64,000 bases of DNA from positions 1 to 64,000 of the forward strand of contig NZ_PVTH01000006.1 in the NCBI RefSeq assembly GCF_003002875.1, given 5' to 3'. Positions 1 through 64,000 of this stretch are shown here, one piece after another; the stretch's first letter is position 1, and every line of letters starts with the position of its first letter. The notes under the pieces are model-generated. The model searched no databases. It saw only the letters and a program-made list of their open reading frames with translations, and was not told where the DNA came from. A program made the position numbers and the translations under genes. This stretch comes from Arcticibacter pallidicorallinus. GTDB lineage: Bacteria; Bacteroidota; Bacteroidia; Sphingobacteriales; Sphingobacteriaceae.

Positions 1-42
1 GGGATAAGTCCCACTTACAGATACTGCAGTCGGACTTATCTC
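1..42. repeat. Hairpin repeat, REP-like, copy 1 (cut by window edge)
   Basis: Bases 1-15 (GGGATAAGTCCCACT) and 28-42 (AGTCGGACTTATCTC) form an inverted repeat with two mismatches in 15 and a 12-nt loop. The arms resemble the perfect hairpin at 55567-55614, which shares the GGGATRAGTCCSACT core. Two related hairpins 55 kb apart in non-coding DNA suggest a dispersed repeat family. The outer end may lie beyond the window. Confidence 0.55.
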
Positions 43-100
43 AGTAGGACGTCCCGTTCTTGTCCCCATCATTCCAAGCACGATTAAGGCAGGGAGGATC

Positions 101-108
101 TATTTTTG
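101..108 (+). promoter_or_regulatory. TAnnTTTG -7 box for the DUF6600 gene
   Basis: TATTTTTG matches the Bacteroidota -7 consensus. No TTTG lies about 19 nt upstream. Transcription from here would give a leader of about 120 nt before the ATG at 237, containing the hairpin at 176-213. Confidence 0.35.
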
Positions 109-175
109 TTGGAAGCCTCTGACACTTTTAATTGGTTTCTAACGTCTTATGTAACACACGTAACAATTGAAAATA

Positions 176-213
176 AGGGGGCAGCAGAGTAAACCTTTTC
201 TCATTTGCCCCCT
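176..213 (+). promoter_or_regulatory. Leader hairpin upstream of the DUF6600 gene
   Basis: AGGGGGCA (176-183) pairs perfectly with TGCCCCCT (206-213). An inner GAG/CTC pairing extends the stem across an internal loop. The hairpin ends 23 nt before the start codon. There is no U-tract, so a structured 5' leader is more likely than a terminator. Confidence 0.4.
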
Positions 214-236
214 CTAATCATTAAAACACACACTTT

Positions 237-1568
237 ATGAAAGATCTTAAACGGGTTTTAATGCTGTTAATATTGGGGACAATGTTCAGCAGCTTGAGCA
301 GCACAGCAAGCACCCTATCACAGCCAGGAGCCAGTGTATCTTTCCAGACTTTCTATGACGAGCTTTCACCATACGGACAGTGGATCAACTATCAGGATCA
401 CGGCCGTGTTTGGATTCCGAATGTAGAGGAAGGATTTCAGCCTTATGGTACGCGGGGACACTGGGTAGTTACTGACTACGGCAACACGTGGGTTTCCGAC
501 TATGACTGGGGTTGGGCGCCTTTCCACTACGGACGCTGGTTATTTGACGATTATTACGGATGGATTTGGGTGCCGGGATCTGAATGGGGTCCAGCCTGGG
601 TGAATTGGAGATCAGGAGGCGGCTACTACGGATGGGCGCCGCTTGGTCCGGGTCTCGACATCAATATCAACATCAACATCCCACTGGCCAGATGGATCTT
701 TGTACCACAGCGATATATTACACACCGCTCTGTATACAATTATCACGTACCCAGAAACAGGTATTCCAATTTTTACGGACATACTACTGTGATCAATAAC
801 ATCTATGTACGTGATAACAGAAGGTACTTCGCAGGGCCGCAACGACGCGAAATGGAACGCTACACCCGTGGCAGAATTCCTGTTCATCAGGTGCATGCTT
901 CCAACAGACCGGGCAGAACCGTCGCAGAGCGGGGTGCAGTTCGGGTTTATCGTCCGGACTTGAACGGCAGAAACGATCGTGACAGAGGTAATGCTGTAGA
1001 CCGTCCGGCAAGAGGTAATGCGGAACGTTACGGAAACAATAACAACAATCGCCCTACGAATGACAATCGCAACAGGGATAATACCAGACCGTCGACCACT
1101 CGTCCTGGACAGGATAATAACTCCAGACCAAATTCCGGAGAGATAAGAAACCGGGAGAATCCGGCTGTCAACCGCGGGAATCGGGATACCTGGACAAACA
1201 GACCAGGCAGAAGCCAGCAGGCTGAAACCCGTCCTTCGGGAACACTGCCTGAAAGCAGACCAAGCGGCCGGAATACCGAAAGCTCGGAGAGACGTTCTGC
1301 AGGAGCAGGAAGAATTGAGAGGAGGCCGGAGAGAAATATACCAGGCGGCCAAACAGAGCGAAGCGCCGAGGCTCAGGCCTCGCAAAGAGCGACAAGAAGC
1401 AACCAGGCTGAGGCTCGCCAAAGGGCCCAGGCTCCGCAAAGAGCTACTCCCCAAATGGAGAGGGCACCTCGCGAGCGATCACAATCTTCTGATAATTCAC
1501 GTAGTAACCGCGGTTCTTCTTCGGGAGAAAGACCTTCGAGAGGATCCGGCAGGTTAACAAGAGGCTAA
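237..1568 (+). CDS. Exported DUF6600-type protein with Arg/Asn-rich tail
   Basis: A 443-aa secreted protein of unknown function. Residues 1-25 are a signal peptide. Residues 35-145 are extremely rich in Trp, Tyr and Gly, with repeated W-P and YGxW units (SPYGQW, WGWAPFHYGRW, YGWIWVPG, WGPAW, YYGWAPLG). This is the pattern of DUF6600 proteins, common in Bacteroidota envelopes. From about residue 195 the chain is low-complexity (Arg, Asn, Gln, Ser, Pro) and probably disordered, with imperfect Q-R-A repeats near residues 375-410. It stands alone, behind a possible promoter at 101 and a leader hairpin. The role is unknown; a cell-envelope location is inferred from the signal peptide. Confidence 0.8.
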   Translation: MKDLKRVLMLLILGTMFSSLSSTASTLSQPGASVSFQTFYDELSPYGQWINYQDHGRVWIPNVEEGFQPYGTRGHWVVTDYGNTWVSDYDWGWAPFHYGRWLFDDYYGWIWVPGSEWGPAWVNWRSGGGYYGWAPLGPGLDINININIPLARWIFVPQRYITHRSVYNYHVPRNRYSNFYGHTTVINNIYVRDNRRYFAGPQRREMERYTRGRIPVHQVHASNRPGRTVAERGAVRVYRPDLNGRNDRDRGNAVDRPARGNAERYGNNNNNRPTNDNRNRDNTRPSTTRPGQDNNSRPNSGEIRNRENPAVNRGNRDTWTNRPGRSQQAETRPSGTLPESRPSGRNTESSERRSAGAGRIERRPERNIPGGQTERSAEAQASQRATRSNQAEARQRAQAPQRATPQMERAPRERSQSSDNSRSNRGSSSGERPSRGSGRLTRG

Positions 1569-1613
1569 GATCCTAAAAGAAACCACTGATAACAGAGCGA
1601 CCTCTGTCTAAGC

Positions 1614-1650
1614 TGAACCCTGAAAGTTTCACCATAACTTTTGGGGTTCA
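1614..1650. repeat. 15-bp hairpin downstream of the DUF6600 gene
   Basis: TGAACCCTGAAAGTT (1614-1628) pairs with AACTTTTGGGGTTCA (1636-1650) over 15 positions, two of them G-U wobbles, with a 7-nt loop. It lies 46 nt after the stop codon. No T-run follows, so it is not a canonical intrinsic terminator, but it could protect the 3' end or be processed. I see nothing else in 1569-1847. Confidence 0.45.
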
Positions 1651-1847
1651 TCGTGTTATGGAGTGAGCTTCCTGTTTTGTTCGTGTTCTTCCAGGCTTCT
1701 GAAGCTTTCGAATGACACGCAACAGCCCTGCTTTTGAACCGTACTTCAACAAGCCAACCTCCCCTATTTAGAATAATTACAAAAAGAGAGCCTTTTTATT
1801 TGGATTGATTATAAACAAATACTAAGTTTGTAGTACACATCAAGTCA

Positions 1848-2201
1848 ATGCAAATTAAAGCGAATACTCACCTTATAGAAGTTTTTAGGACAGAAGCCGG
1901 GGCTGTTTACCAATGTGAAGCATCGAATAACTTTATTCTTGAGTTTGCAGATCGCAGTACCGCTTTTAAACCCGGAAACTTCATCGACTTTAGCAAAAGG
2001 CTGTTTGCCATAAATTTGGCAGAAATGTTATGCAGTCCGGCTAAACATGCAGACCTGGCCATCATCATGCCTCCCTATTGCGAGACCTGCTTCCTTCTGA
2101 CCATTACAGAGGTGATTTCACTGCAGCGTATCCTCGGCGGCGCCAAGACAATCCTTCATTTGAATAGTATCCTCAGAACGAGCCAGCTACAATTTGCCTA
2201 G
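1848..2201 (+). CDS. Small conserved-looking protein, function unknown
   Basis: A 117-aa cytosolic protein without signal peptide or membrane segment. A C-terminal MPPYCETCFLLTITEV segment holds a CxxC pair (near residues 78-81). It is followed by an amphipathic helix, LQRILGGAKTILHLNSIL. The arrangement resembles short Bacteroidota proteins of the DUF6686 kind, but I cannot confirm the family. It lies 94 nt upstream of ferritin in the same direction, so a role in metal handling is possible, but that rests on position only. Confidence 0.65.
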   Translation: MQIKANTHLIEVFRTEAGAVYQCEASNNFILEFADRSTAFKPGNFIDFSKRLFAINLAEMLCSPAKHADLAIIMPPYCETCFLLTITEVISLQRILGGAKTILHLNSILRTSQLQFA

Positions 2202-2295
2202 TGCGATGATTTAGATTGAATACGTATTAGAAATATTCTCCTGTTTTCAAAACATTTTGATGTTTATTTGTATCTAATAATAAACTCAGAATACT

Positions 2296-2835
2296 ATGAA
2301 AGACCTTCTCAGATTAAGAACCTCTCTGTCAGAGGAAATAGAGACTCTTCTAAACGAACAAATAAAAGTTGAAGCATATTCATCTTCCCTATATTTAGCG
2401 ATGTCTTCCTGGTGTAACCGCAATGGTTACGACAACAGTGCCGGATATCTGGAACGCCAGTCGGGTGAAGAGCGTGAACATATGCTGAAACTGTTCAGAT
2501 ACATCAACGATCTTGGAGGAAAAGCTATCTCTCCGGAAGTAACCAACATCCCCCAGGAATTCGATTCTTTTAAAGGAATATTTGAGCTTGCTTTACAGCA
2601 GGAGATTCAGGTAACTTCAAACTTCAACCGCATATCAGACAGATGCCAGAAAGCGAATGACTATGTGACTCTTCAGTTCCTGCAGTGGTTCCTGAAAGAA
2701 CAGATTGAGGAAGAATATGTAGCGAGACGTATTCTGGAGCTTTTCGATATCATCGGAGAAGAGGGAACAGGACGCTGGCAGATTGACAAACAGATCCCTA
2801 AAGTTAGCTACGGCGACGAGGGAGGCGAAGATTAA
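2296..2835 (+). CDS. ftnA: Non-heme ferritin
   Basis: A 179-aa bacterial ferritin that oxidises Fe(II) and stores the iron as a mineral core in a 24-subunit shell in the cytoplasm. Ferroxidase ligands are visible: Glu26 in KVEAYSS, Glu59 and His62 in the ExxH motif, Glu103 in QQEIQ, and the helix WFLKEQIEEE near 131-140. No heme-binding Met typical of bacterioferritin is evident. The length fits the family (about 165-180 aa). A terminator follows directly at 2877-2902, so it is transcribed separately from the next gene. Confidence 0.93.
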   Translation: MKDLLRLRTSLSEEIETLLNEQIKVEAYSSSLYLAMSSWCNRNGYDNSAGYLERQSGEEREHMLKLFRYINDLGGKAISPEVTNIPQEFDSFKGIFELALQQEIQVTSNFNRISDRCQKANDYVTLQFLQWFLKEQIEEEYVARRILELFDIIGEEGTGRWQIDKQIPKVSYGDEGGED

Positions 2836-2876
2836 TCGACTTCAGCTTTAGAGCTATTATGCTCTGCTTATCATAT

Positions 2877-2902
2877 AAAGAGGGTCTATGACCCTTTTTT
2901 TT
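2877..2902 (+). terminator. Intrinsic terminator after ferritin
   Basis: AGGGTC (2881-2886) and GACCCT (2890-2895) form a tight hairpin with a 3-nt loop, extended by A-T pairs and followed by a run of eight T. It overlaps an in-frame ATG at 2888, which argues against that ATG as the start of the next gene. Confidence 0.85.
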
Positions 2903-2947
2903 ATGCCTATATTTATCCAGAAGAACCTTTACTATCCGGGCTCCAAA

Positions 2948-3655
2948 ATGATCGTTTCGCTTACCATTGTTCGCTACCCTAAGAGACTTATTCCTGTTGC
3001 TTTCCTTTCGATGGCCGTACACAGGCTACCGCTGATGCTTACGGGCGGCTGCACATTCTATAAACTCATGGGCTCTGGAAGGAACGGGACATTTGATCTG
3101 ACGCCTGATCTCCAGCAATGGGCTCTTCTTGCAGTGTGGAAAACGCAGAAAGATTTTGACGAGTTCAAGGAACACTCCTTCGTTAGCCGTTGGTGGAAAC
3201 GCTTTGCAAAGGAACAATGGACGGCCTTGCTGGAGCCTGTTAGCAGTCATGGAACCTGGGATGGACAACAGCCCTTTGGAACGCGTTTTGAGAAGAATGC
3301 TGTTGAGGGACCGATTGCCGTGTTGACGCGAGCCACCATTCGCCTGAATAAGCTAAAGGGATTTTGGTCGCACGTCGACAGAGTTGCCCAACTCATGTCT
3401 CGCGCACCCGGGTTCATCACCTCATTCGGTATCGGGGAAGCACCGTTCTTTAGGCAGGCAACATTTTCGGTCTGGACATCTGCGGAGGATATGAAAAACT
3501 TTGCATACAAATCTCTTGACCATGCTGAAGTGATCAAGAAGACCAGGGAAGAGAAATGGTATAGTGAGGAATTGTTCGCCAGGTTTAAGATCCTCGGATC
3601 CGAAGGCTCATTAAATGGGTCAGATCCTTTGGCGGAAAAGACTGGAATTTTGTAA
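2948..3655 (+). CDS. Spheroidene monooxygenase (CrtA)-like protein
   Basis: A 235-aa protein resembling the CrtA/spheroidene monooxygenase-like family. In purple bacteria CrtA oxygenates acyclic carotenoids; most Bacteroidota homologues have no tested function. Family-like stretches are MIVSLTIVRYPKR at the start, the LMGSGRNGTFDL segment, the following QQWALLAVW, and RATIRLNKLKGFW in the middle. I start it at 2948 because the in-frame ATG at 2888 lies inside the ferritin terminator, and the N-terminus from 2948 looks natural. The gene for a small protein follows closely and is probably cotranscribed. No other carotenoid gene is in the window. Confidence 0.75.
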   Translation: MIVSLTIVRYPKRLIPVAFLSMAVHRLPLMLTGGCTFYKLMGSGRNGTFDLTPDLQQWALLAVWKTQKDFDEFKEHSFVSRWWKRFAKEQWTALLEPVSSHGTWDGQQPFGTRFEKNAVEGPIAVLTRATIRLNKLKGFWSHVDRVAQLMSRAPGFITSFGIGEAPFFRQATFSVWTSAEDMKNFAYKSLDHAEVIKKTREEKWYSEELFARFKILGSEGSLNGSDPLAEKTGIL

Positions 3656-3675
3656 TACATTTGCTAAAAAAACAC

Positions 3676-3924
3676 ATGCGAGTAGTTGCCGAGTTACCGA
3701 GACCAGACTGTAAGATCACCATCTTTTCCATGAATGGAAAGTATATCATCAAGTTCGAGAAGGGGAGTTTTGAACAGACCTATAAGCTTGCTGAGATGGA
3801 TTTGCTAGACGGATTGGATGGCGTTTTTCAACTCCTGGACGAAGAGTTCATTCAGAAGGTAGTGGCAAGATTTGATAAAATGCTGTCTGACTTCTCCCTG
3901 GCCTGGAAGAGATATGAGGCCTAG
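3676..3924 (+). CDS. Small conserved-looking protein, function unknown
   Basis: An 82-aa acidic protein (MRVVAELPRPDCKITIFSMN at the start). A mixed strand-helix pattern includes KYIIKFEKGSFEQTYKLAE and a C-terminal helix ending in AWKRYEA. An in-frame TTG at 3661 would add five residues; I prefer the ATG at 3676. It begins about 20 nt after the CrtA-like stop and is probably in the same transcript. No signal peptide, membrane segment or recognised motif is present. Confidence 0.65.
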   Translation: MRVVAELPRPDCKITIFSMNGKYIIKFEKGSFEQTYKLAEMDLLDGLDGVFQLLDEEFIQKVVARFDKMLSDFSLAWKRYEA

Positions 3925-4234
3925 ATAATCACTTAAGATTTACTTTAGGTTTAGGCTTCATCTATTTAGATAATAGGCACTTAGAAGCAAATAAACGGGC
4001 GTACAGAATTTAATTTGGCGGATTTTAGCGGTCATCACACATGATTCCCTACGTATATCAGGAATACATTTACATAAATGTTATACCAATTTGAAAAAGA
4101 ATAGGTTATAACCCTAACAGAATTTAATTTCGAGTACTATAAAGCCGGGTTTTCGTTTCAAATGGCTCGTTTGACCATCATTGTCAAACAACACCTCAAA
4201 AATGTAAGATCAATAAATTATCTTTGCGCTACGA
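3925..4234. other. 310-bp intergenic region with repeats, upstream of lepA
   Basis: No gene is visible. It contains a 14-bp direct repeat (ACAGAATTTAATTT at 4003-4016 and 4117-4130) and a 7+7 palindrome (ACATTTA-CA-TAAATGT, 4066-4081). A TAnnTTTG box (TATCTTTG, 4219-4226) lies 8 nt before the lepA start. This is probably the lepA promoter region; the repeats are candidate regulator sites. Confidence 0.5.
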
Positions 4235-6022
4235 ATGAAGAATATCCGTAACTTTTGCATCATTGCACACATCGATCACGGAAAGAGTACTTTAGCAGAT
4301 CGACTTTTAGAATATACAAACACCATCAGTCAGCGCGACGCGCAGGCCCAGTTACTTGATAACATGGACCTCGAGCGTGAGCGGGGAATTACCATAAAGA
4401 GCCATGCGATACAGATGAACTATAGCCTCAATGGAGAGGACTATATCTTCAACCTGATCGACACGCCGGGACACGTTGACTTTTCATATGAGGTGTCCAG
4501 GTCAATCGCCGCGTGTGAGGGAGCACTTCTTATTGTAGATGCCTCTCAGGGTATCCAGGCTCAGACGATATCCAACCTCTATCTTGCTTTGGAACATGAT
4601 CTGGAAATCATTCCAATTTTGAACAAGATGGATCTCCCGGGTGCGATGCCTGAGGAGGTAAAAGATCAGATCATCGAACTGATCGGCTGCAAGCGCGAAG
4701 AGATTATTCCTGCATCCGGAAAAACCGGCTTAGGTGTTCATGATATTCTCGAAGCCATCGTTTCGCGGGTACCCTCCCCTGTCGGACAGGAAGACGGCGA
4801 ACTGCAGGCATTGATCTTCGACTCCGTATTTAATCCCTTCCGTGGCATCATCGCCTACTTTAAGGTGGTCCACGGACAGATCAAAAAGAACGATAAGGTA
4901 AAATTCATCGCAACAGGCAAGGAATATATCGCGGATGAAGTTGGTATATTGAAACTAAACCCCGAGCCTCGCGGCATTGTTAAGACGGGAGACGTAGGAT
5001 ATATTATCTCCGGTATTAAGGAAGCCAGAGAAGTAAAGGTAGGTGACACGATTACGCACGTTGACAAGCCTTCCAGAGAAGCTATTCAAGGTTTTGAAGA
5101 AGTAAAGCCAATGGTATTTGCAGGGATTTACCCTGTCGATACGGATGAGTTTGAGGAACTTCGCGAAGCAATGCACAAACTTCAGTTAAATGATGCTTCC
5201 ATTGTTTTCGAACCAGAGTCTTCTGCCGCCCTTGGATTTGGATTCCGATGCGGATTCCTGGGAATGCTTCACATGGAGATCATTCAGGAACGTCTGGAAC
5301 GCGAGTTCGACATGACCGTCATCACGACGGTACCTAACGTATCGTACGTGGCTCATACCACTAAAGGCGATGTAATACAGGTCCACAACCCTTCTGACCT
5401 TCCGGATCCGAGCAAGATGGATTCTGTGGAAGAACCTTTTATAAAGGCGAACATCATCACTAAATCAGAATTTGTTGGTCCGATCATGTCTCTTTGTATT
5501 CAAAAGAGGGGGATCATCATCAACCAGTCGTATCTGACCTCTGATCGTGTGGAGCTTGTATTTGAGCTTCCGATGGGAGAAATTGTGTTTGACTTCTACG
5601 ACCGTCTTAAAACGATATCAAAGGGATATGCTTCTTTCGATTATCACCAGATAGGCTACCGTAAGTCAGATCTTGTAAGACTGGATATCCGCTTAAACGG
5701 TGAGCCGGTTGACGCATTGTCGTCTCTTATCCACCGGTCGAACTCTTATGATTTCGGAAAACGTATCTGTGAGAAGCTGCGTGAGTTGATCCCTAGGCAG
5801 CAGTTTGAAATCATCATCCAGGCTTCTATTGGTGCTAAAGTAATCGCAAGAGAAACGGTTCGCGCCCTGAGAAAGGACGTTACCGCCAAATGTTATGGTG
5901 GTGATATTTCCCGTAAGCGTAAACTCCTGGAAAAACAGAAGAAGGGTAAGAAGAGAATGCGCCAGGTTGGTAACGTGGAAATCCCACAATCGGCATTTAT
6001 GGCGGTACTGAAACTCGATTAA
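4235..6022 (+). CDS. lepA: Elongation factor 4 (LepA), ribosomal GTPase
   Basis: A 595-aa translational GTPase that acts on the ribosome, in back-translocation or initiation quality according to different studies. Motifs seen are the P-loop AHIDHGKST (11-19), the switch region RERGITIK (49-56), DTPGH (76-80), NKMD (131-134), EF-G-like middle domains, and the LepA-specific basic C-terminus with [20 protein letters not shown]. Length matches the family (about 595-600). The start is 8 nt after a TATCTTTG box, so its 5' leader is very short or absent. folD follows after 33 nt, probably in the same transcript. Confidence 0.97.
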
Positions 6023-6055
6023 AGACAAATAAGAACCATACTCTACGATAGCAAC

Positions 6056-6937
6056 ATGCAGTTATTAGACGGAAAATTCGTATCAGAAAAACTCAAGCAG
6101 GAGATTGCTGCTGAGGCCGCAGGCGTACTGGCAACCAAAGGCCGAAAACCTCATTTGGTGGCAATTCTGGTGGGCAATGACGGAGGAAGCGAAACTTACG
6201 TAGCGAGCAAGATGAAGAATTGCGAGAAGGTTGGCTTCAAGTCTTCCCTTCATCGTTATGACAACTCGGTAACCGAGGAGGAGCTTCTAGCGAAGATTGA
6301 AGAGATTAATCGGGACGAAGATGTAGATGGACTTATTGTTCAGCTTCCTCTCCCTAAACATATTGACCCGGAGAAAGTTACAGAGAAGATTGACTACAAA
6401 AAAGACGTAGACGGATTCCATCCCGTGAACTTGGGTCGCATGATGCGGAACCTTCCCTGCTTTATTCCGGCTACACCTTACGGCATCATGATGATGCTGG
6501 AAGAATACAAAATTGAAACATCGGGAAAGCATTGTGTGGTGGTAGGTCGCAGTAATATCGTGGGCAGTCCGATGAGCATCCTCATGGCCAGAAATGCGTA
6601 TCCGGGCAATTGTACAGTGACCTTAACGCATAGCAGAACAAAGGACTTGAAAAACGTGGTTGCCTCTGCAGATATTATTGTAGCGGCCATCGGTAAAAAG
6701 AACTTTGTCACTGCCGACATGGTTAAGCCTGGTGCAGTAATCATAGACGTAGGGATTAACAGAGAGGTTTCAGAAACCACGAAGTCGGGATATAAGCTAT
6801 ATGGTGACGTCGACTTCGACAACGTGTCGGAGAAAGCTTCCTGGATTACGCCAGTTCCCGGTGGCGTAGGATTAATGACGATTGTAGGTTTGTTGAAAAA
6901 CACGCTTGCATCCGCTAAAAAAGAAATTTACGGCTAG
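6056..6937 (+). CDS. folD: Bifunctional methylenetetrahydrofolate dehydrogenase/cyclohydrolase
   Basis: A 293-aa FolD, which interconverts 5,10-methylene-THF, 5,10-methenyl-THF and 10-formyl-THF with NADP in the cytosol. Signature stretches are [28 protein letters not shown], the nucleotide-binding [13 protein letters not shown], and the C-terminal [12 protein letters not shown]. The catalytic Lys of the YVxxK motif is in TYVASKMK near residue 50. Length is normal. It lies 33 nt after lepA. A GC-rich imperfect hairpin (6943-6973) follows but has no T-run. Confidence 0.97.
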
Positions 6938-6994
6938 CCACAGCGGGCTTTGCTAAAATGACATTGCCCTGCTGATATCCCTTCAACTATTGGG

Positions 6995-7002
6995 TATATT
7001 TG
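6995..7002 (+). promoter_or_regulatory. -7 box (TATATTTG) upstream of queE
   Basis: An exact TAnnTTTG match lies 16 nt before the queE ATG. No TTTG is at the expected distance upstream. It would give a leader of about 10 nt. Confidence 0.45.
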
Positions 7003-7018
7003 CAGCCTTATAAGAAAA

Positions 7019-7642
7019 ATGAGTTTACAAGTACCAGAAGACGGAACCCTGCTCCCATTAATGGAGGAGTTTTATACGATCCAGGGCGAGGGTTACCATA
7101 GTGGAAAAGCCGCTTATTTCATCAGACTTGGCGGATGTGATGTAGGTTGTCATTGGTGCGATGTGAAAGAGAGCTGGGATGCGAGCCTGCATCCGCTTAC
7201 TCACGCTGATCAGATCGTGGCTAACGCAGAACAATACCCCGGAAAGGCTGTGGTCATCACCGGAGGGGAACCGCTGATCTATAATCTGGATTACCTCACC
7301 TCTGAATTACAGAAGCGCGGAATAAAAACTTTTATTGAAACTTCGGGTGCTTATCCTTTATCAGGACAATGGGACTGGATCTGTCTCTCTCCAAAGAAAT
7401 TCAAGTCGCCAGTACCGTCCATCGGTCAGCATGCCGGAGAATTAAAGGTCATCGTTTTTAACAAGAGTGACTTCGCCTGGGCTGAATCACATGCTCAGCT
7501 GGTATCACCTGGTTGTAAACTTTACCTTCAGCCTGAATGGTCTAAGTCGCAGGAGATGATTCCATTGATCATTGACTATGTTAAAGAAAACCCTAAATGG
7601 GAGATCTCTCTTCAGACACATAAATTCCTGAATATTCCCTAA
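7019..7642 (+). CDS. queE: 7-carboxy-7-deazaguanine synthase, radical SAM
   Basis: A 207-aa radical SAM enzyme that converts 6-carboxy-tetrahydropterin to 7-carboxy-7-deazaguanine in queuosine biosynthesis. The cluster motif is Cys40-x3-Cys44-x2-Cys47 in GGCDVGCHWCD. The upstream EEFYTIQGEGYHSG and the SAM-contacting VVITGGEPL are typical of QueE. Length matches the family. No other queuosine gene is in the window. The next gene starts 21 nt downstream and may be cotranscribed. Confidence 0.95.
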   Translation: MSLQVPEDGTLLPLMEEFYTIQGEGYHSGKAAYFIRLGGCDVGCHWCDVKESWDASLHPLTHADQIVANAEQYPGKAVVITGGEPLIYNLDYLTSELQKRGIKTFIETSGAYPLSGQWDWICLSPKKFKSPVPSIGQHAGELKVIVFNKSDFAWAESHAQLVSPGCKLYLQPEWSKSQEMIPLIIDYVKENPKWEISLQTHKFLNIP

Positions 7643-7648
7643 GGCCAA

Positions 7649-7657
7649 AAGGAGGAG
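7649..7657 (+). promoter_or_regulatory. Strong Shine-Dalgarno sequence (AAGGAGGAG)
   Basis: A near-perfect purine SD is placed 6 nt before the ATG at 7664. Most genes in this window have no SD, as expected for Bacteroidota, so this one is an exception. It supports the chosen start of the OmpA-family gene. Confidence 0.6.
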
Positions 7658-7663
7658 AAACCT

Positions 7664-9568
7664 ATGAAATCCTTCGCCTGTACTTTGATCGTTTGTATTT
7701 TATGCCTGATCAGTGAGGCGTTGTTTTCGCAAAACCTGCCCGGTCGGAATGAGCGGGCATCTACTAAAGCCTATCAGAATGCGAGCAAGTACCTGCAGCA
7801 GAAAGACTACGCGTCGGCAATACCGCAGTTGCGGGAGACCGTTAGACTGAATCCCTCTTTCATAAAGGCGCATCAGCAATTAGGTGACTGTTTGAGACTA
7901 ACGGGAGCATACGAAGAAGCGGGGAAATCTTATAGAAAAGTATTGGAGCTCGACCCGGGATATAGCAGCCTGACGATATTCGGGCTAGCCGTAAGCGATT
8001 TTTATTGCGGCTTGTATGAATCAGCACTCCCGGGATTTCGAAAATACTTAGAAACCCCATCCCTGTCTGCGAGCAGCAAGGCACTTGTCGAAAAACACAT
8101 TAAAGATTGCATCTTCAGCATTCAGGCGATTAAAAACCCTAAAGCGTTTGTGCCGGTTAATCTGGGACCAGAGATCAATTCCCCTGAACAAGAGTACTTC
8201 CCAGTCGTAACGGCCGGTAATAAGCGTTTGGTTTTCACCAGACGGACCGCCAACAATGAAGATCTGTACGAGAGCGTTCGGGCCCCGGGATCATGGTCTG
8301 CATCGGTTGAGCTTGACGGGAGGATCAATACTCCGGATTTCAATGAAGGCTCTCAGAGCATCTCCCCCGACGGCAATTACCTTTTTTACTCGGGCTGTAA
8401 CAAACCCGACGGTCAGGGGCGTTGTGATATCTATATCAGCCGGAGAACACCCTCGGGCTGGTCGGAGCCTTATAATCCCGGCGCGCCGCTCAATACAGGG
8501 GCCTGGGAGTCTCAAGCCTCAGTTAGTTCCAATGGACGCAGGATATACTTTGTAAGCGACAGAAAAGGCGGTTATGGAGCAAATGACATCTGGTATGCGG
8601 ATCTGCAAGCCGACGGCAGCTGGGCGGCCCCTTTGAACGCGGGACCAAACATCAACACTCCCTATAATGAGCATTCCCCTTTCATATACCCAGATAACCA
8701 GACGCTCTATTTTTCGTCGGACGGCTGGCCGGGCTTTGGCAGACAGGACCTCTTTGTAAGCAAGTGTGATGCAAGTGGCTTCTGGCAAAAGGCGGAGAAC
8801 CTGGGTTATCCTGTGAATACTGCCGGAGAGCAGAGCGGTTTAACGATCAGTACAGATGGTATTACCGCATATTTCGCTTCCGAGCGGCCTGAGGGCCTGG
8901 GAGGAATGGACATCTATTCGTTCGTGCTTGCGCCTGAAGATCGCCCCCGCAGGGTGTTTGTCATTGAACGAAGTCTGCGGGATGCTGCGACGGGTGAGAA
9001 AGCCGAAGGCAAGATCACAATAGAGGATTACGAATCGGGGGAGCTGCTGTTTGAACACGACGCTTTAAGCGGGCCGGAAATGCTGGCTGTTCTGCCGGCC
9101 GGGAAGCAGTACACACTACGCATTTTGAAAGAAGGATACATGCCTTATGCGGAGAATATCAGCGTTCCTGAGATGGTTCCGTCTGAATCGCATAGCCAAT
9201 CTGTTGAGCTTAGAAAAATCAAGGTACAGGAACAAGCCGTACTCAAAAACATTTTCTTTAAAACAGACCAATATACCCTACTCACTGCTTCGAGAACAGA
9301 GTTAAACTTCCTGGTTCGTTTCCTCACAGACAATCCTTCAGTCAGGATTGAAATAGGTGGACATACCGATAGTGAGGGGACAGAAGAATGGAATCTCAAG
9401 CTTTCAGAGAACCGGGCAAAGGAAGTTTATAAATACCTCTTGAATAAGAAGATAGATCCCGTAAGATTGAGCTTTAAAGGATATGGAAGAAGACTGCCGA
9501 TTGCGAATAATCAAACCGATGAGGGCAGACAACAGAACCGTCGTACCTCTTTCACCATTCAGCCCTGA
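7664..9568 (+). CDS. TPR / PD40 propeller / OmpA-family envelope protein, PorE-like
   Basis: A 634-aa exported protein. In order: a signal peptide (1-22, ending LFSQ), TPR repeats (about 35-110), a WD40-like PD40 beta-propeller (about 165-425, recurring SPDGNYLFYSG, SSNGRRIYFVSD, YPDNQTLYFSSDG and STDGITAYFAS blades), a carboxypeptidase-regulatory-like domain (about 430-515), and a C-terminal OmpA peptidoglycan-binding domain (about 525-634, IGGHTDSEG and the final NRRTSF). This is the domain order described for PorE of the type IX secretion system, although PorE is a lipoprotein and no lipobox is seen here. Many Bacteroidota have paralogues, so the T9SS role is an inference. It faces the fatty acid hydroxylase gene convergently. 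Confidence 0.85.
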   Translation: MKSFACTLIVCILCLISEALFSQNLPGRNERASTKAYQNASKYLQQKDYASAIPQLRETVRLNPSFIKAHQQLGDCLRLTGAYEEAGKSYRKVLELDPGYSSLTIFGLAVSDFYCGLYESALPGFRKYLETPSLSASSKALVEKHIKDCIFSIQAIKNPKAFVPVNLGPEINSPEQEYFPVVTAGNKRLVFTRRTANNEDLYESVRAPGSWSASVELDGRINTPDFNEGSQSISPDGNYLFYSGCNKPDGQGRCDIYISRRTPSGWSEPYNPGAPLNTGAWESQASVSSNGRRIYFVSDRKGGYGANDIWYADLQADGSWAAPLNAGPNINTPYNEHSPFIYPDNQTLYFSSDGWPGFGRQDLFVSKCDASGFWQKAENLGYPVNTAGEQSGLTISTDGITAYFASERPEGLGGMDIYSFVLAPEDRPRRVFVIERSLRDAATGEKAEGKITIEDYESGELLFEHDALSGPEMLAVLPAGKQYTLRILKEGYMPYAENISVPEMVPSESHSQSVELRKIKVQEQAVLKNIFFKTDQYTLLTASRTELNFLVRFLTDNPSVRIEIGGHTDSEGTEEWNLKLSENRAKEVYKYLLNKKIDPVRLSFKGYGRRLPIANNQTDEGRQQNRRTSFTIQP

Positions 9569-9604
9569 GCCAGCCGCTTAAGGATCTTTCCGAAGCTTGA
9601 CAGC

Positions 9605-10249
9605 CTATTTCGCCTTTTCCTTCTTATCTTCAGGTAAGGACCGAAAAATAACATCCCAAAAGACAGAACTCACACCGAAGCCTCTCTCCGGATATTTGTA
9701 ATGATGAAGGTGGTGATTTCTCCACAGGGCTTTCAGCGGCTTTGGTGGGGCGAACGCATGGATCGCATAGTGCATGGATACATAAGCCAGATATCCGATC
9801 ATAAAGCCGGGAAAGAACATATATGCATAGTCCCCGATACCCGTGAATAATAGAGAAAGGAGGTACATAAGGCTAAAGACTACCGCCGCCAGAATTATGC
9901 TGGGAACCGGAGGCATAAAAAGGCGCATGCGATCACGCGGATATTCATGGTGATTGCCGTGGAAGATATAGACGATTCTGGTGGCCCATTCGCTGCTCGG
10001 TTCATAGTGGAAAAGGTAGCGGTGGGCGAAGTATTCGAATAGGGTCCAGAAGGCCAGAGCACCAAAGAACATCAAAGCAATGAAAGAATAGTCGTATCCG
10101 AGGTTTTCGTGGCTAAAGTAGATGAGGTAAGTGCAGAGTGGTATGTAGATGCTATATATAATCCAGGGCCTCGTTTTGGTTAAACTCTCTAAAAAGTCAC
10201 TTTTGAACAGACGAGCCTGACCTGTATTTTTTATCTTATCAAAATGCAT
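9605..10249 (-). CDS. Membrane fatty acid hydroxylase / sterol desaturase family
   Basis: A 214-aa di-iron integral membrane enzyme. The histidine clusters are all present: H76 and H81 (HRYLFH), H97-H100-H101 (HGNHH), H160 and H164 (HYAIH), and H179-H180-H182-H183 (HHLHH). Four to five hydrophobic segments lie near 29-46, 55-72, 115-137 and 143-165. The HGNHHEYPRDR and KYPERGFGVSS context resembles the fatty acid 2-hydroxylase (Scs7/FA2H) branch. In a sphingolipid-making Sphingobacteriaceae the natural guess is alpha-hydroxylation of the N-acyl chain of ceramide; the substrate is an inference. It lies downstream of alaS, separated by a terminator. Confidence 0.85.
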   Translation of the reverse strand: MHFDKIKNTGQARLFKSDFLESLTKTRPWIIYSIYIPLCTYLIYFSHENLGYDYSFIALMFFGALAFWTLFEYFAHRYLFHYEPSSEWATRIVYIFHGNHHEYPRDRMRLFMPPVPSIILAAVVFSLMYLLSLLFTGIGDYAYMFFPGFMIGYLAYVSMHYAIHAFAPPKPLKALWRNHHLHHYKYPERGFGVSSVFWDVIFRSLPEDKKEKAK

Positions 10250-10317
10250 ATTTCAAGCTTTTAATTTTACCCCCATAACGGATAACTTCCAAAAAAGTTT
10301 AGGGATTTTTAAAGATA

Positions 10318-10354
10318 TTCAGGAGGTCAGATCACAGCAGTTTGACCTCCTGAA
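10318..10354 (-). terminator. Terminator downstream of alaS
   Basis: TTCAGGAGGTCA (10318-10329) and TGACCTCCTGAA (10343-10354) form a perfect 12-bp hairpin just past the alaS stop. On the minus strand an A/T-rich stretch with a short U-run follows. Confidence 0.7.
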
Positions 10355-10364
10355 AGTTAGAATT

Positions 10365-13001
10365 TTATCGGGCCTGGATTGCGAGTTCCCTTGCTTTAGC
10401 CAGAGCTACATCGAGTCCGGAACTATCTTTCCCTCCTGCTGTAGCGTAGAAAGGCTGTCCGCCCCCTCCACCCTGGATGTTCTTAGCAAGTTCACGAACG
10501 ATATTGCCAGCGTTCAGAGATCTTTTATCGACTAGATCCTCGGAGATCATAACAGTTAATCCTGGTTTGCCATCGGATTCAGATGCAAGAACCAGGAACA
10601 GATCAGATACGATCTCTTTTAATGAAAAAGCCAGATTCTTGATTGCATCCGCATTCGCGAAATCAATGCGCGCGGCTATAAAGTTCATTCCGTTTATGGA
10701 TTCTGCTTTAGTGGCCAGTTCATTTTTGATGTTAGCTGCCTTCTCGAAAACGCTCTTCTCTATCTCTTTCTTCAGGCGGCTGTTTTCTTCCAGGAGCGAC
10801 TCAAGTGATTTAGCCAGATCCTTTGGATTTTTAAGCAAGCCTTTAAGTTGATTAAGAAGACCAGCCTGGTTATTGAAGTATTCTTCAGCGGTTACTCCGG
10901 TAATGGCTTCTATCCTTCTCACGCCCGCAGCTACGGCACTTTCGGACACAATCTTGAAATAGCCGATCTGTCCGGTAGCCTGAACATGGATTCCTCCGCA
11001 GAGCTCTCTGGAGTAAGCATCGTCGAAAGTGATAATCCGGACGAACTCACCGTATTTCTCCCCGAATAAAGCAGTGACGCCACGATTTACCGCTTCCTGG
11101 AAAGGAACATTTCGCTCTTCTTTGAGGGCAATATTCTGGCGGATCTTTTGGTTGACAATAGCTTCCACCCTGGCCAGCTCTTCATCTGTAGCTTTTGCAA
11201 AGTGTGAAAAGTCGAAGCGAAGATAGTCTGCATTAACGAGAGATCCTTTCTGCTGAACATGAGTACCAAGAACTTCTCTAAGAGCAGCCTGCAGCAGGTG
11301 TGTCGCCGAGTGATTGCTCTGAATGAGTGTCCTTCTGTCTGCATCCACCGTCGCGATTACCTGAGCTTCCAGGTCAAATCCTTCGGGAATCTCATCGGTA
11401 AAGTGAATATTCAGGGCGTTCTCCTTCTTGGTATCTGTGATACGAATCTGAAGACCGTCTTCAGCTGTCAGGAAGCCAGTATCGCCAACCTGGCCACCAC
11501 TCTCTGCATAAAAAGGAGTTCTGTCGAGTACAATCTGGAACTGAACCTTGCCTTTAGCAGTAACTTTCCTGTATTTTAGAATCAGCGCTGGAGTTTCGGT
11601 CAGATCATAGCCTGCAAACTCGTTAGAGTCGCCAGGATTAACGATAACCCAGTCAGTGGTATCAACCGCCGTTGCAGCTCTTGAACGTGCCTTCTGAGCT
11701 TCGAGAGCCTGACTGAAGCCTTCCATGTCGACGGTCATCCCACGTTCTCGAGCCATAAGGTCGGTTAAGTCAATCGGGAAACCGAAAGTATCGTAGAGTT
11801 CGAACGCAAAGTTCCCATCTACCAATTTATTATCTGAGGTATATTTTTCAAAGCGCTGAATGCCCGTAGCAAGCGTTCTGAGGAAAGAAATCTCTTCTTC
11901 GAGGATAACCTTCTGTACGAAGTCCTGTTGTGCCTTTAGCTCGGGGAACACACCGTCAAACTGATCTGCAAGAACAGGAACCAGCTTGTTAAAGAAAGGC
12001 TCTTTGATGCCGAGGAAGCTGTATGCATAACGTACCGCCCTTCTGAGGATGCGTCGGATAACGTACCCTGCCTTCACGTTGGATGGAAGCTGACCGTCGG
12101 CTATTGCAAAAGCAATGGCACGGATGTGGTCTGCCATAACCCGCATGGCTATGTCTGTTTTAGCCAGACTTTCTCCCTGGCTATAAGGAATACCGCTTTC
12201 GGCGGCGATAAAGGAAATAAGTGGCTGAAAAACGTCTGTATCGTAGTTAGATGATTTTCCCTGGAGAATGCGTACCAGTCTTTCCAGTCCCATTCCAGTA
12301 TCTACATGCTGTGCAGGTAAAGGCTGTAATGACCCGTCTTTCAATCGGTTGAACTGCATAAATACATTATTCCAGATCTCAATAACCTGAGGATGGTCGG
12401 CATTTACCAGAGTCTTTCCATCTACCAGCTGACGCTCTTCCGCAGAGCGGCAATCGACATGGATCTCCGAACAAGGTCCGCAGGGACCTGTGTCACCCAT
12501 TTCCCAGAAGTTGTCTTTCTTATTTCCCAGGAGGATGCGGTCTTCGGAAATCCATTGCTTCCAGAAGTCATACGCTTCCTGATCTTTAGGCAAGCCTTCT
12601 TTCTCATCGCCTTCAAAGACGGTGACATAAAGCTTATCCTCTTCAATGCCGTAAACCTTGGTGAGGAGCTCCCAGCTCCAGGCAATTGCATCTTGTTTAA
12701 AATAGTCGCCGAAACTCCAGTTTCCCAACATCTCGAACATGGTATGGTGGTAGGTATCAATACCCACCTCTTCCAGATCATTATGCTTACCGGATACACG
12801 CAGACAGCGTTGCGTATCGGCAACCCTTGAATACTTGACGGGTGCCTCTCCCAGAAAAATATCTTTAAACTGGTTCATTCCTGCATTAGTAAACATCAGT
12901 GTAGGGTCGTTCTTTACCACAATTGGCGCAGAAGGAACTACCTGATGGCCCTTACCTGCAAAAAAATCTAAAAATCCTTTTCTGATTTCCTTCGTTGTCA
13001 T
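10365..13001 (-). CDS. alaS: Alanyl-tRNA synthetase
   Basis: An 878-aa class II synthetase that charges tRNA-Ala. The N-terminal catalytic domain carries motif-like [21 protein letters not shown]. The editing domain carries [16 protein letters not shown] and the zinc-type CGGIHV. The C-terminal DHHA1 region ends with the glycine-rich [15 protein letters not shown]. Length matches the family (about 870-880). A TAACTTTG box (13020-13027) sits upstream, divergent from merR. A perfect hairpin terminator follows the stop. Confidence 0.98.
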
Positions 13002-13019
13002 CCTTTAAATATTTGGTTG

Positions 13020-13027
13020 CAAAGTTA
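13020..13027 (-). promoter_or_regulatory. -7 box (TAACTTTG) of alaS
   Basis: On the minus strand TAACTTTG matches TAnnTTTG and lies 18 nt before the alaS ATG. No clear -33 element is seen. Confidence 0.4.
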
Positions 13028-13100
13028 ATATCAGATTTGGATTTTGGAATATCAGCGGCCATAATTCGGCATTCTCTTATCGATTGTTGGGAAATCGTAC

Positions 13101-13108
13101 TACATTTG
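13101..13108 (+). promoter_or_regulatory. -7 box (TACATTTG) of merR, 4 nt before the ATG
   Basis: An exact TAnnTTTG match is separated from the merR ATG (13113) by only TAGT. Transcription starting 4-7 nt past the box would begin at or inside the start codon, giving a leaderless mRNA. No TTTG is seen at -33. Confidence 0.5.
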
Positions 13109-13112
13109 TAGT

Positions 13113-13448
13113 ATGCCATATAAAGAAAGAGACATCAACAAACTCTACTACACAATGGGAGAAGTAACTGAAATGTTTCAGGTTAACGCTTCCCAGATAC
13201 GGTTTTATGAGCGTGAGTTTGAAATTCTGCAACCCAAGAAAAACAAAAAAGGCAACAGGCTGTTCTCACCGGAAGACGTTGAAAATCTTAAAATTATCTT
13301 TCATTTGGTTAAAGACAAGGGTTACACATTGGCGGGAGCTAAGGAGCACCTGAAAACGAACAAGACGGAAATAAAAGAGAACCAGAAAGTAATTGACTCC
13401 CTAGAAAAACTTAAAAAGTTTTTACTTGAAGTGAAAGACCAGCTGTAA
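13113..13448 (+). CDS. MerR-family transcriptional regulator
   Basis: A 111-aa DNA-binding protein. Residues 10-75 form the winged helix-turn-helix of MerR (YYTMGEVTEMFQVNASQIRF, then FYEREF, GNRLFSPEDVENLKII, GYTLAGAKEHL). A short coiled-coil dimerisation helix follows (about 80-111). No effector domain or metal-binding Cys is present, so the signal is unknown. It is divergent from alaS with 111 bp between them, an arrangement I associate with Bacteroidota. The lipid kinase gene follows after 32 nt. Confidence 0.9.
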   Translation: MPYKERDINKLYYTMGEVTEMFQVNASQIRFYEREFEILQPKKNKKGNRLFSPEDVENLKIIFHLVKDKGYTLAGAKEHLKTNKTEIKENQKVIDSLEKLKKFLLEVKDQL

Positions 13449-13480
13449 ATTCAACGCTCTCCAGGTTTATCATAAATGAA

Positions 13481-14368
13481 GTGAGAGTATTATTTATAAT
13501 CAATACCCGGTCTGGGAATCAGACCGACGGAAGCCTGAAGGCTTTGATTCAGAACTCTTCTGAGGAGCTGAATTATGAATATTCCATATTTGAGCTGACG
13601 AAAGGCTTTTCCGAAGATCAGATATTAAACGCCATAGAAGAATATCAGCCGGAAACGCTCGGAGTAGCGGGCGGCGACGGCACAGTCAACCTCATCGCTA
13701 AACTGATCCATAACAGTTCCCTCCCCATGCTTATTATCCCAACCGGTTCAGCCAACGGAATGGCGAGCGAGCTTGGCATAGGCGGCCGTCTGGAGAACGC
13801 TTTGAGCCTGATCAGACATGGTGTAAAGCAACATATAGACGTGCTGAAGATCAATGGAAAGATTTGTATCCATCTGGCAGATGTAGGGCTGAATGCGAGA
13901 ATTGTCAAGCGATTTGAGGAAGACCCCGGAAGGGGATTGATAACTTACGCAAAATATCTGTTTCGGGAGATCTTCCTGATCAAACAATACAGGTTTCAGA
14001 TCAAAATTGACGGTAAACTGCTTAAGAGAAAAGCGGTATCGTTAACTTTTGCAAATGCTTCCAAATATGGCACAGGCGCGGTCATCAACCCGGTAGGACT
14101 TATTGATGATGGAAAGTTTGAGCTCGTTATCGTCAGGCCTTTCCCCCACATAAAGCTGCTTTCTATCGCCTGGAAAATGTTTACGAATAAGCTGCAGACT
14201 TCCGAATATGTAGAAGTCCATAGCTGCAGTAAATTACAGATCCGTTCATCCAAAAAGACGACTCTGCAGGTCGACGGAGAGATCTGCGGCCGGGTGAACG
14301 AGATCCGTGCCGAGATCATTCCTTCTTGTTTAACGATGATTGTGCCTGCGGAGCACTCGAAAGACTAA
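13481..14368 (+). CDS. Diacylglycerol/lipid kinase family protein (YegS-like)
   Basis: A 295-aa DAGK-catalytic-domain protein that probably phosphorylates a membrane lipid with ATP. Motifs are NTRSGN (9-14), GGDGTVNLIAKLI (about 63-75), the substrate-loop PTGSANGMASELG (about 86-98), and the C-terminal beta domain with LQVDGEI. The start is a GTG giving MRVLFIINTRSG; the nearby ATG at 13476 is out of frame. Homologues include sphingosine kinases, so in a sphingolipid-producing genus the substrate could be a long-chain base; that is inference. The 3' end overlaps the convergent oxidoreductase gene by 4 nt. Confidence 0.88.
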   Translation: MRVLFIINTRSGNQTDGSLKALIQNSSEELNYEYSIFELTKGFSEDQILNAIEEYQPETLGVAGGDGTVNLIAKLIHNSSLPMLIIPTGSANGMASELGIGGRLENALSLIRHGVKQHIDVLKINGKICIHLADVGLNARIVKRFEEDPGRGLITYAKYLFREIFLIKQYRFQIKIDGKLLKRKAVSLTFANASKYGTGAVINPVGLIDDGKFELVIVRPFPHIKLLSIAWKMFTNKLQTSEYVEVHSCSKLQIRSSKKTTLQVDGEICGRVNEIRAEIIPSCLTMIVPAEHSKD

Positions 14369-15390
14369 TTGGATTCTTTTGCTTCCAGTATCTGCATCTG
14401 CGCCATGATATCTTCTTCGGAGATGGGATAAGGTACATCATCGCGTATCGCCTCATAAACAGCGGCGAATAAACGATTGTAATTACCTTTCAGAGCGGTG
14501 ATGTGCTCGGTAGAGCGCTCACCTGATTCGTTGATAGTGACGAGGATCCCTTCATTTCCGTCCGGTTCTATGCCATATTCCGGACTATCGGGCGTCACCC
14601 CTGCCTGCAACTGGTCCTCCTGAACGTCGGCACGAGACTTGATAAATGAACCCTTCGTGCCATGAACTACGAAGGAAGGCAAAGGTGAAGCGGTAAGCAG
14701 GTTCGCTGTAACAAACACGTTCAAGCCTTGTTCGTAGCGGAGGTGCACGTGCATATAGTCATCCACTTTGGATTCGGGACGAAATATACCGGTGGTTTTA
14801 ACGAAAGAAGCGGGCTTTCCCCAGATGCTGATGACCTGATCTAGAAGATGAGGACCGAGATCAAAGGTCAGACCACTCGCCGGAAGAGGAAGTTCTTTGA
14901 AGGCCTTTTTGCTTATTTCGCTACGGTATCGGTCAAAACGAAAGTGCACTTCGATAGGCTCACCCAGCTTTCCGCTATCCAGAGCAGCCTTCAGAGAAAG
15001 AAAGTCAGAATCCCAACGGCGGTTTTGATAGACGAGCACCTTCAAATTCCTTTCCCTGCCTAAGGTAAAGAGCTCCTGAGCTTCTGAACTGGAGGCGGCA
15101 AAGGGTTTTTCTACCAAAACGTGTTTTCCGGCCAGGAGAGCCTTCCTGGCGTATTCGTAATGCGTATTGTTTGGCGTATTCACGATCACCAGCTCAATTT
15201 GAGTATCTTGGAGAAGCTCGTCGATGCTGTCGTAGCTGACTACCCCCGGATAGCGTTCGTGTATCACTTTAGTGGATCTCTCCGTCACTGCCTTGAGTTC
15301 GAAGTCGCTGCTTGTGTGGATAAATGGAGCATGGAATACTCTGCCGGACATTCCGTAAGATAGTATCCCTGTGATGATAGGTTTCTTCAT
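14365..15390 (-). CDS. Gfo/Idh/MocA-family oxidoreductase
   Basis: A 341-aa NAD(P)-dependent dehydrogenase-like protein. The N-terminal Rossmann fold carries GILSYGMSGRVFHAPFI, the signature of the YdgJ/YvaA (scyllo-inositol dehydrogenase-like) branch. The catalytic EKP motif is in HVLVEKPFAASSSEA near residue 95. The C-terminal beta-sheet domain has FDLGPHLLDQ. The substrate is probably a sugar or inositol derivative but cannot be read from sequence. It is the last gene of the minus-strand run starting at ppc, 13 nt after the AsmA-like gene. Confidence 0.9.
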   Translation of the reverse strand: MKKPIITGILSYGMSGRVFHAPFIHTSSDFELKAVTERSTKVIHERYPGVVSYDSIDELLQDTQIELVIVNTPNNTHYEYARKALLAGKHVLVEKPFAASSSEAQELFTLGRERNLKVLVYQNRRWDSDFLSLKAALDSGKLGEPIEVHFRFDRYRSEISKKAFKELPLPASGLTFDLGPHLLDQVISIWGKPASFVKTTGIFRPESKVDDYMHVHLRYEQGLNVFVTANLLTASPLPSFVVHGTKGSFIKSRADVQEDQLQAGVTPDSPEYGIEPDGNEGILVTINESGERSTEHITALKGNYNRLFAAVYEAIRDDVPYPISEEDIMAQMQILEAKESN

Positions 15391-15403
15391 TTCAGTATTT
15401 TAT

Positions 15404-17053
15404 TTACAGGCCGGCTGACTCCTTTACGCCCGCCAGAATAGTTTTCCAAATTAACGTAAAAAAGGATTTATCAGGGGGCCGTTGATAATAGGCATCTATT
15501 GCCTGCGCCTTTTCGCCCTTCTTCGGACTTTGTTCGTTTATTTTGAAGTTGTTGGCTATAAAGGTAATTAATCCCCGCTTTTTTAACGTCCCATCATTTC
15601 CTTTTTTAAGAACGTCGACCTTCAAATCGTGGTATGTGAGCAGCACCTTTCCTCTGGCATCTTTGTAATTTCCGTTGATATCTACCCTGAGCTTGGAAAT
15701 CTGCGCTTTCTTTATTTCAACTGCTGCCAAAGGCCTCGTCGCACGGTTTAGCGTCAAGCCAGACATAGGTCCAAGATCTGCGTATACCGAGAACACTCCC
15801 TCCTTCTGTCGCCTCAGATTAAATCTGAAACCTGCCTTCAACCGCCCTTCATTCATAAAACGGGTATTGGCATCGATTTTTAATATTCCGTTCCTGGCTA
15901 CCCATGCGGGGATGTTGGTAACGTTTGAAATGGAGGCACTTGTATTGACAAAAGTTATCTCGCCCCGTTGCATGGTTTCGGGGCTTCTTTCCATAAACGT
16001 TATGTCCAGATTTTTCACGCTGACGTCTTTGATTCCAATGGCCATGTCCGACTCAAATAATTGTTGGTGCGGATAGCGAACTTTCTTGCTCTTACCGAGG
16101 GGAATGGTACGGTCACTGTATATTTCGAGACTACCTCCGTTTATACTGGCTTTTCCGGCATAAAACCCGTCTCCGGCCAGAAGTGTCCACCAGGCTATAT
16201 CTTCGAGAACGACGTCTTTCATATTTACATCGTAGCGGTCCTGTCTTGCCTTCATTACCTTCGCATAGTTGGCTTTTGATATTCTGGGCTGAACCTTTAC
16301 CGAGTGGACACGAAGCTCGCTACGAGCGGCAAAGACTGTGATGCTGTCGAGAATAAATGTATAGAGGCTGTCTGCAGTCTTGTGGGTGAAATTCTTCAGA
16401 CTCATCGTGGCGTCCTTCGCATAGAGAAATCTGGATGTATCCTGCTCTGTGTCCTGATTGATCAGGATATCCTTCAGACTAACATTCAATTTTTTCAGGC
16501 TCGTCTGTATTTTAGAACCTCCGTTATGGTAAACAAAATCGACATCTTTAAGGGTAAGGACGTTCAACCCAAAGCTACCAATCTCTTTCTCGATAAGGGA
16601 TGAGACGCTTGTGGCCTTTTTTGGACGCTCGTAATCAAGGTGGTGGTGATAGACATGTACTGAAGGCTGCTCGATCATCAGGATATTGAGACGGATATCC
16701 CGTTTTTTTATCAGATCAGCAGGTGTGAGCCCGTCTATGGCAAGGGAGCTCAGACTAATATCAAAGACATCCGCGGGAGCTTGCTTCGCTTCCCTCATCT
16801 GCTTATAAACGACAGAATCATAGGATATTCGTACTTTAGAGAGGATAATCCGGGAGTTGACGACATCAGCGTTGATTTTTTCTACGTCTAATTTATACAA
16901 TCCTCCGGATGCATCATGAACGACCTTTTGTAATTTAGCCTTGATCAGTGGTTCAAAATCGTCAAGTTTTCTAAATTTGAAATAGAACAGAGCACCCGCA
17001 GTCAGAACAGTCATTGCGATTACAGCAATCAGTATGTTTTTTCTCATCAACAC
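15404..17053 (-). CDS. AsmA-like / DUF748-type membrane-anchored protein
   Basis: A 549-aa protein with one N-terminal transmembrane anchor (about 5-26, ILIAVIAMTVLTAGALFYF). It then has a long beta-rich periplasmic body with recurring short strands such as LNVLTLKDVDFVYHNG and MAIGIKDVSVKNLDITF. This is the pattern of AsmA-like bridge proteins, which in other bacteria help lipid transfer or outer-membrane homeostasis. Family assignment rests on architecture, not on a diagnostic motif. Start may be Met1 or Met3. It lies between the transglutaminase gene (36 nt) and the oxidoreductase gene (13 nt). Confidence 0.7.
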   Translation of the reverse strand: MLMRKNILIAVIAMTVLTAGALFYFKFRKLDDFEPLIKAKLQKVVHDASGGLYKLDVEKINADVVNSRIILSKVRISYDSVVYKQMREAKQAPADVFDISLSSLAIDGLTPADLIKKRDIRLNILMIEQPSVHVYHHHLDYERPKKATSVSSLIEKEIGSFGLNVLTLKDVDFVYHNGGSKIQTSLKKLNVSLKDILINQDTEQDTSRFLYAKDATMSLKNFTHKTADSLYTFILDSITVFAARSELRVHSVKVQPRISKANYAKVMKARQDRYDVNMKDVVLEDIAWWTLLAGDGFYAGKASINGGSLEIYSDRTIPLGKSKKVRYPHQQLFESDMAIGIKDVSVKNLDITFMERSPETMQRGEITFVNTSASISNVTNIPAWVARNGILKIDANTRFMNEGRLKAGFRFNLRRQKEGVFSVYADLGPMSGLTLNRATRPLAAVEIKKAQISKLRVDINGNYKDARGKVLLTYHDLKVDVLKKGNDGTLKKRGLITFIANNFKINEQSPKKGEKAQAIDAYYQRPPDKSFFTLIWKTILAGVKESAGL

Positions 17054-17089
17054 ATGAACAACGAAGCTGCATTAAAGTTTATCCTTCAG

Positions 17090-17935
17090 CTAAAGGTAAG
17101 AGAGTGGGCGGGCATTCAGCTGAGTGTAGGAATGGGGTACAAAATTATCCTCCGCAGACTCACAGGTTACCGAAATGGCGTCAAACTGTACATCGCCGAA
17201 GATGCTGGCGATGGCGGTATCGGCCGCGTCTCTTCCTGTTGCGATCTTAACCAGCCCATTGAGGGGAGCCAGCCTGGTGGGATCGAATATAATCCATCTG
17301 CCTCCGAGGTAGGCTTCAAAACAGGCATGAAAGTCCGGGGGACTAAGTTTATAAGAGTACCCCGTAAAATATCTCGCCGGAATAGTCAAAGCCCTGCATA
17401 AAGCGATTCCGAGGTGAGCGAAATCTCTGCAGACACCCGCCTGTTCCGTAACGGTATCATAGGCTGAGGTTTGTGAGTTTGTTGAGCCACTCAGATATTC
17501 CACATTGTTATAAATCCACTCTGTCAAAGCCAGAACCTTTTCGAAGGCATTCTCGATGTGGCCAAACATATTGTTAGCCAGCCGATAAAGTTTATCAGAC
17601 TGACAATACCTGCTTGGATTGAGATACGATAGCACGAGGGCATCCATATCCCTCAAGGGTACTTCATAAAGATCGGAGGGATCCAGTAGTGTATAAGAAT
17701 TGTCGACGGTTGCTTTATACCGCAGTTTCAAGGGAGATGGTTCAGTAACATTAATCCGCACGAAGCGATTATCTGCACTTAGCGAGAGGAGTTCTTCGTA
17801 GAAAAAATAGGGTTCCACCAGGAAGAACTCTTCGAGTATCTGTTGGGATGAGGTTTTTAGCGCGTGAATATTGAGGATAAGCGTTCCCGGGGAACGGAAT
17901 TGATAGGCCAGTTCGGACGATACGTTGAATCTCAT
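17090..17935 (-). CDS. Transglutaminase-like cysteine protease, Anbu-associated
   Basis: A 281-aa protein with an N-terminal beta domain (1-120) typical of the bacterial transglutaminase N-region (MRFNVSSELAYQF) and a catalytic domain (about 145-240). Catalytic residues are the Cys in EQAGVCRDFAHLG, the His in DFHACFEAYLGG and the Asp in WIIFDPTR. There is no signal peptide. It overlaps the Anbu start codon by 4 nt (17932-17935), indicating translational coupling. Transglutaminases of this kind are known partners of Anbu, usually with an ATP-grasp and an alpha-E protein, both absent here. Confidence 0.9.
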   Translation of the reverse strand: MRFNVSSELAYQFRSPGTLILNIHALKTSSQQILEEFFLVEPYFFYEELLSLSADNRFVRINVTEPSPLKLRYKATVDNSYTLLDPSDLYEVPLRDMDALVLSYLNPSRYCQSDKLYRLANNMFGHIENAFEKVLALTEWIYNNVEYLSGSTNSQTSAYDTVTEQAGVCRDFAHLGIALCRALTIPARYFTGYSYKLSPPDFHACFEAYLGGRWIIFDPTRLAPLNGLVKIATGRDAADTAIASIFGDVQFDAISVTCESAEDNFVPHSYTQLNARPLSYL

Positions 17936-18687
17936 AGATCAATCTTCCTGCAATCGTCATTTAATACACGTAACTTTTCAAAGGCCGGCTCCATCCAGTC
18001 TTCGGGAATATTTAACAAAGCTGTTTTCAACTCATTCGCCCATTGAGCTGATATGTGCTCCAGGTCTTGCTTTTCAAACCGGTATTCGCTCATTGCAAAG
18101 CTATCCTTGTTATAAAGAATGACGTCAATTGGAAAATCGACGTCATTAGTACTTGTACGTGTAGAATCAAAGGATAAGAAGCCCGTTTTCAGCGCCAGCT
18201 TCATAGAAGAATCTTCCTTGAGCGTACGGTTGAGAATAGGTTTTCCAGGACCAGAGTTGCCGATGATTACAAAGGGTGAACCCTGGTCGAGCTCTACCCA
18301 GTTACCTTCAGGGTAAAGAAGAAAGAGTTTGTGCTCATCATCGTCTGATAGCTGCCCCCCTATTATGGTGTTCAGATTAAATTTGAATCCGGATTTTTCA
18401 AGAGGCCCTCTATCCTCCTCAGCAACCCGGCGAACCTGCTGTCCGAACGCATTGACTGCCTTATAGAGTTTATTGTATTCAGCGCCGCCGTCAATAAGCT
18501 CACGGAAGTAGATGATTGCTTTATCCCTTACAGATCTCAAGCCACTGGTCATGATAAAAAGGGAGTGTTGATTTTTCTGATCAACAAACACCTTTTTTTT
18601 AACGGTGGTATCCGTTCCCGAAGTAATACGGGTGTCGGCAATTGCCACAAGACCTTCTTTAACCTTAATCGCCAGACAATAAGTCAT
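17932..18687 (-). CDS. Anbu: ancestral proteasome beta-subunit homologue
   Basis: A 251-aa Ntn-hydrolase of the proteasome/HslV superfamily. The N-terminus is M-TYCLAIKVKEGLVAIADTR, giving Thr2 as nucleophile after Met removal. The conserved Asp is in ADTRIT and a Lys pair near 32-34 in VKKKVFV. Anbu assembles into open rings or helices, and its substrates are unknown. It starts 9 nt after the ppc stop and overlaps the transglutaminase gene by 4 nt, so the three are probably cotranscribed. C-terminal helix 215-251 is typical. Confidence 0.9.
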   Translation of the reverse strand: MTYCLAIKVKEGLVAIADTRITSGTDTTVKKKVFVDQKNQHSLFIMTSGLRSVRDKAIIYFRELIDGGAEYNKLYKAVNAFGQQVRRVAEEDRGPLEKSGFKFNLNTIIGGQLSDDDEHKLFLLYPEGNWVELDQGSPFVIIGNSGPGKPILNRTLKEDSSMKLALKTGFLSFDSTRTSTNDVDFPIDVILYNKDSFAMSEYRFEKQDLEHISAQWANELKTALLNIPEDWMEPAFEKLRVLNDDCRKIDL

Positions 18688-18696
18688 CCTTTTAAT

Positions 18697-21264
18697 TTAT
18701 GCAAGATTTCTACCCGCGTTTACGATACCATACACTGTGCGGATTACCAGCTTGTTAAATATTTTCACCTTCTCCTCGTCGTCTTTATGCTTATCCAATT
18801 GCTGCAGCGCGTAGTGCTGAATGATTACCAGAGGCAGAACAATGCGTTCTCTCAAGGCAATAGAGCGGCGTTCTACAGGATAAAGCTCCATAAGCACGGT
18901 AGTTCCTGTAAGCTCCAGCATTAGCGACTTCGTCAGGTCGTATTCGGTTTTAAGCTTCGTCCAGAATTCGCCATATACCTTATCGTTGGCAAGGAAAGAT
19001 GTAATGTTGAAGTTTACTTTAGACATCGACATGATACAATTGTCGATCATTGTTTTAAACTGTCCGGAAGTTTCATACATACTTTTCACGTCATCCCAAA
19101 CACCGTCTTCCTTAGCCTTCTTTAATGCAGAACCTACGCCGTAGAAGCCAGGGACATTCTGCTTGAGCTGGCTCCAGGAAGTAACAAAGCTAATGGCACG
19201 GAGGTCTTCCAGCTTAAGCTCGGCTCCGGAGTCACGTTTAACCGGACGGCTGCTGATATTTATATGAGCAAGAAGTTTAAGCGGACTTAGCTGCTCCAGG
19301 TACCGCAGGAATAGCGGGTCCTCCCTCAATGCTACGAAAGCACGATGGCTTGTATCGGCCATGCCGTCGATTATCGACTTCTGAGTGGGAGTAAAAGTAT
19401 TTTTATCACTGGTATCCAAAGCAGAAACGATCCCTGCATTTACCATCTGTTCAATATTGAAGTAGGCCGTATCAAAAGAGCCATACTGGCTGCTGATGGT
19501 TTGGCCCTGAATGGTGAGCTGTATATGGTCATTGGCAATTTCGCTTCCCATGGAAGCATAGAAGCGGTGCGTTTTACCACCTCCGCGAGCAGGAGGACCA
19601 CCACGACCATCAAAGAAAGCTAGTTGAATACCGTTCTTTCTGGCGAGTGTTGTCAGTACGACTTTCGCTTTATAGATAGACCAGTTTGCCATCAGGTAAC
19701 CGCCATCTTTGGTACTGTCGGAGAAGCCAAGCATGATAATTTGCTTGTTACCTCTCTTGGCAAGATGCTCTTTATAGAACGGATGTGTATACAGCGTTTC
19801 CATAACAGGTCCTGCCAGAGCGAGATCCTGTACGGTTTCAAACAAAGGAACGAAGTCTACGCTCAGTTCGTCTTTCTTCCAGCCGCTCCAAAGGAACAGG
19901 TTGATCAACTGCAAAATATCAGAAGCTTTCTGGCAGTTACTGATGATGAAGCGATGTGAGGCTTTTTCTCCGCCCGCAAACTGCATTTTCTTCATCAGTC
20001 TGATCGTTTGAAACGTATCATCACTTAGCGGTTCAAATCCCGAGGCCGGAGCATCCGCCTCATCGAAGCGAATGGACTGAAGTTTCTCTTCTTCGTTTAA
20101 CTCATCATAGCCTTCGGGGAAAGCATGCGATATGGCGCCCCTCAATTCAGCATGCGCTTTTCTGAGAACCCTGCTATCCTGTCTGATATCGAGAGATGCG
20201 AAGTAACAACCAAATAATTTAACCTTATGAATAAGGTCCTCAACGGCATCTACAAACAGGCCGTCATGAGCACGGACAAGAACGTCTTTGACAGAGTTCA
20301 GGTTTGCTAATATCTCGTCGCGTAAATCAGTTGGCTCCTCAGTTTTGATGAAACTATTCTGATAAAAAAGGTGCTGTAAACGCTCCATATACTCTTCCAC
20401 CCCTCTGAACGTGATTCGACGTTTGAGAACCCTGAAGTCCCGGTAGTAGCAACGGAAGAGCAGTTCCCTGAGCAACTCAGAAACTGTCTTTGTACTTTCG
20501 CATGTTACATTAGGATTTCCGTCACGGTCGCCTCCCGGCCAGAATCCAAGTTCTATCAGCTGATGGGTGTTGAAGATCGGTGTTTCGAACTCATTCTCGA
20601 CCTGCTTCTGTATGCTCGAAACGACGTTATAAAACACGTTCTCCAGAAACCAGGCTAGGCTTACAGCCTCATTTACCGGTGTGGGTTTAGTTTTATTGAA
20701 GAAAGGGGTTTTGCCCAGTTGCTGCAACAGCAAGTGAACGCTATTGATATCGTTGGTCTTCAACGCCTCTGTGAGATCGGTGATAATGGCCAGGACCCTA
20801 CCCGGGTAGAACTGGGTGGGGTGAGCCGTAAGAACGAGTCTCAATGAGAAGTCTTCCAGCATCTTGCGTATATCTGCCTTCATAGAAGGATTAGAGGATG
20901 CGTGCTGAAGCAATACAGCTAGCGAACCTACTTCGTCGGCGGAATGCGTTTTGTTGAAAGCTGAGTCTTCTATCGCATCAAACAGCACAACTTGTCTCTC
21001 GATATATTGTATGAAACGAAACAGCAAGTCAAAGCGATCAGAAGCCTGAACGTATTGTTCGTACTGACCAAAGAAACTCTCAATTATATCAGATGGAGCA
21101 ATGTTCTGTTTGACACTTTCTTCGCAATGAGAGGTAAAGAATGGCAACAGGGTGCCTGTATGTTTTACACGGTAAAAAGGAAGGGTCAGGAATAAGCTAT
21201 TATATAACTCAAATCGTGTTACCACCTCACTAGCAAAGACTGCTTCTTTCTGGCTAAGTTTCAT
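18697..21264 (-). CDS. ppc: Phosphoenolpyruvate carboxylase
   Basis: An 855-aa enzyme that carboxylates PEP with bicarbonate to give oxaloacetate, refilling the TCA cycle. Signatures are LRLVLTAHPTQ near residue 150 (catalytic His), GFWPGGDRDGNPNVT near 245, MLGFSDSTKDGGY, and FFDGRGGPPARGGGKT near 545. In the last one the usual GRGGSVGRGG loop reads GRGGPPARGGG. The C-terminus is GIVNAGRNLA instead of the usual QNTG. It heads the minus-strand run that includes Anbu. Length is slightly below E. coli PEPC (883). Confidence 0.95.
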   Translation of the reverse strand: MKLSQKEAVFASEVVTRFELYNSLFLTLPFYRVKHTGTLLPFFTSHCEESVKQNIAPSDIIESFFGQYEQYVQASDRFDLLFRFIQYIERQVVLFDAIEDSAFNKTHSADEVGSLAVLLQHASSNPSMKADIRKMLEDFSLRLVLTAHPTQFYPGRVLAIITDLTEALKTNDINSVHLLLQQLGKTPFFNKTKPTPVNEAVSLAWFLENVFYNVVSSIQKQVENEFETPIFNTHQLIELGFWPGGDRDGNPNVTCESTKTVSELLRELLFRCYYRDFRVLKRRITFRGVEEYMERLQHLFYQNSFIKTEEPTDLRDEILANLNSVKDVLVRAHDGLFVDAVEDLIHKVKLFGCYFASLDIRQDSRVLRKAHAELRGAISHAFPEGYDELNEEEKLQSIRFDEADAPASGFEPLSDDTFQTIRLMKKMQFAGGEKASHRFIISNCQKASDILQLINLFLWSGWKKDELSVDFVPLFETVQDLALAGPVMETLYTHPFYKEHLAKRGNKQIIMLGFSDSTKDGGYLMANWSIYKAKVVLTTLARKNGIQLAFFDGRGGPPARGGGKTHRFYASMGSEIANDHIQLTIQGQTISSQYGSFDTAYFNIEQMVNAGIVSALDTSDKNTFTPTQKSIIDGMADTSHRAFVALREDPLFLRYLEQLSPLKLLAHINISSRPVKRDSGAELKLEDLRAISFVTSWSQLKQNVPGFYGVGSALKKAKEDGVWDDVKSMYETSGQFKTMIDNCIMSMSKVNFNITSFLANDKVYGEFWTKLKTEYDLTKSLMLELTGTTVLMELYPVERRSIALRERIVLPLVIIQHYALQQLDKHKDDEEKVKIFNKLVIRTVYGIVNAGRNLA

Positions 21265-21525
21265 TTATTAAGTGTACTTGTTTTAAACAAAATTAAAAGG
21301 ATAAAGCATTTCACAAAATTTTTTATTGCCGTTAAAACGGTATAGTCTATAAAACTTAGAGGATTAAGCGTTTGAACACCTTGTGAAAGCGATCATAAGG
21401 TCATACATAACAAGCCTTTATCCTCTTCATTTAAAATGCTTCGAAAATATTTATTAAGCTAGGGATAAATTCTGAATAAAAGTGCCATATTTTTATAATT
21501 TACGCAATTTGGTTATCATTGTCAT

Positions 21526-22140
21526 ATGTTGTTTGATGACACCTATAGAACTATAGGCCGGCCGGGCGAAGGCATTTTCAGGGATAAAGGCAGCAAGTTT
21601 ATCGGCTACGCGTTTGCCACGCGCACTGAAGATGAGCTAAAAGATCGCCTTGCTGCTATTCGGGCGGAACATCCGAAGGCAAGACATTACTGCTGGGCGG
21701 CGCGCTTCACTACTGATCGCTCAGTTTTCAAGCTTAACGATGATGGGGAGCCATCTGGTAGCGCAGGACGACCCATCCTCAATACACTTCTCTCGCAAGA
21801 TCTTACCAATGTTGCGGTTATCGTAGTTCGCTATTTTGGAGGTACTTTGCTTGGAATCCCGGGTCTGATTAATGCTTATAAAGCAGCGTCGATAGAAGCT
21901 TTGAAGGCGAGCGAGATTGTTGAGCTTAACTTGACAGACGTTTATAGTATTCATTTTGACTATCTGCAAATGAACGCTGTCATGAGGATCTTAAAGGATA
22001 ATGACTTGCGCATTATTGAGCAGGTCTTTGACAATGATTGTACTATTACGATTGAGATCAGAAAAAGTATACTAAATCAAGTATTAGCAAAGATGGATAA
22101 TACGACATCCTTGTCCTACAAATACTTATACTCAAATTAA
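21526..22140 (+). CDS. YigZ/IMPACT-family protein
   Basis: A 204-aa protein. The N-terminal UPF0029 domain has FRDKGSKFIGYAF, HPKARHYCWAARF and NDDGEPSGSAGRPIL, followed by VIVVRYFGGTLLGIPGLI. The C-terminal ferredoxin-like domain (about 135-204) is more divergent. The function is unsettled; eukaryotic IMPACT modulates translation control. It is a single gene facing away from ppc and is followed immediately by a strong terminator. Length matches the family. Confidence 0.93.
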   Translation: MLFDDTYRTIGRPGEGIFRDKGSKFIGYAFATRTEDELKDRLAAIRAEHPKARHYCWAARFTTDRSVFKLNDDGEPSGSAGRPILNTLLSQDLTNVAVIVVRYFGGTLLGIPGLINAYKAASIEALKASEIVELNLTDVYSIHFDYLQMNAVMRILKDNDLRIIEQVFDNDCTITIEIRKSILNQVLAKMDNTTSLSYKYLYSN

Positions 22141-22171
22141 AAGGGCGATACTTTAGTGGTATCGCCCTTTT
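22139..22171. terminator. Bidirectional terminator after the YigZ-family gene
   Basis: AAAAGGGCGATAC (22139-22151) and GTATCGCCCTTTT (22159-22171) form a perfect 13-bp hairpin with a 7-nt loop. It begins at the stop codon and can serve the convergent small gene as well. Confidence 0.9.
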
Positions 22172-22219
22172 AAAGAACATATTTGTTCACCTGCCTCATT
22201 TCTGAGGTTATACCAACAA

Positions 22220-22480
22220 TTAATTTTTAATTTTCTGATTAATGCTTTTTATAATTTCATTAAACAGATAAGCAGGCATATTTCCTTTAACCAGACTCCA
22301 TGAATGATCGCTGTTTCGTGCGAGCGTGCCCAGGAATGTATTGTCTTCCAGGTTCACACTATAACCATCCTGGTTCTGAGTAACTACAATTTCGTTGAAC
22401 TCACCATTGTCAAATAAGTTAACAAAGAAATTGTAGCAGGTTGAAGCATGCTGTTCCAAGTTGCTCATATCAGTTCCCAT
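22220..22480 (-). CDS. Small protein, function unknown
   Basis: An 86-aa acidic-to-neutral cytosolic protein with strands (EIVVTQNQDGYSVNL, TFLGTLARN) followed by a C-terminal helix (YLFNEIIKSINQKIKN). No signal peptide, membrane segment or known motif is seen. Met5 (22468) is an alternative start. It lies 92 nt downstream of tex on the same strand and ends before the terminator at 22139-22171. It is more likely a real gene than not, because of its balanced composition and fit between terminator and tex. Confidence 0.6.
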   Translation of the reverse strand: MGTDMSNLEQHASTCYNFFVNLFDNGEFNEIVVTQNQDGYSVNLEDNTFLGTLARNSDHSWSLVKGNMPAYLFNEIIKSINQKIKN

Positions 22481-22572
22481 AGATGGATAACCTTCGATGG
22501 AAGGAATTTGTTCTTATGTTTTTACAGTTTTTTTAACATTCGTTGAAAGCTATCGACAATCAATGCAAGTCT

Positions 22573-24837
22573 CTAAGAGAATTTATTCTTTAACGCCGCC
22601 AGCTTATCCTTGAAGTCTTCTTTTGGCCCAGCACTCTTCCCGTGTCCGCTATTTTTAACCGATGATGCCTTCCTTTCTGTACCCGCTTCGCCCTTAGACG
22701 AACTCTTCGCCCCCTCCATCTTCATGGAGAGCGCAATCCGCTTACGTGCTTCGTCTACTTCTGTAACCCTGACCGTCACTTTCTGGTGTACTTTTACCAC
22801 CTCATTAGGGTCTTTTATGAACCTGTCGGCCAACTGACTTAAATGCACAAGGCCGTCCTGGTGTACGCCGAGATCCACGAACGCTCCAAAACTGGTTATA
22901 TTTGTCACAATTCCCGGAAGGACCATTCCCACTTTTAGGTCGCTGATTGCATTGACTCCGTCTGTAAAGCTAAAAGCCTCGAATTGCTCCCTGGGATCCC
23001 TCCCCGGCTTAGCGAGCTGCTCAAGAATATCCGTTATAGTTGGTAAGCCAATGGAATCACTGATATATTTTTCGGAACGTATTCTTTTTCGAAGGGCCTC
23101 ATCTTTCATCAAGTCATGTATCGTACAACCAAGGTCTGCTGCCATTTGCTCTACGACAGCATATCTTTCCGGATGTATAGCACTCCTGTCGAGTGGATTA
23201 ACCGCATTATGAATCCTCAGGAAGCCCGCAGCCTGTTCAAAAGCTTTCTCTCCCAGCCTGGGGATTTTCTTTAACTCAGACCTCTTTTTAAAGGCGCCGT
23301 TTGTTTCTCTATACTCTACAATATTCTTAGCCAACTGAGGACCGAGCCCCGAGATATATGACAAAATTTGTTTCGAAGCCGTATTCAGTTCAACGCCCAC
23401 AGCGTTTACGCAGCTGATTACCGTGTCATCGAGAGACGATTGCAACTTATTTTGGTCGACATCATGCTGGTACTGCCCTACGCCTATCGACTTGGGATCT
23501 ATCTTGACAAGCTCCGCTAAGGGATCCATCAGTCGCCGCCCAATCGAAACAGCTCCCCTAACCGTTATGTCTTTATCGGGAAATTCTTCTCTGGCGGCGT
23601 CTGAGGCAGAGTAAATGGAAGCTCCGCTCTCGTTCACCATCATGATTTTCACATCTGATAGTTTGAGGTTTTTAACAAAAACCTCCGTCTCGCGCCCGGC
23701 GGTTCCATTACCGATGGCGATCGTATCAATCGAATATTCACCTGCTAATTGTTTAATCACCTTGTTTGCTTCCGCCAAGCCTCCGGCTCCACTATGTGGA
23801 TATATAGTAGTATTAATCAAAAGCTTACCTTGTTCATTAAGACAAACCACTTTACATCCGGTTCGGAATCCCGGATCGATAGCAAGAATATTTCTTTGTC
23901 CTAATGGCGGGGACATCAGCAGTTGTTTTGCATTGTCTGCAAACACCCTTATTGCCTCTTCATCAGCCCGCTTTTTAGTATGCAACCGAATTTCGGTTTC
24001 CATAGAAGGCTTTAGCAGCCGCTTGTAACAGTCCGCGATAGCAAGTCGTACCTGACTGGACGCCTCTGAATTACTTTTCACAAATTGACGATCAAGCAGA
24101 GCGAGGGCCTCCTCCTCTGGCGGCATGATATCGAGCGTAAGGATAAGTTCTTTCTCACCCCTCCTCATCGCCAGAATACGGTGCGAGGGTGCGTCTTTAA
24201 CCGAGTCTGTCCAGTTAAAATAGTCTTTGTATTTCTGTCCGGCCTCTTCTTTGCCTTCAATGACTTTCGACACAAACTGACCTTTCTCAAGAAACAGCTG
24301 CCTGATCTTAGCACGAGCCTCTGCATCTTCATTGATGAGCTCTGCGAGGATGTCCCGCGCACCTGCCAGCGCTTCGACATCTGAACTCACGCCCTTAGCG
24401 TCATCTACATATTTAGAGGCTACCTCCAGAACGTTAAAAGCCCCCTGTTCCATTAACTTATCCGCCAAAGGCTGCAGGTTCCTTTCTCTTGCAATGCTCG
24501 CCCTGGTCTTTCTTTTCGGTCTGTAGGGAAGATAGATATCCTCCAGTTCAACCATTGTCAGCGCATCCATGATCTTCTTTTCAAGGGTGGCATCCAATTT
24601 TCCCAGCTCAGTGAGTGATTTAAGGATCGCTTGTCTTCTTTTATCCAGTTCGCGAAGCTGTTCAGCCCGGTCGCGGATGGCAGCTACCTGCACTTCGTCC
24701 AGGCTGCCCGTCATCTCTTTTCTATATCGCGAAATAAATGGAACGGTTGCTCCCTCGTCAAGCAGAGTCAACGTAGTGGTCACCTGCTTTTCAGCGATAT
24801 TCAGCTCTTCCGCAATCTTTCTTACATGTGTAATCAT
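22573..24837 (-). CDS. tex: Tex family RNA-binding transcription accessory protein
   Basis: A 754-aa nucleic-acid-binding protein. An N-terminal helical domain (1-190) is followed by a YqgF/RuvX-like domain (about 320-450, LAIDPGFRTGCKVV), helix-hairpin-helix (about 490-560, LGPQLAKNIVEYRE and LKKIPRLGEKAFEQ), and an S1 domain (about 640-710, VLPGIVTNITSFGAFVDLG and GLVHLSQLA). The last 40 residues are Lys/Ser-rich and probably flexible. Tex influences transcription and toxin expression in pathogens; here it is a housekeeping gene. The DUF3307 gene lies 43 nt upstream on the same strand. Confidence 0.95.
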   Translation of the reverse strand: MITHVRKIAEELNIAEKQVTTTLTLLDEGATVPFISRYRKEMTGSLDEVQVAAIRDRAEQLRELDKRRQAILKSLTELGKLDATLEKKIMDALTMVELEDIYLPYRPKRKTRASIARERNLQPLADKLMEQGAFNVLEVASKYVDDAKGVSSDVEALAGARDILAELINEDAEARAKIRQLFLEKGQFVSKVIEGKEEAGQKYKDYFNWTDSVKDAPSHRILAMRRGEKELILTLDIMPPEEEALALLDRQFVKSNSEASSQVRLAIADCYKRLLKPSMETEIRLHTKKRADEEAIRVFADNAKQLLMSPPLGQRNILAIDPGFRTGCKVVCLNEQGKLLINTTIYPHSGAGGLAEANKVIKQLAGEYSIDTIAIGNGTAGRETEVFVKNLKLSDVKIMMVNESGASIYSASDAAREEFPDKDITVRGAVSIGRRLMDPLAELVKIDPKSIGVGQYQHDVDQNKLQSSLDDTVISCVNAVGVELNTASKQILSYISGLGPQLAKNIVEYRETNGAFKKRSELKKIPRLGEKAFEQAAGFLRIHNAVNPLDRSAIHPERYAVVEQMAADLGCTIHDLMKDEALRKRIRSEKYISDSIGLPTITDILEQLAKPGRDPREQFEAFSFTDGVNAISDLKVGMVLPGIVTNITSFGAFVDLGVHQDGLVHLSQLADRFIKDPNEVVKVHQKVTVRVTEVDEARKRIALSMKMEGAKSSSKGEAGTERKASSVKNSGHGKSAGPKEDFKDKLAALKNKFS

Positions 24838-24880
24838 TTGTAAAACAATATTTTTTTATGATGTCTGCCTGGGTGGTGTA

Positions 24881-25597
24881 TCAGATCGATAACGGCAGAA
24901 AGGTTTTAATAATTAATCCCGCGACCAGGGCAAATGTGATACTAATTAATGTGCCGATCAAAACATACTCGCTTCTCTCCTGAGCATTTTTACTCTCTGA
25001 AAAGCGCAAGATCGACTTAGCAGCGGTTAGCAAGGCTATTGCTGCATACTGATTAAAGACAACCAGCACAAATATGATCAGCCGTTCGAGTATCCCAATC
25101 CACTTGCCCGCATCTGCCAGACTGTTTGATGTATCGGCGAGTTGTTCTCGCCACCTGCGGGTCAGCATTCCTATAATGATACCTGATGGTTGAGCCAGGA
25201 ACACCAGAGCAAGCGTTACAGCCCAATAATTCTCATTGTTAAATATGGACTTAAAAGAAGTTGCGATTGCGGGATCGGGTGCGTATAGCAGCAATCCAGT
25301 TACCAGGATAATCAAAAGATGCAGGGCTTGATCCAGCACAAAATACTGTATCCTTTGCGGTTTGTACGACTTCCAGAGATCTATAAAAAAATGTGACAGT
25401 CCAATAACGACGGGCACTATCCAGTTGGTAAAACCATCAAATAAACAAGCTATTAGCACTGTTATAGCAATGTGATAGTAGATATGCCTGGATTTATAAT
25501 GATGCGCATTTCTACCCTCCACCCAGGAATTTGGCTGCAGAGCAAAATCCGTAAGTAGATGTGCAGCAAACATTTTCAGATACCAGAGTAAAAGCAT
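24881..25597 (-). CDS. DUF3307 integral membrane protein
   Basis: A 238-aa membrane protein with about six to seven hydrophobic segments. The N-terminal DUF3307 part has LLLWYLKMFAAHLLTDFALQ, with the polar HLLTDF core, and later IGLSHFFIDLWK and YFVLDQALHLLII. His and Asp recur inside the membrane segments, suggesting metal or proton chemistry. I start at 25597, whose ATG comes one base after the stop of the SatD-like gene (TGA-T-ATG), rather than at 25678 within it. The tight coupling says the two proteins act together. Function unknown. Confidence 0.8.
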   Translation of the reverse strand: MLLLWYLKMFAAHLLTDFALQPNSWVEGRNAHHYKSRHIYYHIAITVLIACLFDGFTNWIVPVVIGLSHFFIDLWKSYKPQRIQYFVLDQALHLLIILVTGLLLYAPDPAIATSFKSIFNNENYWAVTLALVFLAQPSGIIIGMLTRRWREQLADTSNSLADAGKWIGILERLIIFVLVVFNQYAAIALLTAAKSILRFSESKNAQERSEYVLIGTLISITFALVAGLIIKTFLPLSI

Positions 25598-25598
25598 A

Positions 25599-26231
25599 TC
25601 AATCCAGAATATAGTTTGCAAGTTTACGATATATTTGTGAAGCTTTTTCCAGCTGCGACCACTTCCCTGCCTGGGCAAGTTTATTTATAGTGGATTGACT
25701 CTTTTTTAATTTCAAAGCTACTTCCATCTGAGTATAGCCCATCAGTAATTCGCTTACTACTTCTGCCTGCTTTATTGAAAGCTCTTTTAATATCATATCA
25801 GCCAGGAGAGCGAGAGCCTCCATACCCGCTCCAATTTTGTCGTCAGAACAGCGGATAGACAGACGTACTGATGACTTGCTGATGGCATCCAGCTCCCGGC
25901 CTGATAACAGAAACGCTTCCCCTTTTCCTAAAGCCATGCTTTTTATTCCATCCTGCACTTTGCCTAATCCAATGGCGATTCTTATGTCCGCATTCTCTCC
26001 CGTACCCGCATTAGGAATCTGACGCGCCAAAACCCGTAATGATAAAGCCATTTTGAAAGCATCCTTTACATCAGTTAAAAGATGAAAACTGTCGCCTCTG
26101 TAAAACTCGGACGCAACCTTCGCTTTTTTGAATTCCGAGCGAATCATTACGATAAGGTCGTTGAGGTCCTTTCCCTCCATTAAGGATGAATTAACAATAT
26201 CAGCTGTGAGCACCGCTTTATTTGATTCCAT
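25599..26231 (-). CDS. SatD-like regulator: cyclase-fold domain plus HTH
   Basis: A 210-aa protein of the SatD type. The N-terminal domain (5-120) reads like a class III nucleotide cyclase core: Asp11 in LTADIVNSS and Asp47 in YRGDSFHLL sit where cyclases hold their two metals, followed by ADIRIAIGLGKV and GEAFLLSGRELD. The C-terminal part (about 150-195) is a helix-turn-helix (LLMGYTQMEVALKLKKSQST, INKLAQAGKW). I start at 26231 (MESNKAV); longer in-frame forms run into the repeat region upstream. It is translationally coupled to the DUF3307 gene. A 16-bp inverted repeat upstream is a probable operator. Whether it makes or senses a nucleotide is unknown. Confidence 0.8.
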   Translation of the reverse strand: MESNKAVLTADIVNSSLMEGKDLNDLIVMIRSEFKKAKVASEFYRGDSFHLLTDVKDAFKMALSLRVLARQIPNAGTGENADIRIAIGLGKVQDGIKSMALGKGEAFLLSGRELDAISKSSVRLSIRCSDDKIGAGMEALALLADMILKELSIKQAEVVSELLMGYTQMEVALKLKKSQSTINKLAQAGKWSQLEKASQIYRKLANYILD

Positions 26232-26242
26232 ACACGAATATA

Positions 26243-26316
26243 GCCATATATAGCGATTATACAATAATATCGCCTTAAAATACGATAAATTGATAAAATC
26301 GCTATATATGGCGATT
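26243..26316. promoter_or_regulatory. Inverted-repeat operator region between satD-like gene and 26355
   Basis: GCCATATATAGCGATT (26243-26258) and AATCGCTATATATGGC (26297-26312) are perfect inverted copies 38 nt apart. The right copy extends to AATCGCTATATATGGCGATT (26297-26316), itself a palindrome with AATCGC/GCGATT arms. A further half-site, ATATCGCC, lies at 26267-26274. The sites fill the divergent promoter region. An HTH protein encoded next door suggests autoregulation; that link is inference. Confidence 0.65.
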
Positions 26317-26354
26317 AAATAGCCTAATTACGGGTAAATAGCTATCTTTACGCC

Positions 26355-26594
26355 ATGATCAGAAAATTCACCAAGGAAATAGAAGGCACAGAATTCGAAT
26401 TTAACCCAATGAACATCCTGAAATTACAACTGTTCCAAGTGTACGTAAATCAAGGCGAGACAAGGCATCGGTTTCATATGGAAGTCAATCCGGATGGGGT
26501 GTTCAAAATCGCAGACCCTGTAAATTGCCCTGCCGGGTTTCTCCCTCTTGAAGCGGCATTAGGCGAGGCTATATTGAACGAGGGAGAAGAGTAA
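26355..26594 (+). CDS. Small protein, function unknown
   Basis: A 79-aa cytosolic protein. Predicted strands are EIEGTEFEFNPMN, LQLFQVYVNQGETRHRFHME and VFKIADPVNCPAGF, then a helix EAALGEAILNEGEE. No known motif. It is divergent from the SatD-like gene across the palindromic region and carries a TATCTTTA box (26343-26350, one mismatch to TAnnTTTG) 4 nt before the ATG, which suggests a very short leader. It may be controlled by the same operator. Confidence 0.7.
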   Translation: MIRKFTKEIEGTEFEFNPMNILKLQLFQVYVNQGETRHRFHMEVNPDGVFKIADPVNCPAGFLPLEAALGEAILNEGEE

Positions 26595-26702
26595 ACCCTT
26601 GGTTCTTTATTGCCCTGAGATTGCCGTACATTTAATATTATATAAGGGTTGAACACTAGACATCTCCCCTCTTGGCGATGATGCCTTTCAGTATAACGAA
26701 AA

Positions 26703-27002
26703 ATGAAAGAGATTTTAGAACTACAGCTTAAAACGAAAGAAGACCAACTTGCACTTATTGAAAAAAGAATCCGGATCGCTCAAGGGATTGAAAACAAAAA
26801 TATGGGTGCAAGCTGGGAGGAAATGCAGGAGTTTCTCGGTCATTCCTACGAGCATATTGAAGACTTAGGCGACAGGGAAGAGCAGCTGATAGACCCAGCT
26901 CTGTTTGCTGAGATGAGTAATAGCCTCGTTGTCACCGCGAAACGCATAAACAAAGATATCGAGAAGATTAAAAGTTCGTTGGCTAAATTAAAGAAGGGCT
27001 AA
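26703..27002 (+). CDS. Small coiled-coil protein, function unknown
   Basis: A 99-aa highly charged helical protein. Residues 1-30 (LELQLKTKEDQLALIEKRIR) and 65-99 (VVTAKRINKDIEKIKSSLAK) look like coiled coils. The middle (MGASWEEMQEFLGHSYEHIE) is acidic. No signal peptide. It lies 108 nt after the previous small gene and ends just before a strong terminator. Homologues are not recognised. Confidence 0.65.
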   Translation: MKEILELQLKTKEDQLALIEKRIRIAQGIENKNMGASWEEMQEFLGHSYEHIEDLGDREEQLIDPALFAEMSNSLVVTAKRINKDIEKIKSSLAKLKKG

Positions 27003-27029
27003 CACCTAAACCTGACGACAAAAAATAAA

Positions 27030-27065
27030 AAACCCTCTTTAAACGCATTTAAAGAGGGTTTTTGC
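27030..27065. terminator. Bidirectional terminator between 26703 gene and tRNA-Gln
   Basis: AAACCCTCTTTAAA (27030-27043) and TTTAAAGAGGGTTT (27048-27061) form a 14-bp stem with a 4-nt loop. T-runs follow on the plus strand and a longer one (from the A-run at 27020-27032) on the minus strand, so it ends both the small gene and the tRNA transcript. Confidence 0.92.
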
Positions 27066-27074
27066 ATTATTGAG

Positions 27075-27146
27075 CAGTCCTGCTAGGGCTCGAACCTAGA
27101 TCTTCAGAACCAGAATCTGACGTGGTAGCCATTACACTACAGAACT
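27075..27146 (-). tRNA. tRNA-Gln (anticodon CTG)
   Basis: On the minus strand a complete 72-nt cloverleaf can be folded. The acceptor stem is AGTTCTG/CAGGACT with one G-U pair. U8-A9 are followed by a D-arm with GTG/CAC stem and GG in the loop. The anticodon stem is TCAGA/TCTGA with loop TTCTGGT, anticodon CTG. A 4-nt variable loop follows, then T-arm CTAGG-TTCGAGC-CCTAG and discriminator G. The 3' CCA is not encoded. It reads CAG codons. A TATTTTTG promoter box lies 4 nt upstream. Confidence 0.93.
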
Positions 27147-27150
27147 GCGT

Positions 27151-27158
27151 CAAAAATA
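27151..27158 (-). promoter_or_regulatory. -7 box (TATTTTTG) of tRNA-Gln
   Basis: On the minus strand TATTTTTG lies 4 nt before the tRNA 5' end. TTTC, one mismatch from TTTG, lies exactly 19 nt upstream. The fit to the Bacteroidota sigma consensus is good, and the precursor would have almost no 5' leader. Confidence 0.6.
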
Positions 27159-27313
27159 CGATAAAATTCATTTACTGGAAATTGAAAATCACTTTTTATT
27201 GCGAAAATGAAGAAAAACAGGAAACGCATTAACCGGAAGGTTAAGCATCCTGAAATCTAATCCTATAATCTCTTGGAAGGCTGAACCTTGTCACGAAAGA
27301 TGACAACAATTCC

Positions 27314-27511
27314 TTAATCTCTCTTCTCTGCCGTGAAATTAATCAACGTTTCAAAATCTGAGTGATCGTATTCAAACGTACCTTTATCAATATTCCAGTA
27401 TTTGGACTTTATGAAATTAAGCTCAATCTCAATAACGGTCATTTTGGGTCCACCTGACTTCAGCTGTACAATGTCTCCGATTAGGAAGTCCTCCGGTTTT
27501 AATACTTTCAT
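27314..27511 (-). CDS. DUF2158 (YodC-like) small protein
   Basis: A 65-aa protein with the DUF2158 signature FLIGDIVQLKSGGPKMTVIEI at residues 9-29, an SH3-like small beta fold. Members are widespread and uncharacterised. No signal peptide. It stands alone between tRNA-Gln and soxC; the 125 bp upstream is A/T-rich without a clear promoter match. Confidence 0.85.
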   Translation of the reverse strand: MKVLKPEDFLIGDIVQLKSGGPKMTVIEIELNFIKSKYWNIDKGTFEYDHSDFETLINFTAEKRD

Positions 27512-27636
27512 AAGACTTAGATTGATATACTAACATATAAATACAAAATCAGGGTAAATGTTTGATTGTCAACTGAATTATCACAATCATTCACCTACTT
27601 TTGTTCAAGCTATACAAAGAGAACTGTATTTAGTTA

Positions 27637-28887
27637 TCATCTTTCAGGCCTGTGTAAAACCTGACCGTCCTTTTTGACATACCAGGCTGTTATTGGATTC
27701 AGATGATATCCGCCCATACTTTCGCCCCTTGCCGCAATCAACTGATGCATAGTGGGCTGCAGATATCCGGTTTCATCTGTAGCGCGACTCAATATCTCGG
27801 TTTCCTGCCCCTTCCAATGCCACAATAATTTAAACTGGGTATGAGCTTTATCCAGAACTGGTCCGGTCAAACCTGCAGCATCCCAGCTTTTACCTGCATC
27901 GGTGCTAACTTCAACTTTTACAATTCTACCTCTCCCACTCCATGCAATTCCTCTAATCTCTACCCACCCCCTCTCGATCTGTTGCGGGAAGGCGGGAAAG
28001 GTGATAATGGATCGCGCATCCATGTCAAAACTAAATTGCCGAATTTTGCCATCTTTGACTTCCTCTGTATACTTAGACGTCTCCTCACGGGTCATATAGG
28101 GCTGATCACCTACTTCGATTCTTCTGATCCACTTGATCGAAGTATTACCTTCCCAGCCTGGCAAAAACAAACGGGCAGGATAACCTTGTTCCGGCCTAAT
28201 GGCTTCCCCATTTTGCGCGTAGACGATCATTGCATCATCGAGTGCTTTCCTCATTGGAATACTTCTTGTCATAACCGCAGCATCTGATCCTTCTGCCAGT
28301 AGCCAGCTAGCACCGGATTGCAGACCGGCTTCCCGCAGCAAGGTTGACAACATCACACCTGTCCATTCACTCTGACTAGTAAGCCCACAGATATCCTGCG
28401 GAGACATCTCGACCTTACCGGTTCGAAAATTTCCAGAGCACTCCAGAAAGGCTATCCGGGTGACCGAGGGAAATCGCTTCAAATCATTAAGCGAAAAGAC
28501 CATTGCCTTATCCACCATACCGTGAATCAGCAATTCGTACTTCTCCGGATCCATTACCGGAACACCTGCATGATGCCTCTCAAAATGAAGATCTGAAGGT
28601 GTTATAGTTCCGTATAAAGACTGCAGCGGCGTTCGTGAGGATGTAAGAGTAGCTTTCTTAGCCAGGGACTCAAATTCCGATCGTGTGCCAATTTCTCCGG
28701 GAAAAGGCCCCGGTACTTTTGTAGGGTCAGCTAACAGTAGCGACGATTCCGGGAGCGAGGTCTGAACCATCTTCCCAAAAGTCGATTTTACCAGAACAAC
28801 TGCCGCAGTGGCTGCCCCACCAAGCAGTAATTTTCTGCGACTCATCCTGCCGCCACTGCCCGGATTTTCCATATTTATTTTTCCCAT
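27637..28887 (-). CDS. soxC: Sulfite dehydrogenase molybdenum subunit (SoxC-like)
   Basis: A 416-aa molybdenum-cofactor enzyme of the sulfite oxidase family. A twin-arginine signal (S16-R17-R18-KLLLGGAATAAVVLV) sends the folded protein to the periplasm. The Moco domain (about 90-290) has the ligand Cys150 in FLECSGNFRTG, and a C-terminal dimerisation domain follows (about 295-400, ITFPAFPQQIERGWVEIRGI). It follows the cytochrome gene by 6 nt, the SoxD-SoxC pair, and presumably passes electrons to it. No other sox genes are near, so it probably works as a free sulfite dehydrogenase. Confidence 0.92.
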   Translation of the reverse strand: MGKINMENPGSGGRMSRRKLLLGGAATAAVVLVKSTFGKMVQTSLPESSLLLADPTKVPGPFPGEIGTRSEFESLAKKATLTSSRTPLQSLYGTITPSDLHFERHHAGVPVMDPEKYELLIHGMVDKAMVFSLNDLKRFPSVTRIAFLECSGNFRTGKVEMSPQDICGLTSQSEWTGVMLSTLLREAGLQSGASWLLAEGSDAAVMTRSIPMRKALDDAMIVYAQNGEAIRPEQGYPARLFLPGWEGNTSIKWIRRIEVGDQPYMTREETSKYTEEVKDGKIRQFSFDMDARSIITFPAFPQQIERGWVEIRGIAWSGRGRIVKVEVSTDAGKSWDAAGLTGPVLDKAHTQFKLLWHWKGQETEILSRATDETGYLQPTMHQLIAARGESMGGYHLNPITAWYVKKDGQVLHRPER

Positions 28888-28893
28888 TAGTAT

Positions 28894-29514
28894 TTATTCC
28901 ACCTCTGCTCCACCCTTGCGAGTATCATTTACAAACCTCTTTTGAGCCGGCATTTTTACGCGGGGAAGCGACATAGCAGTTAACACTGTATTCTCATCGA
29001 TGATACTGTTTTCATATAACAGATATGCTGTGAGACTGTAAACTTCATTCGGACGAAGAGAGCCAGGAGCATTGAAAGGCATCGCCCGATTGATGTAATC
29101 GTAGAGTGTAGTGGCGTAAGGCCAATAGTTTCCAATAGTTTTATTACGCTTGTTCCCCTTAAGCGAATCTGGATGTACTCTCGATTGATCATACGAGAAC
29201 AGCCGATCATAAATACCGCTGGAAGTTTTACTACCATGACAGGAAACACACTTTGTCAGATACAAAGATCTACCATAGGCAACAGTTCCTGATCCGGACG
29301 GAAGGCCCTTTCCGTCGGGTCTGACATCAATATCCATAGATGATATCCTGGCAACGCTTGCCTCCTTTCCCAAACCAAAGCTCTTCGGCCAATTGTCCGG
29401 GGTCTCCTCACTGAAGTTTGCTTGCTCTGTCTGTAACTCCTGATAGCGAACGGTATCAGCCGAACATGCGTGTAGAAATGACAATAGGAATAAAGCCGAT
29501 ATTTTTTGCATCAT
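28894..29514 (-). CDS. soxD: Cytochrome c subunit of sulfite dehydrogenase (SoxD-like lipoprotein)
   Basis: A 206-aa monoheme cytochrome c. The N-terminus is a lipoprotein signal with lipobox LSFLHAC (Cys17), so the mature protein is membrane-anchored in the periplasm. Heme is attached at Cys89-x2-Cys92-His93 (KCVSCHG); Met in RAMPFNAPG (near 147) is the likely axial ligand, followed by LRPNEVYSLTAYLL as usual in SoxD-like proteins. It is the first gene of the operon with soxC and is preceded by a promoter and a structured leader (29515-29593). Confidence 0.9.
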   Translation of the reverse strand: MMQKISALFLLSFLHACSADTVRYQELQTEQANFSEETPDNWPKSFGLGKEASVARISSMDIDVRPDGKGLPSGSGTVAYGRSLYLTKCVSCHGSKTSSGIYDRLFSYDQSRVHPDSLKGNKRNKTIGNYWPYATTLYDYINRAMPFNAPGSLRPNEVYSLTAYLLYENSIIDENTVLTAMSLPRVKMPAQKRFVNDTRKGGAEVE

Positions 29515-29593
29515 AATGAGTTTTCAAGACGCCGTATGCTTCTTGTCACCCGGCAATCAGGGCGACAGCTGCCCGTCTAACACCTCAAATATA
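29515..29593 (-). promoter_or_regulatory. soxDC promoter and structured 5' leader (candidate cis-RNA)
   Basis: On the minus strand TATATTTG (29593-29586) with TTG 20 nt upstream forms a good promoter. The leader of about 65 nt can fold into a three-way junction: AGAC (29578-29575)/GTCT (29530-29527), GGGC (29574-29571)/GCCC (29563-29560) and GCCG (29554-29551)/CGGC (29534-29531). The G+C is far above the surrounding spacer. I do not recognise it as a known riboswitch class. Confidence 0.45.
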
Positions 29594-29676
29594 GAAGCTT
29601 ATCTTTAATCTACCAACTCAATAGACTATTATTTTAATTCCAAAACCTTACATATGTATCAAGAAAGTTCAGACAT

Positions 29677-29709
29677 AAAAAAAGCCATTCCGATAACTCG
29701 AAATGGCTT
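29677..29709 (-). terminator. Terminator after the SlyD-like gene
   Basis: AAGCCATT (29682-29689) and AATGGCTT (29702-29709) pair, and on the minus strand a run of seven U follows. It lies about 20 nt past the stop of the isomerase gene. Confidence 0.85.
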
Positions 29710-29729
29710 AAGAATATGCTATTAAACAA

Positions 29730-30227
29730 TTAGTGACCTGAATGGCCGTCAGCGCCATGAGCGTGACCATGAGAAAGCTCCTCTTCAGTAGCCTCACGTA
29801 CATTCAAGATCTGACCTTTGAAATGTAGATCCTGACCTGCCATCGGGTGATTCAAATCAACCTGCACGCCTGTTTCAGATACACTCGTAACGCGAGCGCG
29901 GAACTGATTGCCCTGATTATCTTGTAAAGGAAGAACCGAACCGACTTCAGGGACATCCATTCCCTGGAACATATCAGAAGGCAGCTCAGTAACGGCGTTA
30001 TCATCTTTCAAACCATATGCATCAGCAGCGGTTAAATGGAAGTCATACGCGTCTCCGGTTCCAAGTCCTGTTAAGTTTTCTTCGAATTTTGGAAGCATCA
30101 TCCCTACACCATAAAGAAAAACCAGAGGCTGTTCTTCTGTTGCCTTTTCTACAAACACTTCTTCTCCATCTTGAGTGGTATACAGATCGTATGTAAGCGC
30201 CACCACGCTGTTTGGTTGAATTTTCAT
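29730..30227 (-). CDS. FKBP-type peptidyl-prolyl isomerase, SlyD-like
   Basis: A 165-aa cytosolic prolyl isomerase and chaperone. The split FKBP domain (LTYDLYTTQDGEEVF, then PLVFLYGVGMMLPKFEENLTG) is interrupted by the insert-in-flap domain (about 70-120), and VDLNHPMAGQDLHFKGQIL closes the fold. The C-terminus is His-rich (SHGHAHGADGHSGH), as in SlyD, which binds nickel. I use the ATG at 30227 (MKIQPNS); the longer form from 30257 adds ten atypical residues. A terminator follows. Confidence 0.93.
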   Translation of the reverse strand: MKIQPNSVVALTYDLYTTQDGEEVFVEKATEEQPLVFLYGVGMMLPKFEENLTGLGTGDAYDFHLTAADAYGLKDDNAVTELPSDMFQGMDVPEVGSVLPLQDNQGNQFRARVTSVSETGVQVDLNHPMAGQDLHFKGQILNVREATEEELSHGHAHGADGHSGH

Positions 30228-30281
30228 ATTATATAAATTCGGTCTGCTTCTATTCAAAAAGAAACACAGACCCCTAAAAAA

Positions 30282-32297
30282 TTAAGTAAGTTGCCCTAGT
30301 GCTTCGGATACAGTTGTAACAGGCAAGCGGCAAGTTCTGTTTTTACAAACAAATATTTTGGTCTCCCCAACAAATTTATCCTGCAGCAAAGGTAATGTTC
30401 CTGTGCTTCCTCCCAAGAGAATTTTATTCGGAATGAAATTATTTTCCAGTTCTGCCCTTAATCGCTCGTTTTCTGATCCTGTAATCGCTATTTCATAAAC
30501 ACCAAAAACGATGTTCATCAGTAAAATGCCCCAATTGGAGTAGGCGGAGCCATACGATTTTATTGAAGGGAATACTGTTCTCAGCATTTCAGCAGACTGC
30601 GAAAGATACATTTCCTCCTGAAACAGATGTCCAAGTTTGAAAAGATTGATGGCCATCGACGAGTTCGAAGACGGAATAACGTTATCCATAATCTCATGCT
30701 TTCTCGCAATAAGCTCCTTATCTGTCTGCGAAGTATAGAAAAAGAGTCCCGTGCCTGCGTCAAAAAAGTTTTTGATCACATACTCAGAAAGCTGCCGTGC
30801 TTCATTCAACCAACGTTCGTCGAATGTAGCCTCGTATAAGGCGATAAAAGCATCAATTACGAAGGAATAGTCGTCGAGGAAAGCGGACAAAGGAACACTT
30901 CCGGCAATCTCCTTTTTATAGATCCTGCGCAATGCACCATTTTGATCGACCATATTGTCTAGAATGAAGTTCGCGTTCCGGATGGCAACCTGAAGGAATC
31001 TTTCATCATGAAAGGCCTTGTATGCATCTACATATCCCCTCAACATCATGCCGTTCCAACCGGCTATTATCTTGTCATCAAGCCCGGGTCTGACGCGCTT
31101 ACTCCTATAAGCAAACACTTTCGATCTCGCCGCGGCTAATAGAGCCTCAGCTGCATCGGCAGACATGGTCAATTTTTCAGCAAGCCCATGAATGTCGACA
31201 GATCGCTTCAAAATATTGGTGTGTTCTTCCTCCCAGTTTCCATCTGGCGTTACCGAGTAGAAGGAGTTAAATACCGTACTTTCCTCCGGATCCAGTATTG
31301 CCTCTAGTTCAGCAAGCGTAAAGGTGTAAAACTTACCTTCAACACCTTCGCTATCAGCATCAAGTGCAGAATAAAAACCACCTTGGTCCGATAGCATTTC
31401 CCTTTCCACCCAGTCAAGAGTTTCGTAAATCACTTGCCTATAAAGCACCTGGGGTTCTGACTGATAAGCTTCTGCATACAGACTAACCAGCTGGGCGTTG
31501 TCATACAGCATCTTTTCAAAATGCGGAACATGCCACTCTCCGTCAACAGAATAACGGGCAAAGCCCCCGCCCAACTGGTCATAAATACCACCATACGCGA
31601 GCTTACTCAGCGTAAAATGGGTAATTTCTTTAGCCGAGGGGTCGTTCATAAAATGCCCGTAGCGAAGCATAAACTGCCAGTTGTTTGGTAGGGGGAATTT
31701 AGGAGCGCGCTTATAACCGCCCTCCTCAAAATCGAAAGTTCTTTTCCATGGTCTGTAAATGTCTACCAGATCCTGCTGGGAATATTCGATCTCGTCTGTG
31801 GAGAGATTGAGCTTCTCAACCTGCTGTACCCCTTCTGTCAGTCTCTCCGCATATCCAATCGCCTCTTCAGGCTTTTCCTGCCAAAATTCTGCCAACTGAG
31901 ACAGCACATTTTTCCAATCATCCTTTCGGAAGTACGTGCCTCCATATATTGGCCGCTGATCAGGAAGGCAGATACAATTTAATGGCCATCCTCCCTGTCC
32001 TGTCATAAGCTGCACCGCATGCATATAGATCTGATCCACATCCGGACGCTCTTCCCGGTCCACTTTTATACAAACGTAATTCTCGTTCATAATTGCGGCT
32101 ACTGAGTCATCCTCAAAAGATTCATGCTCCATAACATGGCACCAGTGACAAGCTGAATAACCGATGCTAACAAGTATCAGCTTATTCTCAAGGCGGGCTT
32201 TTTCAAGCGCTTCTTCGCCCCACGGATACCAATCCACGGGGTTGTAAGCATGCTGCTGAAGGTATGGAGAAGTTTCATTGATTAATTTGTTCGACAT
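30282..32297 (-). CDS. DUF255/YyaL thioredoxin-domain protein
   Basis: A 671-aa protein with an N-terminal thioredoxin-like domain (1-160), whose [19 protein letters not shown] segment is followed by the CxxC-containing [15 protein letters not shown] long alpha/alpha-toroid (about 190-600) follows that resembles N-acylglucosamine 2-epimerase-type barrels ([32 protein letters not shown]). The C-terminus carries [11 protein letters not shown]. The family (related to human SPATA20) is widespread and lacks a proven reaction. The start [20 protein letters not shown] is highly typical. ctaA lies 17 nt upstream and is probably cotranscribed. Confidence 0.93.
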
Positions 32298-32314
32298 AGG
32301 TAGTGTTTTTCTTG

Positions 32315-33370
32315 TTAACCTCTTATTTTCCCTCCTCTGCTGTAAAAATAGGTAAACACCATTACTGACATCAGCACAATTCCTCCGAATTGATGTAATA
32401 TACTGTACGTTAACATCATGTCATTCATACTATTTACGAGAGAGAGGACCCCTAGCAACACCTGAAGCAAAACAACAGCCAGTGGAATAAATCTTACCCG
32501 GTATAACATACTATCTACAGGTAATTTCGTCGATTTAAACGTCCAGATAACTATTAGTGCGGTGATCAGATAAGCCAGAGTCCGATGTATAAACTGTATA
32601 CTGATAAGATTGTGTGTAATGTCAGCAATAAAACTTCCCTGATTCAGCATTTGCTGAGAAGGCACCCAATGTCCGTTTATATCCGGCCAGGTCGGCGCCG
32701 CTAATGCTGCGTGCGTTCCTGCCATAAATGCACCGTATACCAGCTGGATCGTAATTGCGACCAGCAACCAGAAATTCAATCGCTTCAATGGCCTGCTATC
32801 TGTAAGTCTTCCGCTCGGTACCGTGATCTTCAATGCAAACCAAATCACATAAGCAAGCAGTACCAGGGCAGCAATAAAGTGAACAGCGAGGCGAATATGG
32901 CTGACGTACACCAGATCCGTACCAATTCCACTCTTTACCATGATCCACCCTATCACACCCTGCAGGCCGCCCAGCAGAAATAAAATGATCATTGGGCCAA
33001 TCATCGACTTCCCGATTTTCTTCTTTACAACGAAATATATAAACGGAAAAAGGAACACAAAACCCAGAAGACGCCCCCAGTCTCTGTGCAGCCATTCCCA
33101 AAAGTAAATAGCTTTAAAATCTTCGAGATCAAAATGGTTATTGATGTATTTAAACTGGGCTATTTGCTGGTACTTATGAAAAGCCTGCTGCCAGGCCTCT
33201 TCGTTCATAGGTGGCAAAGCGCCAAGAATGGGCTGCCACTCTGTAATAGATAGCCCTGAGCCTGTTAGACGGGTTATTCCTCCAAGCAAGATCTGTACAA
33301 CGATCATAATTGCCCCGATGTATAACCAGATTGCTACGGGGCGGTTTCTGCGTAACGAATGTGCTTCCAT
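32315..33370 (-). CDS. ctaA: Heme A synthase (CtaA/COX15)
   Basis: A 351-aa inner-membrane enzyme that oxidises heme O to heme A for cytochrome oxidase. About eight membrane helices are seen. Conserved histidines are in [22 protein letters not shown]-type loops and [29 protein letters not shown] is the family N-terminal signature. I start at 33370 (MEAHSLRR), because it lies 7 nt after a TACATTTG box; the in-frame ATG at 33412 precedes that box. No cytochrome oxidase genes are in the window. Confidence 0.95.
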
Positions 33371-33377
33371 AAAGACG

Positions 33378-33385
33378 CAAATGTA
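33378..33385 (-). promoter_or_regulatory. -7 box (TACATTTG) of ctaA, 7 nt before the ATG
   Basis: An exact TAnnTTTG on the minus strand, 7 nt before the chosen ctaA start. It supports that start over 33412, which would be upstream of transcription. Confidence 0.5.
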
Positions 33386-33400
33386 GGCAATTATACCACC

Positions 33401-33433
33401 CAAAAAAAACACCCACCTGTTTAAGATGAGTGT
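33401..33433 (-). terminator. Terminator after amtB
   Basis: On the minus strand ACACTCATCT (33433-33424) pairs over ten positions (three G-U) with AGGTGGGTGT (33418-33409), followed by eight U. It separates amtB from ctaA. Confidence 0.88.
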
Positions 33434-33460
33434 TACAAACGCTAACTAATAATAATGTGA

Positions 33461-34768
33461 CTAAAGCTCTTCACCATGCTGAGTTGCGTCGAGACCTAGA
33501 ATCTCATCTTCTTCCGAAACTCTCAGCGGGCTGATAGCATTTGTAACCAACAATAAAACATAGGACCCAACAAATGCGAAAATCGAAACAACAATCAGGG
33601 TAACCAGGTGGGTGAAAAACAAGTGAGTCTCACCAAAATACAAACCGTTTCCAGTGGTATTTCCGGCATTTACATTCTGGTTAGCAAACACGCCTGTCAA
33701 TAACATACCCACCATTCCACCTACGCCATGGCAGGGAAACACATCCAGTGTATCATCGATCTTGGTCCTGCCTCTCCAGATCACAACGAGGTTGCTTACA
33801 ACAGCTGCTACAGTACCAATCACCAATGAATGAGGCACTGATACAAAGCCTGCGGCGGGAGTAATCGCTACCAAACCAACAACCGCACCTATGCATGCTC
33901 CAATGGCTGTTGGTCGTTTTCCTCTAAACATATCGAAAAATACCCAGGCCATTGCCGCTGCTGCGGAGGCAGTCGTGGTTGTCGCCAGAGCGGTTGCTGC
34001 GAGCGGTCCGGCTCCTCCTGCAGATCCAGCATTGAAACCAAACCAGCCAAACCAAAGAAGTCCGGTTCCCAGCATCACATAACTAATTCGTGCAGGGGCG
34101 TGTTCTGGAGAGGTCCTACCCTTCAGGAATATTGCAGACGCAAGTGCTGCCCAGCCCGCAGACATATGCACTACGGTACCCCCGGCGAAATCAAGAACGC
34201 CTTTTTGGAAGAGTATCCCCTCCGGATGCCATGTTGCATGTGCCAAGGGAACATATATTACGATCATGAAAAGACAAAGGAAAATCAGGTAGGAATTAAA
34301 GCGAATTCTCTCAGCGAATGCACCAGTGATGAGTGCGGGCGTAATTACCGCAAATTTCAGCTGAAACATGGCAAATAATACTAAGGGAACCGTAGGCATC
34401 ATCGGCCAGGAAGAATCGCCCAGCATACCTTTCATCATGAAAAAGGTAGAAGGATCTCCGATAATCCCTCCTATATCGTCACCAAACGCGAGGCTGAAAC
34501 CAAAAACCACCCATAAGACAGTGATCAAACCCATACACACAAAGCTCTGTAACATGGTAGAAATCACGTTCTTTTTTCTCACCATACCTCCATAAAAAAA
34601 AGCAAGGCCGGGGGTCATCAATAACACCAGTGCTGTAGAAACCAGCAACCAGGCAGTGTCCCCCGAATCAAGTGTGCTTTCTTTTGCCATCGTCGGCTCA
34701 ACCGACGGAAAGATCAATCCCAGTACAACTGCGGCGATCAGTAGTAGAAACGGTAATACTTTTTTCAT
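33461..34768 (-). CDS. amtB: Ammonium transporter (Amt family)
   Basis: A 435-aa inner-membrane ammonium channel. A cleavable N-terminal signal (1-28) precedes about 11 transmembrane helices. The conserved family segment GLLWFGWFGFNAGS, the pore His in GTVVHMSAGWAAL and in FPCHGVGGMVG, and PLAHATWHPEGILFQKG are present. Amt usually works with a PII protein (GlnK); none is adjacent here. The upstream 280 bp hold repeated ATCAGAACAAAA motifs and a hairpin that could be nitrogen-regulation sites. A strong terminator follows. Confidence 0.95.
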   Translation of the reverse strand: MKKVLPFLLLIAAVVLGLIFPSVEPTMAKESTLDSGDTAWLLVSTALVLLMTPGLAFFYGGMVRKKNVISTMLQSFVCMGLITVLWVVFGFSLAFGDDIGGIIGDPSTFFMMKGMLGDSSWPMMPTVPLVLFAMFQLKFAVITPALITGAFAERIRFNSYLIFLCLFMIVIYVPLAHATWHPEGILFQKGVLDFAGGTVVHMSAGWAALASAIFLKGRTSPEHAPARISYVMLGTGLLWFGWFGFNAGSAGGAGPLAATALATTTTASAAAAMAWVFFDMFRGKRPTAIGACIGAVVGLVAITPAAGFVSVPHSLVIGTVAAVVSNLVVIWRGRTKIDDTLDVFPCHGVGGMVGMLLTGVFANQNVNAGNTTGNGLYFGETHLFFTHLVTLIVVSIFAFVGSYVLLLVTNAISPLRVSEEDEILGLDATQHGEEL

Positions 34769-35048
34769 TTATCCAAGATTTAAGTAACTTTTTAATGAAT
34801 TTAGCTAATTAAATTATTAAACAAACGGAAAAAGTAATTTTTTCGAGATAAAATCTCAAAAAACTGTTCACAAAATACGCAACATCAACAAATATCAGAA
34901 CAAAAAGGCCCATGATTCAGCAAATAACACCATCAGAACAAAATAACTATCAGATAAAATCAACAATAAACATCTCTTGTTCATGAAAAACCAGATATTA
35001 TCTTCTGAAAAGAAATTAGTAAGCGATGATTGGTTCTAACAGCAATTC
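34769..35048. other. A/T-rich region upstream of amtB with repeats
   Basis: No gene is visible. ATCAGAACAAAA occurs at 34894-34905 and 34932-34943, and the related ATCAGATAAAAT at 34949-34960. An inverted repeat (TTTTTTCGAGAT with ATCTCAAAAAA) lies at about 34834-34857. These may control amtB or be the end of the DUF5686 gene's neighbourhood. Confidence 0.4.
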
Positions 35049-37493
35049 TTAAAAACCATAGAAGAAGCGGAACGCCTGATACACTTTCTTATCAGGAGTC
35101 CATGATAACCCATAGTCGATCCGAAATACAAGTCGCTGAAGCCCTATATATGCTTCCTGATAGTTCGTCACAGGCTGAGCTAACACAGCTCCCCCAACAA
35201 TCTCCTCCAATTTTAACTTTCTGATAAGCGGAACTTTACTGAGAAACTTCCCTGCAAAATTATGCTCATAATGCGCCTCAATATACCTGTCGTTCGTAGT
35301 ATAAGCGTAGAAATCAAGAAAGTGAAAATTAGGAAACAATGGATTATAAATAGCGGTCTGGTTACCCGTAAAATGTCTCATATCCGGATAAAACAGTGAT
35401 TTTGAGTTAAGAAACTTACCGGCAGAAATATAAAAAGAGCTATACCCCCATAAGCCTGCGGAAATCTTGTCCTGAAAAAGGTCTATAGCGAAGAAATCGT
35501 AATTTACAGCGGAATTAAAAGCGCCTGGTATGCCCTTTCGGTAGTTAACCATCAGGGTAGGATATCTCGCCGGCTCATAAATTTTTCCATCGGGCCGCGT
35601 GGTATATTTCTGGCCATAAGTATAGGAAAGCTTCGCCTCGATACTGAAGGCGTTGTTTATAGGAAACACATCTTCTTCAGTCGCTGGATCGAGTGGATTA
35701 TTGGAGGTGATCATCTTTGCCGTACGGTCAAATATCGAACTGAATGACGAGTTTCGCATCGGAATCCTCCTCGAAACCTCTGTTCCGACATTCAGCATCA
35801 ATCCGTCGAGAATTTCTCTCTGAGCACTAAACGCGGCGAAATTGGACCGATATAATTTCAGATAGTTCTTCCCCTCAAAAAGCGTAGTCAGCGTATTATA
35901 GAAAAGATTGACCGTACCGCGGCTGTTCAGATCGAGAAAGTCACTTCCTCCTCTAAAAGAAAAACTGGCGTGATGTAAAGTGTCAACACGGTAGGTCACT
36001 TCAACATTCGCGTTTGTTGTTTTACTGGAAGTACCATAGCGCAGATTAGGCTCAATCTCGAGAGAACGCTTAAAACCATAGCGTTTTACATGGCGAGCCC
36101 GCAGCCTGGCGCCCCATCCTTCCACTGTGTTATAGAATACCGTGTTATGCAACGGATAAATAAACCAATAGCTGTTGTTCTCTATATTTTCGATTCGCTG
36201 TCCAACCAGCGCATACCTTACAGGCTTAAACTTGTTTGCTTCCCTCTGCAGCGAATCCCGGTATGCTTTAGATTCCGTCCTCTTCAAAACATCCTTTTTA
36301 TCAGAGTAATTCTGTTCCTCTTCCTTTGTCAGCGGAACGGGCCGGCTTTCATCCCACCAGCCGTCATCAAAAGTATTTACACTGGGCTCAATGCGCAATA
36401 TCTCGTCTCTGAAAAAATTCTCTGGAAATACCGGATTTGGCCGATAGTTGCTGTATAGCCCCGTATAGTAACCGGCAAACTCGAATCCAAGCACCTTCCC
36501 TTTAAACCGTATGGTTATGTCAGACGGGAGCCAGTGTGTTTTTTGCACTTCCCGGTAATGCTGGGAAATATGCATAGTGTCCACGAAATTAATCCGTGAT
36601 TCGTCAGTGAGGTAGAGATCCACACTATACAGTCGCCCATCGCCCTTAATCACATAGATAAAACCGCTGAACGTAGGCGCATATTTTTTCAAGGGGCTAA
36701 CCTTAATCTTTTCTATTTCAAGGCCATTTTCAATGATGGTGCCCATCAGTTGATACGAATAATATTGAAATGCATTGTCGGCTACTGGCGAAACGAACTG
36801 CAGATTTCCAAATGCTGCCCATTTTATGGTATTATCATAAAAGTTTATCTGAAGATCAAGTGCGCGGTTGAAGCTGAAGCCCTGGTTGTCGCCCGCCACT
36901 TTAGATGCCAGCATAATCTCCTTCCGCTCAGGGTATCGAAAGAAAAGCTTCGACTGTGTTTCCGACTGATATAAAATCCCTCTTCTGTTCGAGTCTAGTT
37001 TTAGGGTCTTACCAACGTTCTCGCCCAAGATGCGCTTCGGAGCGTCCATCAACTTCTGTACGCCTTTTGTATAAACATCACATTCATAAGACGGCGTAGA
37101 CCGTAAATATTTCCTTTTAGAAATAATATTACGAATGACCGCGTTAGCCGGATCCTCTTTCTTCTCTGTTATATGAACTTCGTCGAGGGTGTAACTGTCC
37201 TTTGACAATATCACGTCTTCACGCGTCGACTCAATAAGCTCAATCTGACGCTCAACGCTCTTATAACCTACAAATCTGAAAACAAGGGTATAGGTCCCCG
37301 GCTTGATGCTCAACTTGAAGTAACCGTTCTCATTAGCCATCGTGCTGACATTCATATCCTTCACAAAGACCGACGCAAAAGAAACAGGTGTATTGGTATC
37401 GTCCGTAACAGACCCATAAATGTCTTTCACGTCCTGGCAGAAAGCATTCGAAGCGCAAACAAACACGAGTACAAGTACAAAGAATCTAAGCAT
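35049..37493 (-). CDS. DUF5686 outer-membrane protein with carboxypeptidase-regulatory domain
   Basis: An 814-aa exported protein. A signal peptide (1-19, ending NAFCQ) is followed by a carboxypeptidase-regulatory-like beta domain (about 24-105, DIYGSVTDDTNTPVSFASVF and PGTYTLVFRFVGYKSVE). A long strand-rich C-terminal part follows (about 380-814) ending in an aromatic residue (FRFFYGF), as in TonB-like or OMP85-like beta-barrels. The family is Bacteroidota-specific and of unknown function. No TonB box or SusD partner is seen, so it is not a SusC-type transporter. Confidence 0.85.
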   Translation of the reverse strand: MLRFFVLVLVFVCASNAFCQDVKDIYGSVTDDTNTPVSFASVFVKDMNVSTMANENGYFKLSIKPGTYTLVFRFVGYKSVERQIELIESTREDVILSKDSYTLDEVHITEKKEDPANAVIRNIISKRKYLRSTPSYECDVYTKGVQKLMDAPKRILGENVGKTLKLDSNRRGILYQSETQSKLFFRYPERKEIMLASKVAGDNQGFSFNRALDLQINFYDNTIKWAAFGNLQFVSPVADNAFQYYSYQLMGTIIENGLEIEKIKVSPLKKYAPTFSGFIYVIKGDGRLYSVDLYLTDESRINFVDTMHISQHYREVQKTHWLPSDITIRFKGKVLGFEFAGYYTGLYSNYRPNPVFPENFFRDEILRIEPSVNTFDDGWWDESRPVPLTKEEEQNYSDKKDVLKRTESKAYRDSLQREANKFKPVRYALVGQRIENIENNSYWFIYPLHNTVFYNTVEGWGARLRARHVKRYGFKRSLEIEPNLRYGTSSKTTNANVEVTYRVDTLHHASFSFRGGSDFLDLNSRGTVNLFYNTLTTLFEGKNYLKLYRSNFAAFSAQREILDGLMLNVGTEVSRRIPMRNSSFSSIFDRTAKMITSNNPLDPATEEDVFPINNAFSIEAKLSYTYGQKYTTRPDGKIYEPARYPTLMVNYRKGIPGAFNSAVNYDFFAIDLFQDKISAGLWGYSSFYISAGKFLNSKSLFYPDMRHFTGNQTAIYNPLFPNFHFLDFYAYTTNDRYIEAHYEHNFAGKFLSKVPLIRKLKLEEIVGGAVLAQPVTNYQEAYIGLQRLVFRIDYGLSWTPDKKVYQAFRFFYGF

Positions 37494-37654
37494 GAACTGA
37501 GTTAGTCATAAAGCCAGCAAAATCACCCGAGTCTTTGTGCGATAACACAAAGAATTTATGCGAGAGATCATATTATTACGATCTGATGATCATATTATAA
37601 ATACGTATAAATACCCACATTTGTTACGTGGCAAGGAATTAAAACCACGTAGTT

Positions 37655-37750
37655 ATGGCACTCATCATCAGCATTGGAATAATACTAGGATTTTTAAAAT
37701 ATGTTTTGAGCCACGCAGCGACTTTCGACGAGAGCGACGAAACGTTTTAA
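37655..37750 (+). CDS. Candidate 31-aa single-span membrane microprotein
   Basis: An ATG-initiated frame of 31 codons encodes a hydrophobic segment (MALIISIGIILGFLKYVL, residues 1-18) and then an acidic tail (ATFDESDETF). This is a plausible tail-out single-span peptide. It overlaps the convergent class IV aminotransferase gene by 4 nt. A 6-bp inverted repeat (ACGTGG/CCACGT) lies just upstream. There is no homology support; it could be chance. Confidence 0.35.
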   Translation: MALIISIGIILGFLKYVLSHAATFDESDETF

Positions 37751-38583
37751 GCGATTGCATTCAGATATCCCAAAAACTCATTTGAAAGCTTATTAAAGTA
37801 TCTTTTCCCATTAAAACCCATTATCCATTGGATACCCGTGGTTGCATTGGTTACAAAGACCTCGTCTGCTTCGTTCAATATGTCCGGATTTATCTGAGCC
37901 TCGATTACCTCGATACCGTTGTCTTCTGCCAGGCGAATCACAACCGAACGCATCACCCCGGCAATACAGCCCTCTTCCAGCGATGGAGTATAAAGATGCT
38001 GTTGATAAAGAACAAACAGGTTCGTGCTCATCCCTTCACACAAAAAGCCTTTCTGATTCAGAATAAACACCTCATCCAGCGAATTCTTCTTTCGAAAAAT
38101 TCCCGCCATTACGTATAACAACGAATTGCACGTTTTCAAATTGGAAAGCATGTTGATCGGCTTCGTCATATCTTCATACACCTGTGCGATCAAGCCTTTA
38201 TAGTTAGCAGTGTAGTCCTGCTGGTCGGTGCGCGACATCTCTATTACGTATCCTATATCGTTGCTCACCGGACTATACAGACCATCTCCATCGCGAAATA
38301 CAGTTAACCTCACCCGGGCATTATCTCTAATATTATTACGGATAGCCAATTGCCGTACTTTTTCTTCGAGAAATTCCTGCGTGATAATGGCCGCACCATC
38401 TATATGAAGAACATCCATCCCCTCTCTCAACCGCTGTGCATGAAGGTCTGCAAACATAAGCTTTCCCCTCATCATGCGCATGGACTCGAATAAACCATCT
38501 CCATATTTAAACGCCCTGTTCCCTACACTGATATTGGCCTGACCCGACGCTAAAATTTCTCCGTTTATATTTATAAAGCTCAT
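37747..38583 (-). CDS. Class IV PLP aminotransferase, possibly 4-amino-4-deoxychorismate lyase
   Basis: A 278-aa fold-type IV PLP enzyme. Typical segments are MSFININGEI, FKYGDGLFESMRMMRGKL, the PLP-lysine in MLSNLKTCNSLLYV (near residue 148), EVFILNQKGFLCEGMSTNLF, and VFVTNATTGIQWIM. The family includes branched-chain aminotransferases, D-alanine aminotransferases and PabC; specificity cannot be read reliably. PabC is attractive because pabB is about 8 kb away and no other pabC is in view. The gene ends against the candidate microprotein. rluD lies 22 nt upstream of its start, same strand. Confidence 0.85.
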   Translation of the reverse strand: MSFININGEILASGQANISVGNRAFKYGDGLFESMRMMRGKLMFADLHAQRLREGMDVLHIDGAAIITQEFLEEKVRQLAIRNNIRDNARVRLTVFRDGDGLYSPVSNDIGYVIEMSRTDQQDYTANYKGLIAQVYEDMTKPINMLSNLKTCNSLLYVMAGIFRKKNSLDEVFILNQKGFLCEGMSTNLFVLYQQHLYTPSLEEGCIAGVMRSVVIRLAEDNGIEVIEAQINPDILNEADEVFVTNATTGIQWIMGFNGKRYFNKLSNEFLGYLNAIA

Positions 38584-38605
38584 TTTTACAATTCTACTCT
38601 TAACA

Positions 38606-39643
38606 CTAATCCTCCTTGCGATGCTCGAGATAATTTCTCCATTTTTCTAAAACTCCCTGAAAATCTTCAGGAAGCTCCGACTCGAAGAGCACAGACTTCT
38701 TCGTTTTCGGATGAACGAACCCAAGTGAACGCGCATGAAGCGCCTGCCTCGGCATGATCTGGAAGCAGTTATCTACAAACTGCCTGTACTTGTTGAAGAT
38801 AGTCCCCTTTAAAATCTTGTCGCCACCATAGATAGCATCGTTGAAAAGCGGATGACCTATATGCTTCATATGCGCACGAATCTGATGCGTCCTGCCTGTT
38901 TCCAGCTGACACTCTATAAGCGTTACATAACCCAAACGCTCTACGATCCTGTAGTGGGTTACAGACCATCTACCTCGCGTTTCGTCATCATAATTGTCCA
39001 TTACTCTGCGATCTTTCAAACTCCTCCCTATATAGCCCGTCACCGTGCCATCCTCGGTCAGATCACCCCATACCAGTGCCAAATACTTCCGTTCAATAGA
39101 GTGGTCAAAGAACTGCTTCGCCAGGTAAGCCATGGAATATTCATTCTTGCTAATCACCAGCAAGCCCGATGTATCTTTATCAATACGATGAACCAACCCG
39201 GGTCTTCCGTCATTGCCCGGCATTTGCGGCAGCTGCTGAAAATGGTACACCAATGCGTTTACAAGCGTACCCGAGTAATTGTTATAACCGGGGTGAACAA
39301 CCATACCCGGCACCTTATTAATGATCAACAGATCATCATCTTCATGAACAATGTTGATTGGAAGATCTTCCGGATACACTTCTGTATCTCTTGGCGGATG
39401 GGCCAGAACGATGGAAATTACATCCAGGGGTTTAACCTTATAACTGGGTTTTACCACCTTCTCATTCACCAGAACGCTTCCTGCATCAATAGCGTTCTGA
39501 ATCCTGTTTCTGGACGCATTCTCGATTCTGTTCATCAGAAATTTATCTATACGCAAAAGAGACTGTCCCTTATCAACGACTATACTAAAGTGTTCATACA
39601 AGTCCTGTTCTTCCTGCTCAACGCTATCTTGTTCTTCCAACAT
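38606..39643 (-). CDS. rluD: 23S rRNA pseudouridine synthase, RluD-like
   Basis: A 345-aa RluA-family enzyme that converts uridines in 23S rRNA helix 69 to pseudouridine, by analogy to RluD. An S4 domain (about 30-90, RIDKFLMNRIENASRNRIQN) is followed by the catalytic domain with GLVHRIDKDTSGLLVIS (catalytic Asp) and ECQLETGRTHQIRAHM. I start at 39643 (MLEEQDS): a TACTTTTG box lies 4 nt upstream, whereas the longer form from 39739 would begin before it and overlap the divergent gene. Confidence 0.93.
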   Translation of the reverse strand: MLEEQDSVEQEEQDLYEHFSIVVDKGQSLLRIDKFLMNRIENASRNRIQNAIDAGSVLVNEKVVKPSYKVKPLDVISIVLAHPPRDTEVYPEDLPINIVHEDDDLLIINKVPGMVVHPGYNNYSGTLVNALVYHFQQLPQMPGNDGRPGLVHRIDKDTSGLLVISKNEYSMAYLAKQFFDHSIERKYLALVWGDLTEDGTVTGYIGRSLKDRRVMDNYDDETRGRWSVTHYRIVERLGYVTLIECQLETGRTHQIRAHMKHIGHPLFNDAIYGGDKILKGTIFNKYRQFVDNCFQIMPRQALHARSLGFVHPKTKKSVLFESELPEDFQGVLEKWRNYLEHRKED

Positions 39644-39647
39644 GGCA

Positions 39648-39655
39648 CAAAAGTA
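39648..39655 (-). promoter_or_regulatory. -7 box (TACTTTTG) of rluD, 4 nt before the ATG
   Basis: On the minus strand, an exact TAnnTTTG with only TGCC between it and the chosen ATG, so the mRNA is probably leaderless. On the plus strand TATTTTTG (39667-39674) serves the divergent gene at 39691. Confidence 0.5.
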
Positions 39656-39690
39656 AGATTTTACTTTATTTTTGACCCTTATCATCGAAT

Positions 39691-40608
39691 ATGAACGAAT
39701 TTCAGATATACAGCCCCGAGGAACAATTTCATGATCCACTCTTCACCGATAAGGGCATACGGGTATTTCTTAAACGCGATGATATGATACATCCCTTTAT
39801 ATCAGGGAATAAGTGGCGAAAACTAAAATTGAATATCCAGGAGGCAAAGAATAAAAACCAGGATCATTTGGTAACTTTCGGTGGTGTTTGGTCCAATCAT
39901 CTTTTGGCCACCGCATGCGCTGCAGCTAAATATGGATTAAAAAGCACGGCTTTCGTTCGCGGCGAAGACGTCAATTCAGACGTGCTTGTTCTCTGCAGAG
40001 TGTTTGGGATGGAACTTATTTTTACTGACCGGACTGCTTACCGCGATAAAAAAACTCTCTTCGATGAAAAGTTTTCTCAAGATCCCAAGGCGATATTCAT
40101 AGACGAGGGGGGTGCCGGATATCATGCCATGCAGGGATGTGCGGACATCGTTGCAGAGCTGAAGCGGCCCTACGATCACCTATTTTGTGCCGCTGGCACA
40201 GGCACTACATTCGCGGGGCTTGTTAAAGGAATGCAAGACGCTCACCTATACACTCACTGCCACTGCATACCGGTACTAAAAGGTGCGGATTTTTTAAAAG
40301 AAGAAATCAATGCATATTTTGACTCACCACCATCCTATAGCTTTCATAACGACTATAACTTTGGTGGCTATGCCAGAACAACAACCGAACTACTTGAGTT
40401 CATAGGTTATTTTACCTCAAAGACGGGAATCCTTCTGGACCCTGTCTACACCGGAAAAATGATGTTTGCCCTTTATGACCTGATCCGAAAGGACCACTTT
40501 CCGAAAGGGTCAACTATCCTGGCGATCCATACGGGCGGACTGTTTGGGTTGTTGGGTATGAAGGAACAAATCGCCGATGCCCTCAAAGGAAGCCAGCGCG
40601 CTACCTGA
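39691..40608 (+). CDS. D-cysteine desulfhydrase / ACC deaminase-family PLP enzyme
   Basis: A 305-aa fold-type II PLP enzyme. The PLP lysine is in FISGNKWRKLKLN (near 32-44), followed by LVTFGGVWSNHLLATACAA, and the phosphate-binding CAAGTGTTFAGLVKG. The C-terminal AIHTGGLFGLLGM is typical. Family members open 1-aminocyclopropane-1-carboxylate or release sulfide from D-cysteine; the ACC-specific residues cannot be judged by eye. A TATTTTTG box (39667-39674) lies 16 nt upstream. It is convergent with bshB1, overlapping by 8 nt. Confidence 0.9.
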   Translation: MNEFQIYSPEEQFHDPLFTDKGIRVFLKRDDMIHPFISGNKWRKLKLNIQEAKNKNQDHLVTFGGVWSNHLLATACAAAKYGLKSTAFVRGEDVNSDVLVLCRVFGMELIFTDRTAYRDKKTLFDEKFSQDPKAIFIDEGGAGYHAMQGCADIVAELKRPYDHLFCAAGTGTTFAGLVKGMQDAHLYTHCHCIPVLKGADFLKEEINAYFDSPPSYSFHNDYNFGGYARTTTELLEFIGYFTSKTGILLDPVYTGKMMFALYDLIRKDHFPKGSTILAIHTGGLFGLLGMKEQIADALKGSQRAT

Positions 40609-41320
40609 GATCAAACAAACTTTCCACTCCAAGTAGCTTGGATGATGTAAAGCCCTCTGCAAACCTTACCCCTATGCTTTTGCCATAATCACGCGCCCGG
40701 GCCTCTATCGATCTCACGAAATCCGGATTAGAAATGTAAGTTTGGTTCTCCTCATCATAATCCGGAGAATAGAACTGGGTTTTATACGCATGGATAGATT
40801 CCATTTTCTTGTCCCAAAACTCCGTCACATCGATAACTACATCCGGTTTGATATAAGTATCCTGAATAAAGTGAAGCAAAAGATCAGGGCGCCATTGCTG
40901 CTGAGGAAGGCCATCCATCTCTGTCTGGATCTTAACCAGCCCCGATAAAAACACGGCATCGTTGATCAGTTTAGATGCCCTCCCATGATCAGGATGCCTG
41001 TCTGTTAATGCATTTCCGATTACAATGTGTGGCTGGTACTGGCGGATTTTCCGGATCACTTCCAAAAGATGCTCCTCATCATTCTTAAAAAAGCCGTCCC
41101 TCATAGCCAGGTTTTCGCGAATGTCCAGGTCCAGGATCGAAGCCGCGTCCCTGGCCTCTGCATCACGGATCTCGGCGGAGCCCCTGCTTCCGAGCTCTCC
41201 CCGGGTAAGATCTATAATTCCCACCTTTTTTCCGGCGGCTTTATGTTTCAATAAGGTTCCCGAACATCCAAGTTCAGCATCGTCCGGGTGGACCGCAAAG
41301 ACGAGTATATCTAGTTTCAT
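40601..41320 (-). CDS. bshB1: Bacillithiol biosynthesis deacetylase BshB1
   Basis: A 239-aa LmbE/PIG-L-family zinc deacetylase that removes acetate from GlcNAc-malate in bacillithiol synthesis. Zinc-site motifs are VFAVHPDDAELGCSG (HPDDAE) at residues 8-22 and TDRHPDHGRAS near 105-115. LTRGELGSRGSAEIRDAEA is characteristic of BshB1 within the family. Bacillithiol is the low-molecular-weight thiol of many Bacteroidota and Firmicutes. bshA and bshC are not in the window. A TATTTTTG box (41328-41335) lies 7 nt before the ATG. Confidence 0.94.
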   Translation of the reverse strand: MKLDILVFAVHPDDAELGCSGTLLKHKAAGKKVGIIDLTRGELGSRGSAEIRDAEARDAASILDLDIRENLAMRDGFFKNDEEHLLEVIRKIRQYQPHIVIGNALTDRHPDHGRASKLINDAVFLSGLVKIQTEMDGLPQQQWRPDLLLHFIQDTYIKPDVVIDVTEFWDKKMESIHAYKTQFYSPDYDEENQTYISNPDFVRSIEARARDYGKSIGVRFAEGFTSSKLLGVESLFDLR

Positions 41321-41368
41321 GTAAGGCCAAAAATAAGACTTTACAAAAAAACAAAAGTCATCCGATCG

Positions 41369-41992
41369 TTAGTTAAAGCTATAGCTGCCGTAATAACCTG
41401 AACGTTGAATGATATTTTCGATGTCACGTTCCTGAGCAGGGTCATATTTCTGCTTTAGGTTATGACCAAACACCTTAGCTACCGACTGATAACAAAAGGC
41501 CCTGAAACCACCTTTAAGCTCTTTCACCAACTCATAACTACTGTTCCCGGTTTCCCTGTCAATCAGTTTAATCAGAATCTCTCCTTGAGTAATGGTCATA
41601 TTCTTGATCTCCTTATTGAACATGTCTTTGATTTCCTTTTCGCAGGCCTTTACCAGCTTTCTTTGCTCCTTTTTATTCTCGGTCAGCTCAAGCTCCTCAT
41701 GCAATCTGCTGTAGCGGCTGCGTGCAAACTTCGCATAAGGAAGCACCTTAAGAACGTTATATCTCAACCTGTTGAATTTTTGCCTGGCCTCTGGAGATTT
41801 GAAAATGCGTGTGTTCGTAATCCAAACATCTGAGAGTGGTATCCAGGGAATCATATAGCCCATGTCATCCCGAGTAATAGCTACGCGGATGGTATCGTTA
41901 ATTCCTTTCACGGGAATGTCATTATTGCTCTGACCGTATGCAAAACCGGTCAATAACATCACCGTAATGAAGAAAAAAGTAATTTTTTTCAT
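41369..41992 (-). CDS. DUF4294 exported protein
   Basis: A 207-aa Bacteroidota-specific protein. A signal peptide (1-20, MLLTGFAYGQ) is followed by the DUF4294 body, with the conserved DVWITNTRIFKSPEARQKFN and RLRYNVLKVLPYAKFARSRY. A charged helical stretch then runs to MTITQGEILIKLIDRETG and ends GYYGSYSFN. The function is unknown. Periplasmic or outer-membrane location is inferred from the signal. It lies 48 nt upstream of bshB1 on the same strand. Confidence 0.9.
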   Translation of the reverse strand: MKKITFFFITVMLLTGFAYGQSNNDIPVKGINDTIRVAITRDDMGYMIPWIPLSDVWITNTRIFKSPEARQKFNRLRYNVLKVLPYAKFARSRYSRLHEELELTENKKEQRKLVKACEKEIKDMFNKEIKNMTITQGEILIKLIDRETGNSSYELVKELKGGFRAFCYQSVAKVFGHNLKQKYDPAQERDIENIIQRSGYYGSYSFN

Positions 41993-42111
41993 ATCTTAGT
42001 TAATAGAAACATACACCCTTAATCGTATATATATTTATTTCGGCAATACGTAAATGTAACCCAAATAGTTGTAAATAAGTATAAAGAATACGAAATCCTG
42101 AGCAATTGAAG

Positions 42112-44343
42112 ATGAACGAATTGGTGATAGATATTGAAGCGGAGAAGAACGAAATTCTTAAGCGTTACAGAGCCCTATTAAAAGCTTGCAAGCCTACCAT
42201 GCAAAAGGGCGATAAAAGGCTGATAAGACAGGCTTTTGATCTTGCCTTGGATAGTCACAAAGATATGCGGAGGAAATCGGGTGAGCCTTATATCTACCAC
42301 CCCATTGCGGTTGCCCAGATCGCCGCACAGGAGATTGGCCTCGGCACAACCTCTATCGTGTGTGCGCTTTTACATGATGTTGTCGAAGATACAGCCATTA
42401 CCCTCGAAGATATTGAACGCGAGTTCGGAAAAAAGGTAGCCAAGATCATTGACGGGCTCACTAAAATTTCCGGAGTATTCGATTATAACAGCTCCTTACA
42501 GGCGGAAAATTTTCGCAAAATGTTGCTCACTCTGGCCGACGACGTCAGGGTGATCCTCATAAAACTAGCGGACCGTCTGCACAATATGCGCACGATGGAC
42601 CACATGCCGCGCGACAAGCAGCTGAAGATCTCATCTGAAACGATCTATCTGTATGCACCCCTGGCACACCGCCTCGGTCTGTACGCCATGAAATCCGAAC
42701 TGGAAGACCTTTCCATGAAGTACACGGAGAGAGAAACGTACAAGTTCGTTGCCAGAAAATTGAACGAGAAAAAAGCGGAACGGGAATCTTACATAAAAGA
42801 ATTCGCCGGACCGATCAAAGATATACTTGCTGCGCAGGGTCTGAATGCCGACGTATACGGAAGACCCAAATCCATCCACTCCATCTGGAACAAAATGCGT
42901 AAAAAGGGAGTTCCCTTTGAAGAAGTCTATGACCTTTTCGCGATCCGGATTATTCTCGACAGCAAACCCGAAACTGAAAAGGCAGATGCATGGAAAGCTT
43001 ATTCCATCGTTACTGACCTTTACAGACCCAACCCCGACCGGCTGCGCGACTGGGTTTCTTCGCCCAAGGCCAACGGTTATGAATCATTGCACACCACTGT
43101 AATGGGCCCCAAAGGTCAATGGGTAGAAGTACAGATCAGAACACAACGAATGAACGAGATTGCGGAGAAAGGATTCGCCGCACATTGGAAGTACAAAGAA
43201 TCATCAGCCGACAGCGGACTGGATCTTTGGATCCAAAAAGTGCGCGAGCTTCTGAAAAATCCGGAGTCAAACGCCCTCGACTTTCTGGACGACTTCAAGA
43301 TGAACCTGTTTTCGGACGAGATTTTCATCTTTACCCCAAAGGGTGCGTTAATGCAGCTACCGTTGGATGCTACAGCACTTGACTTTGCGTTTGAGATTCA
43401 TTCCGATATCGGTATCAGATGTATTGGTGCCAAGGTTAACCATAAGCTGGTACCGCTATCTCACAAGCTTCAGAACGGAGATCAGGTTGAAATTATCACC
43501 TCAAGTAAGCAATCGCCCAAAGAAGACTGGCTGAATTTCGTGGTTACAGCGAAGGCTAAGTCCAAGATCAAATCTTCGCTTAAGGAAGAGAAGCGCCGCG
43601 TTGCGGAAGAAGGGAAAGAAATTCTTGAGAGAAAGCTAAAGTCTCTGAAGATCACCTACAACACCGAAAACATCCATAAAATAGCGTTCTACTTCAAGTT
43701 TAACAATACGCTTGACCTATTCTATACGATCGCAAAAGGCGGTATCGACCTGAAAAACCTGAAAGAGTTCCAGGCGTCTGAAAAGGTAGTGGAGAGCCGT
43801 ACTCCTGAAAGGATTGCTGCCACCCAGCTGGAGGGCATTATGAACAAGGTAAAAGCCAAGGAGAGTGATACCTTACTCATTGGTGAAGACCTGCAAAAGA
43901 TTGATTACAAGCTATCAAACTGCTGCAATCCTATCCCGGGAGACGACGTGTTTGGATTTATAACCGTTAATGACGGCATCAAAATTCACCGCACAAACTG
44001 TCCGAATGCAACCAAGCTAATGGCAAATTATGGCTACCGTGTTGTAAAGGCCAAATGGACTTCCCAAAAAGAACTTGCGTTCCTGACCGGCCTAAGAATC
44101 ACCGGCATAGATGAAGTTGGCCTGATCAACAAATTAACCACGGTTATCTCAAACGACTTTAAAGTCAACATGAGATCGATTACCGTAGATAGCAACGAAG
44201 GCATTTTTGAAGGCTCCATTATGGTATATGTCAACGACACCCACCATCTCGAAAACCTGATCCGAAAACTGAAACAGGTTAAAGGCGTCACCGCAGTAAC
44301 ACGATTTGACTCTGAACCGCGTAACATTACTAAGGCATCGTAA
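42112..44343 (+). CDS. relA: Bifunctional (p)ppGpp synthetase/hydrolase (Rel/SpoT)
   Basis: A 743-aa long RSH enzyme controlling the stringent response. The HD hydrolase domain (about 40-190) keeps its ligands (YHPIAVAQIA, CALLHDVVEDT, LADRLHNMRTM). The synthetase domain (about 235-360) has VYGRPKSIHSIWNKM, YDLFAIRII and NGYESLHTTVMGP. TGS (about 395-460, IFIFTPKGALMQLP), a zinc-finger-like CCNPIPGDDVFGF and a C-terminal ACT domain (about 665-738) follow. Both domains look active. I start at ATG 42112, not the TTG at 42106. It leads the relA-fur-purA-pabB run. Confidence 0.96.
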   Translation: MNELVIDIEAEKNEILKRYRALLKACKPTMQKGDKRLIRQAFDLALDSHKDMRRKSGEPYIYHPIAVAQIAAQEIGLGTTSIVCALLHDVVEDTAITLEDIEREFGKKVAKIIDGLTKISGVFDYNSSLQAENFRKMLLTLADDVRVILIKLADRLHNMRTMDHMPRDKQLKISSETIYLYAPLAHRLGLYAMKSELEDLSMKYTERETYKFVARKLNEKKAERESYIKEFAGPIKDILAAQGLNADVYGRPKSIHSIWNKMRKKGVPFEEVYDLFAIRIILDSKPETEKADAWKAYSIVTDLYRPNPDRLRDWVSSPKANGYESLHTTVMGPKGQWVEVQIRTQRMNEIAEKGFAAHWKYKESSADSGLDLWIQKVRELLKNPESNALDFLDDFKMNLFSDEIFIFTPKGALMQLPLDATALDFAFEIHSDIGIRCIGAKVNHKLVPLSHKLQNGDQVEIITSSKQSPKEDWLNFVVTAKAKSKIKSSLKEEKRRVAEEGKEILERKLKSLKITYNTENIHKIAFYFKFNNTLDLFYTIAKGGIDLKNLKEFQASEKVVESRTPERIAATQLEGIMNKVKAKESDTLLIGEDLQKIDYKLSNCCNPIPGDDVFGFITVNDGIKIHRTNCPNATKLMANYGYRVVKAKWTSQKELAFLTGLRITGIDEVGLINKLTTVISNDFKVNMRSITVDSNEGIFEGSIMVYVNDTHHLENLIRKLKQVKGVTAVTRFDSEPRNITKAS

Positions 44344-44372
44344 AGAAATTTAAGTTTTGTTAATATTTTGGA

Positions 44373-44380
44373 TAAATTTG
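44373..44380 (+). promoter_or_regulatory. -7 box (TAAATTTG) upstream of fur
   Basis: An exact TAnnTTTG lies 21 nt before the ATG at 44402, suggesting that fur has its own promoter within the relA-purA run. No TTTG at 19 nt spacing. Confidence 0.4.
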
Positions 44381-44401
44381 AACGCTGAGTCTAAAAAGAA
44401 T

Positions 44402-44875
44402 ATGCCTTTACAAGAAACTATAGCAATGGTTAAAAAGATTTTTGAGGCTTACCTTGAAAATAAAAGTCTAAGGAGAACCCCTGAGCGTTTTGCCATTCTT
44501 GAAGAAATCTATTCACGTAACGACCATTTCGATGTCGAGTCGTTATACATCCATATGAAAAACAAGAAGTACAGGGTCAGCCGCGCGACGGTGTACAATA
44601 CCCTGGAACTCCTCGTATCATGCGACCTGGTTACCAAACACCAGTTTGGCAAGAACATGGCTCAGTTTGAGAAATCTTACGGTTACAAGCAACATGATCA
44701 TATCATTTGCATAGACTGCGGAAAAGTAGTCGAATTCTGTGATCCACGTATCGGACAAATTCAAAGTATGATGGGAGACCTTCTGAAATTTGAAATCAAG
44801 CATCATTCACTTAATCTTTACGGTAACTGTTCCAAACTAAAGGAAGGATACTGTGATTCATATTCTAAAAATTAA
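44402..44875 (+). CDS. Fur-family metal-responsive repressor
   Basis: A 157-aa Fur-superfamily protein. The winged helix (about 15-90) contains [20 protein letters not shown] and [16 protein letters not shown]. The dimerisation domain has [19 protein letters not shown], with His and Cys for metal binding. A second Cys pair ([10 protein letters not shown]) near the C-terminus may complete a structural zinc site, with wider spacing than the usual CxxC. Whether it is Fur, Zur or PerR cannot be told. The start is ATG 44402; a TTG-initiated longer form is unlikely. It lies 17 nt before purA. Confidence 0.9.
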
Positions 44876-44892
44876 TATTACCACAATCACTC

Positions 44893-46167
44893 ATGGCAGT
44901 TGATGTACTTTTAGGCCTCCAATGGGGCGACGAAGGCAAAGGAAAAATCGTTGATGTCCTTAGTCAAAATTACGATCTGATCGCAAGATTTCAGGGCGGA
45001 CCGAACGCAGGGCACACCCTGGAGTTCGACAATCAAAAATATGTATTGAACACTATTCCTTCCGGCATCTTCAACGCAAAGACGATGAATCTGATCGGAA
45101 ATGGTGTGGTCATAGATCCTATAATTTTAAAGCGTGAACTGGACAATCTTAAAACAAGTGGGTTCGACCCTGTAGCCGCTAAAAAGCTGGTTATTGCGCG
45201 TAAAGCTCATTTGATCCTGCCTACACATCAGCTTCTTGACGCAGCGTCTGAAAGCAAAATGGGCGAAGACAAAATTGGTTCTACACTGAAAGGAATTGGC
45301 CCTACTTACATGGACAAAACAGGCCGTAACGGACTCCGTGTAGGTGATGCCCAACTACCTGACTTTAAGGAACGCTATGACAAACTCGTCGCTAAGCATA
45401 AATCCATTCTTTCCCATTATGGAGAGATCCCTGACTTTTCCGAAAAAGAAAAGACTTTCTTTGATGCGATAGAGTACCTGAAATCTATTCCAATGGTCGA
45501 TAGCGAGCATTTCGTGAACCAATACCTGCAGGAAGGCAAGACTGTTCTTGCTGAAGGAGCTCAGGGCGCGATGTTGGATGTTGATTTCGGTTCTTATCCC
45601 TTTGTTACTTCTTCAAACACGACAGCTGCCGGAGCTTGCACAGGCTTGGGTATTGCTCCGCAAAAGATCGGTTCAGTAATCGGGATATTTAAAGCATATT
45701 GTACCCGGGTCGGCAGTGGCCCCTTCCCTACCGAATTATTCGATGAGACAGGCGAACAGCTTCGTCAGATCGGACATGAATTTGGTGCAACTACCGGAAG
45801 ACCGAGAAGATGTGGATGGATTGATATTCCTGCTCTTAGATACGCAGTCATGCTGAACGGAGTGACAGAGCTGGTTATGACCAAAGCAGACGTACTGAGT
45901 GGCTTTGATAAGATCTACGCTTGTACACATTACGATTACAATGGCGAAACGATCGATTATATGCCTTATGATATCTGCAGTGTTCCTGCGAAGCCGATCC
46001 TCGAAGAAATCCCAGGATGGAATGAGGATCTGACAGGTATCAAGACCATAGAGGAGATTCCTGAGAGACTTTCTGCTTACGTCAAGTATATAGAGCAGCA
46101 TGTCGGAGTACCGGTAAAGTACCTTTCTGTCGGTCCCGACCGTGTTCAGACTCTGGTTTTAAACTAA
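44893..46167 (+). CDS. purA: Adenylosuccinate synthetase
   Basis: A 424-aa enzyme joining IMP and aspartate with GTP, the first step from IMP to AMP. Motifs are the P-loop QWGDEGKGKIVD (10-21), GGPNAGHTLEF, the IMP-binding GSTLKGIGPTYMDKTGRNGL, EGAQGAMLDVDFGSYPFVT, and GRPRRCGWIDIPALRYA. Length matches the family. It follows fur by 17 nt, and pabB starts 12 nt after it, so they are probably cotranscribed. Confidence 0.98.
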   Translation: MAVDVLLGLQWGDEGKGKIVDVLSQNYDLIARFQGGPNAGHTLEFDNQKYVLNTIPSGIFNAKTMNLIGNGVVIDPIILKRELDNLKTSGFDPVAAKKLVIARKAHLILPTHQLLDAASESKMGEDKIGSTLKGIGPTYMDKTGRNGLRVGDAQLPDFKERYDKLVAKHKSILSHYGEIPDFSEKEKTFFDAIEYLKSIPMVDSEHFVNQYLQEGKTVLAEGAQGAMLDVDFGSYPFVTSSNTTAAGACTGLGIAPQKIGSVIGIFKAYCTRVGSGPFPTELFDETGEQLRQIGHEFGATTGRPRRCGWIDIPALRYAVMLNGVTELVMTKADVLSGFDKIYACTHYDYNGETIDYMPYDICSVPAKPILEEIPGWNEDLTGIKTIEEIPERLSAYVKYIEQHVGVPVKYLSVGPDRVQTLVLN

Positions 46168-46179
46168 AGTATTCTGATT

Positions 46180-47448
46180 ATGCAATCTGTGGATTGTATT
46201 CTTGATAGTATATCCGAATTTAAGCGTAAAGCTTTGCAATGGGCCACTTCATTCGAAGTGGCTTGTTTTTTTGATTCCAATGAGTACAAAGACCGTTACT
46301 CGAGTTATACTGCTATTATTGCTGCAGGCGTAAAAAAAGAGTTTGTACCCACAAGTGACGACACTTTCAGCGGATTGAGTGATTTCCTGAACGAGAACGC
46401 GGCCTTTACCCCCGGATTCATTTGCTATGACGTAAAAAATGAGCTTGAAGACCTGAACTCGTCTAATCCCGACAGGCTCCATTTTCCGGATATGTACTTT
46501 TTCGTGCCCCAGCATCTCTTATTGATAAAAGACAATACGGTCGAGATCCTTTCAGACACTCCCTCTTTGTTTGAGAAGATCAACGCGGTCAAACCAATAA
46601 CGCGAAAGTTAAACTTTGATGGCAAAATGCAATCCAGCATTTCAAGGGAATCATATATCCAAAAAGTAAATAGAATCAGGGAGCACATTCGGAGAGGCGA
46701 TATTTACGAGATGAACTTCTGTCAGCAGTTCTTTTCTGAGGACGCAGATATCGATCCACTTACGGCTTTTATCCAACTAAATCGACTGTCGCCCGCACCC
46801 TTTTCCTCCTTCTTTAAGCTGCGCGACAAGTACATCATGTCCTCATCCCCCGAGCGCTTCATGAAAAAAATCGGAGCGAAAGTGATATCACAGCCCATCA
46901 AAGGAACGGCTGCGCGCGGAGCGGATCAGAAAGAGGATGAAGAGCTTAAGCGCACGTTACTGGAAAATGATAAGGAACTTGCCGAAAATATCATGATTGT
47001 AGATCTCGTCAGAAATGACCTGACCAAATCGGCAATACCTGGGACCGTAAAGGTTGAAGAACTTTGCAAAATTTATTCATTCCAACAAGTACATCAGATG
47101 ATATCGACGGTAACATCTAAAGTGTCCGACGACACCAGCGTCGTTTCTATCATCAAAGATGCATTCCCTATGGGATCAATGACCGGTGCCCCGAAGGTTC
47201 GCTCCATGGAGCTTATTGAGCAATTTGAAGAGACTAAAAGAGGCATCTATTCAGGCGCTGTAGGCTATTTTACTGTGGAAAAAGACTTCGATTTTAATGT
47301 GGTGATCAGAAGCCTGATTTACAACCAGACCAATCAGTATCTTTCATTTCAGGTAGGTAGTGCAATAACCTTTGCTTCAGATGCAGAACTTGAATACAAG
47401 GAATGCATGCTTAAAGCAAAGGCTATGTTAGATGTTTTAGGCCAATAG
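46180..47448 (+). CDS. pabB: Aminodeoxychorismate synthase component I (PabB)
   Basis: A 422-aa chorismate-utilising enzyme for p-aminobenzoate and folate. The C-terminal chorismate-binding domain (about 160-420) contains EMNFCQQFFSE, PAPFSSFFKLRDKYIMSSSP, and PIKGTAARG. The Lys in PIKGT is the PabB-type catalytic residue; TrpE has PIAGT, so this favours PabB. MGSMTGAPKVRSMELI and SGAVGYFTVEKDFDFNVVIR follow. The N-terminal part is shorter than in TrpE. No PabA glutaminase is adjacent. It ends 3 nt from the convergent M48 protease gene. Confidence 0.92.
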   Translation: MQSVDCILDSISEFKRKALQWATSFEVACFFDSNEYKDRYSSYTAIIAAGVKKEFVPTSDDTFSGLSDFLNENAAFTPGFICYDVKNELEDLNSSNPDRLHFPDMYFFVPQHLLLIKDNTVEILSDTPSLFEKINAVKPITRKLNFDGKMQSSISRESYIQKVNRIREHIRRGDIYEMNFCQQFFSEDADIDPLTAFIQLNRLSPAPFSSFFKLRDKYIMSSSPERFMKKIGAKVISQPIKGTAARGADQKEDEELKRTLLENDKELAENIMIVDLVRNDLTKSAIPGTVKVEELCKIYSFQQVHQMISTVTSKVSDDTSVVSIIKDAFPMGSMTGAPKVRSMELIEQFEETKRGIYSGAVGYFTVEKDFDFNVVIRSLIYNQTNQYLSFQVGSAITFASDAELEYKECMLKAKAMLDVLGQ

Positions 47449-47451
47449 TGA

Positions 47452-48240
47452 TTATTTGCCTGTATAATACTTCATCGCTTCAGGTAAGCGCTTTTGAATA
47501 TCGTTGATACGCGTGGCGTCGCTAGGGTGCGTACTCAGGAATTCCGGAGTTGCCCCGTTGTTCTGCTTAGCCGAAGCCATGCGTTGCCAGAAAGATACTG
47601 CGTTGCTTGGGTTATATCCGGCCATCGCCATAAATATAAGTCCCAAACGATCGGCTTCCGACTCCTGACTTCTGCCGTATTTTAGAAGCGCCAGCTGACC
47701 GCCCAGACCATAAAGTTGCGAAATACCTTCAGAACCAGTTGCTGCACCTACAACTCCTCCCAGAGCCTGAGCACCCAAGGTTTGAGAATAACGCTCCTCA
47801 GAGTGTCTGGCTATAGCATGCGCAATTTCATGCCCCATAACGGTTGCTAAACCTGCCTCGGTTTGAGTTACTGGTAAAATTCCGGTGTAAACCGCTACCT
47901 TACCACCCGGCATGCACCAGGCATTAATATCATTGCTCTTTACCAGGTTGAACTCCCAGGTAAAATTATATTGGTTCGCGTACCCGTTCTCACGCAGATA
48001 TCGGTCGATTGCAGCGGCAATCTTACTACCTACCTGTTTTACACGCTGTGCATCCGCACCTGACGTCACGACTACATTTTTCGGATCCTTAAGAAACTCA
48101 CGATAGGCTTGCACCGATTGTGTCTGAATTTCCTGTGAATTCGCCAGATTTAGTTGTCTTCTTCCGGTCAATGGAACAGTAGAGCATGCCGCTAATACGG
48201 CTATAAGTATAAAAGTAAATGGGGTTTTTATTCTTTTCAT
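47452..48240 (-). CDS. M48-family metalloprotease, lipoprotein
   Basis: A 262-aa zinc protease resembling BepA/LoiP. A lipoprotein signal with lipobox VLAACS (Cys19) places it in the periplasm on a membrane. The zinc motif is HEIAHAIARH (HExxH), with the third ligand Glu in SQESEADRLG. The MPGGKVAVYTGIL segment is typical of M48C. Such proteases degrade misassembled outer-membrane proteins in other bacteria. It is a single gene, convergent with pabB. Confidence 0.92.
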   Translation of the reverse strand: MKRIKTPFTFILIAVLAACSTVPLTGRRQLNLANSQEIQTQSVQAYREFLKDPKNVVVTSGADAQRVKQVGSKIAAAIDRYLRENGYANQYNFTWEFNLVKSNDINAWCMPGGKVAVYTGILPVTQTEAGLATVMGHEIAHAIARHSEERYSQTLGAQALGGVVGAATGSEGISQLYGLGGQLALLKYGRSQESEADRLGLIFMAMAGYNPSNAVSFWQRMASAKQNNGATPEFLSTHPSDATRINDIQKRLPEAMKYYTGK

Positions 48241-48275
48241 AACCTTGTGTGTGATTTCTCAATGCAACAAAAAAA

Positions 48276-48926
48276 CTATACGGCGGTTTTCTTTTTGAAC
48301 ATATTTATCTTGGATTCCTTCCCTTTTAGCAGTCTTTCGATGTTTTTCTGATGTGTTATCAGAATCAGCACGCAGATGCACATTCCATACAAAACGATAG
48401 ACCGGAGCGGCGAATGAAAAATAAATATAATGCTTAACGGAAACGAGAATCCCGCAATGATCGAGCTCAGGGACACATACCTGGTTAGCATCAGCACGGT
48501 TAAAAACACCGAAACACAGACTACAGAAGCCTGAAAATGTACTGCTAACACCATCCCAAACAAGGTAGCGATTCCCTTACCGCCTCTGAATCCGGCAAAA
48601 ATAGGAAACAAGTGTCCCATCACTGCTGTGATACCGAGGGCGAGCTGATAATTTACAAATTGCACCGAGTTATGAGGTCCTGTAATGGAAAGCCCTATGA
48701 AGTAAGCCAGATTCGTGGCGGTGAATCCTTTTAAAATGTCCAGAACCATCACCGTAATGCCGGCCTTAGTTCCCAGTACCCTAAACGTATTTGTGGCGCC
48801 TGCATTTCCGCTTCCGTACTCACGAACGTCGATCCCGTAAAAAGCTTGTCCGATCCAGACCGCACTGGGAACCGATCCAAAAAGATAAGCAGCGAAAATA
48901 GCTGCAATAGAATATATGGATATCAT
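48276..48926 (-). CDS. plsY: Acyl-phosphate:glycerol-3-phosphate acyltransferase PlsY
   Basis: A 216-aa inner-membrane enzyme that makes lysophosphatidate. Five or so transmembrane segments. The three family motifs are visible: FGSVPSAVWIG, the glycine-rich YGSGNAGATNTFRVLG, and IFAGFRGGKGIATLFG. PlsX is not in the window. It lies 35 nt upstream of the protease on the same strand and 60 nt after nadC, so the three may form an operon led by nadC. Confidence 0.95.
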   Translation of the reverse strand: MISIYSIAAIFAAYLFGSVPSAVWIGQAFYGIDVREYGSGNAGATNTFRVLGTKAGITVMVLDILKGFTATNLAYFIGLSITGPHNSVQFVNYQLALGITAVMGHLFPIFAGFRGGKGIATLFGMVLAVHFQASVVCVSVFLTVLMLTRYVSLSSIIAGFSFPLSIIFIFHSPLRSIVLYGMCICVLILITHQKNIERLLKGKESKINMFKKKTAV

Positions 48927-48986
48927 TCAGTATGCAATAATACTAATTATCAAGAATTAATTGGCTCTATTGTTTTAGTTCGACAG

Positions 48987-49838
48987 CTAACTAATAGCTT
49001 TCAAACTCATATCCAAACTCTTAACAGAATGAGTAAGTGCACCCATTGAAATAAAATCGACGCCGCATGCTGCATAATGTGCTATTTCCTCTTCCACAAT
49101 ACCGCCCGAAGCTTCCGTAGCGTACTTACCACCGATCATTTTGACAGCCTTCTTGAGATCGTCATATTTAAAATTATCTAGAAGAATTCTGTCTGCCCCT
49201 CCCGCTTCCATCACTTCTTCCAGCTCCACTAGATTTCTTACTTCAATTTCGACCTCTAGTGACAACGAGTTTTTCTTTAAATACTCACGGGTGGCCGTTA
49301 AAGCATTCTTTATGCCACCTGCGTAGTCAACATGATTATCCTTAATCAGGATCATGTCGTACAACCCAAAGCGATGATTCACTCCTCCTCCAATTTCAAC
49401 AGCCTTTTTTTCCAAAAATCTCAAATTAGGAGTCGTCTTTCTGGTGTCAAGTACGCGCGTACCGGTACCTTCCAGTCTTGACACGATCCTCGAGGTTGTA
49501 GAGGCTATACCACTCATTCTCTGCATGGTATTTAAAACCAGGCGCTCTGCGGTAAGAATAGAATACACATTTCCCTTTACCGTGAGGGCGATATCCCCAT
49601 AAGAGACTTTTGCCCCGTCTTCGATATGAACCGTAACTGCTAATTTTGGATCAACACGCTGAAAGATTGCCAGCGCCACTTCAACCCCGGCCAAAACCCC
49701 CTCCTCTTTAATTATTAAGCGGGCTGCTCCCTGCTTTTCTCCCGGAATTGTAGCGAGCGATGTATGGTCGCCCGATCCAATATCTTCTAAAAGGGCGTTT
49801 GTGATGAATTGGTCAAGTAAATCTTCGTATTCTTTCAT
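48987..49838 (-). CDS. nadC: Nicotinate-nucleotide pyrophosphorylase (NadC)
   Basis: A 283-aa quinolinate phosphoribosyltransferase of de novo NAD synthesis. Signatures are LEDIGSGDHTS (18-28), the substrate-binding LNTMQRMSGIAS, DTRKTTPNLRFLEKKAV, GGGVNHRFGLYDMILIKDNH, and the C-terminal EASGGI and FISMGALTHSVKSLDMSL. Length is normal. nadA and nadB are not in the window. It is divergent from gpmI, with 113 bp between. Confidence 0.96.
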   Translation of the reverse strand: MKEYEDLLDQFITNALLEDIGSGDHTSLATIPGEKQGAARLIIKEEGVLAGVEVALAIFQRVDPKLAVTVHIEDGAKVSYGDIALTVKGNVYSILTAERLVLNTMQRMSGIASTTSRIVSRLEGTGTRVLDTRKTTPNLRFLEKKAVEIGGGVNHRFGLYDMILIKDNHVDYAGGIKNALTATREYLKKNSLSLEVEIEVRNLVELEEVMEAGGADRILLDNFKYDDLKKAVKMIGGKYATEASGGIVEEEIAHYAACGVDFISMGALTHSVKSLDMSLKAIS

Positions 49839-49916
49839 AAAGTCCGCTAAATTAACAAATACATTAAAATTATCGTTTTGTTATCCTACAAAACATAATA
49901 ATATGATTCAGCTCAC

Positions 49917-49947
49917 TTTGCATACTAATTATTCAAGCCTATATTTG
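49917..49947 (+). promoter_or_regulatory. Full Bacteroidota promoter of gpmI (TTTG-N19-TATATTTG)
   Basis: TTTG (49917-49920) and TATATTTG (49940-49947) are separated by exactly 19 nt, the textbook Bacteroidota sigma arrangement. The GTG start codon of gpmI begins 4 nt later, so the transcript should begin at or within the start codon. Confidence 0.8.
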
Positions 49948-49951
49948 TTCT

Positions 49952-51472
49952 GTGGAAAATAAAAAAGTAGCACTTATAATTCTTGATGGTTGGGGCTATG
50001 GCAAGGCTGATGCTTCCAACGCGATCATAGCAGCAAAAACACCCTTCTTCGATCACCTTATAGAAACGTATCCAAATTCTAAGCTCGAAGCTTCAGGCGT
50101 CGCTGTTGGTTTACCCGCAGGGCAAATGGGGAATTCAGAAGTTGGACACATGAACCTCGGCGCAGGTCGCGTGGTGTATCAGGAACTTGGAAGAATTCAT
50201 AAAGCCGTTGACGATCTGGAGTTCAACACGAACCCGGTTATTCAGGACGCTTTTAAATACGCTATCGCGGAAAATAAGAATGTACATCTGATCGGACTTG
50301 TATCTGACGGTGGTGTTCATTCACATATTAAACATATTAAAGGATTATGCGATGCCGCAAAGGCCGCTGCAGTCCCGGGTGTATTCCTGCACGCCTTCAC
50401 TGACGGACGTGACACAGACCCTAACGGAGGAAGAGCATATATTAAGGACCTGCTTGATTACACAGCAGATTCACAGGTACAGATCGCTTCTCTTATCGGC
50501 CGGTACTACGCAATGGATCGCGACAACAGATGGGAACGTGTGAAGCAAGCTTATGATCTTCTTGTTCACGGAACCGGCTCACATACGCAGGATCTAATTG
50601 CTTCCCTGGAGGAGTCTTATGCAGAAGGCATTACAGACGAGTTTATCAAACCCACAATTAAGGTTGATGAGTTCGGTGCGCCTATTACCCGCATCAAAGA
50701 GGGCGATGTCGTCATATGCTTCAACTTCAGAACAGACAGAGGCCGTGAAATCACTGTAGCGCTGACTCAAAAAGCATTCCCTGATTATGACATGGTACCT
50801 CTAAATCTTCGGTATGTTACCATGACCACTTACGATGATACATTCAAAGGTGTTCAAACGATATTCACAAAGGACGACCTTTCGGAAACTTTAGGTGAGG
50901 TGCTGGAGAATAATAACAAAACTCAGGTAAGAATTGCCGAGACGGAAAAATATCCACACGTGACATTTTTCTTCTCCGGAGGTAAAGAAACACCCTTCGT
51001 TGGTGAAAAACGCTTATTAGTTCCTTCGCCGAAAGTGGCAACTTATGACCTGCAACCAGAGATGAGTGCTCTGGGCATCAGAGACGCCATTTGCGAAGAA
51101 ATCCCCGAAGGAAAGCCAGACTTCATATGCCTCAACTTCGCGAATCCGGATATGGTAGGCCATACAGGTGTCTTCTCGGCAGTAGTTAAGGCTGTTGAAA
51201 CGGTTGATAGCTGTCTCAAAGACGTCGTAGAGTGTGGTTTGAAGAATGGATACTCATTCATCATTATCGCAGACCATGGTAACGCTGATTACATGGTCAA
51301 CGAAGACGGATCTGTTAACACTGCTCATACCACGAACCTGGTTCCTTGCATTCTTATCGATAAAGATTGCACGAAAGTGGCTGATGGAAAACTGGGAGAT
51401 ATTGCGCCTACCGTCCTGCGTCTTCTGGGGGTCCCTATTCCTGAAAAAATGACTGGTAATGTCCTTATATAG
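49952..51472 (+). CDS. gpmI: 2,3-bisphosphoglycerate-independent phosphoglycerate mutase
   Basis: A 506-aa manganese-dependent enzyme interconverting 3- and 2-phosphoglycerate in glycolysis. Motifs are LIILDGWGYG (8-17), the catalytic-Ser MGNSEVGHMNLGAG near 60, HAFTDGRDTDP, FNFRTDRGREIT, and the C-terminal metal site FIIIADHGNADYM and NTAHTTNLVP. The start is GTG (MENKKVALIILDGWG), fixed by the promoter 4 nt upstream; no in-frame ATG fits. It overlaps the following lipoprotein gene by 14 nt. Confidence 0.97.
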   Translation: MENKKVALIILDGWGYGKADASNAIIAAKTPFFDHLIETYPNSKLEASGVAVGLPAGQMGNSEVGHMNLGAGRVVYQELGRIHKAVDDLEFNTNPVIQDAFKYAIAENKNVHLIGLVSDGGVHSHIKHIKGLCDAAKAAAVPGVFLHAFTDGRDTDPNGGRAYIKDLLDYTADSQVQIASLIGRYYAMDRDNRWERVKQAYDLLVHGTGSHTQDLIASLEESYAEGITDEFIKPTIKVDEFGAPITRIKEGDVVICFNFRTDRGREITVALTQKAFPDYDMVPLNLRYVTMTTYDDTFKGVQTIFTKDDLSETLGEVLENNNKTQVRIAETEKYPHVTFFFSGGKETPFVGEKRLLVPSPKVATYDLQPEMSALGIRDAICEEIPEGKPDFICLNFANPDMVGHTGVFSAVVKAVETVDSCLKDVVECGLKNGYSFIIIADHGNADYMVNEDGSVNTAHTTNLVPCILIDKDCTKVADGKLGDIAPTVLRLLGVPIPEKMTGNVLI

Positions 51473-51995
51473 ACAAGTTTTTACAACATTCATTCTTCTG
51501 TACGCGACATCGTGTACAGGAGATAAAAAAGCTCCGGATAATCAGAATACTTTTTTTGATATCGGGGGCTTTTTTACTACTGAGGCAGAACGTTTGAACC
51601 GCAAGGATCAGGGCGTGTTAAAGCAGGTAGATCACAATGGAAAGATTGAGGAGCAAGAAGTCAAAATTACCGACTGGAAAAAGGAGCTGGACCTATTCAT
51701 TTCCTCCGATATCAACAAGCCGTCCTGGAAAAACAGTTATGCCGTAAAAAAAGAAAAAAACGTAACGAGCTACACCGCACTTGATACCAGCCTCAAGGTG
51801 AGAAAGATTAGCATAGAGCGATCCGGAAGAAAGATTTCCGCCATTGAAATCAACAGCCGGGTCAATAACGAAATCTATACGTCTTCCGAGACGCTCAAGT
51901 ACTACCCAGACTCCCTCTACTCTATTAAAAAGGAACAGGACGTCAGAGGACTCGGAAACAATACCTACAAAATAAACGGCAAAATAAAACCCTGA
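51459..51995 (+). CDS. Small lipoprotein, function unknown
   Basis: A 178-aa exported protein. Residues 1-18 form a lipoprotein signal (FTTFILLYATSC, lipobox-like LYATSC). The mature part is charged and beta-rich (VKITDWKKELDLFI, SYTALDTSLKVRKISIERSG, YYPDSLYSIKKEQDVRG). No known domain recognised. Its ATG lies inside the last codons of gpmI, a 14-nt overlap, indicating cotranscription and coupling. A strong terminator begins at its stop codon. Confidence 0.8.
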   Translation: MSLYRQVFTTFILLYATSCTGDKKAPDNQNTFFDIGGFFTTEAERLNRKDQGVLKQVDHNGKIEEQEVKITDWKKELDLFISSDINKPSWKNSYAVKKEKNVTSYTALDTSLKVRKISIERSGRKISAIEINSRVNNEIYTSSETLKYYPDSLYSIKKEQDVRGLGNNTYKINGKIKP

Positions 51996-52025
51996 ACTCG
52001 TCTGAGCCCAGGGTTTTATTTTTTA
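51981..52025. terminator. Bidirectional terminator after the lipoprotein gene
   Basis: AAAATAAAACCCTG (51981-51994) and CAGGGTTTTATTTT (52009-52022) form a perfect 14-bp hairpin with flanking A and T runs. It serves both the lipoprotein gene and the convergent TPR gene. Confidence 0.9.
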
Positions 52026-52046
52026 GAAGAATATCTTGATGTGGAT

Positions 52047-52688
52047 TTATCTGTCTAAATTAGCCATATAAACCTTCGCCTTCTTCATCTCATCTGTTAT
52101 ATCCTTTCTACCAGGATTCGCATCCAATACCTTCTGAAGATCCCCGATACATGATTTGAAAGAGTTGGAAGCCGCAGCTTTATCATAGAACTTAGGAATC
52201 TTCTGTCCCTTTAAAATACCATAATCACGATAAGCAATCGCACGGTTCTGATATAACTTCTGATCCTCAGCATTGAGCTCGATGGCTTTGCTGTAATCTC
52301 TTATAGAGGCCAAAAGAAGCTTTTCTTTTTCAGTAGCGGATAATGTGGAATTCATTTGCGTTCCCAGCACGTTTCTTGCCTTACCGCGGTAATAGTATGC
52401 TGAAACGTTATTCGGCTTAAGACCAACCACCTGGCCAAAAGTGCTTATTGCTTTGCTGTAGTTACCAGAGTGGTAATATGAGTATCCTAACATATAAAGC
52501 ACGTCAGGATTGGAACCTTCGGCCGGGATAGCCTTTTCGAGATGAACAACTGCCTGCTTAAAATCACCGTCCATGAGGGCCTTCTGTCCTTGTTTAACAT
52601 TGTTATTCTTAATTTCCTGACTCTGTTGTGCACTTGCTACTGAGCCTAATAAAAACACAAAAGAAAAAACTGATGCAATTAATTTCAT
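52047..52688 (-). CDS. Exported TPR protein
   Basis: A 213-aa protein with a signal peptide (1-20, ending ASAQQ) and about three to four tetratricopeptide repeats (about 35-170). Examples are DVLYMLGYSYYHSGNYSKAI, STFGQVVGLKPNNVSAYYY and RDYSKAIELNAEDQKLYQNR. It probably acts as a periplasmic protein-binding scaffold. Partners are not evident. It is the only gene on its strand between gpmI and lon. Confidence 0.88.
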   Translation of the reverse strand: MKLIASVFSFVFLLGSVASAQQSQEIKNNNVKQGQKALMDGDFKQAVVHLEKAIPAEGSNPDVLYMLGYSYYHSGNYSKAISTFGQVVGLKPNNVSAYYYRGKARNVLGTQMNSTLSATEKEKLLLASIRDYSKAIELNAEDQKLYQNRAIAYRDYGILKGQKIPKFYDKAAASNSFKSCIGDLQKVLDANPGRKDITDEMKKAKVYMANLDR

Positions 52689-52963
52689 TTTAAAAAACTT
52701 AAGTTCTGATCGTCTTATAACGAATGAGGTGTAATATTATTTCTATTTTTACTATTTACAAAATATAAATACTCAAAGTCATCGAGTATATATATGTCCA
52801 TTAAAAGCGTAATCCGCAAAAATTTGTTTTAAAAAAGATCTCCCGTGTATGATTTCTGATAGTTAAATACTTTTGGCATACGGCTTGTACCTATAGTATC
52901 TTATTTAAAAATACCAGTTCAATTAATAATTCACTGTCAGAATGACGTTAAAAAGGGATATAA

Positions 52964-55417
52964 ATGAATAACCTCCTTGATTTTAATCACTCATTACCTA
53001 TTATAAATGAAGATACCGAGTTCTTTCCGCTTATGTCTCAGGAAGATGAGGAGGAAATGAACAATGAAGATACTCCGGAAATGCTGTCAATATTGCCGTT
53101 AAGGAACACAGTGTTATTTCCGGGGGTCGTTATTCCTATAACTGTTGGAAGGGACAAATCCATCAAACTCATTAAGGATGCTTACAAAGGAGACCGTACG
53201 ATCGGAGTGGTATCACAGAGAGATGTTGCGGTTGAGGATCCAACGTTTGACCAACTGAACAAGGTGGGTACCGTTGCTTTGATTATCAAAATGCTTCAGA
53301 TGCCTGACGGCAGCACCACGGTCATCATCCAGGGCAAACAACGTTTCAAGCTGAATGAAGAAGTTCAGGTGGAACCGTATATGAAGGCTACGATTGTCAA
53401 GTTTGAAGAAATTCGCCCGAAATCAGACAAGCAGTTCAAAGCTATGGTCGGCTCCATCAAAGATCTGGCCATGCAGATCATCCAGCTTTCTCCGCACCTT
53501 CCAAGCGAAGCGGGCATCGCCATAAAGAATATCGAAAGTCCTTCTTTCCTGATCAACTTCATATCGTCGAATATGAATGCGGACGTTACTGTCAAGCAAA
53601 AAATGCTTGAAGTCGCCAATCTGCACGAAAGAGCTACATTGGTTCTGGAACACCTCACCGTTGACCTTCAGATGCTGGAGCTCAAAAACCAGATACAGTC
53701 GAAAGTCCGTACCGATTTGGACAAACAACAGAGAGACTATTTTCTTAACCAGCAGCTAAAAACCATTCAGGAAGAACTGGGTGGCAACAGTCCCGATCTT
53801 GAACTCGAAAATCTGCGCGAGCGCGCTGCAAAAAAGAAGTGGCCCGCCGATATCGGTCAGCATTTCGGCAAGGAACTGGAAAAGCTGGGGAGAATGAACC
53901 CCGCTGCTGCGGATTATTCCGTCCAGGTAAACTATCTGGAACTCATACTCGACCTTCCCTGGAACGAATTTTCAAAAGATAACTTTGACCTCAAACGGGC
54001 CGAGAAAATCCTCGATAAGGATCATTACGGCCTGGAGAAAGTAAAGCGACGGATCATCGAGTATCTGGCGGTGCTGAAGCTGAAGCAAAACATGAAGGCT
54101 CCCATCCTATGCCTGGCCGGCCCTCCTGGAGTCGGAAAGACGTCATTGGGTAAATCTATTGCCCGTGCACTGGGAAGAAAATATGTTCGTATTGCGCTTG
54201 GAGGTGTTCATGACGAAGCTGAAATCAGGGGTCACAGAAAAACTTATATCGGCGCAATGCCTGGCCGAATTATCCAGTCGCTTAAGAAGGCAGGAACATC
54301 CAATCCGGTTTTTGTGCTTGACGAAATAGACAAGGTCGGTAACGACTTCCGGGGTGACCCTTCTTCTGCACTCCTTGAAGTGCTGGATCCTGAGCAGAAT
54401 AACGCTTTCTATGATCATTATGTAGAACTTGACTATGATCTGTCGAACGTCATGTTTATTGCAACAGCAAACTCGCTAAGCTCTATTCATCCCGCCTTAC
54501 TTGACCGTATGGAAATCATAGAGGTGAACGGCTATACGATCGAAGAGAAAATTGAGATCGCCAAACAACACCTTTTGCAGAAGCAGATCGATCAGCACGG
54601 ATTGAACAAGAAGGATGTAACCCTTAAACCGGCCGTTATCGAGAAGATCATTGAAGACTATACCCGGGAGTCCGGCGTTCGTGGTTTGGAAAAGAAAATT
54701 GGCTCACTGGTAAGGGGTATCGCGACAAAGATCGCTATGGAAACAGAGTATACCTCTGCCCTTAATAAGAATGATGTCGAAACTATTCTTGGCCCACCTA
54801 TTTTTGATAAGGATCTATATGAAGGCAATGACGTTGCTGGAGTGGTGACCGGACTTGCATGGACACAGGTTGGTGGTGACATTTTATTCATTGAAGCGAG
54901 CCTGAGCCCAGGCAAGGGCAAGATGTCGCTGACAGGGAATCTTGGCGATGTAATGAAGGAGTCGGCTACCATAGCCATGGCCTATTTGCGGGCACATGCT
55001 GGCAAGTTCGGCATCGACAATCGCTTGTTTGATCTATGGGATATTCACATTCACGTTCCTGCAGGTGCGACTCCAAAAGACGGCCCTTCAGCGGGCATCA
55101 CGATGCTTACTGCACTTACGTCAGCTTTTACTCAACGCCAGGTAAAACAGCATTTGGCGATGACTGGTGAAATCACTCTTAGAGGTAAGGTACTTCCCGT
55201 AGGTGGTATAAAAGAAAAGATCCTTGCTGCAAAGCGTGCAAATATTAAGGACATCATCCTTTCGAAGTCCAATGAGAAAGACATCCGGGAGATCAAAGAA
55301 AGCTATATTAAAGATCTGAGGTTTCATTACGTTACAGAAATGAAACAGGTAATTGACCTTGCTCTTTCAGAAGACAGAGTTAAAGATCCAATCGATCTTA
55401 CTATAAAAGAAGCGTAG
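52964..55417 (+). CDS. lon: ATP-dependent protease Lon
   Basis: An 817-aa AAA+ serine protease that degrades misfolded and regulatory proteins in the cytoplasm. A Lon N-terminal substrate domain (about 40-240) is followed by a coiled region, an AAA+ module with Walker [14 protein letters not shown] near 387 and [13 protein letters not shown], and a protease domain with the Ser-Lys dyad in DGPSAGITM (near 710) and [13 protein letters not shown] (near 752). Length is normal. A terminator follows. The 275 bp upstream contain a sigma54-like sequence at 52874-52889. Confidence 0.97.
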
Positions 55418-55434
55418 GAATTCATACCTCGCGG

Positions 55435-55478
55435 AAAAAGGGGCTGCATCATCAAAGAGATGATCAGCCCCTTTTTTG
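55435..55478 (+). terminator. Terminator after lon
   Basis: GGGGCTG plus ATCATC pair with GATGAT plus CAGCCCC across one bulged base, flanked by A5 before and T6 after. It lies 18 nt after the lon stop. Confidence 0.9.
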
Positions 55479-55566
55479 TTGAAGAAAGTTCTAAATCTGC
55501 ATTAATCATAGCAGATGCCCGAGCTTAACGCTCTTTTATATGAAGGGGCATTCAAGGGGATATAAA

Positions 55567-55614
55567 GCCGGGATGAGTCCGACTTTTCGTTATTAAAGTC
55601 GGACTCATCCCGGC
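55567..55614. repeat. Perfect 20-bp hairpin, REP-like, copy 2
   Basis: GCCGGGATGAGTCCGACTTT (55567-55586) and its exact inverse (55595-55614) are separated by 8 nt. No T-run follows, and the lon terminator is already 90 nt upstream, so termination is not its obvious job. It shares its core with the repeat at 1-42. The surrounding 55479-55823 has no convincing gene. Confidence 0.8.
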
Positions 55615-55823
55615 AGAAAGTAAGCCTAATATCGCCCGCATATAAAGGTCGCCTTAAGAGATCTTAAGAAAGTCCCCTATCATTATCATCAATATGGCCA
55701 TGGTCCTTTCATTTAAACATCCCTTCAGTAAGAATATAAAACAGGCCGGTGCTACTTACCAGAAATATTCAAGTAAGGCTGGGCTGACCCTGAATTTATT
55801 TACATATTTGCCTTTTATCCAAT

Positions 55824-56783
55824 ATGACCAGACTCAATCAAATAGCCGTGGCGCTCATGCTGCTCATGGCATCGTCGATTTCAGCACAGACAAATAACTA
55901 CAAGAACAGCTTCGGTTTTCGTACAGAAAACGATGCCTATCTCGGATTTGGTTCAGACAGATACTATACAAACGGACTCTTTATAAACTACAGTCGCGCG
56001 ATACGACAAACCGATACAAGCGGGAAGTTTATCAAACGTACCTGGGAAGCGGAACTAGGACAATCTATTTATAACGCGCAGACCGGAGCCGTACCCGACA
56101 TCAGCTATGTTGACCGACCCTTTGCCGGTTTCCTATATGGTTCTGCAAAAATGAACTGGTTCACCAGAGAAGGAGAACATCTTAGTGCAGGTATAAATAT
56201 TGGCAGCATCGGCCCAACTTCGCTTGCGCAGGATGCGCAGGAACTACTGCATGATGTAGTAGGATTCTATGAAATCAACGGCTGGCAATATCAGGTAAAA
56301 AATGAGTTGGGTGTTAACGCCCTGTTTGAATACAAACGTCCGCTGGCGCGTACAGGAGCGACTACCGACTTCAGCCTGAGTACCCAGGCTTCGCTCGGTA
56401 CAACCTTCACTGGCGCCGCGGCCGGAATCCTGTTCAGAGCCGGTGATATCAACGAACTTTTTCAGTCTGTTAGTTCAGGCAGCCGAATCTCTAACCAACA
56501 AGGATCGGTAGTTCCCCACAAGGAGTTCTTCTTTTATACCCAACCGACACTTCAAGTGGTGGTTTACGACGCAACCATTCAGGGCGGACTCTTCCGGGAT
56601 GATAAAGGACCCGTTACATATAAGCCTAACAGATTGGTCTACAGTCAGGAAGTGGGTGTCAAATATGCACAGGCCCGCTGGATGCTGAGCTTTGCAGCGA
56701 TTTTCAAAACCAAGGAGCTCCGGTCACAGGTAAAGTCGCACCAGTATGGCTCCGCAAGTCTTCATTACAGTTTCGGCAAATAG
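55824..56783 (+). CDS. LpxR-like lipid A 3'-O-deacylase
   Basis: A 319-aa outer-membrane protein of the LpxR/DUF2219 family. A signal peptide (1-21) precedes a beta-barrel. The family core is FRTENDAYLGFGSDRYYTNG (residues 32-51) with Asn36 and Asp37. The segment GSIGPTSLAQDAQELLHDV contains His143, the likely catalytic His, and GWQYQVKNELG contains Glu161. LpxR removes the 3'-acyloxyacyl group from lipid A in enteric bacteria. Whether the Bacteroidota lipid A is the substrate here is unknown. The protein ends in a barrel-like SLHYSFGK. Confidence 0.88.
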   Translation: MTRLNQIAVALMLLMASSISAQTNNYKNSFGFRTENDAYLGFGSDRYYTNGLFINYSRAIRQTDTSGKFIKRTWEAELGQSIYNAQTGAVPDISYVDRPFAGFLYGSAKMNWFTREGEHLSAGINIGSIGPTSLAQDAQELLHDVVGFYEINGWQYQVKNELGVNALFEYKRPLARTGATTDFSLSTQASLGTTFTGAAAGILFRAGDINELFQSVSSGSRISNQQGSVVPHKEFFFYTQPTLQVVVYDATIQGGLFRDDKGPVTYKPNRLVYSQEVGVKYAQARWMLSFAAIFKTKELRSQVKSHQYGSASLHYSFGK

Positions 56784-56849
56784 CGGGATGATTTCTCTGG
56801 CAGTTATGTTAGAATCGTTGAATTATTTTAGCTGTTTCCCTTTAAATAA

Positions 56850-56857
56850 TAACTTTG
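56850..56857 (+). promoter_or_regulatory. -7 box (TAACTTTG) of cmk, 5 nt before the ATG
   Basis: An exact TAnnTTTG with CATAG between it and the ATG at 56863. The mRNA is probably leaderless or nearly so. No TTTG is seen at 19 nt. Confidence 0.5.
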
Positions 56858-56862
56858 CATAG

Positions 56863-57537
56863 ATGACAAATAACATTGTAATTGCCATAGACGGTTATTC
56901 CTCCTGTGGTAAAAGCACCCTCGCAAAAGCCCTGGCCAAAAAGCTACACTATATATATATTGATACAGGGGCGATGTATCGGGCGGTTACCCTTTATTTT
57001 CAGCGCAACCGTATCGACCTGAATAATGAAGAGCAGATCAAGGAAGCGTTGAAAAATATCCATCTTAACTTCCACTCAAGAGACTATCAGACGCATATCA
57101 CATTGAATAATGAGGAGGTGTCTGAAGAAATCAGAAGAATGGACGTATCACAACTGGTAAGCGAAGTCAGTACGATCAAGTCTGTACGTAAGGAGCTGGT
57201 AAAACAGCAGCAACGTATGGGAAGATCAAAGAACGTAGTGATGGATGGGCGGGATATCGGAACGATTGTCTTTCCTGATGCGGCGGTGAAAATCTTCATG
57301 ACTGCTGACCCGAAGATCAGAGCAGAACGCAGGTACAAGGAACTTTTGGCTAAGGGAGAGAGTACCTCTATGGAAGAGGTCTTTGAAAATATCGCTCATA
57401 GAGATTACATTGACACGACCAGAAAAGAGAGTCCGCTGGTTAGAGCGCATGACGCGATTATTTTAGACAATACCGAGCTCAATGAGCAAGAACAACTTCA
57501 GTTCGTTCTTGACCGGGTGAATACGCACAACGTCTGA
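56863..57537 (+). CDS. cmk: Cytidylate kinase
   Basis: A 224-aa (d)CMP kinase. Motifs are the P-loop IDGYSSCGKSTLAKALAKKL (8-27), LHYIYIDTGAMYRAVTLYF, the CMP-binding region VVMDGRDIGTIVFPDA, and the lid FMTADPKIRAERRYKEL. The C-terminal REHRDY-like segment reads NIAHRDYIDTTRKESPL. Length matches the family. In many Bacteroidota cmk precedes rpsA; here the two are separated by a small minus-strand gene and a terminator. Confidence 0.96.
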   Translation: MTNNIVIAIDGYSSCGKSTLAKALAKKLHYIYIDTGAMYRAVTLYFQRNRIDLNNEEQIKEALKNIHLNFHSRDYQTHITLNNEEVSEEIRRMDVSQLVSEVSTIKSVRKELVKQQQRMGRSKNVVMDGRDIGTIVFPDAAVKIFMTADPKIRAERRYKELLAKGESTSMEEVFENIAHRDYIDTTRKESPLVRAHDAIILDNTELNEQEQLQFVLDRVNTHNV

Positions 57538-57555
57538 GTAAATTATAACATACAG

Positions 57556-57605
57556 GAAATGCTTGATTAAGCCTTCGCGAAGGTTCAATCAAGCATTTCT
57601 TTTTA
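57556..57605. terminator. Terminator between cmk and the convergent small gene
   Basis: GAAATGCTTGATT (57556-57568) and AATCAAGCATTTC (57587-57599) form a 13-bp stem. The loop holds a second palindrome, CCTTCGCGAAGG (57572-57583). T-rich sequence follows on the plus strand. Confidence 0.88.
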
Positions 57606-57618
57606 GAAGCAAACGGCT

Positions 57619-57819
57619 CTATTTCGACCTGTCTTTGAGATTCGTCTCACCTGCATCGTCATGCTGTTGCTCCTCACTGGGTTGTTCCCAACCCAGACGG
57701 TGCTCACGATCTGAAGTCTTAAACGCGTCATCTTCATTTTTTTTGGTGATCTTCTGATCATCATTATTGCCCGAAGGCTTGTTTTCTCTTATCGGATTTT
57801 CTTTATTTTGGTTTTCCAT
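57619..57819 (-). CDS. Small hydrophilic disordered protein
   Basis: A 66-aa protein made almost entirely of charged and polar residues (MENQNKENPIRENKPSGNND at the start), probably disordered. The only notable motif is EHRLGWEQPSEEQQ. No signal or membrane segment. It sits between convergent cmk and divergent rpsA, sharing the cmk terminator. Composition alone is weak evidence, but the ATG-to-stop frame fits its spacing and the terminator, and the RLGW segment is not random-looking. Confidence 0.5.
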   Translation of the reverse strand: MENQNKENPIRENKPSGNNDDQKITKKNEDDAFKTSDREHRLGWEQPSEEQQHDDAGETNLKDRSK

Positions 57820-57940
57820 ATTCTATAGATATTACGTTCTAGAACTAACAGTTTAGAAAGACCATTGTTTCAGCCTGAGTCCTGCTTAGAAAATACCTAA
57901 AAATCAGTAAAATAAATTTTAAATATCAAAATACCTTGCC

Positions 57941-57988
57941 TACCTTTGCGATTCCGATTTAAATCGGGAAAAGGAGATAAATTAATTA
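57941..57988 (+). promoter_or_regulatory. rpsA promoter box, leader hairpin and Shine-Dalgarno
   Basis: TACCTTTG (57941-57948) is a -7 box. The leader then has a CCGAT/ATCGG hairpin (57954-57967) and AAGGAGAT (57971-57978), 10 nt before the ATG. A clear SD is unusual in this window. Together they suggest translational control of S1 synthesis. Confidence 0.5.
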
Positions 57989-59947
57989 ATGGCCAAAAAA
58001 CAAGAAGCAGAAAAGGAGCTACAAGCTAAATCAGCGGAACTCCATGACAACGAAACCAACACGGTTAAAGAAAACATTGAATCAGAAGCTGATTCTTTGT
58101 CAATTGAAGACATTAAGTCTAAAACCCTAATTACGCCAGCCGGCGATTTTGACTGGGATGCAGATGAAAAAGGATTTGGTAACTACAGCGATGAAGAGCG
58201 TGCCAAACTTGAACAACTGTATGCCGGAACATTTAATTCGATCAGCAAAGGTGAGATCATCTCAGGTATTGTTGTATCGATTAACAACAAAGACGTAGTA
58301 TTGAACATCGGATTTAAGTCTGATGGTATGGTTTCACTATCTGAATTCCGCGATACTCCGGATTTGAAAGTTGGCGATTCAGTTGACGTATTTGTAGAAT
58401 CACAGGAAGACGCTAATGGTCAATTGGTTCTTTCACGTAAACGTGCTAAGACTCAGCGGTCATGGGAGCTCATCAACGAAGCTTTGGAAAATGACACGAT
58501 CATTAACGGTTTCGTTAAAAGCCGTACTAAAGGTGGTCTTATCGTGGATATCATGGGAGTTGAAGCATTCCTTCCAGGATCTCAGATCGACATCAAGCCG
58601 ATCCGCGATTACGATATCTATGTAGGTAAAACTATGGAGTTCAAGGTTGTGAAAATTAATCACGAGTTTAAAAACGTGGTTGTATCTCACAAAGTTCTTA
58701 TTGAGGACGATCTTGAGAACCAAAAAACAGAGATCGTTGCTAAACTTGAAAAAGGTCAGGTTCTTGAAGGAACTGTTAAAAACATCACTGATTTCGGTGT
58801 GTTTATCGACCTTGGTGGCGTTGACGGACTATTGCACATTACAGATATTTCATGGGGTCGTATCGAGCATCCGAAGGAAGTATTGGCACTTGATCAGAAG
58901 ATCAACGTGGTTGTACTTGACTTTGATGATGAGAAAAAACGTATCGCCCTTGGTTTAAAACAACTTACTTCTCACCCATGGGCTTCTCTTGATACTACAA
59001 TCGAGATCGGTTCTAAGGTTAAAGGTAAAATTGTTACTGTTGCTGATTACGGCGCTTTCCTTGAAATCACTCCAGGTGTAGAAGGACTGATCCACGTATC
59101 AGAAATGTCATGGTCTCAGAACTTGCGTAATCCTCAGGAATTCCTGAAGGTTGGTGATGAGATCGAAGCTCAGGTATTAACATTAGATCGCGACGAGCGT
59201 AAGATGAGCCTGGGTATTAAACAATTGACTCCAGATCCTTGGCAGAACATCGCTGAGAGATATCCAATCGGAAGCAAGCACACAGCTGTTGTTAAGAACA
59301 TGACTAACTTCGGTGTATTTGTTGAGATCGAAGAAGGTATCGACGGACTAATCCACATTTCAGATCTTTCATGGTCTAAGAAGGTTAACCACCCGAACGA
59401 ATTTACTAAGGTAGGTGAAGTTCTTAACGTGGTTGTTCTTGAACTTGATGAGGATAACCGTAAACTGAGCCTGGGTCACAAGCAATTAGAAGAAAATCCT
59501 TGGGATACTTTTGAAACAATCTTCACTATGGATTCAATCCACGAAGGAACTGTTTTGAAGGTTACTGAAAAAGGAGCTATCGTTGCTTTACCTTACGGAG
59601 TAGAAGGTTTCTCTCCAAGCAAGCATTCTATCAAAGAAGATGGAAAAGCGCTTAAGGCTGAAGAAACTGCAGAATTTAAAATCATTGAATTCAGCAAGGA
59701 TGCTAAACGTATCGTAGTTTCTCATTCACGTATCTGGGAAGATGCACGTTCTGACGCTAGATCTGCTGAGGTTTCTCAGAAGAAAAATGATCAGAAAGCT
59801 ACTTCAAGTGCAGTGAAGAAGGTTAAAGATTCAGTTGAAAAATCTACATTAGGAGATCTTAGTGTATTGGCTCAATTGAAGCAACAGATGGAAGGTGCTG
59901 AAAGTCAGGCACGCCAGTCTAAGCCTTCAGACGAAGAAGCTGAATAA
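57989..59947 (+). CDS. rpsA: 30S ribosomal protein S1
   Basis: A 652-aa protein that helps bind and unfold mRNA on the 30S subunit. An acidic N-terminal extension (1-80, with many Glu and Asp) is followed by six S1 domains. Characteristic cores are GEIISGIVVSINNKDVVLNI, GQVLEGTVKNITDFGVFIDL, GSKVKGKIVTVADYGAFLEI and GSKHTAVVKNMTNFGVFVEI, plus a more divergent last domain. The C-terminus is Lys/Glu/Gln-rich. Length is larger than E. coli S1 (557) because of both tails. A leader hairpin and SD precede it, and a strong terminator follows. Confidence 0.95.
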   Translation: MAKKQEAEKELQAKSAELHDNETNTVKENIESEADSLSIEDIKSKTLITPAGDFDWDADEKGFGNYSDEERAKLEQLYAGTFNSISKGEIISGIVVSINNKDVVLNIGFKSDGMVSLSEFRDTPDLKVGDSVDVFVESQEDANGQLVLSRKRAKTQRSWELINEALENDTIINGFVKSRTKGGLIVDIMGVEAFLPGSQIDIKPIRDYDIYVGKTMEFKVVKINHEFKNVVVSHKVLIEDDLENQKTEIVAKLEKGQVLEGTVKNITDFGVFIDLGGVDGLLHITDISWGRIEHPKEVLALDQKINVVVLDFDDEKKRIALGLKQLTSHPWASLDTTIEIGSKVKGKIVTVADYGAFLEITPGVEGLIHVSEMSWSQNLRNPQEFLKVGDEIEAQVLTLDRDERKMSLGIKQLTPDPWQNIAERYPIGSKHTAVVKNMTNFGVFVEIEEGIDGLIHISDLSWSKKVNHPNEFTKVGEVLNVVVLELDEDNRKLSLGHKQLEENPWDTFETIFTMDSIHEGTVLKVTEKGAIVALPYGVEGFSPSKHSIKEDGKALKAEETAEFKIIEFSKDAKRIVVSHSRIWEDARSDARSAEVSQKKNDQKATSSAVKKVKDSVEKSTLGDLSVLAQLKQQMEGAESQARQSKPSDEEAE

Positions 59948-59964
59948 TAACAGTCATTCTAATA

Positions 59965-60000
59965 AAAAAGCCCTGCCGTAAATACGGCGGGGCTTTTTTT
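59965..60000 (+). terminator. Terminator after rpsA
   Basis: A 15-bp stem (AAAAAGCCCTGCCGT with ACGGCGGGGCTTTTT, one G-U pair) has a 4-nt loop and ends in T-run. It lies 18 nt after the rpsA stop and just upstream of the pyrR promoter box. Confidence 0.92.
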
Positions 60001-60021
60001 ATGAGTATAGTTTATTTTTTT

Positions 60022-60029
60022 TATTTTTG
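60022..60029 (+). promoter_or_regulatory. -7 box (TATTTTTG) of pyrR
   Basis: An exact TAnnTTTG lies 13 nt before the pyrR ATG at 60043 and after the rpsA terminator. The leader would be less than 13 nt, which leaves no room for an attenuator. Confidence 0.55.
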
Positions 60030-60042
60030 CCCAAATCAAAAC

Positions 60043-60588
60043 ATGCAAAATCTAACTCTGCTTGACGGCCAAAAGTTCCAGATTACGATTAAGCGGCTGT
60101 GTCATCAGCTGATTGAAAATCATGACGACTTTTCAGATTCGGTGATTCTTGGGATTCAGCCCAGGGGTATTTATCTGGCGAACAGGATTGCTTACGAATT
60201 GCAGCAGATCTTACCACAGGCAAATATTCTGAACGGCAACCTGGATATCACATTTTTCCGGGATGACTTCCGCAGACGAGAAGCTCCGCTCCTGCCTAAT
60301 GCCACCAGCATTGATTTTATTATTGAAGGAAAGAAGGTTATTCTGGTAGATGACGTACTCTGGACGGGGCGTACCATACGCTCGGCTATGGATGCCATGC
60401 TGGCATTTGGCCGGCCTAAAAAGGTGGAACTCCTGGTACTGGTTGATAGACGGTTTTCGCGTGATCTGCCTATAGAACCGGATTATATCGGAATACGGGT
60501 AGACTCAATAAACTCCCAACGTGTGATTGTTTCATGGAAAGAGACAGATCAGGAAGACACGATCATCCTCCTGTCTGATAAAGACTAA
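60043..60588 (+). CDS. pyrR: PyrR: pyrimidine regulator / uracil phosphoribosyltransferase
   Basis: A 181-aa phosphoribosyltransferase-fold protein. The PRPP-binding motif is KKVILVDDVLWTGRTIRSAM near residues 100-120; VILGIQPRGIYLANRIA and VELLVLVDRRFSRDLPIEPDYI are typical of PyrR. In Firmicutes it attenuates pyr operons by binding RNA. Here I see no attenuator, so it may act mainly as a UPRTase. The start is ATG 60043 (MQNLTLLDGQKF), because the in-frame ATG at 60001 lies upstream of the promoter box, at the end of the rpsA terminator. pyrB follows after 42 nt. Confidence 0.92.
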   Translation: MQNLTLLDGQKFQITIKRLCHQLIENHDDFSDSVILGIQPRGIYLANRIAYELQQILPQANILNGNLDITFFRDDFRRREAPLLPNATSIDFIIEGKKVILVDDVLWTGRTIRSAMDAMLAFGRPKKVELLVLVDRRFSRDLPIEPDYIGIRVDSINSQRVIVSWKETDQEDTIILLSDKD

Positions 60589-60630
60589 TGATTTTTTAAG
60601 GTTAAATTCAGATAAAAACACACCATATCC

Positions 60631-61569
60631 ATGGCAGATAATTATAAGGGCTTAAGTACAAAACATCTTCTTGGCATCAAAGATCTGAACGAGCGCGATA
60701 TCCAGCTGATCTTTGAAACCGCTGATACCTTTAAAGATGTTTTAAACAGGCCTATAAAAAAGGTGCCCTCACTCAGGGATGTCACTATAGCCAATGTTTT
60801 TTTTGAAAACTCCACTCGTACGCGACTTTCTTTTGAGCTCGCACAGAAAAGACTATCTGCCGATACCATCAACTTTGCGGCATCATCATCTTCGGTAAGC
60901 AAAGGTGAGACACTTATTGACACCGTAAATAACATCCTGGCGATGAAGGTCGATATGATCGTCATGCGTCACCCCTACCCTGGAGCAGGCATCTTTTTGA
61001 GTAAAAAGGTGAACGCTCAGATCGTAAACGCCGGGGATGGTGCACATGAGCACCCTACCCAGGCCCTGCTGGATGCTTTCTCCATTCGCGAGAAGTTTGG
61101 TGATGTTGCAGGCAAGAAAGTTGCCATTATTGGTGATATTCTTCATTCCCGTGTTGCCTTGTCTAATATTCTATGCCTGCAGATGCTTGGCGCTGAGGTG
61201 ATGGTTTGTGGACCGACGACACTGATTCCGAAATACATAAAAAGTCTGGGCGTAAAGGTTGAATTTGACTTGATGAAGGCCCTGAACTGGTGTGACGTAG
61301 CCAATATGCTTCGTATACAAATGGAGAGGCAGGACATCAAATATTTCCCTTCATTAAGGGAATACTCCATGATGTATGGGGTCAATAAGCAGATCCTGGA
61401 TTCTCTGGACAAAGAAATCGTAATTATGCACCCGGGACCGATCAACAGGGGTGTCGAAATAACGAGTGATGTTGCTGATAGCAAACAGTCTATTATACTC
61501 GATCAGGTAGAAAACGGCGTAGCTATTCGCATGGCAGTATTATACCTCCTGGCAGGACAAAAGCCTTAG
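60631..61569 (+). CDS. pyrB: Aspartate carbamoyltransferase catalytic subunit
   Basis: A 312-aa enzyme making N-carbamoyl-aspartate, the committed step of pyrimidine synthesis. Motifs are the carbamoyl-phosphate loop FFENSTRTRLSFELAQKRL near 55, SSSSVSKGETLIDTV, MRHPYPGAGIFLSK, GDGAHEHPTQALLDAF and VAIIGDILHSRVA. The C-terminal HPGPINRGVEI closes the active site. Length is typical. pyrI, the regulatory subunit, is not adjacent. It is cotranscribed with pyrR. Confidence 0.97.
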   Translation: MADNYKGLSTKHLLGIKDLNERDIQLIFETADTFKDVLNRPIKKVPSLRDVTIANVFFENSTRTRLSFELAQKRLSADTINFAASSSSVSKGETLIDTVNNILAMKVDMIVMRHPYPGAGIFLSKKVNAQIVNAGDGAHEHPTQALLDAFSIREKFGDVAGKKVAIIGDILHSRVALSNILCLQMLGAEVMVCGPTTLIPKYIKSLGVKVEFDLMKALNWCDVANMLRIQMERQDIKYFPSLREYSMMYGVNKQILDSLDKEIVIMHPGPINRGVEITSDVADSKQSIILDQVENGVAIRMAVLYLLAGQKP

Positions 61570-61735
61570 GATGACCCGGTTATTATAGATCACCCATTTC
61601 GGGGAAAATACTTTTCGTAAATATATACTACTATTCGCTGCTTAAACGTTAATTTTGGCAGATTTCCACATTTGTTAACATCTATTGTGTGCAAAGTGGT
61701 TTATAACTTGTTATTTAGCGATTTTAAAATTTGAT

Positions 61736-64000
61736 ATGCTTAGAAAATATATACTTGCTACGTCATTTGTATGCTTTTTTCATTTAGCAGAAGCCCAGCA
61801 ATCAGAATGGTTCAACATTAACCAGGCTTACAAAAGTGGATTAGAGCTTTTCGAGAAAAAGAAATATGTGGCTGCAAGTGAACAGTTCAGCCGCGTGGAG
61901 CAATCCCGCCTTTCTCCTTCTTCACAGGCTCTTCCTGAAAATGAGCAAATTTCGCTTCTAAAAGAAAACGCCCAGTTCTATCAGGCTGTTTGTGCTCTTG
62001 AACTTGGGAACGATAATGCTGAAAGTCTGTTTTTAAACTTTATCAAAGAGAATCCAGCCAGCGCCAATACGAAGTCGGCATACTTCCAGATCGGAAAGTC
62101 ATACTTCGACCGTAAGAACTACGAAAAGGCAGTGGAATGGTTCAGCAAGACAGAAGCCGGAAACCTGGCTGGCAGAGAGGCTGATGAGTATCGCTTTAAG
62201 CTTGGTTATTCCTACTTTGTTGCTAAAAATTATAATGGTGCAGAGCCCCTGTTTGCAGAGCTGAAAGACGGCAAGAGCGAATACGCTGAATCGTCTATTT
62301 ATTACTTCGCATATCTGAATTACCTGAGTGCGGATTATCAAACAGCTTTGACCGAGTTTGAGCGTCTGAAGAATTCTACACGCTATCAGGCAAGCTATCC
62401 TTATTATATATCGGCGTTGTATTTCCTTGACAAGCGTTATGACGATGTCCTCGCTTATACTATTCCTGCTATCGAGACAATCGATCAGCAATATAAAGCA
62501 GAGATGTACCGGATTGTGGCAGCGACCTATTTCGCGAAGTCAGACTTCAAGTCTTCACTGAGCTATTATTTAAAATTCCAGGATCTGGACAAAGGAAAGA
62601 CACAGAACAACCAAGATAACTACCAGCTTGGCTATATCTATGTTCAGCAAAAGGAATATCAAAAAGCGATCACTGAACTGGAAAAAATGAGCACTCCGGA
62701 CATTCATTATCAAAATGGTATGATTGTTCTGGGTAATGCGCTGATTAAAACAAACAACAAGCAAAGTGCGCGTAACGCTTTCTTTAGAGCGTCGCGTCTG
62801 GACTTTGATCCAAACCTGAAAGAAGAAGGGTTGCTGAATTATGCAAAGCTTTCACAGGAGCTGGAATTCCATACTGTAGCATTGGATGCCGTTCAGGAAT
62901 TCATAAAGACATATCCGCGTTCTCCGCGGATTAATGAGGCGAAAACTCTGCTTGGGGAGGTCCTTCTTTCTACCAGGAATTTTAAAGAAGCGGTAAATAT
63001 TCTTGAAACGATTCAGAACAAGAATGAAGAGTCTCAGATGGTCTATCAACGGGTGACCTATTTCCGGGGACTGGAGTTTTATAACGAGCGTGCTTTTGAG
63101 AACAGTATTTCGATGTTCATGCGTTCTCAGAACAACCCTATCGATCCTGAGATCACTGCACTGGCGACCTACTGGCTCGCAGAGGCGATGTTTGAAGTTC
63201 GTAAGTATGGAGAGTCTGTCGCTCAGTTTGAAAAATTCCTGGCGATGTCGGCTGCAAGGAAAACTGACGTCTATAACTACGCGAACTATGCATTGGGCTA
63301 CTCAGCTTTCCAGAATGAGAGCTATAGCAAGGCTTCGAATTACTTTCAGCGCTTCCTGAGTGGAAACGACAAAGATCAGAACACGATAGTGGACGCTACC
63401 CTGAGACTTGCGGATTCTTACTTTGTGATGAAAAGCTATGATGCGGCGATGGCACAGTACAACAAAATCATCGCCTGGAACAGTCCAGGTGAAGACTATG
63501 CACTATTTCAGAAAGGGATGATTCAGGGACTGCAGGGTCAGAACGACGTGAAAATAGCTACTCATGAGTCGCTGCTTCGTAAATTCCCGAATTCGAATTA
63601 CTCTGATGATGCCGGATTCGAGATCGCCTATACCTACTTCGTAAAGGGTGATAACGAGAAATCCAAAACTGATCTTCTGTCACTGATTGAAAAATATCCG
63701 CGAAGCAGCTATGTACCCAGAGCATTGGTTACAATCGGCCTGGTTCAGTATAACAATGATGAGAACGACGCGGCTCTGACCACCTTCCAACGAGTTGTGC
63801 AGGACTATTCAACAACGGATGAGGCGAAACTTGCTTTGGAATCCATTAAAAACATCTATTTGGATAAGGCTGACGCGAATGGTTTCCTTGCTTACGCAAA
63901 CACAACGAGCATCGGTAATCTGTCGACGTCCGAACAAGATAACATCACCTTCCAGGCTGCTAACAACCTTTTTTTAAAGGGAGATTCTCAGGGTGCCTTC
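61736..64000 (+). CDS. Large exported TPR protein (3' end outside window)
   Basis: The frame is open from ATG 61736 to the window end: 755 codons, no stop. A signal peptide (about 1-20, ending AEAQQ) is followed by at least ten tetratricopeptide-type repeats. Examples are TKSAYFQIGKSYFDRKNYEK, SSIYYFAYLNYLSADYQTAL, NYQLGYIYVQQKEYQKAITE, and ATYWLAEAMFEVRKYGESVA. The total is probably about 1000 aa, as in similar Bacteroidota envelope TPR proteins (also resembling YbgF/TolA-associated outer lipoproteins). Function is not known; a periplasmic scaffold is inferred. It lies 166 bp after pyrB. Confidence 0.9.
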   Translation, partial: MLRKYILATSFVCFFHLAEAQQSEWFNINQAYKSGLELFEKKKYVAASEQFSRVEQSRLSPSSQALPENEQISLLKENAQFYQAVCALELGNDNAESLFLNFIKENPASANTKSAYFQIGKSYFDRKNYEKAVEWFSKTEAGNLAGREADEYRFKLGYSYFVAKNYNGAEPLFAELKDGKSEYAESSIYYFAYLNYLSADYQTALTEFERLKNSTRYQASYPYYISALYFLDKRYDDVLAYTIPAIETIDQQYKAEMYRIVAATYFAKSDFKSSLSYYLKFQDLDKGKTQNNQDNYQLGYIYVQQKEYQKAITELEKMSTPDIHYQNGMIVLGNALIKTNNKQSARNAFFRASRLDFDPNLKEEGLLNYAKLSQELEFHTVALDAVQEFIKTYPRSPRINEAKTLLGEVLLSTRNFKEAVNILETIQNKNEESQMVYQRVTYFRGLEFYNERAFENSISMFMRSQNNPIDPEITALATYWLAEAMFEVRKYGESVAQFEKFLAMSAARKTDVYNYANYALGYSAFQNESYSKASNYFQRFLSGNDKDQNTIVDATLRLADSYFVMKSYDAAMAQYNKIIAWNSPGEDYALFQKGMIQGLQGQNDVKIATHESLLRKFPNSNYSDDAGFEIAYTYFVKGDNEKSKTDLLSLIEKYPRSSYVPRALVTIGLVQYNNDENDAALTTFQRVVQDYSTTDEAKLALESIKNIYLDKADANGFLAYANTTSIGNLSTSEQDNITFQAANNLFLKGDSQGAF

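Follow-up and report, generated by a model that had tools for sequence, protein, structure and literature searches.

This work describes a two-gene operon of Arcticibacter pallidicorallinus whose first product, a SatD-like protein, is very probably, judging from comparative sequence evidence, a dedicated autoregulator of the SatD-DUF3307 operon and probably acts as its repressor. The window analyzed is a 64,000-nucleotide stretch of contig NZ_PVTH01000006.1 (positions 1 to 64,000). The joint model that we favor, with reasonable though not high confidence, would combine an autoregulator and repressor seated on an operator array, a palm domain sensing nucleotide and metal, and a DUF3307 membrane protein as effector. 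An autoregulator is taken here as a protein whose helix-turn-helix (HTH) sits on operators at its own promoter, and SatD is assigned to this class indirectly, through the statistics of the arrays and the covariation between HTH and operator.

The SatD-like gene occupies positions 25599..26231 of the minus strand, from an ATG at 26231 to a stop codon at 25599-25601, and encodes 210 amino acids. The plus strand carries 18 stops over the same interval; the open reading frame (ORF) listed in the initial annotation is real, and its strand, which that annotation did not give, is now fixed as minus. In the predicted structure, residues 1-130 form a palm of the nucleotide-cyclase type, followed by a linker helix (131-150), the HTH (153-190), and a C-terminal helix (191-209). 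The motifs picked out earlier are all in place: TADIVNSS (Asp11), YRGDSFHLL (Asp47), ADIRIAIGLG, and GEAFLLSGRELD. The name SatD holds for the relatives but not directly for the window protein, which gave no match to the Pfam SatD models, even at a loose E-value. We retain the name because relatives match PF16264: 46 of the 73 aligned relatives do so at an E-value of ≤0.01 (alignment A1, from which L104, with an N-terminus that is not alignable, is excluded). The curated cutoff of PF16264 was reached in 9 of 51 genomes searched, and four of these places are the loci of direct relatives (G002, G007, G012, and G029). Four plasmid-borne relatives from haloarchaea and alphaproteobacteria are annotated as SatD family, whereas the window protein falls short of the model. 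In G002 (locus L090), a TAG lies inside the SatD match of the genome search, compared with an ORF product of 200 amino acids, and the end of the product may be affected. A SatD search matched 73 of 296 Bacteroidota genomes, including that of the window (one match in 72 genomes and two in one), and all six genomes of the window's genus, again counting the window's own, contain the gene. The 74 loci compared below are the window plus 73 fetched loci.

Upstream of the SatD-like gene, the window contains three 20-bp palindromes on the minus strand at a spacing of 29 bp, which we regard as candidate operators. Operator 1 (AATCGCcatatataGCGATT, 26297..26316) lies at −85 from the ATG, operator 2 (TATCGTattttaagGCGATA, 26268..26287) at −56, 29 bp from its neighbors, and operator 3 (AATCGCtatatatgGCTATA, 26239..26258) at −27; the last is the least perfect copy and overlaps a promoter-like element. 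Across the 74 upstream regions, 133 perfect-arm palindromes of 20 bp were found, compared with 11.6 expected from shuffled sequences. The length distribution peaks at 20 bp, and perfect-arm palindromes of 18, 22, and 24 bp are likewise raised (53, 67, and 47, respectively). At least two perfect-arm palindromes occur in 35 of the 74 regions versus 10 of 2,758 control windows. When the period was left free, 56 of the 74 Bacteroidota loci exceeded the 99% null (401 windows), with a period of 28 bp in 35 loci, 29 bp in 20, and 23 bp in one; null periods were spread over 22 to 39 bp.

Because the 20-bp length and the 28- or 29-bp spacing had first been spotted by eye on these same 74 loci, the scan was repeated on 19 further loci, five of which come from the window's genus and two of which (L106 and L108) share one genus. 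In the 20-bp frame, a period of 28 or 29 bp was above the 95% null in 12 of the 19 and above the 99% null in 10. Four loci (L107, L119, L122, and L124) show this period only in a 19-bp frame, and trying two frames favors hits; L120, L127, and L128 show it in neither frame. Comparable arrays precede SatD relatives in proteobacteria and haloarchaea, with arm letters that differ by lineage. The two haloarchaeal loci are nearly identical and have palindromes of the GTTCGCC type at a spacing of 29 bp. At 18 of the 74 Bacteroidota loci, no array exceeded the 99% null; nine of these loci fall in a single clade whose HTH is longer. This genus-level clade (L059, L064, L073, L076, L080, L082, L085, L093, and L100) has a six-residue HTH insertion; by longest ORF, its DUF3307 genes start 1 to 151 bases past SatD, with more than 40 bases in eight of the nine.

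Within the 4.1-Mb genome of the window, the paired site with zero or one mismatch occurs solely at the SatD locus. At up to three mismatches, it has 20 forward matches versus 7 for the reversed pattern. Further SatD targets in this genome were considered and set aside: the single palindrome matched 6 times in its forward pattern, compared with 5 times for the control, and no other pair with zero or one mismatch was found.

The letters of the operator arms covary with the part of the protein that is predicted to read them. For this comparison, 58 loci were used (L098 was removed; L077, L084, and L097 were re-phased; and L038, L039, and L044 were added, L044 with two sites). In partial Mantel tests, operator and recognition helix are correlated given the N-domain (r = 0.47, P ≤ 0.0005, 2,000 permutations), operator and N-domain are not correlated given the HTH (r = −0.04, P = 0.71), and the stretch before the recognition helix is more weakly associated with the operator (partial r = 0.18, P = 0.002). 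At the level of single residues, Lys or Arg at position 184 accompanies C at arm position 6 in 16 of 16 cases, compared with 1 of 42 for other residues. Gln179 accompanies A at arm position 2 in 52 of 52 cases, and both loci with Arg179 have G there. By visual alignment, a Pseudoalteromonas relative also combines Arg179 with TGT arms. Contacts of Gln with adenine and of Arg or Lys with guanine are textbook recognition chemistry. On the N-domain tree, all seven independent contrasts agree, and 1 of 29 same-class pairs differs. The closest contrast falls within the window's genus, where the window has Lys184 and TCGC arms versus Glu184 and TCGG-type arms in L135. A mutual-information scan that ignores descent associates other columns as well, several of them in the N-domain. 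The prediction that the SatD HTH binds and reads its operators is strongly supported by these comparisons. Taken together, the arrays and the covariation also lend considerable new weight to the earlier suggestion that the protein transduces its signal directly to DNA.

The direction of control is suggested by the position of the promoter. TAnnTTTG is the −7 element of Bacteroidota promoters, and the window has it as a one-mismatch form only (TATATTCG, 26235..26242, minus strand), 3 nt before the ATG. An exact TAnnTTTG lies within −80 to +8 in 30 of the 74 loci versus 51 of 1,314 control windows. Among 55 array loci, 24 have the element near the start; it overlaps an operator copy in 19 of these 24, six of which have it at −12 under the last copy. 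Part of this coincidence arises because the arms often end in ATA. Overlap of promoter and operator favors repression over activation, and from its presence in a minority of loci we infer that SatD would act as a repressor rather than an activator. The arrangement resembles that generally known from autoregulated repressor and type II toxin-antitoxin operons, in which a small HTH gene comes first, an effector second, and palindromes lie over the promoter. It differs from them in the cyclase-fold sensor domain of SatD and in having, usually, at least two evenly spaced operators whose geometry is kept across phyla while their letters vary.

The second gene of the operon (24881..25597, minus strand) encodes a DUF3307 membrane protein of 238 amino acids that matches PF11750 with an E-value of 2.6e-23 and 82.9 bits, compared with a curated cutoff of 23; its ATG, at 25597, is one base past the SatD stop. 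A tRNA-Gln gene (CTG; 27074-27146, minus strand) separates the SatD operon from the next genes. The coupling of the two genes, already proposed in the initial annotation, extends well beyond the window: 72 of the 74 loci have a same-strand DUF3307 ORF no more than 300 bases from SatD, a few of these ORFs being short or cut (e.g., L033, L066, and L104). The two SatD loci lacking DUF3307 are L038, a second SatD copy in a genome that has the full pair, and L103 (4552-3926, minus strand). L103 is also the sole one of the 73 aligned relatives without both aspartates (D11 to K and D47 to N); it is a natural co-loss of the Asp pair and DUF3307, and we count it as tying function to the Asp pair. DUF3307 was found in 75 of 292 genomes, and 69 genomes are common to the SatD (73) and DUF3307 (75) lists. 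Among the six DUF3307 genomes outside this overlap, SatD is adjacent in two and not in the other four. One of the latter loci is a 156-amino-acid ORF, and in G044 DUF3307 has no adjacent SatD, yet a PF16264 match lies on another contig.

The pair is also carried on plasmids. DUF3307 matched 23 plasmid records, and all 10 places inspected have a SatD-profile ORF directly upstream; the hosts include Escherichia coli, Klebsiella, Enterobacter, Pseudomonas, Vibrio, Pseudoalteromonas, Sphingomonas, Segatella, and Fusobacterium, as well as the archaeon Haloplanus. On plasmids of 3.8 kb from E. coli (L119, NC_019077.1) and 4.4 kb from Klebsiella (L124, NZ_LR890364.1), the pair fills nearly half of the molecule, and an identical SatD is present in six 3,770-bp records. 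On a Sphingomonas plasmid (L127, NZ_CP048421.1), it lies near a cyclase-domain protein, a Pycsar-type effector, and a TIR-domain protein. At a Bacillota locus (L200, CP127381.1, 160209-168922), the gene after the SatD relative encodes a DUF975 membrane protein in place of DUF3307, and a ribonuclease/barstar-like pair lies immediately 5′ of the SatD relative. Phage records gave no match for DUF3307 or for the Fusobacterium-type SatD, nor did the E. coli genome collection for the DNA of the enterobacterial cassette.

For the Bacteroidota loci, 453 neighboring ORFs were clustered. From 38 loci, each representing one genus, 154 neighbor proteins were chosen, and 142 of them were compared with PADLOC and NCBIfam; those omitted were 8 long proteins and 4 from L104. 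The idea that the Bacteroidota pair sits in defense islands was rejected, as the recurrent neighbors are housekeeping genes and the PADLOC matches listed include no recurrent defense gene. Those matched in the NCBIfam scan are GltX, DEAD-box helicases, and XTP diphosphatase, and others we take from their sequences to be IMP dehydrogenase-like and PurC/PurF-like. The PADLOC rows among the matches listed (25 of 150 families) are mostly of the helicase type, with mad3 in three members, an RmuC type in two, and type I specificity in one. Purine or nucleotide genes recur near the pair in several genera (L039, L051, L048, L037, and relatives), perhaps by chance; they are presumably PurC/PurF-like, purine nucleoside phosphorylase-like, and IMP dehydrogenase-like, and include XTP diphosphatase.

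Gene order, near-overlap of the two genes, and predicted autoregulation all resemble type II modules, and the alternative that survives best, which we consider possible but improbable, is that the pair forms a toxin-antitoxin-like cassette in which SatD, as an autoregulating antitoxin or repressor, would counter a harmful DUF3307 membrane protein. The small enterobacterial plasmids (3.8 and 4.4 kb) that carry the pair are in keeping with such a cassette, as is the location of the pair close to genes of toxin-antitoxin type on plasmids of Pseudomonas fragi and Agrobacterium. According to a transposon meta-analysis of Streptococcus pyogenes, satD is the single accessory gene (178 of 249 genomes) in the top quarter for essentiality (PMC11323703), which would fit if SatD were an antitoxin or repressed a toxic product. 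Against this stand the four of six extra loci in which DUF3307 has no adjacent SatD and the setting of the Bacteroidota pair, which is nearly always present once per genome, beside genus-conserved housekeeping genes, and in six of six genomes of the window's genus. One Bacillota relative has the DUF975 membrane protein instead. We hold the toxin-antitoxin reading at this low level because DUF3307 can lack an adjacent SatD.

Among the DUF3307 proteins, PF11750 is matched by all 67 aligned members at an E-value of ≤0.1 (alignment A2, which omits 5 of 72 ORFs, L033, L062, L064, L066, and L104, as fragments, a duplicate, or ORFs with unclear starts). Residues invariant in the 67 sequences include H13, D17, Q21, H42, H69, D73, Q90, and H93, as well as E171, R172, K194, and R198. 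The DUF3307 model is all-helical (pLDDT 89.6) and found no match in the PDB, with a best Foldseek E-value of 0.96 and a best VIA Z score of 6.9 at an rmsd of 19.4; a missing PDB match does not establish a new fold. The His/Asp pattern could suit a metal-dependent membrane hydrolase, and DUF3307 is a putative metal-dependent membrane enzyme or ion path or channel.

For SatD, the AlphaFold model (73 relatives) has a mean pLDDT of 96.5 and a pTM of 0.92, with the element order b1-a1-b2-b3-a2-b4-a3-b5 followed by helices and the HTH. The C-terminal HTH, expected from the initial annotation at about residues 150-195, appears in the model as helices 153-163, 168-175, and 179-188, and the cyclase/GGDEF-type fold suggested there for the N-domain was recovered by structure comparison. 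The best 50 of 77 Foldseek matches in the PDB at an E-value of ≤0.001 are all adenylyl/guanylyl cyclases or GGDEF domains (probability 1.00, E-value about 5e-5; the best rows listed are 6eib, a GGDEF domain). The best VIA match among the 50 listed is the Rv1625c cyclase domain (Z 13.5, rmsd 3.0, 141 residues); VIA also aligned GTP cyclohydrolase III (2qv6; Z 12.8, rmsd 2.6 over 112 residues) and the Cas10 palm (Z 12.6, rmsd 3.1 over 131 residues). Profile comparisons agree weakly with this fold, with P = 0.003 for SatD versus 30 class III domains and P = 0.0005 versus 28 GGDEF domains (loci L194 and L199 omitted), against P = 0.63 and 0.85 for two controls and P = 0.011 for class III versus GGDEF domains. 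Probabilities from hhalign to cyclases are only 4% and 13%, a weak link at the sequence level. Neither PF00211 nor PF00990 matched in the window's genome, and both are absent among the matches listed (best 25 of 29 families) for the 73 SatD members. Taken as a model-based assignment, a palm fold of the nucleotide-cyclase/GGDEF/Cas10 type is supported for the N-domain.

The comparison with class III profiles aligns D11 and D47 with the DI and GD motifs of cyclases. Loss of these residues across close homologs, named beforehand as evidence against the cyclase-type core, was not seen: each is kept in 72 of the 73 aligned relatives. Positions 108 and 112 presumably correspond to the transition-state Asn and Arg of class III enzymes, a correspondence set by motif and not by residue-level structure alignment. 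Neither is conserved among the 73 relatives: position 108 is V in 21, I in 19, T in 12, and Q in 9, and position 112 is R in 27, E in 25, and K in 6, so the catalytic Arg is not conserved. Since this pair is not conserved, SatD is unlikely to be a classical class III cyclase, and the proposal that it makes a nucleotide is not supported as stated. The N-domain is instead predicted to be a metal- and nucleotide-binding sensor of cyclase fold. SatD thus shares with class III cyclases (PF00211) the fold, the motif order, and two metal Asp residues but lacks the conserved Asn/Arg and carries a C-terminal HTH. With GGDEF diguanylate cyclases (PF00990), it shares the fold and an RGDSF hairpin resembling GGDEF but not the GGDEF signature. 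GTP cyclohydrolase III and Cas10 palms have a similar fold, whereas their partners and architecture differ from those of SatD.

A cyclase/palm fold with both metal Asp residues and a membrane partner could alternatively indicate a signal-producing system, in which a (cyclic) nucleotide made by SatD would open or activate DUF3307, in a Pycsar-like manner, while the HTH merely tunes expression. The Sphingomonas locus, which adjoins a cyclase-domain protein and a Pycsar-type effector, is compatible with this, as is the inclusion among VIA matches of GTP cyclohydrolase III and Cas10, palm enzymes outside the class III cyclases. We nevertheless regard signal production as doubtful: the class III Asn/Arg positions are not conserved, the 73 SatD and 67 DUF3307 proteins gave no PADLOC match better than an E-value of 3e-4 (2023 library), and the 142 neighbors contain no recurrent defense gene among the matches listed (25 of 150 families). 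Perfect inverted repeats 5′ of a start codon can also fold as RNA, but it is highly improbable that the palindromes are hairpins (attenuators or processing sites) rather than DNA operators, given arm letters that covary with the recognition helix but, after correction for the HTH, show no such link to the N-domain, the strict 28- or 29-bp period, and, where TAnnTTTG lies near the ATG, an array mostly upstream of the likely transcription start.

In the autoregulator model, SatD dimers would bind through their HTH to an array that covers the SatD promoter, with one 20-bp palindrome every 28 or 29 bp. Residues 179-184, which make up the recognition helix, would set the sequence of the operator arms, giving each lineage a private operator. 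The palm may bind nucleotide and metal at the dimer interface, and binding or turnover of the nucleotide may shift the affinity of SatD for DNA. The output would be the amount of DUF3307, the putative effector, acting as a membrane enzyme or channel.

Among the literature matches listed, the titles, abstract openings, and passages describe no operator arrays and no SatD-DUF3307 unit and make no statement of the fold, operators, or DUF3307 coupling of the SatD family; the passages of PMC11323703, PMC10326533, PMC8504454, PMC10210942, and PMC5786311 likewise give no account of the arrays or of the unit. More tentatively, the pair may represent an undescribed and often mobile nucleotide-gated module of bacteria and archaea, in which array-bound SatD restrains a harmful membrane effector and releases it on a nucleotide signal of stress or infection; we give this broader proposal a modest chance. 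If true, it would explain how satD can be essential yet accessory in S. pyogenes. As part of the same proposal, single changes in the recognition helix would repeatedly have altered which operator sequence SatD reads.

With the SatD model, two almost unstudied families, SatD and DUF3307, each named in one paper of a 5.39-million-paper collection, become one system with a testable mechanism, and a palm of the cyclase/GGDEF type joined to an HTH would couple nucleotide chemistry directly to DNA. In the array, operator letters can be read against helix residues as a natural code, which may be useful for studies of repressors. For S. pyogenes, the model yields a direct hypothesis for the status of satD as an essential accessory gene.
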